Positions 1 to 26,378 of a DNA stretch of 26,378 nt are shown one piece after another. A model generated the notes under the pieces. It ran no database searches and was not told the origin of the DNA. It saw only the letters and a program-made list of their open reading frames with translations. The stretch is from NCBI GenBank assembly GCA_013416795.1, contig RQSC01000024.1, positions 271,391-297,768 on the forward strand, written 5' to 3'. Every line of letters starts with the position of its first letter. The first letter of the stretch is position 1. The translations under genes were made by a program, and so were the position numbers. This DNA comes from Prasinococcaceae sp. CCMP 1430 (lineage: Eukaryota > Prasinodermophyta > Palmophyllophyceae > Prasinococcales > Prasinococcaceae).

Positions 1-274
1 CATGCACACCGGCGACTTCCGGCTCGAGGCGCTCGGGGACGGCGATGCGCGCTCCGCGCTCCCCGAAGCCGTGACGCGTGCTCCCGTGGATGAGCTGTGG
101 CTTGACGACACCTACCTGCGCTCAGGCGCAGAGTTCCCTGCGCGCGTGGTCGTGCTCAAGGCGGGGGGCGGCGATGGCTGCGTCGGGTGGCGGATCGGAC
201 GCGGCATCGGCCGGGGCATCGGCGAGCGACGCGACGGCGGCCATCGATCCTTCCGTCTCGGGCCTACTGACTGA
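1..274 (+). CDS. SNM1/Artemis-type metallo-beta-lactamase nuclease, fragment
   Basis: The frame open from the window edge encodes HTGDFR (residues 2-7 counting from the ATG at position 2) and then LWLDDTYLRSGAEFP. The first matches the HTGDFR motif of DNA-repair metallo-beta-lactamases (SNM1/PSO2, Artemis, Apollo) and the second their L-LDTTYC-P---FPS stretch. These enzymes are 5' exonucleases acting in interstrand crosslink repair or end processing. The N-terminal catalytic part (HxHxDH motif) would lie outside the window. After about position 160 the similarity ends; the frame then runs to a TGA at 272-274 while overlapping the Sec16 start codon at 174. The beta-CASP half that normally follows FPS (roughly 150-200 residues) is not found nearby. 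It may therefore be a 3'-truncated gene, a pseudogene remnant, or an exon whose continuation was lost in assembly. The family call rests on two short motifs; the ATG at 2 is internal, not the gene start. Confidence 0.5.
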   Translation, partial: MHTGDFRLEALGDGDARSALPEAVTRAPVDELWLDDTYLRSGAEFPARVVVLKAGGGDGCVGWRIGRGIGRGIGERRDGGHRSFRLGPTD

Positions 275-3200
275 GGTCGAGGCCGAGGCGCCCGCGCGCC
301 ACAGGGAGAGCGGCGCGGAGCCGGGTGCCGACGGAAGCGAGGGCTACGCTGCAGGCGCCGAGAGCGAAGGCGTCGAGGCAGGGGGCAGCAGCGGCAACGA
401 TGGGAGCACCGACGCCGATGAGTGGCTGGCAGAGAGTACGACGCCGCGGAGCGTGACCGCCACCCTGACCGAAGCTGAGGACTTCATCGCGAGCGGCCCC
501 AGTGGGGACATCAGCGATCCAGTCGACGATGCCGACGCGACCGCGGGCGATCGTGGCGAGGACCCGATTCACAGTGAGCACGAGCGTGGCGAGGCTGGCG
601 TTGGTGTCGAGGCAGACGCAGGGGGGACTACCGGCTGGGACACCGACGAAGTTGCGTGCGCCGACGTGCCACTCAAAGATGATGCAAGCGCGGCCCTTGA
701 TCCTGCCGCGGAAGGCTGCGTCGCGAGCGCCGCGACTGCCAACGGTCCGATGTTTGAAGGCGGTGCGAGCTCGCCGGAGGGGCAGCATCAGCCGCCTGCA
801 GCGGAAGCCGAACCGGTGATCGCTGTCGCAGCTATGGCGGCAGGCCCAATGTTCGGTGCCCCACGCACCGGCAGCGGCGATGCATTCTTCGGCTCTCTCG
901 GCGGCTGCGCGGACCCGTCGCCATCCGGACGAGCAGCGGGTGCCTCCGCCGTCGAAGCGCCCGCAGCTGCCCAGGTTCGAGCGGCAAGTACCACCGCCCC
1001 GATCGCGTTCTCATCGTCGACGGATGATCTCGCTGGCACGGGCTCTTTCGATGCGCTTTTCGGAGGTGGCGCGACAGACCCGCAATACCAGCAGCAGCAG
1101 CAGCAACAGGAGCCAGGTGGTGGCCTGCCCCAGGATTGGATCGAGCAAATCGATCCCTCCTCGGGGTACCCCTACTACCTCAACACAGCTACAGGCGAGT
1201 CGTCGTGGGAGGTGCCCTCTTTGCCGCAGACGCAACAGCAGTCCGAGATGAGCGCGGCGCAGCCAATCTCAGCGGGCGCACAACACGGGCAAACGCAGGT
1301 GGAGACCACGGTCGCCGCCGACGAGAAAGCGCACCAGGCGCAGCAGCAAGAAGCCAGCGCGCCAGGTGCGGACGCTGCTGCAGGGCACCATGAAGGCCTC
1401 CCTGAGGGCTGGATTGAGCAAATTGACCCTTCGAGTGGGTACCCGTATTTTCTCAACACGATCACCGGCGAGAGCAGCTGGGAGAGGCCGAGTTCGACGC
1501 CACAGCTGGACGCGCAATCGTGCCCGCCCGTGATGTCGTCGGAGCTGGGCGCGCCTGACGACGGTGGCGCGTCATTCTTTGACAAAATTGGTGAGTCCAC
1601 GGCCGCTTCGGAGCCTGCGCCTGCATCTCCCGCCCCGGAGCCCGCGCCTGCCCCGCCCGCCCCTACGGAGGAGTCCAATGGCGACGACGGTTCACTCTTT
1701 GAGGGTCTGCCACCGCCAGAGGAACCCTCTGCGACTTTGCAGTGCGCACCTGGCGCGGATGGCCAGGTTGCACTAGAATCGGCAGCCGAGGAGACACCAG
1801 CCGTGGCGGCCGTCGAGCCATCTACTGAGACAGCAGCTGCTGAGGCTCACGCCGTCGCCGGCACGCAGAGCGCCGCGCAGAGCTCCGAGGCAGATGGAAC
1901 GAGCGCCGAGGACGTCACGTTTGCCGGCGCCGATGTGGATCAAGAGCAGAGTGCCGAGGCCGGCGAAGAGACGCCCGCTGCTTGTGCAGCCGACTCTATC
2001 TCAGGCTCGGACGACCTTCCGGACGGGTGGACCGCGCAAACCGATCCGGCCACAGGGCACACATACTACCTGAACACCACAACGGGGGAATCCTCTTGGG
2101 AGCGACCTGCTCCAGCAGCTGGTCCAGTCGCTGCCACACCCGACGCTACTGCAACAGCTGCCACCGGTCATGTCGACAGCCTCGCATATCCGCATGTGGG
2201 GCAGCACGAGCAAGCGCATGCTCAGCAAGAGCATGCGTCAGCCAGCCATGCCGAAACTCATGGCGAGCTCCCGGACGGGTGGGTGTCGGCTGTGGATGAG
2301 TCGTCAGGATACACATACTACACAAACACACACACGGGCGAGTCTTCGTGGGAACCTCCGGTCGAGTCCCCAGCACCGATGGTGCCAGCGATGCCAGCGG
2401 CGCCAGCGGCGCCGGAAGCGCCAGCGGCGCCGGAAGCGCCAGCGGCGCCGGCGGCACCAGCGCCGTTCACGCCCGTCAAACCCGCTGCCGACGCTACGTC
2501 CGCGCCCTCACCCGTCGCCTTCACTCCTGTGATGCCTTCGCAGCAGCAAGCTGCGGCACCTGTTCCATTTGTTTCGGCGATGGCAGATGACGCCCAACTT
2601 CAGCGGTATTCAGCACAGCAACAGCAACAGCCATTTGCTCCCACCGCGTGGCAACCGCCCGGCTCGTCCGCTGGATTCGGATTTCCGCAGACCTCGTCGC
2701 TTCAGCAGCAGCAACAGCCAAGGCAGCTTCCGCCGCCGCCCCGCACGCGCGACGAGGCGCTGCGGTGCCCGGCCGGACGGCCGCCGTGCCCCGCGGTGGC
2801 ATTCGGATCGAATGGTCTCATGGTTGTGGCTGGTGCCGGTTCAGGAACCATCTCGGACTGTGGCATTGGATCTGTCGACATGTATCCCCTCGGGCCATTC
2901 CTCAAAGACGGCGGTGTGGATCCCGACTGCGAGTTCCTGGAGCATGCGGCGGCGGTCGGCCCAGCGCGCGGGGGAAGTTGCAACGATAAGTTTGCCGCCG
3001 TGGGCCAGGAGCTGGCGGCACACCGCGAGCAGCAGGACCAGGCGTCACTCTGGCGCTTCCTGGGGACATATGCGCGGCGCAAGGGTGACATGGGGGTGGC
3101 AGGGCTCAGCAGCGGGGCAGGTGGCGCCGCCGAGCTCGCTGCGGTGCTCAATGTGGAATCAGCGCAGACGGCGGGCGCTCTCATCTCGTCGGCGTCGAAT

Positions 3201-5123
3201 GGCACCACGGGCCCACACGCAGAAGCGACGGCAGCAGCCGATGTCGAAGCCAAGCTCGCAATCGGTGACCTTGCTGGTGCCCACAGCACTTGCATGGCTG
3301 CCGGCGGCGCGCTGTCGGCACTAGGCTTGCTTATCGCGCTCAGCGGGCGGCTTGGTCCAGACGTTCTGGGCCGCGCCGCCGCCGAGTACACCTCTGCGAC
3401 GTTCACAGCAGGAACGCCACTGTCGAGTGCCGCGGCAGTGCTCGCGCGCAATGCCAGTGCCATCTTCACCTCCGCCGCTGCAGACAACGGCGCGGCGCTC
3501 CTGGGCACCTGGCGCCGACATCTCGCATCGATGGTGTGTGCGGGTGCAGAGCCTGTAGCTGTTGGCACGCTCGGAGACCGGCTGTGGGACGTCCGTGGCG
3601 ATTTGGTGGGTGCGCACCTCTGCTATGTGCTGGCGGGCTCGACACCCGAAGCCTTTGCACCTGGTGCCCGCCTGTGCCTCGTGGGCGGCGATCACAAGCG
3701 CTTCCCGCGCACATTCGCACGCGCTGAGACCGTGCTGGCCACCGAGTGCATCGAAGCCGCAGTCATGTCCGCTGCTGGGGCCGCAGGCTCGGGCGCCAGC
3801 GCGCACCCTGCCTCGATGGCACACTTCGCGCCGTACAAGGTGTACATGGCCTCCCTATTGGCAGAGCACGGCAAGGGCAAGGCGGCAGCTGCGTACGCCG
3901 CCGACGCGGCCAAGGCACTGCGCGCTCATTCACCGTCGCCTGACCGCCCGACGGCGGCGATGGTGGCAGCGATTGCCATGGAAGATCGCCTCAAGGGAGG
4001 CGCGGGTGGTTTTCTCGCGGGCATTGGCGGCAACGTCGGCGCTACAGCCAGCAAGATGTTCGGTGGTATTTTCCGCGCGCTCGACAAGGTCATCGGCGAC
4101 GCCGAGCCTGAAATGCAGCAGCAGCAGCAGCAGCAACACATGCAAATGCATCAGGGTGGAGGGGAGGCGAACGGACACGCGCACGCCACGCCACCAAGGC
4201 ACGCGAGGGGCGCAGGAATAGGCGGGCAAGCGCAAGCGCCCGTGGCGCCGGCGAATACGCCCGTCGCGCAGGGGAGCACGGGCGCAAATGGTATGACAGG
4301 GGGCGAGTCTGATACATCCAAGAGCGAGAGCGTGGACGAGAACAAGACCCCGAATAAGGCTGAGGGTGCGGGAGTGATGGGGCGCATGCTCAGTGGGCTC
4401 TTCGGCGCATCCAAGTCCAAGCAAGCCAAGCTCGGTGCGGAGGAGAACAAATTTTTCTACGACGACAAATTGAAGATGTGGCGCGTGGAAGGCGAAGACA
4501 TCCCCGACGAGTTCAAGCCACCGCCGCCGCCGCCGAAGACGAGCTTCCATTCTGATCTCAAGAAGGCCGACGGCGCTCAAGCGGTGGAACGTGGTATCGG
4601 CGGTGGCGCAGGCGCAGGCGCTGCTGGAGGTGGTGCTGGTGGAGGCGGCACTGGTGCCGCATCAGCGGGGGGGGAGGGCGACCCGCTGTGCGCCCCGCCG
4701 CCCCGGCGTGCAACTACACGCGCAGGCCGCCGCGCCAACGTGCGCTCGCGCTACGTCGACACGATGGGTGGGAGCGGTGCCTCTGCTAGCGCAAACGCTG
4801 GCGGGGGCTTCGCAACTCCGCCCACACCTGCAGCCTTCATGCCGGTCACACCCCCGGCGCCGAATGGGGGCGGCGGAGGCGGCGCCTCGCCCTCGCCCGC
4901 GGCTTTCATGGTGCCTGGCCCGGCGCCCGTGGCGCAGGCCGAGGCACCCACGGCTGAAACGAGTGCTGCTACCCCGCCGCCAATGGATGCCATGGCAGCG
5001 TTCGTCGCCGAGCAGCAGGCCCAGGCCGCAGCTGCGCCCGTCTCCGCGCCTGCGGCGCCTGTGCCCGCGGAGCCGTCCAGCGGCGCGTTTGACGACAGCG
5101 GCTTCGAGGACGTTTCGCTCTGA
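174..5123 (+). CDS. SEC16: Sec16-like COPII scaffold protein with four WW domains
   Basis: A single uninterrupted frame of 1649 residues from ATG 174 (context GGCGGCGATGGCT) to TGA 5121-5123; the frame is open further upstream, but this is the first ATG in good context. Sec16 organises ER exit sites and binds COPII coat subunits. Sec16 signatures seen: a central conserved domain at about residues 861-1257, with CPAVAFGSNGLMVVAG, LWRFLGTYARRKGD, VEAKLAIGDLAGA, LGDRLWDVRGDLVGAHLCY and an FAPYKVYMASLLAEHG-type helix, plus the C-terminal KFFYDDKLKMWRVEGE motif near 1426 followed by a proline run. N-terminal to this are four WW domains, at about 318-349, 409-440, 615-646 and 699-730, each with two Trp 22-25 residues apart and a GESSWE-P ending. 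The rest is low-complexity Ala/Pro/Glu/Gln linker, with glutamine runs encoded near 1090-1110 and 4115-4135. WW domains bind proline motifs; I do not know them as a standard part of Sec16. Confidence 0.85.
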   Translation: MAASGGGSDAASAGASASDATAAIDPSVSGLLTEVEAEAPARHRESGAEPGADGSEGYAAGAESEGVEAGGSSGNDGSTDADEWLAESTTPRSVTATLTEAEDFIASGPSGDISDPVDDADATAGDRGEDPIHSEHERGEAGVGVEADAGGTTGWDTDEVACADVPLKDDASAALDPAAEGCVASAATANGPMFEGGASSPEGQHQPPAAEAEPVIAVAAMAAGPMFGAPRTGSGDAFFGSLGGCADPSPSGRAAGASAVEAPAAAQVRAASTTAPIAFSSSTDDLAGTGSFDALFGGGATDPQYQQQQQQQEPGGGLPQDWIEQIDPSSGYPYYLNTATGESSWEVPSLPQTQQQSEMSAAQPISAGAQHGQTQVETTVAADEKAHQAQQQEASAPGADAAAGHHEGLPEGWIEQIDPSSGYPYFLNTITGESSWERPSSTPQLDAQSCPPVMSSELGAPDDGGASFFDKIGESTAASEPAPASPAPEPAPAPPAPTEESNGDDGSLFEGLPPPEEPSATLQCAPGADGQVALESAAEETPAVAAVEPSTETAAAEAHAVAGTQSAAQSSEADGTSAEDVTFAGADVDQEQSAEAGEETPAACAADSISGSDDLPDGWTAQTDPATGHTYYLNTTTGESSWERPAPAAGPVAATPDATATAATGHVDSLAYPHVGQHEQAHAQQEHASASHAETHGELPDGWVSAVDESSGYTYYTNTHTGESSWEPPVESPAPMVPAMPAAPAAPEAPAAPEAPAAPAAPAPFTPVKPAADATSAPSPVAFTPVMPSQQQAAAPVPFVSAMADDAQLQRYSAQQQQQPFAPTAWQPPGSSAGFGFPQTSSLQQQQQPRQLPPPPRTRDEALRCPAGRPPCPAVAFGSNGLMVVAGAGSGTISDCGIGSVDMYPLGPFLKDGGVDPDCEFLEHAAAVGPARGGSCNDKFAAVGQELAAHREQQDQASLWRFLGTYARRKGDMGVAGLSSGAGGAAELAAVLNVESAQTAGALISSASNGTTGPHAEATAAADVEAKLAIGDLAGAHSTCMAAGGALSALGLLIALSGRLGPDVLGRAAAEYTSATFTAGTPLSSAAAVLARNASAIFTSAAADNGAALLGTWRRHLASMVCAGAEPVAVGTLGDRLWDVRGDLVGAHLCYVLAGSTPEAFAPGARLCLVGGDHKRFPRTFARAETVLATECIEAAVMSAAGAAGSGASAHPASMAHFAPYKVYMASLLAEHGKGKAAAAYAADAAKALRAHSPSPDRPTAAMVAAIAMEDRLKGGAGGFLAGIGGNVGATASKMFGGIFRALDKVIGDAEPEMQQQQQQQHMQMHQGGGEANGHAHATPPRHARGAGIGGQAQAPVAPANTPVAQGSTGANGMTGGESDTSKSESVDENKTPNKAEGAGVMGRMLSGLFGASKSKQAKLGAEENKFFYDDKLKMWRVEGEDIPDEFKPPPPPPKTSFHSDLKKADGAQAVERGIGGGAGAGAAGGGAGGGGTGAASAGGEGDPLCAPPPRRATTRAGRRANVRSRYVDTMGGSGASASANAGGGFATPPTPAAFMPVTPPAPNGGGGGGASPSPAAFMVPGPAPVAQAEAPTAETSAATPPPMDAMAAFVAEQQAQAAAAPVSAPAAPVPAEPSSGAFDDSGFEDVSL
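2398..2462 (+). repeat. 18-bp coding tandem repeat (APEAPA)
   Basis: About three imperfect copies of an 18-bp unit (GAAGCGCCAGCGGCGCCG) lie inside the Sec16 frame just after the fourth WW domain and encode an Ala-Pro-Glu-rich linker. The length is a multiple of three, so copy-number change would keep the frame. Confidence 0.8.
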
Positions 5124-5285
5124 GACACGCGCGCGCCCGACGCGCAGGTAATGACGCGGTTTCATGTTTCACGCGCGCACGCGCGCATGGACACCTCGAC
5201 GAAAGGCTTCGTGGGCATACGTGTGAGACAGAAAGTCCTGAGAAGTAGATCAAACGTTGTTGCGATGCGGCGGTCGTTGACCTAC

Positions 5286-6061
5286 TCACGCGGCAGCCTC
5301 CACGCCCTTGATGATGCTCTTGAGACCCGCAAGACGAATCTTTGCCTCCTGGCGCGCCTTGACCATGTTGAGCATGTCCTCGAATTCCTCCCTGTTTTCG
5401 CCCGCGGTGCCCTCCTGGATGGCCTTGTTAATGTCAGCTTCCTGCGCCTCCATCATTTCAAGGAGTCCATCAACCGCCAGCATGGCCTCCTCGCTCGAGA
5501 CTTGCTCGGTATCGAAAGCCGCCTGCAGGTTCTTCGCAATCTCCTCCTCGCCGCCGTTGGGGTCGATCTGCAGCAGCTGGTCAATGAGCTGCATCGCCGG
5601 AGGCATTTGCATCTGACCCAGCGTGGCAACCAACAGCTGGCCAACCTGCTGAAGGCTCTGCGCGATTCGTGGGTCCTCACCCTCGCGACCCATCGCCTGC
5701 GTGTGCACCTGATGAAGCGCAGCGAGCGTCTTCTCGCTGAGCTTGCCCTCGACGGCAGCTGCGCGGACCTTGCCCTGGAGCGTCTCCCAGTCCTGCGACT
5801 CGAGGATATCGTTGAGCAAGCGGAAGTCTGCCTCGCCTGGGGTTGGCAGCCCTGCCGCCGACGCCTCCGCCTGGGCGCTCACCACACCCGCCGCCTCGGG
5901 CGACAGCTGCGGCGTGGACTCGTCGGCGTCCGGGCCGGCAAACTCCTCCACGGCGCGCGCGCGCGCGCGCCGCGGGCTGCCACACGGGGGGAAGGGAGCC
6001 GCGGCGGGCAGGCGCCGATGGCGCCGCGAGTGGCCGCCGCCCGGCGGACGGCCAGAAGACC
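5286..6061 (-). CDS. Probable plastid-targeted protein of unknown function (5' end unresolved)
   Basis: I do not recognise the family. The frame ends at 5286 and stays open to about 6061 and beyond. Its first part is Arg/Ala/Pro-rich (RRHRRLPAAAPFPP, then RRARARA before VEEFAGPDADE), which resembles a chloroplast transit peptide. The rest, about 200 residues, is acidic and almost wholly helical (for example DFRLLNDILESQDWETLQGK and MQLIDQLLQIDPNGGEEE), ending IRLAGLKSIIKGVEAAA. No catalytic motif or membrane segment is visible. No ATG exists in any frame on this strand between the conserved part and about 6300, so the start codon must lie in an upstream exon. The 42-T run on this strand (6091-6132) followed by an AG at 6062-6063 could serve as the 3' splice site of that intron. 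Convergent with Sec16; the stop codons are about 160 bp apart. Coding status is well supported by composition; function is open. Confidence 0.65.
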
Positions 6062-6087
6062 CTCCCACACCGGAACAGAAGAAGCCC

Positions 6088-6090
<3 letters not shown>

Positions 6091-6132
<42 letters not shown>
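6091..6132 (+). repeat. 42-base poly(A) tract
   Basis: Forty-two consecutive A on the + strand, unique in a window that is otherwise extremely GC-rich. On the minus strand it is a T run just upstream of the first open codons of the 5286-6061 gene, where it could act as a polypyrimidine tract or as a promoter element. It could also be an insertion scar or an assembly artefact. Confidence 0.95.
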
Positions 6133-6133
<1 letters not shown>

Positions 6134-6505
6134 CGTGCTCACACTGCGGGCTGCGTTCAGTTCTGCCTGCGAGAGGAAAAGAAAAAGAAAAAAATGCACG
6201 GCGAAACTTTGGGTTAGGGTTGAATTTAGGGTAATAATTAGGGTTTATATACGATGCTTGGGCCGAACCCTAACTTCCACGGCGGAAATTTGGGCGCGTG
6301 TCGCGGCGGCATTTCAGATGTGTGTGAATGTGTTTGGGAGCACAATTCGGAGTGCCGCGGTTGCGGGCGTCTGTCGCGTGGCGGCTGCGGGCGTGTGCGG
6401 ACCACACCGCGCGCCGCGCGGTGTGCCCCTCCCCCCCCACACACACACCACACACACCTTCCTGACCTTGACCCCAGCGTCGCGCCCTCCCCCCCACCGG
6501 GCGCC
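6133..6505. promoter_or_regulatory. Divergent promoter region with telomere-like boxes and a TATA element
   Basis: This spacer separates the minus-strand plastid-type gene from CDC5. It holds GGGTTAGGGTT (6211-6221), ATTTAGGG (6224-6231), ATTAGGGTTT (6237-6246) and, inverted, AACCCTAAC (6266-6274), all variants of the plant-type telomere unit TTTAGGG. In land plants the same motif, the telo-box, marks promoters of growth-related genes. Overlapping it, the minus strand reads GTATATAAACCC (TATATAAA at 6244-6251), a good TATA box pointing away from CDC5. Farther right are a (CA)-rich stretch (6438-6460) and C-rich tracts immediately before the CDC5 ATG. Regulatory function is inferred from motif content only. 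Confidence 0.55.
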
Positions 6506-9516
<3,011 letters not shown>

Positions 9517-9563
9517 ACCACACACGCAACAAGGCAGCGCAAAGGACGAGCTGTCTCGCCCAT

Positions 9564-9595
9564 GTGATGTAAGAAAATGTATAGTACATTGTCAA
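9564..9595. terminator. Shared 3' end of CDC5 and phytochrome: TGTAA signal and hairpin
   Basis: Only 75 bp separate the convergent stop codons of CDC5 (ends 9516) and the phytochrome (ends 9592). This AT-rich patch contains TGTAA (9568-9572, + strand), the polyadenylation signal typical of chlorophyte algae, then a perfect inverted repeat AATGTA-TAG-TACATT (9576-9590) two bases from the phytochrome stop. Being symmetric, the hairpin could serve both transcripts. Function is inferred. Confidence 0.5.
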
Positions 9596-12500
9596 TGGAG
9601 CCCCTTCTCTAGCTCTTCGAGCCGCCGCCTGAGCGCGGCATTCTCCTCGCGCAGCGCCGCGACATCACCGCTGTCGGGCGCAGCCACGGAGGCCCTCTTT
9701 TGGGCAGGCTGAGCATGGGCGGGCTCATCAGAGCCGCCATCGCAGGGGCGCGCGCGCTTGCGCTCGCCATCTCTCAAACCGTCGCCAGGCCTGGCCCTCT
9801 CGGTCCCGTTACTATCGGTCACCTCCAGTCGCACCAGTCCGGGCAGTTCGTCAGTACCAGGCACCTCGCCCAGGGCAGCCGCATGTACGATGCTCTCCAA
9901 GCTGCCAAGGAGCGTCCTGACGGGGATCGGCTTCGCGCACAAGAAGTCTACGCCCTTGCGCGCGTACGTGCGTGCGTCGTCGGGCATTGAGTTGGCCGTC
10001 ACGAGCACAACCGGCAGACGGCGAGGGGGGTCAAAACTGCTGACGTTGAGTACTTCTTGGTGTGCCCGAGCCTCCGCCTCGACTGCCCGCAGCTTCTGCG
10101 TCACGTCTGTGCCGTACAGCCCGGGCATGACCTCGTCCAGCAAGGCGATGTCGAATGATGACGTGCGAAGCAGCTTCAGAGCGTCTTTGCCGTTCATGGC
10201 GGTCTCTATGTGTGGCGAAGGACTTCCCTGACTCTTGGCCGCCTTGCGCAATGCCATCTGCAGAATTCGCACGTTGGTGTGTTCGTCGTCGCAGATTAGC
10301 ACGCGCAAGGCTTCCTTTGGCACTGCGCCGGCCTTCCCGCTCGCAGCACCATCCGTCGACTGTTCACCGCGCGCGGGCGCAATGACGTTCGCCGGCGCGG
10401 AGGCTCCCTCAGGTGTGCTCAATTCCGGTGGTGCGCGCGCCGAGGCCGACGGCGCCTGCGCGCGCGCACTTGCGCCACTGACGATTGACTTCGCGGTGCT
10501 TTCGCTGGCCGCTGCGCGCGCATTTGCAGTGCCGTCGCCGCCGCGAATTGTGTGCACGGCCGACTCCATGCGGCACTCGGAGGGCACGCCTGTTGCCATG
10601 AACTCAAACAGACCGCGCGGAATTGGCGATGAGGGCCTCTCAGAGCGGACAAGTGCATCGCCACGAGCGCTAGGGGCAATCCTGAAGGGAACGGTGCACG
10701 TGAAGATCGAGCCCGCGCCCAGCACGCTCTCGACGGAGATATCGCCACCCAAGCAGCGCGCGATCGTGCGCGCGTAGTACAAGCCTAGGCCAGTCGACCC
10801 AAACTTGGAAACGTTGCTCGAGGCAAGTTCGAAACGCTTGAAGAGCTTCTCACAGTCCTCAGGAGCAATGCCCACGCCAGTGTCGACCACGGCAATTGAC
10901 ACGAGCACGCGGCTGCCACCACCATCACGGCTATTCGAATCGTTGCTCCCTCCAGCGATGTCCAAGCCTTGCGTGTCTGCAAGGCTCAGATCTCCAAACG
11001 CAGGCCCTGCGACTTGGCCCTGGCCACGGTCACCAGAGGCACCGCCGCTGCGGTGCCGAGCGCTGGGCGTCCCAGCCGGCGCGTCGTGAGGCAGCGTCGC
11101 TCGCGTGCACTCGGCATGGAGTTCAATTTGCCCCGCCGGCGTGTACTTCACGGCATTCCACACTATGTTCGAGATCATCTGCGTCAGGCGGACGTTGTCG
11201 CCCACAACGTGGCGAAGTCCGCGCAGCCCCCCCACGTCAAGACCCAGCCGTAGGCCCTTGGCGCTTGCTGCGGGGCGCACTCCCTGGAGGCAGTCCGAAA
11301 TTGCAGCTTGCAGGTCGAAGGCCTGCGAGTTCAGCTTGAACTTGCCTTGCTCTATGGCCGTCGCGTCCAACACGTCGTCCACCACACGCCGCAGTTGCCT
11401 AGTGCAGGACTCAGTTGTCTGCAAAAGCTCGCCCATCTCTTCGCCGAGCATCGAGGAGCCCGAACGCATGAACTCGGTGGCGGCCACGATTCCGTTGAGA
11501 GGGTTGCGGATCTCGTGGCAGAGGAAGGAGATGGTGTTGGACTTTGCGCGTACTGCGGCCTCGGCAGCCATGCGCACCGCCTCTGCCTTCTCAAGAGCGC
11601 GTAGCATCGACTGGTCCTGCAGGTAGATGAGGCAACCGCCCTCACCTGGAGCGCCATCTCTCTCGGCGGCGGGGCGCACGCTCAGAACACACTCCAGCGC
11701 GCGCCCGCGGCACATCACGGTGGTCCGCACGTCGGCTTCAGCGAGCGCGCCCGAGGCAGCCTGCGAGCTTCCTTCTGCGCGCGTGGCACGAATGAGCGCT
11801 AGCTCCAGAGGGAAGAGCTGCTTGGTAGCCACCTGCATGCAACTTGCACCGCCCGCGCCTGTCCCTATCACCTCCTCAAGGAAAAGCTTGCCCACAACCT
11901 CGCGTGATGCTATCCCGCCTGTGACGACCTCCATCGCGTGATTCCAGAGAGTCACGCGCAGGTTGCGATCCAGGCAGAGGACTGGCGACTGCATGTTTTC
12001 GAGGAATCCAGGCTGCTCAGTCGAGGCAATGGCCGCGGAAATCTCCTTGGCGAGGACGACTGCGCTCGCTTGAGCGGGGGTGTTGCGCGCGGAGCGCACA
12101 CCGGCAGGCGCTGCCACTACATCGCCGATGAGGCGCAGAATGCAACTTTCGCCAGATGCGGTCGTGCCCATGATGGCGAAGGCAACCCCGTGCGCCTCAG
12201 CGGTACCAACTCCCTCACCGTCGGATGCACTGTCGAGCGTGCTGCTCAGCGCTGCAGCCAGGGGTGACGCTGGTCCACCCTCCAGGCACGAGACCAGGGG
12301 CGTCCCGATGACTGCGTCAGCGTATAACCCTGTGCTCTGCTGTAGCCACCGATTCCACGTGCAGATCTCGCCGTTCGCGCTGACAGTCATGCATGCCATC
12401 GGGGCTCGATCGATGAGAAGGGAAAGCTCCGCTGCGACTTTCTCCAGCTCGCCCATGTCGCTCAATCTCGAGCGGTTGAGCACCGAAGCAATGCCTGCGC

Positions 12501-14679
12501 GCAGCAACGATCCTGTGGCCGCTTCGACTGCGTCACGCAAGACGGCCACTAGCGCACCCGCACCACGCGCGGCAATACGGGGCCAAAGCTCGCATGTGCC
12601 GCGCAGCTGCTCCAGCACGACTGCAAAAGATGAGCGCGGTCCAAGGCGAGGTGCGCCCTTTACATCATCGTCACCAGCGCCATCGTCGTGATCGATGACA
12701 ACAACGTCCCTGCTATCCCCACGTGCTCCGGCCCACTTGATGTCCTGCAGCAGTTCTGCTCGCGTCCAGATGATCATGCCACCAATGGCGCGGCGCCCCT
12801 TTGGGCTGCCGACGGCACTGCCGCCACTCTCTGCGATTTCAGGATCAGAGCAGGCTCCTTCTTCAAGAGCGCTCGCTCCATTGTGCCCGTCGGTGCCTGT
12901 CACGCCCGCGGGTAGTTCGATGGCAACCACGCCAGCGATGCCTCCGGCGACCGCCTGTGCGGCGGCCAGAGCGGCGTAGCCCGCGACCTCAAGCGAGTCG
13001 CACACAAACACGCCCGGGTGCTGCGCGTCCTCGTGAAGCTTGCCCGAAGACTTAATCCAGCGAGCCACGCGCGCAGCCTCGATGCGCCCGGATTCCGCTG
13101 CGCCCTCGCATGCAATGACAGTGCAACTGCTGTCGAGCACGAAGACCCCATCGGCGTCAAAGGGAACAGCCTCACGCAGTGTGTGTAGGGACCCTGACAG
13201 CACTTCGGTTGCTTTCTGCCTCGGATTGTCCGCGATGATGAGCTCCACCAACCGCGAGTTGGCGCGCGCGTTGCGGTCAGCTGTGGACAGCCGGGCGATC
13301 TCGAGCTCGTGCTCCAGGCGCTGTGTGAAGATCTGTGCAATCATCGACAGACAAACGCGCGTGTGCAGGGGCACGAAGCGCGGCGAGATGTTGTGGCAAA
13401 CCACCATTCCCCACATGCGCAGCGCGGGCTTGCCACCGCCAGCGCTCGACGAGCCGCCGATGTCTTCGTGTGCGTCATCGGCCGAGTCCGCCGCAGCGGC
13501 GGCAATGATGAGTGGAACGACAAGAGTGCCACGCACACCCATGTTGTTGAGATATTCTTTGTGACACCCGATCGTCCCGCGGATCTGTGAGCCGGCCAAA
13601 AGGGCCTGCCGGCAACCAAATGCTGAGGCGAGGTCGCCCTCCGCGCACTGCAGCACAGGCGATGGCGTGTCGTTGACGTCCGCCAGCAACCGCGGCGCTG
13701 GGTGCTTGGTCAAGAGCCTCCGATTGACCTGGGGAAGGTCGGTCGCCGGCCAATGCAGGTGCAGGAAGGACGGGACTGACTCGGCGCGGCGTGCTTCGGC
13801 GCACACCTCGCCGTGCATGTCCGCGTGCAGGCGGTACACCATGCAGCGGTCGAAGCCAGATATCTCCCGCACCTCGCAAGCGAGCGCCTCGCAGAGCGTG
13901 GCCTCGCCGCGCAGGGCGCGCAGCCGCATCGCCGCGCCCGCCGCCGCGCGGTGACATTGCGACACGCCCGGTGGTAGGTCGCGCACGTCATCTGCTGAAC
14001 TGTCTGAGTCAGAGTCAGAGTCGGAGCCACAGCCACCAAATGTAGCGCCGACAGCCGCACCGGTATGACTCCCGTCAGCGTTTGCTTCGCACCCGGGGAG
14101 CGGGGCCAACGGGCTCGTATGTGTCGATTCAAGGTCTATCACAACTCCTTCCTCAGTCACGTGTACAGCAGCAGCGAGCGCTCCACCGTGCTCCTTCGAC
14201 CGCCGCCGCGCGTCGGCCTCGCGTGGCGCGATAGCGATCGGCGTGCGTGCTTCAGGCGCTCCCGATGCCGCAGCGGCGCAGATTTTGCGCAACGAGCGCG
14301 ACGTCAGGGCGCGGGACGCTGGCGCTCCGAGCAGCTCGGACGCGCCCACGCCGAGCATCGGCGCGCACGTCTCCGACGCTGCGATGACGCGTGGCGCAGG
14401 CGGGCGTGCCGTAGGCCCCGCACGGCCGCCGCTCTGGCCCTTGCCGCCCTTAGGCGCGGCTGCCAGCGTGTGAGCGCCAAATGCGAGCGCGTGCGCCCGC
14501 TCGAGGATGAGCACGGCGCCATGTCCTTGGACGACGCCAGGACGATAAATTCGCTCCGTCACCTTCTCCACAAGCCGCGCACGCTCGGCCGCGTCGGCGC
14601 CGTCCGCGGCGCGCGCGGCAATCACATCCGCGTCGGCCGCGTCGAGCTCGTCGGCTGTGCGCACCGCGGCGCGCGCCAT
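9592..14679 (-). CDS. PHY: Phytochrome with PAS-GAF-PHY-PAS-PAS-histidine kinase-receiver architecture
   Basis: Intron-less, 1695 residues from ATG 14679; the frame is open 46 codons farther, but a TATA-like element lies between the two ATGs, so the inner one is preferred. Domains: N-terminal PAS about 49-189; GAF 254-454 with bilin-attachment Cys372 in IRGTIGCHKEY, PATDLP, and the MWGMVVCHN strand; PHY 469-714 with intact tongue motifs (IKWAG, then PRSSF at 681-685); two PAS domains about 746-854 and 890-1022; HisKA with His1055 in CHEIRNPLNGI; ATPase with the N-box (NIVWNAVKY), DTGVGI, FKRF and GSTGLGL; receiver 1458-1599 with the acidic pair CDDE, acceptor Asp1515 (LLDEVMP), Thr (VLVTANS) and Lys (CAKP). 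A basic patch (ERKRAR) and a short leucine zipper (ALREENAALRRRLEELEKGL) end the protein. All catalytic and phosphotransfer residues are present, so it should be a functional light-regulated hybrid kinase, unlike land-plant phytochromes, which lost the His. Phytochromobilin or phycocyanobilin is the likely chromophore. Convergent with CDC5. Confidence 0.96.
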   Translation of the reverse strand: MARAAVRTADELDAADADVIAARAADGADAAERARLVEKVTERIYRPGVVQGHGAVLILERAHALAFGAHTLAAAPKGGKGQSGGRAGPTARPPAPRVIAASETCAPMLGVGASELLGAPASRALTSRSLRKICAAAASGAPEARTPIAIAPREADARRRSKEHGGALAAAVHVTEEGVVIDLESTHTSPLAPLPGCEANADGSHTGAAVGATFGGCGSDSDSDSDSSADDVRDLPPGVSQCHRAAAGAAMRLRALRGEATLCEALACEVREISGFDRCMVYRLHADMHGEVCAEARRAESVPSFLHLHWPATDLPQVNRRLLTKHPAPRLLADVNDTPSPVLQCAEGDLASAFGCRQALLAGSQIRGTIGCHKEYLNNMGVRGTLVVPLIIAAAAADSADDAHEDIGGSSSAGGGKPALRMWGMVVCHNISPRFVPLHTRVCLSMIAQIFTQRLEHELEIARLSTADRNARANSRLVELIIADNPRQKATEVLSGSLHTLREAVPFDADGVFVLDSSCTVIACEGAAESGRIEAARVARWIKSSGKLHEDAQHPGVFVCDSLEVAGYAALAAAQAVAGGIAGVVAIELPAGVTGTDGHNGASALEEGACSDPEIAESGGSAVGSPKGRRAIGGMIIWTRAELLQDIKWAGARGDSRDVVVIDHDDGAGDDDVKGAPRLGPRSSFAVVLEQLRGTCELWPRIAARGAGALVAVLRDAVEAATGSLLRAGIASVLNRSRLSDMGELEKVAAELSLLIDRAPMACMTVSANGEICTWNRWLQQSTGLYADAVIGTPLVSCLEGGPASPLAAALSSTLDSASDGEGVGTAEAHGVAFAIMGTTASGESCILRLIGDVVAAPAGVRSARNTPAQASAVVLAKEISAAIASTEQPGFLENMQSPVLCLDRNLRVTLWNHAMEVVTGGIASREVVGKLFLEEVIGTGAGGASCMQVATKQLFPLELALIRATRAEGSSQAASGALAEADVRTTVMCRGRALECVLSVRPAAERDGAPGEGGCLIYLQDQSMLRALEKAEAVRMAAEAAVRAKSNTISFLCHEIRNPLNGIVAATEFMRSGSSMLGEEMGELLQTTESCTRQLRRVVDDVLDATAIEQGKFKLNSQAFDLQAAISDCLQGVRPAASAKGLRLGLDVGGLRGLRHVVGDNVRLTQMISNIVWNAVKYTPAGQIELHAECTRATLPHDAPAGTPSARHRSGGASGDRGQGQVAGPAFGDLSLADTQGLDIAGGSNDSNSRDGGGSRVLVSIAVVDTGVGIAPEDCEKLFKRFELASSNVSKFGSTGLGLYYARTIARCLGGDISVESVLGAGSIFTCTVPFRIAPSARGDALVRSERPSSPIPRGLFEFMATGVPSECRMESAVHTIRGGDGTANARAAASESTAKSIVSGASARAQAPSASARAPPELSTPEGASAPANVIAPARGEQSTDGAASGKAGAVPKEALRVLICDDEHTNVRILQMALRKAAKSQGSPSPHIETAMNGKDALKLLRTSSFDIALLDEVMPGLYGTDVTQKLRAVEAEARAHQEVLNVSSFDPPRRLPVVLVTANSMPDDARTYARKGVDFLCAKPIPVRTLLGSLESIVHAAALGEVPGTDELPGLVRLEVTDSNGTERARPGDGLRDGERKRARPCDGGSDEPAHAQPAQKRASVAAPDSGDVAALREENAALRRRLEELEKGLH

Positions 14680-15127
14680 CCCCCGGCCCCCCGCCGACTG
14701 CCACGCAGCGCCGCCGCCGCCGCGCGGATAAATATGCCCTTCGCGCTCGCGCGCGCGTGGCGCATAAAAAACGCCAAAAAGTGACTCCGCGCAATCCACG
14801 TTGGACCGAAAAAGCACACAGCATACCTTGGTACCATCCGGATGGTAAAGGAGACCACCGCCCTCGCCTCGTTACAACCCCCATCCGAAATTCCCGCCGT
14901 GGTTTTCCGCGGTGGGCGTCAAACGCAATTCGAAACGCGCCCCCAGCGGCGCGCGTATCTCACGCAACGCGTCGTCGAAATTGGTAAACCGCCGTGGTAC
15001 GTACTACGTAACGTACGGTGCACTCTAGATTTTTAGATTTTTTAGATTTTTAGATTTTTGGCGGTGGGCGCCCGCGCACTGTCCGCGCTCGCCGCCATGC
15101 ACGCGCTCGCGAGTTGGCTGCCAGGTG
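14680..15127 (-). promoter_or_regulatory. Phytochrome upstream region: TATA-like box, palindrome, ACGT cluster
   Basis: No gene is seen here. On the minus strand a TATA-like GCATATTTATCC (ATAAATA at 14728-14734 on +) sits about 50 nt before the phytochrome ATG. A perfect 16-bp palindrome, TACCATCCGGATGGTA, lies at 14832-14847. At 14998-15016 there are three ACGT cores in under 20 bp, two of them the palindromic TACGTA; in plants ACGT cores are bound by bZIP factors, including light-signalling ones. An AT-rich repeat follows at 15026-15059. The region ends at the stop codon of the next minus-strand gene. Confidence 0.5.
15026..15059. repeat. Four tandem TAGATTTT(T) units
   Basis: Four consecutive 8-9 bp units of TAGATTTT or TAGATTTTT form a 34-bp AT island between the phytochrome promoter and the 3' end of the cysteine-rich gene. 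It could act as a 3'-end element for the latter or as a spacer; function unknown. Confidence 0.85.
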
Positions 15128-16806
15128 TCAGTCCTCAACAAAGTTCGCGCGGCAATTGAAACGGTCGATCTTGCTCAGACACGCCTTGTTGCCCAGCTCG
15201 AAGCCGCCCATGACCTTGATGTGCGGCGCGTCGCCGCAGTGCGTGTAACCCACGCCCTCGAAGACGCTGCCCACATGCAAGGTCGACGTCGTATTGAGGT
15301 TGTAGCCGGCCGGCTTGCAGCAGCGAAATCCGGTTATGTAGTCCACATTCATTGACCCGCTCGCCTTGTACATGCCTGTGAGGTAGTACCCATCGTCGCA
15401 TGTCTTGAACTTATGTCTATATCCAGTGGACCATGAACTGGTGACACACTCGGGGTTATCGTTGTTGTCAACGGGCACGCACTTGTATCGTTGGAGGAGA
15501 CCCAGCTTGTCGCAGCCATCTCTGTACAAAGCCGCGCCAAGGCGGGCAGTGTGGGCGCGCGGTAGCTGTCAGTGCCGCGCATTGCATGCACTCGCGGGTC
15601 TGGCGGGCCAGCGCGACACGCTTCGCAGACATGCATCCGCGCGCATCACACGTGCGCATGCGGCACGCGCGCGCGCACGCTCGCGTGCATGCATTCAAGC
15701 ATGCGCGGATGAGGTGCGCTCCGAGCATCCTAGTCCTACTGGCAGACAGTCAGGCGTCAGTTGTCTAATGTCCGAGCCGGCGCGCATGACGTACTCGTTA
15801 TCGCGATAGAACCCGGCGATGGCGTCCGAGTCGCTGTCGCAGTTTCTCCAGCCCGCGTCTCCCGAGAAATCGACAGTCTTCTCGTATTCGTCCGTGGCGG
15901 TGAACGAGGGAGGATCCGGCGGTGGCGGCAGCGGCGACGGGCTCGGTGGCGGGCTCGGTGGCGGGCTCGGCGGCGGCGACGGGCAGTCCAGCACGGCGTT
16001 CGCCTTGCGCGCCGCCTCCTCCACGTCACGGATGCGCTGCCGCAACGCCTCGATGCGCGAACCCACGTCCTGCCAGAGAGCGCGAGCGGGCGGGCGGGGG
16101 CGGGCGGGCGACAAGAGAAGAGACAACGCGCCACGACGACCCGCGACGGAGACGCCACGCGTCAGATGCGCACGCGCGCTCGCGCGCGTGCGCGCGCACA
16201 CGCGCGCGCAAACAACGCTAACAGCAAGCTGCACGCGCAAAGGCACTCGCGCACGCCCATGCGCCGCACACGCACCTGGCCGTTCACCTCGAGCTGACCG
16301 TGCACCGACACCGTGTGCTCGTACCTGCCCGCCCTGAAGTTGTACACCGAGCCGATGTCGGCGATGGGCACTCCGCCCACGCTCCAAAGCGTGCCTGCGC
16401 CGTCCGCCTGGCACGAGGTGGACCCGCCTTCGCCCCCCGCTTCGTCGCCATGGTCCTGCCAATAATAGTCTTCGTGCTCAGGCGAGCCCGGGGAGTAGAA
16501 GCGAGGCGGTGGCGCGTACAGAGGGGGCTGCTCACCCTCCTCATGCAGCAACAGCTCGCGACGGCGCGGCCGCGCGCCGCGCGCCGCTGTGGTTGGCGCT
16601 TCAGCGTCGCCCGAGACGCGCGACCGCGACGCACGAGCGAGCGTCTCGCCCACAGAGCGCGCCAGCACGTCAATCTCGCTCCGGGGGGCCGCCTCGGCGC
16701 GCGCGCGGTGGCCGCCCTGAGCCACCGCCGCGTTCGCGGTCGGCGGGGCGGACAGAGCCAGACACAGCGCTACGGCCAGTGCCAGCCACGCGCTCCGCAC
16801 CGCCAT
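15128..16806 (-). CDS. Secreted cysteine-rich protein with coiled coil and proline spacer, unknown family
   Basis: Model: exons 16806-16276, 16069-15740 and 15565-15128, all phase 0, 432 residues. The first intron (donor GTGCGTGTG, acceptor CTGGCAG) is well supported; the second is the best of several choices. A signal peptide is clear: MAVRSAWLALAVALCLALSA followed by PPTANA. Then come a low-complexity region, a beta-rich stretch (SVYNFRAGRYEHTVSVHG, LEVNGQ) leading into a short coiled coil (VGSRIEALRQRIRDVEEAAR), a Pro/Ser spacer (PSPPPSPPPSPPPSPSPLP) and a C-terminal Cys-rich part of about 190 residues. That part seems to repeat one pattern: CDSDSDAIAGFYRDN, ALYRDGCDKLGLLQRYKC and CDDGYYLTGMYKASGS, ending FRCCKP. 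About 13 Cys suggest disulphides. Likely an extracellular or cell-wall protein; I cannot name the family. The carrier gene lies immediately upstream, in the same frame. Confidence 0.7.
15941..15980. repeat. Coding repeat for the Ser-Pro-Pro-Pro spacer
   Basis: GGCTCGGTGGCG-type 12-bp units (+ strand) encode the PSPP repeats of the secreted protein on the minus strand. Such spacers are common in algal cell-wall glycoproteins and are usually hydroxyproline-glycosylated. Confidence 0.7.
16070..16275 (-). other. Intron rich in alternating GC/AC runs
   Basis: First intron of the secreted protein gene (206 nt). Much of it (about 16165-16212) is alternating purine-pyrimidine GCGC/ACGC sequence, the type that can adopt Z-DNA. 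Similar runs occur at 5957-5980 and 22192-22207. Confidence 0.6.
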
Positions 16807-16890
16807 GCCTCGCGCGCTTCTGCGAGTCGACGCGCGCGCTTCCACCATGCCTCCCCCCTCATCCTCCCCTCCCGCCCTGGCGAGCCTCAC

Positions 16891-18071
16891 CTTCGAGCGC
16901 CGCTCCGCCTGCATGCGGCTCTTGATTAGCTGCACCGGGTAGGTGATGAGAGTGGCGCCCACCTTCGCCAGGGCGCCCTGCGAGAATGTCTCCAGCGGCG
17001 TGAGCATCAGTTTGGCGTCCGAGCGCACGCCCTTGGCCTTGCGCACCCGCGCGCTCAGCTGCTCGATCAGCACGAATTGCACTGCCGGATTGGACACCAT
17101 CACCAAATTGGGAATCAGCCTGTGTGCGTTGCGCACGCGCGCGGGATGTGGGACGGAAGCCGCGTCAGTCGCAATGCACCCATCGACGCGAGTGGCGCGC
17201 CCCCGACTATCCCTCTCTCCCACACGCTCGCTCGCTCCCGCGCCCGTGCCCGCCGGGCGCGCGTACCCGCGGTAGAACGCCTTGATCCCCCCTTCGTCCA
17301 GGAGCGCCTGGCACTCCGCGATCATGCCACCGTCGCCGTCCGAGCTGACGTCCACGCCGCTACGGCGCTTCGTCTGCAGGCGGGTCACAACCGTCCAGAT
17401 GGGCTGCGTGATGCACACGTTCACCGCACCCGCGACCATCGAGACGTAGAGAGACTCGAGCGCAGAGACGTCCTGGTTTTTGCGCCTGCTGACGATGGCG
17501 TGGCGCAGCTTCTGGTACATGAAGAAGTAGATGCCCTGCGAAGCGGCGGTTCCAATGAGCGCGGGCTTGATGCCGCCGAAGAGCGCTTGCCATCCCTCGG
17601 CCTTTGCGAGTGCCACCACCTCGGAGAAGCCGGGGCGGACTTTGCGCGCGGACTGCGCGTGGGGGGCGAGGCACGGCGGTCAGCACGTTGCGGGCGGGCG
17701 AGCGGGGGGCGGCGGGGAGGGAGAGATGGATGGCGACTCGCGCTCGCTCGCCCGCTCACGTGGATCGCTGTGGCACGCGCGCGCGCAAATGGCAGCGGCA
17801 GGCCGGGCCGAGGGCGGCAGCCATGCGTGAGAGTGGCATCCACCGGACCGCTTCATCCCACGGCCACCGGCCTTCCGAGATGTCCAACAGATGCCCTCGC
17901 ACGCCAGCGCTGCGCCGCGCGGCGCGTGCGTACCACGTCCACGCTCCCTGTCTTCCTGCTGTGCACCGCCTGCCTCGTGGAGACGGTCATCAGCGGGAAG
18001 GTGGCCGTGAGGGCCATCATGCCGCCGAGGGCGCCCGCGATAGCATGGAGGCCCGCCTCCGAATCCGACAT
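16891..18071 (-). CDS. PXN-like peroxisomal NAD carrier (SLC25 family), lacking the last third
   Basis: Three exons: 18071-17934, 17652-17267 and 17119-16891 (donors GTACGC, GTACGC, GTGAGG; acceptors GCGCAG and ACACAG). They splice to 251 residues closely resembling plant PXN and animal PMP34: MSDSEAGLHAIAGALGGMMA, FPLMTVSTRQ, AEGWQALFGGIKPALIGTAA, SQGIYFFMYQK, QPIWTVVTRLQTK, GGIKAFYRG-LIPNLVMVSNP, TPLETFSQGALAKVGATL and TYPVQLIKSRMQAERRSK. These carriers have six transmembrane helices in three repeats and exchange NAD/AMP or related nucleotides across the peroxisome membrane. Repeats 1 and 2 are complete, but repeat 3 ends after helix 5: the expected loop plus helix 6 (about 60-70 residues) is absent. 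At that point there is a good GTGAGG donor, yet no matching exon appears downstream; instead the secreted-protein gene starts 85 bp later, in the same open frame. A CTGCAG-CCATG arrangement before the start suggests a 5' UTR intron. Confidence 0.85.
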
Positions 18072-18530
18072 GGCTGCAGGCGCAAGGCGGCGAGAGAGAG
18101 GGGAAAGGGGGAAGGGGAAAGGGGGGGAGAAGAGTGAGCGATTCGAGCTGGGGGGGCGGCAGCTCCCACCGCACGCGCGCCACAGCCCGCCGCGCGTCGA
18201 GCCCTCCCTCCCTCACCCCCGCCGTGGCCCTCCCAGCCGTTTCGAAAGCCCCTCCCTCCCTCCTCCTCCCCGGTGCTGCACGCGCCCCGCGCCCGGCCTC
18301 GCTTCTTCCGCGCACCTGTCCCCTGCCCCTCGCCCCCCCGCCCCTCCCCCGCTGTCTTCCCCCTTCCTTCACCTCCCACCCCTCTTCCCGGCACCGCGCC
18401 GCCCTCGCCGCCCTTGCCGCCCCCCTCCGCACCGCGGGGCGTGTCCTGCGCGCGGCGGGTGGCGCCCCCTCACCCTCCTCTCCCCCCCTCCACTCCATCT
18501 CTCTCTCATCAGTCCCAGTCTCTCCTTTCA
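18072..18530. other. Polypurine/polypyrimidine region upstream of the carrier
   Basis: On the + strand, about 18090-18140 is nearly pure G/A, and about 18195-18530 is strongly C/T-rich with many CCCTCC runs. On the minus strand the first becomes a long pyrimidine tract ending CTGCAG two bases before the carrier ATG, which looks like the 3' splice site of a leader intron. The second becomes G-rich and could form G-quadruplex or triplex structures. No protein-like frame is convincing here despite open frames on both strands. Confidence 0.5.
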
Positions 18531-18840
18531 ATGCGACCACATCCCGAATGCGAATGCGCGTGTGCACGTCGCGAGGTTTTGCGCCAGCGAGGCGCCAACC
18601 CGACGTTACAAACGCAACGCGCGGCGCTTGGCGCGCAGCGCGCGCAGCCGATGCGAGCCCCCGCCCTCCCTACCCCTCCCCCCTCCCGCGCGCTTCAACC
18701 AACCGCCCAATGCGCACGCGCGCGAGCACCCGCAACCTGCCCCAGCGTATGTATGAGAGGGTGGCCAAGGGCGGCGCGCCAACATGCCGGGGGTGCCAGC
18801 ACGGCCAAGACCCCTCCCTGCCGGCGCACGGCGCGCCGCG

Positions 18841-19699
18841 TGGGCTCCGAGCAGCTCGCGGGAGTGATGGACATCATCGGGCGCGAGGAGGCGGCAAACG
18901 CAGGCCGCACCGTGAAGGAGGGCAGATGGCTGCGCGAAAGGCGCTCTTCAAAGGCGCGGTGGACGAGGAAGACGACGAGTACTGCACGCGTGCCAGGTGC
19001 ATGGACGACGGCGTCGACCAGCGCGACCCGCTCACCACGTGCCTATCCGTGTGCTATCAAGGCGACTGGCAGGGGTCATTCAACTACGGCATCNCGCCGA
19101 CGCGCGCGCCCGCGAGCGCGTCCGCGGCGGCGCGCAGCGACGCGTACGCCTCGGAGAGCGGCGTCCCAGCCCCCGCCATCGCTCGGTGGCGGGCGATCGC
19201 CTGCCCGCCCCCCCAACACCTCCCCCCTACCGAGCGCGGTGTGGCCCTCCGACCCCTCCCCCCCGCCCTAACGCTACGTGTTTTCCTGGAGCACACTTTC
19301 GTCGACGAACTTCCGTTCCGTCCTCTGCCCGCATGCGTGCGCGCTCGCCGGCGCTCGCGCGTGCTCGAGGCGCCGCTCGTGCATGTGGGCGAGCCGCGGG
19401 CGCAGGCGCGACCGGCCGCGGGCATGGCGGAGGGCTCGGAGGAGGCGGGCTCGGCGGGGGGGGACCTGGCGCTGGTGGGCTCGGAGGAGGATTGGAACGT
19501 GGCGTGTGTGGCCGGGCGAGGCGGCGGCGCTCTCACCGCGAGGCGTGCTGGTGTTGCGCTTGGACGCCGCGCGCTCGTACAAATGTGCACTCGTGCGAAC
19601 ACTAGGAGGAAGCGCTGCGTTCTTCTGGTGCGAGTACAATGCGTAGGGATGGGGAGCGGCGAGCAGGGCGAGCGTGCGTCGCCAGCTAGCCGCATGTGA
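18841..19699 (+). other. Exon-like + strand pieces of an unresolved gene
   Basis: Not recognised. Several stretches have the GC3-rich codon pattern of real exons but sit in different frames. Piece A (about 18841-18925) encodes GSEQLAGVMDIIGREEAANA. Piece B (about 18927-19093) encodes MAARKALFKGAVDEEDDEY, CTRARCMDDGVDQRDP and LSVCYQGDWQGSFNYGI, with four Cys. Piece C (from ATG 19424) encodes MAEGSEEAGSAGGDLALVGS and EEDWNVACVAG. A further frame ends CALVRTLGGSAAFFWCEYNA at 19646. I see no splice sites that join A to B, so a sequencing frameshift is possible, and an undetermined base follows B at once. On the minus strand MAGAGTPLSEAYASLRAAAD (about 19180-19095) also looks coding, so the strand of the right part is open. 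Confidence 0.3.
19094..19094. other. Undetermined base (N)
   Basis: The only ambiguous base in the window. It lies directly after an exon-like stretch ending in FNYGI and may mark a low-quality site or a closed gap. Confidence 0.95.
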
Positions 19700-19712
19700 C
19701 GCGGGCGGGCGC

Positions 19713-19713
<1 letters not shown>

Positions 19714-19767
<54 letters not shown>
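19714..19767. repeat. (CTG)18 trinucleotide repeat
   Basis: Eighteen perfect CTG units on + (CAG on minus). It begins about 30 nt beyond the stop codon of the CFAP97-like gene and would lie in its 3' UTR as a CAG repeat, the only long perfect triplet run in the window. Confidence 0.95.
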
Positions 19768-19769
<2 letters not shown>

Positions 19770-19798
19770 GTTTGGGCGGCCTGCAAACAGCGAGCAGG

Positions 19799-20300
19799 TC
19801 ACGACACCCACCCACCGTCCTGTCCACGGTGATACCTGGGGAACGTTTCCACTGGGCTCGCCTTTGGCCGCGTGGACGGCGCCTTGGTCCACGGCTTGCT
19901 CATCACCTTGCTCATGGAGCTCTTGGCCGAGTTGAGGCGCTGCGCGAGCTGTAGGGGACGTGATAGAGAGGCAGGGAGAGAGGCATGGCGGCGTGGTCGC
20001 GCGGGACGCGTTAGCTGCCGATCTGCGTATGGAGCGCGCCCGCGCCTGCGCGCAACCGCCGCGCGCGCCTGCTCGGCCAACCTTGTAGTTCTCCATCTGG
20101 ATCTTGTCGGCGTTCTTGCGACGGTTTATGGCCGAGTGCGCGCCGCCGGGCAGCCCCACGCGCGCGTCCTCCCGCGGCGCGACGCCCTCGAGGCTCGCGA
20201 GGCGCTCCATGCGCTTGAGGAGCGCGAGGTTCTCGCGCTCGATCTCCATCAGCCGCATCTGCTCGGCACTCGAGAGCGGCTTCGGCTCTCCGAGCGGCAT
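19799..20300 (-). CDS. CFAP97/hemingway-like small protein
   Basis: Two exons, 20300-20082 and 19948-19799, joined in phase 0 through donor GTTGGC and acceptor CCTACAG, give 122 residues. ATG 20300 is the first Met of the conserved part. The protein has two short helical motifs: MRLMEIERENLALLKRMERL and, after splicing, INRRKNADKIQMENYKLAQR followed by LNSAKSSMSK. The pattern of a basic stretch, then I-x-x-EN-x-x-L-x-x-R-x, fits CFAP97/hemingway proteins, which are linked to cilia and flagella. The C-terminus is basic and ends RYHRGQDGGWVS. If the family call is right, the organism builds flagella at some stage, or the protein has another role. The call rests on motif resemblance in short, low-information helices. 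Divergent to the zinc-ribbon gene, 806 bp apart. Confidence 0.5.
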
Positions 20301-21106
20301 CGCGCCAGCGGCTGCGCCGGCGGCGGCGGCGGCAGGCTCGCTCGCTCGCTCGCTCGCTCGCTCGCGCTCGCTCGCGCTGGAGGCAGGCGCTCGCCCAATG
20401 CGTGCGCCCGCGCCGCCGGGCGCGCCCGCCCGCCCGCGCCGCGCCTTCGATTTCGCACGGCGATAATTTCGCGCGCGCGCCCCGCGCACCATCATCCCCG
20501 CTCTCACATGCGTTTCCGTATGCGCCGGCCCCGGCCAAACCCGCGGCCGAAGCGGCTTTGGAGCGTGAATCAAACCGCGCGTTCGAAAGCGGTCCACGGC
20601 CCGCCCCCCCATCAAAACGCACCAATCTCGAAGTCCCCATCAAAACGCATTCAAAAGTGTTCGGAGGCGACCACACGCGGACGAAAACGCAACGGAAACG
20701 AAACGACGCAGGGGAACGCAGAGGCGCGTCCCCATCACAATTAGCCACGGGATACACGACAAAGTGCGTCACAACGCATCGCCGGAGCCTCGCTTTTATT
20801 TCGTGGGGAAATTTCGAAGTTTTCGTTGTTCTCTTTTTTTAGAGGGGGTTTGTGGAAAGCGCTGCGGCGGCCCGCGGGAGACCAAGTGGTGCCGGCGCGG
20901 TGTTCCCCGGGGCGGATTTCGCGCAGTGCGCAACCGTAAAGCGGGTGCGTGTCGTGTGCGCGCGGGGGGCTTTCGCGGGGACCGTCTGCGTTTACGCCGA
21001 GGGCGCGAACGAACGGGCGCGGCGCGGCGCGCGGCGGCACACAGCGGGCGCGCGGCGCAGCCCGCCCTCCTCACCCTACCCCACCCCGCCCTTCCCCTCT
21101 CCCGCC
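20301..21106. promoter_or_regulatory. Divergent intergenic region with a 15-bp direct repeat
   Basis: Between the CFAP97-like gene (-) and the zinc-ribbon gene (+). It contains (CTCG)7 at 20337-20364, two exact copies of CCCCATCAAAACGCA (20607-20621 and 20635-20649, 28 bp apart) with looser AAAACGCA relatives nearby, a relatively AT-rich patch with TTTTATTT and a T-run (about 20790-20840), and a C/T-rich stretch (21060-21105) that leads into the ATG at 21107. Open frames here look non-coding. Confidence 0.4.
20337..20364. repeat. (CTCG)7 microsatellite
   Basis: Seven perfect CTCG units followed by imperfect copies, 37 bp upstream of the CFAP97-like ATG, probably in its leader. It is the reverse complement of the motif in CDC5 intron 2. 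Confidence 0.9.
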
Positions 21107-22189
21107 ATGGTACGTGCGAGGGCAGAGCCTGGATGTGGACGCGACCTCAGCGGCCGGACTGGGCGCGCGGGCGGCGGGTGGAGCTGGAGCGCGGCTGCGC
21201 GCTCGCCCACCTTGTCATTGTTTGTTTGCTCCGCCCGCGCCAGCGCTGGCTACTGACGCGGCAGGCGCGTCGCGCGCGCACGCGCCCGCGTGCGCGCCGC
21301 ACTATAGGCGAAGGAGGAGACGAAGCCCAAGGCCAACGACGATGAGGAGGAGTACCAGCTGTACAATCTCAACCTGCGCGCGGACATATTCACGGAGACG
21401 CGCGAGGCGCCCTTCATGCGCAAGGAGTGGCACAAGATCATGAACGGTGCGGAGCGCTCGCTGTTTTCTGAGCCACAAGGGCGAGGCGCTCGGCACTCGC
21501 TGAGCGAATGCCGTCCACGATCAAGCCTGTGATCGCGCGTCAAACCGTGGGCGGACTCGCACTTCCTGCCGTGCCCGCGCTGCGCTTGCTCAACGGCTGA
21601 CACGCCCGCGCGTGCCTCTTGGCATTCCGCGGCGCGCGGCACCATTGGCGCGGTTGCGCTCCCCCCACGGCGCTGCGTCGGCGCCCGCAGGCGATCCTGT
21701 GGAGATCAACCCGTCGTTCGGACATGGCTACAAGATCATGACGGTAGATGAGTGGGCGAAGCGCTGGAAGCGCAACGATGACTTCCCGGACTGGTGCGTC
21801 GAGCGCGCCGTGTCTTCTCCGCGCCCCGCCCGACCCAGAGCAGCACGTGCACCACCATGCCGACCCTTGCGCCTTCCCACGTTGCCAACCATACGTGCTG
21901 ATGCAGGTAGAAATGCGCACGTGCTCCTGCTGCGGCACACAGCGCGGCGTGCGGCTCGAACAACACGAAGGAGCACCACTTCGTGCAGACGTGGTGCCGC
22001 GGCAAGAAGAAGTGGCAGAGCGAGATCCTCTGCATGGAGTGCCACATGTTCACCTGGCGCTCGTACAAGGATCCGGATTTCCTCACGCCCGAAGAGTACG
22101 AGAAGCAGCGCTGGGAGAAGATGGCTGCCGAGAACAAGGCCATGAAGGACGAAGCCATCGCGGCGGGCCGCGACCCGCCTCCCGAGTGA
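21107..22189 (+). CDS. Conserved zinc-ribbon protein of unknown function
   Basis: Model of four exons: 21107-21109 (the ATG alone), 21308-21446, 21691-21793 and 21943-22189, 163 residues. Donors are GTACGT, GTGCGG and GTGCGT; acceptors are CTATAG, CCGCAG and CACAG; phases 0, 1 and 2 all match. The protein starts MAKEETKPKANDDEEEYQLY, then NLNLRADIFTETREAPFMRK, GHGYKIMTVDEWAKRWKRND and a four-Cys ribbon: DFPDCAACGSNNTKEHHF, then SEILCMECHMFTWRSYKDPD, so CxxC and CxxC about 36 residues apart, as in zinc ribbons. The charged end (LTPEEYEKQRWEKM) is helical. I do not recognise the family; the high share of Trp, Tyr and Cys in spaced motifs suggests strong constraint. There is no evident transit peptide with this start. 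The first-exon choice is inferred from the ideal ATG-GTACGT junction and the GCCATGG context. Confidence 0.7.
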
Positions 22190-22428
22190 ACAGCGCGCGC
22201 GCGCGCACCACTCACACATAATCCCTGCCCACGGTAGCTTTGTTGCACGTCTTGATCGCCCCCACCGCACCGCATCCCCTACCTCAGCGGCGCGGCGCAC
22301 TCGCCGGCACCGGCGGGCTCGCCGTCTAATCCCCCATTCCAGCGCAGCACCGCCACGCCCGCCCCCTCCGAGCCACGCCAAAGCCACGCCTCACCCCCGC
22401 CCAATCGGAATTCACCCACGGGAGAGCG
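22190..22428. other. Short spacer with a GC alternation
   Basis: Directly after the zinc-ribbon stop is a (GC)n run (22192-22207). The rest should hold that gene's 3' end and the promoter of the next + gene. I see no clear TATA box or TGTAA signal. Confidence 0.4.
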
Positions 22429-24057
22429 ATGACGACACGGCCTTGCTCGTTGCAGCTGCCGCTTTGTTTGCTACAGCAGCCATCAAAATGCATTTGTCCC
22501 TCCCGAAACCCTCGTCGAGAGGGGTGCGCGTGTGGTGGCCTGCGTGCGTGCCTGGGTGTGGGTGGGGAGGGGAGGTGGCGGTGGCGGTGGCGGTGGCTGT
22601 GGCGGCGGCAGCGGTCGGCGTCGCCTGCCGCCAGTGCGCCAATGCAGCCGCGGCTCGCAGGTCGCGCGCGGTTTGGAACGGGGCGGGGGTGGGTGTGGCG
22701 GCTAAGCTTCGGTGGGGTGGCCAGCGCACCATGGCGTAACGATGTGAAGGCCAAGGACATGGTCCAGATCGTCGAGGGGGCACGGGCGCGGGCGCGGAGG
22801 TGGTGCTGCGCGGCTGCGGCGTGCGGCGACTGGGAGATCCTGAAGGCTGCGGCGCCTGGCGACGTGCTGCGCGCGCGCAAGCTCGAGGGCGGTGACGCAG
22901 TGTGGCTAGAAGTGCGCGCGGGGGGCGCCCTGCGCGCCGAAGGTTGGGAGCTCGAGGTACAGGGCGGTGAGGGCACAGGTGGCGTCGTGCTGCGCCGTGT
23001 GGGGCGGATTACGTATCCACCCGGCCTGTGCGACTTCACTGCTCTCGGCGCGCCGGACCCACGCGTAGTGGCAGCAGCGGCGGAGGCGTCTCCTCTTCGG
23101 CTCGCGGACGGCTCGCTGCGCACGACGAGGGCGAGCGCGGCCAGCCTGCTCCTCGCGGCGGCGGCACCCGCCGAGCGCAACCTGTGGTGCCAGGGCGATG
23201 CTGTGGAGCCCCGCGGAGATGTGCGTGGGAAGGGCGCCGCCGCGGTGGCCGAGCGTGCGCTGCACGCGCTGCTGAAGGACATCGCCGCGTCGGATGGGGA
23301 ACATGCGGCCGCCGATGCGGCCGTTATCACACACGCACCAGAGGAGTCTGGCACGGGCGCAGGCGGAACCCTCGGCGCACTCCAGCCGGCGGGTGAGCTC
23401 TCCGCGCTGCTAGCAGGCGCGCGTGGGCTGGCCATGTTGCAGGTGTCGCTGTCTTCGCAGCCAGGTGCTAGCTGGCTGGATATGCCGCTGGTGCTCACGC
23501 TACTCGAGCGCGCGGCTGCTGACGGCGGCGTGCGCGCGATGAGCTCGGCGCTGCGCGCGCCGGGCGGCGGCGGCTTGTTGGGTGGCACGTTGCTACTGTA
23601 CGCCGACACGGAGCCATACGCGGCGCGTGCGCGCCTGCTCAGCTCCTTTGGAGCGCAGAGCGCGCTGGTCGGGGGCTCGGCGTACTACAAGGCGCTGGTC
23701 GGGCTGGCGTTGGGGTACGACCCGGGAAGCGTACGTACCTACTGCGAGCGCATGGGCGATCCGCTCAGTGACGAGGCGGAGCGTCAGGCGATCGCGGACC
23801 TCAAGGGAGCCAGTGGGGTCAAGGTATGAGGATGTGCCAGTCGCGCGCACGCGCGCACACGCGCGCCATTTGCGCGCCAGGGCGGTGTGTGCGCGACCGC
23901 CGCGGACTCTTCCACTTGGGTGGCTGACACGCACGCGCGCGGACGCGCGCTCGATCGAAAACAGCCGTCCTTGCCATGGCGGCAGCTCGACGCCGCTGGC
24001 GGTACGAAAAGGAAGGCGCGCGCCAAGCGCAAGGGCGGCGGCTTTGGCAAGGCATAA
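22429..24057 (+). CDS. Conserved protein of unknown function, possibly organellar
   Basis: Two exons: 22429-23823 and 23986-24057 (donor AAG-GTATGA, acceptor GGCGGCAG), phase 0. It is 488 residues from ATG 22429 or 417 from the in-frame ATG 22642, whose product starts MQPRLAGRARFGTGRGWVWR. Either N-terminus is basic and Ser/Ala/Arg-rich, compatible with a transit peptide. The body has a likely beta domain (GDVLRARKLEGGDAVWLEVR, then WELEVQGGEGTGGVVLRRVG and ITYPPG) and a C-terminal helical part (GTLLLYADTEPYAARARLLS, GGSAYYKALVGLALGYDPGS, PLSDEAERQAIADLKGAS). Exon 2 adds a basic tail, TKRKARAKRKGGGFGKA; if the intron were retained the protein would end VKV shortly after. I cannot name the family. 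A GGTGGC simple repeat lies between the two candidate starts. Convergent with the P450, 152 bp apart. Confidence 0.65.
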
Positions 24058-24209
24058 AGTGCACGGTGTCGTTAATAGAAGAGACAGTTTCGGGGACAAC
24101 GCTCATTTCCAACCCTCCTGCTTCACCACAGCTGCGATTCCTCGCAAGCGACGGCTCCTGCTGCGGTGCGGACACCATCGACAGCACGCCAGGTGGCGCG
24201 AGCTCCGTG
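24058..24209. other. Convergent 3' spacer
   Basis: Between the stops of the unknown + gene and the P450. It is less GC-rich than its flanks and must hold both 3' ends; I see no TGTAA signal on either strand. Confidence 0.4.
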
Positions 24210-26378
24210 CTATGCCTGCACGGGGCGCACGCGCATGCGCATGCCGCCCTCCGCTGGCAATGTGAGGGCGTATTTGTATGGCGGTTCGTGCGCGCGCACC
24301 CTCGCGCGCGCGTTCGCGCCCTCTGCCGCGTCCCTCCGGCCCTCCAGGGCGACTGCCTCGTCAGGCTCGAGCTCCCACTCACGCAACAGGGTGCCTATCG
24401 CTGCCTTCGCCTCCAGAAGTGCCAGCTCCATTCCCAAGCAGCGCCTGGGGCCTGCCTGAAAGGCAGTAAATTTGTACAAGTCTGGTGTCACCACCGCCAG
24501 CGCGCCAGTCTGCTCGTCCGTCACCCTGAGGAAGCGCTCGGGTTTGAATTCGAGTGGGTCCTCCCAGAGCTCCTGCAGTCGGCCCATCACGTACGGGTCG
24601 TAGCTCACGTACGAGCCCTTCCTGACCAATGTGCCATCTGGCAGAACATCGTCGCGGGCGGCCTGCTTGAGGTCCTGCGGCACGCTGGGATGAAGGCGCA
24701 GCGCCTCGAGCACGCACGCATGCGTGTACGGCATGCGTTTGAGCGCGTCGTATGACACGCCACCGGTATCATCGATGTCGGCGTGTGCCCTGCCTAGCTC
24801 GCGCCGCGCCTCTTCGCGCACGCGCGCAGCAGCGGCGGGCGCCTCAGAGAGCTCCCACAGCGCCCACGTGAGCGCATTGGCGGTGGTATCTCGGCCCGCT
24901 ATGACGAAGTTGGTGACGACGTCCCGCAGGAACTGATGCCGGCTGGACGCCTGCCCGCGGCGGAAGTCGGGGGGTGGGTCGAGCAGACAGGAGCCAACGC
25001 TCTCGCCTCGCGCATCGCGCGGCGAAGTGCCGACAGGCTCGCCACTTCCTGAGGACGCGGGCGTGTCACACCCGCTAGGAGCGCCAGCGCCGTCAACGCC
25101 GGACACGAATGCGAACGGGCATCCAGCGCCGCCGCCCGCTCGCTCATGTGCAGGAGGAGGGGGCGCCGCATTGGGCAACGGTCTGTCGGAGAGGTTTTCA
25201 GCGTCGCTGCTCCCACGTGCGCCGGACTGGGCCCCCGGCGCCGCGGAGGCAGCACAATGCGGCACAGCGGACTTCGGCTGTGCGCCCGCTGCTGCCGTCA
25301 CGCGCACGGCACTGGCGAGGCGCTGGTCGTATGCGCTGTTCGTCGCGCTGTTCCCGTCGCTGCCGCTGCTCCCCCCATCCCCCATCGCCTCTGCCTCCGC
25401 CGCGCGCTGCGCCACCATGAAGCGCGACAGGAGGTCTGCTTGTAGGTCGATCTCCTCGATGGGTTGCGCCTCGCGCTGGCGGATGATGGCGTAGCAGAAG
25501 GCGTCGACGCGGGTGAGCGCGGCCCTGAGTTCGCCTTCGGTACCCACGCCCGCCGCGCGCATGGCCCGCCAGTGCGGGGTAGAAAATCTCTCACAGATGA
25601 GCTGCGAAATCCGATCGAAGTCGCGTGCGAACTTCACTGACGCATCGCCGAGCGAGTCCACGTTGACGCCGAAAGCGATGCCGCAGATGGCGTCGAGGGT
25701 GTAACGCTGCGCGAGGTCCTGCACGTCCACGACACAGCGATGCCCGGCGCCTCCCTCGCCCGGCGACGCCTGCTCCCCCTCCGCCCTCGCGACCGCCCTT
25801 GCGACGGCGTGCGCGAGCCCGCGCGCGCGGCCGGCAATTTCGCCCGCAGCGAAGTGCCTGAAGCGCGCCACGGAGAACTCGTACGCGGCCACCTTGCGCT
25901 GCATGCGCCATCCGCGCATGGCGGCGCCCACGTGATCCGCGTTGAATATGCCGCTGCCCAGGAAATCGTGGAAGTGCTCGCGGAAGCCCGCGCCCTTGCC
26001 GTAGACGTGGAAGGCGTCCTTCAGCACGTGGCGCACGCACGCCGGGTCGCTGATGTGCACGAACTCGCTCTCAGCCGGGGCCCAGCGCAGCAACGGGCTG
26101 GGCATGAGAATGCGGTACGTGCGCGCGCCACCACGCGCGCGCTGCTGCGTGAGCTGCGCCCAGCGCAGGCAATGGTCGTGAAGGCGGTTGATGATCGGCA
26201 GCACGCCCGGGAGCTGGCGAACCAGGGGCCAGCGAACGAGGCCGGGCGCGAGGGGGGCCAGGCGCCCACGGTAGTGCAGAAGCTCGCCGACACGCTCCAC
26301 GGCGTCCCGCAGGAGCGCCGCGGCGAGCAGCCCGCCCGCGATCCGGACCGCGGCCGCCAGCGCAGCCGCGAGCGCCGC
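24210..26378 (-). CDS. Cytochrome P450, CYP86-clan type, with a long insertion (5' end beyond window)
   Basis: The frame runs from TGA at 24210 to the window edge, 722 residues visible and no ATG at its start, so the N-terminus is outside. The first visible residues (AALAAALAAAVRIAGGLLAA) look like the end of a membrane anchor. P450 signatures, numbered from the edge: C-helix WRMQRKVAAYEF about 157; I-helix FVIAGRDTTANALTWALWEL about 491; EALR at 558-561 (the ExxR motif); FKPERF about 611; heme loop FQAGPRRCLGMELA with Cys647. DVLPDGTLVRKGSYVSY and DPYVMGR are typical of the CYP86 clan, fatty-acid omega-hydroxylases of the ER. About 150 low-complexity residues (about 326-476) are inserted between DLLSRFMVAQ and HQFLRDVVTN, where relatives have a short loop; they contain no stop codon and no obvious intron ends. 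The substrate cannot be told from sequence. Confidence 0.93.
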   Translation of the reverse strand, partial: AALAAALAAAVRIAGGLLAAALLRDAVERVGELLHYRGRLAPLAPGLVRWPLVRQLPGVLPIINRLHDHCLRWAQLTQQRARGGARTYRILMPSPLLRWAPAESEFVHISDPACVRHVLKDAFHVYGKGAGFREHFHDFLGSGIFNADHVGAAMRGWRMQRKVAAYEFSVARFRHFAAGEIAGRARGLAHAVARAVARAEGEQASPGEGGAGHRCVVDVQDLAQRYTLDAICGIAFGVNVDSLGDASVKFARDFDRISQLICERFSTPHWRAMRAAGVGTEGELRAALTRVDAFCYAIIRQREAQPIEEIDLQADLLSRFMVAQRAAEAEAMGDGGSSGSDGNSATNSAYDQRLASAVRVTAAAGAQPKSAVPHCAASAAPGAQSGARGSSDAENLSDRPLPNAAPPPPAHERAGGGAGCPFAFVSGVDGAGAPSGCDTPASSGSGEPVGTSPRDARGESVGSCLLDPPPDFRRGQASSRHQFLRDVVTNFVIAGRDTTANALTWALWELSEAPAAAARVREEARRELGRAHADIDDTGGVSYDALKRMPYTHACVLEALRLHPSVPQDLKQAARDDVLPDGTLVRKGSYVSYDPYVMGRLQELWEDPLEFKPERFLRVTDEQTGALAVVTPDLYKFTAFQAGPRRCLGMELALLEAKAAIGTLLREWELEPDEAVALEGRRDAAEGANARARVRAHEPPYKYALTLPAEGGMRMRVRPVQA

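Follow-up and report, generated by a model that had tools for sequence, protein, structure and literature searches.

A complete prasinophyte-type phytochrome gene with a leucine zipper tail in Prasinococcaceae sp. CCMP 1430

Background

The phytochromes of prasinophytes, examples being Micromonas pusilla PHY, Dolichomastix DtenPHY1 and Prasinoderma coloniale PcolPHY1, have the order PAS-GAF-PHY-PAS-PAS-kinase with a conserved histidine, and in most of them a receiver (REC) follows the kinase, PAS-PAS-HK-REC being the usual form of the group (PMC4525182). For PcolPHY1, a spectroscopic characterisation is on record (Rockwell 2014, cited in PMC12558739). Canonical plant phytochromes, in contrast, lack both the phospho-acceptor histidine and the receiver (PMC4525182). 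The hybrid phytochromes of bacteria, fungi and diatoms (HK-REC) unite a light sensor with a kinase and a receiver in a single polypeptide, but the PAS-PAS repeat is missing from them (PMC4525182 for prokaryotes and fungi; PMC4422448). A photoreceptor combined with a leucine zipper is found in the aureochromes (LOV-bZIP), where it takes the form of a true N-terminal bZIP domain (PMC12558739).

Gene and domain architecture

The window, meaning the whole stretch of 26,378 nucleotides that was analysed, has a GC content of about 67% (range 65-69%) and encodes on its minus strand a phytochrome of 1695 amino acids, which reads unbroken from ATG to TGA and requires no intron (Table 1). Pfam domains occur in the order PAS_2, GAF, PHY, PAS (two stretches), HisKA, HATPase_c and Response_reg, all of them above their curated cut-offs. 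The photosensory core (PAS-GAF-PHY) possesses the GAF cysteine, Cys372, within GCHKEYLNNMG, as well as DLP at residues 314-316, and the tongue has WAGA (649-652) and PRSSF (681-685). The kinase has its H-box histidine, His1055, in CHEIRNPL, the N-box NIVWNAVKYT (1171-1180), G1 DTGVGI (1266), the F-box LFKRFE (1279) and G2 GSTGLGLY (1294), with a low-complexity insert in HATPase_c at about 1190-1255. All of the receiver residues (D1464/D1465, D1515, T1561 and K1583) are also present, completing the set of H, N, G1, F and G2 boxes with a D/D/T/K receiver that marks a hybrid histidine kinase. Pfam and the residue check agree in this with the sequence-only reading of the gene, which had described one intron-less protein with every bilin-binding, tongue, kinase and receiver residue in place.

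The stop codon of the phytochrome lies approximately 75 bases from that of a convergent gene for a CDC5/Cef1-like splicing factor (Myb_Cef), the open reading frame of which ends at 9516 (window 9516-9594), so that the 3′ ends of the two genes probably overlap. Elsewhere in the window (90-5123, plus strand) there is a gene for a Sec16-type protein (TPR_Sec16, E 8e-20) with four N-terminal WW domains, a combination which may be unusual for Sec16.

Table 1. Position of the phytochrome gene and its features in the window
Feature	Residues	Window position	Strand	Basis
Phytochrome CDS	1695 aa	9592..14679	-	Open frame, Pfam, PDB matches
PAS_2 (N-terminal PAS)	93-185	14125..14403	-	Pfam
GAF, including Cys372	about 237-450	13330..13971	-	Pfam, PDB alignment, motif check
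Putative bilin-binding cysteine	Cys372	13564-13566	-	Aligned with chromophore cysteine of plant PHYA
PHY domain	about 451-735 (Pfam match 635-719 only)	12475..13329	-	Pfam, PDB alignment
Tongue motifs WAGA and PRSSF	647-685	12625..12741	-	PDB alignment, motif check
PAS-PAS repeat	about 745-1020	11620..12447	-	Pfam (two stretches), plant PHYA alignment
HisKA	1046-1112	11344..11544	-	Pfam, motif check
Predicted phospho-acceptor	His1055	11515-11517	-	Within HisKA
HATPase_c with N, G1, F and G2 boxes	about 1160-1340	10660..11202	-	Pfam, motif check
Receiver domain	1460-1600	9880..10302	-	Pfam, motif check
Predicted receiver phospho-acceptor	Asp1515	10135-10137	-	Motif check
C-terminal tail	1601-1695 (95 residues)	9595..9879	-	Motif check, AlphaFold
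Basic patch RKRAR, candidate monopartite NLS	1640-1644	9748..9762	-	Motif check
Leucine zipper helix	1670-1694	9598..9672	-	Heptads, shuffles, PDB search, AlphaFold

Type of phytochrome

Among solved structures in the PDB, the protein is closest to the phytochromes A and B of plants, which score 243 and 240 bits, with alignments that span the cysteine-bearing GAF domain, the PHY domain with its tongue, the PAS-PAS repeat and the kinase region, while entries for histidine kinases and bacterial phytochromes score 119 bits or less. Identity as a canonical plant phytochrome is ruled out by His1055 and the receiver, the catalytic boxes being retained as well, and unlike the HK-REC phytochromes the protein has the PAS-PAS repeat. 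This repeat, together with a conserved-histidine kinase and a C-terminal receiver, corresponds to the definition of the prasinophyte type (PMC4525182). By its domain architecture, the gene is assigned as a complete phytochrome of this non-canonical green-lineage type.

The earlier suggestion that the protein would differ from both land-plant and bacterial types is correct for the canonical forms of each; it does not stand as a claim of novelty, PAS-PAS-HK-REC being usual in prasinophytes (PMC4525182). Apart from its zipper tail, the protein is an unremarkable representative of a type of phytochrome already known, and its architecture is not new. No mention of a zipper tail in prasinophyte phytochromes was found in the literature examined.

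This is the only gene in the 24.5 Mb genome to match the PHY domain. A scan of viral contigs gave no related sequence, prokaryote genomes gave four distant matches only (kinase or phytochrome-like), and the only NCBIfam models to match were those of bacterial kinases, far below cut-off.

C-terminal tail

The tail had been described as approximately 95 residues with a basic patch and leucine heptads, and these elements were all found again; their order had to be corrected, as the tail ends in the zipper (1673-1694) and RKRAR sits mid-tail (1640-1644), about 28 residues before it. Up to about residue 1669 the tail is predicted by AlphaFold with low confidence, the linker between receiver and zipper being of low complexity, and this part is probably disordered. 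The GC content of the tail by codon position (0.80/0.55/0.72) is inside the range of other segments of the gene (PHY 0.73/0.53/0.67; N-terminus 0.85/0.59/0.77). No duplicate of the tail was found in the genome, where the next best match has an E-value of 0.42. A Pfam match of the tail to DUF6779 was rejected, being below cut-off.

Leucine zipper

The zipper, DVAALREENAALRRRLEELEKGL, consists of three heptads (residues 1673-1694) with V1673, N1680, L1687 and L1694 at the a positions and L1676, L1683 and L1690 at the d positions. This a/d pattern arose in just 5 of 100,000 shuffled tails (0.005%) and occurs nowhere else in the open frames of the window (at least 60 residues each; 40,216 residues in total). 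It is not a chance pattern. All three g-e′ pairs (D1672-R1677, E1679-R1684 and R1686-E1691) are attractive, which is the case for 0.56% of shuffles. Hydrophobic a and d positions, an asparagine at an a position and attractive g-e′ pairs are features of parallel two-stranded coils. At the level of sequence and single-chain prediction, the heptads, Asn1680, the charge pairs and the helix of a parallel dimeric zipper are all present.

The helix was predicted by AlphaFold, run without an alignment, as one continuous stretch over residues 1670-1694 with block pLDDT values of 79-95, preceded by a linker at about 30-48. As this run used no alignment and left the receiver unfolded, it is evidence of helix propensity and does not bear on how the receivers are arranged. 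A search of the PDB with the zipper gave as its nearest sequence CC-Di (4dzm), a peptide designed as a coiled coil; with an E-value of 1.3 this is a weak match, to be counted as an analogue and not a homologue.

Only the zipper half of the bZIP_2 profile is touched (positions 34-53 of 54), at 15.2 bits against a cut-off of 22.3, and the residues before the zipper contain no basic region, in contrast to the aureochromes. It is therefore a leucine zipper without being a bZIP domain, as the sequence-only reading had held. The same reading had proposed dimerisation, and the heptads, Asn1680 and g-e′ pairs fit such a predicted role, the most likely form of which would be homotypic pairing given that the g-e′ charges are self-complementary. 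With three heptads only, the zipper is short for a stable coil by itself and may need the avidity of an existing phytochrome dimer.

The main rival to this homodimer is a zipper that acts as a heterodimer surface for a partner with a coiled coil of its own (a bZIP or another kind, for instance a transcription factor), by which the phytochrome would modulate gene expression directly. Potential partners are encoded in the genome, with at least six bZIP and at least two bHLH matches, either of which the zipper could equally bind, and the weak resemblance to bZIP_2 points the same way; against this, the self-complementary charges argue for self-pairing, and we consider partner docking unlikely.

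Nuclear-signal question

The tail was examined with rules for monopartite (K[KR]x[KR]) and bipartite (KR-x10-12-(3 of 5 basic)) nuclear localisation signals. RKRAR fits the monopartite rule and is the sole such motif in the protein, which could suggest that the tail is an import module as well as a dimeriser, allowing the phytochrome to bring itself into the nucleus. As the tail is arginine-rich and the motif is at chance level (it arises in 5.9% of shuffled tails, and shuffling the whole protein gives an expectation of 0.41), the patch says little on import and RKRAR is at best a weak candidate for it. No bipartite signal was found in the tail under the rule applied, the second cluster (QKRAS) being 2/5 basic and its spacer longer than the usual 10-12. 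The phytochrome of Micromonas pusilla is cited as moving from the cytoplasm to the nucleus in light (Duanmu 2014, cited in PMC8209157), a precedent which makes nuclear entry by some other route plausible by analogy, but such entry is not general, as the dualchrome of Pycnococcus has a PHY part that stays in the cytoplasm when expressed in tobacco (PMC8209157). Self-import through the patch is considered improbable, and the nuclear entry earlier proposed from the tail sequence is not upheld. Very improbable, and more so than self-import, is the view that the tail arose by drift of GC-rich coding sequence as a neutral extension specific to this lineage, without a selected function: the stretch from receiver to zipper is of the low-confidence, low-complexity kind that this would leave and the protein has further low-complexity inserts, but the zipper pattern is found at 5e-5 in shuffled tails and is absent from the other open frames of the window.

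Relay partners and chromophore genes

Fifteen receiver matches were identified in the genome. A histidine phosphotransfer (HPt) locus has one exon ending in HQFKGSSSKC and a second exon in a different frame; with the two joined by eye, the match to HPt scores 34.8 bits and so passes the cut-off of 24.6. At a separate locus, a receiver is followed by a GARP-type Myb domain (Response_reg and Myb_DNA-binding), which is the form of a type-B response regulator. Both HPt and response-regulator partners of a phosphorelay are accordingly encoded in the genome, and a His-Asp route from the phytochrome receiver to transcription would appear to be available. With these genes present, no output domain on the phytochrome itself is needed, and the proposal that the photoreceptor carries one of its own is not supported by the tail, where neither a DNA-binding domain nor any other effector domain is present. 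In an exon-by-exon search of the genome, in which introns or gaps could hide a gene, there was no match to heme oxygenase (PF01126) or ferredoxin-dependent bilin reductase (PF05996).

Other receiver-bearing loci were also noticed. On contig C66 (35000-39000), a receiver is joined to a kinase-like domain, after which comes a stretch resembling a coiled coil, an arrangement which recalls SPA proteins and the REC-WD40 proteins of Mamiellales (PMC12704426); the WD40 part was not seen within this piece, past which the frame runs. Contig C38 (36000-40000) encodes a green algal hybrid kinase of the form HNOBA-HisKA-HATPase-REC, with a heme-NO-binding-associated domain. On contig C62 (569 kb), a short kinase C-terminus and then a receiver are encoded at about 409900-410300. 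This stretch resembles alphaproteobacterial sigma-54 regulator genes, being 73-76% identical over about 170 bases to plasmids of Microvirga, Tistrella, Qingshengfaniella and Shinella, and represents either gene transfer or an assembly join.

Proposed mechanism

The reading that we favour, with moderate confidence, is that of a hybrid-kinase phytochrome with a His-Asp relay, the tail of which serves as a flexible linker ending in a homodimer zipper. The light sensor would bind a bilin and drive the histidine kinase, and phosphate would pass from His1055 to Asp1515 of the protein's own receiver. From Asp1515, it could then be handed to the separate HPt protein and on to response regulators, for example the type-B REC-GARP protein. 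The tail would act as a flexible, partly basic tether with a short parallel leucine zipper at its end, and this zipper would pair the C-termini of both protomers in the phytochrome dimer, which may keep the two receivers close to each other.

A functional precedent for dimerisation through an extension of the receiver, without homology, is provided by the phytochrome-associated AtRR1, in which a C-terminal receiver extension gives an arm-in-arm dimer (PMC8292422). The AtRR1 dimer differs in using a beta-strand arm, a different fold, in place of a zipper. A receiver pair clamped by its own C-terminal zipper would be an undescribed wiring of phytochrome output, possibly one that docks nuclear bZIP factors too, but as a whole this more far-reaching proposal is doubtful.

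Significance

Prasinophyte phytochromes represent the state before kinase chemistry and the receiver were lost in green plants. For this reason, a single genome with genes for a complete phytochrome, an HPt protein and a type-B regulator would offer a clean test of a red-light His-Asp relay in early green plants. The zipper tail adds a testable question of its own, namely whether the output end of the phytochrome dimer is held together.
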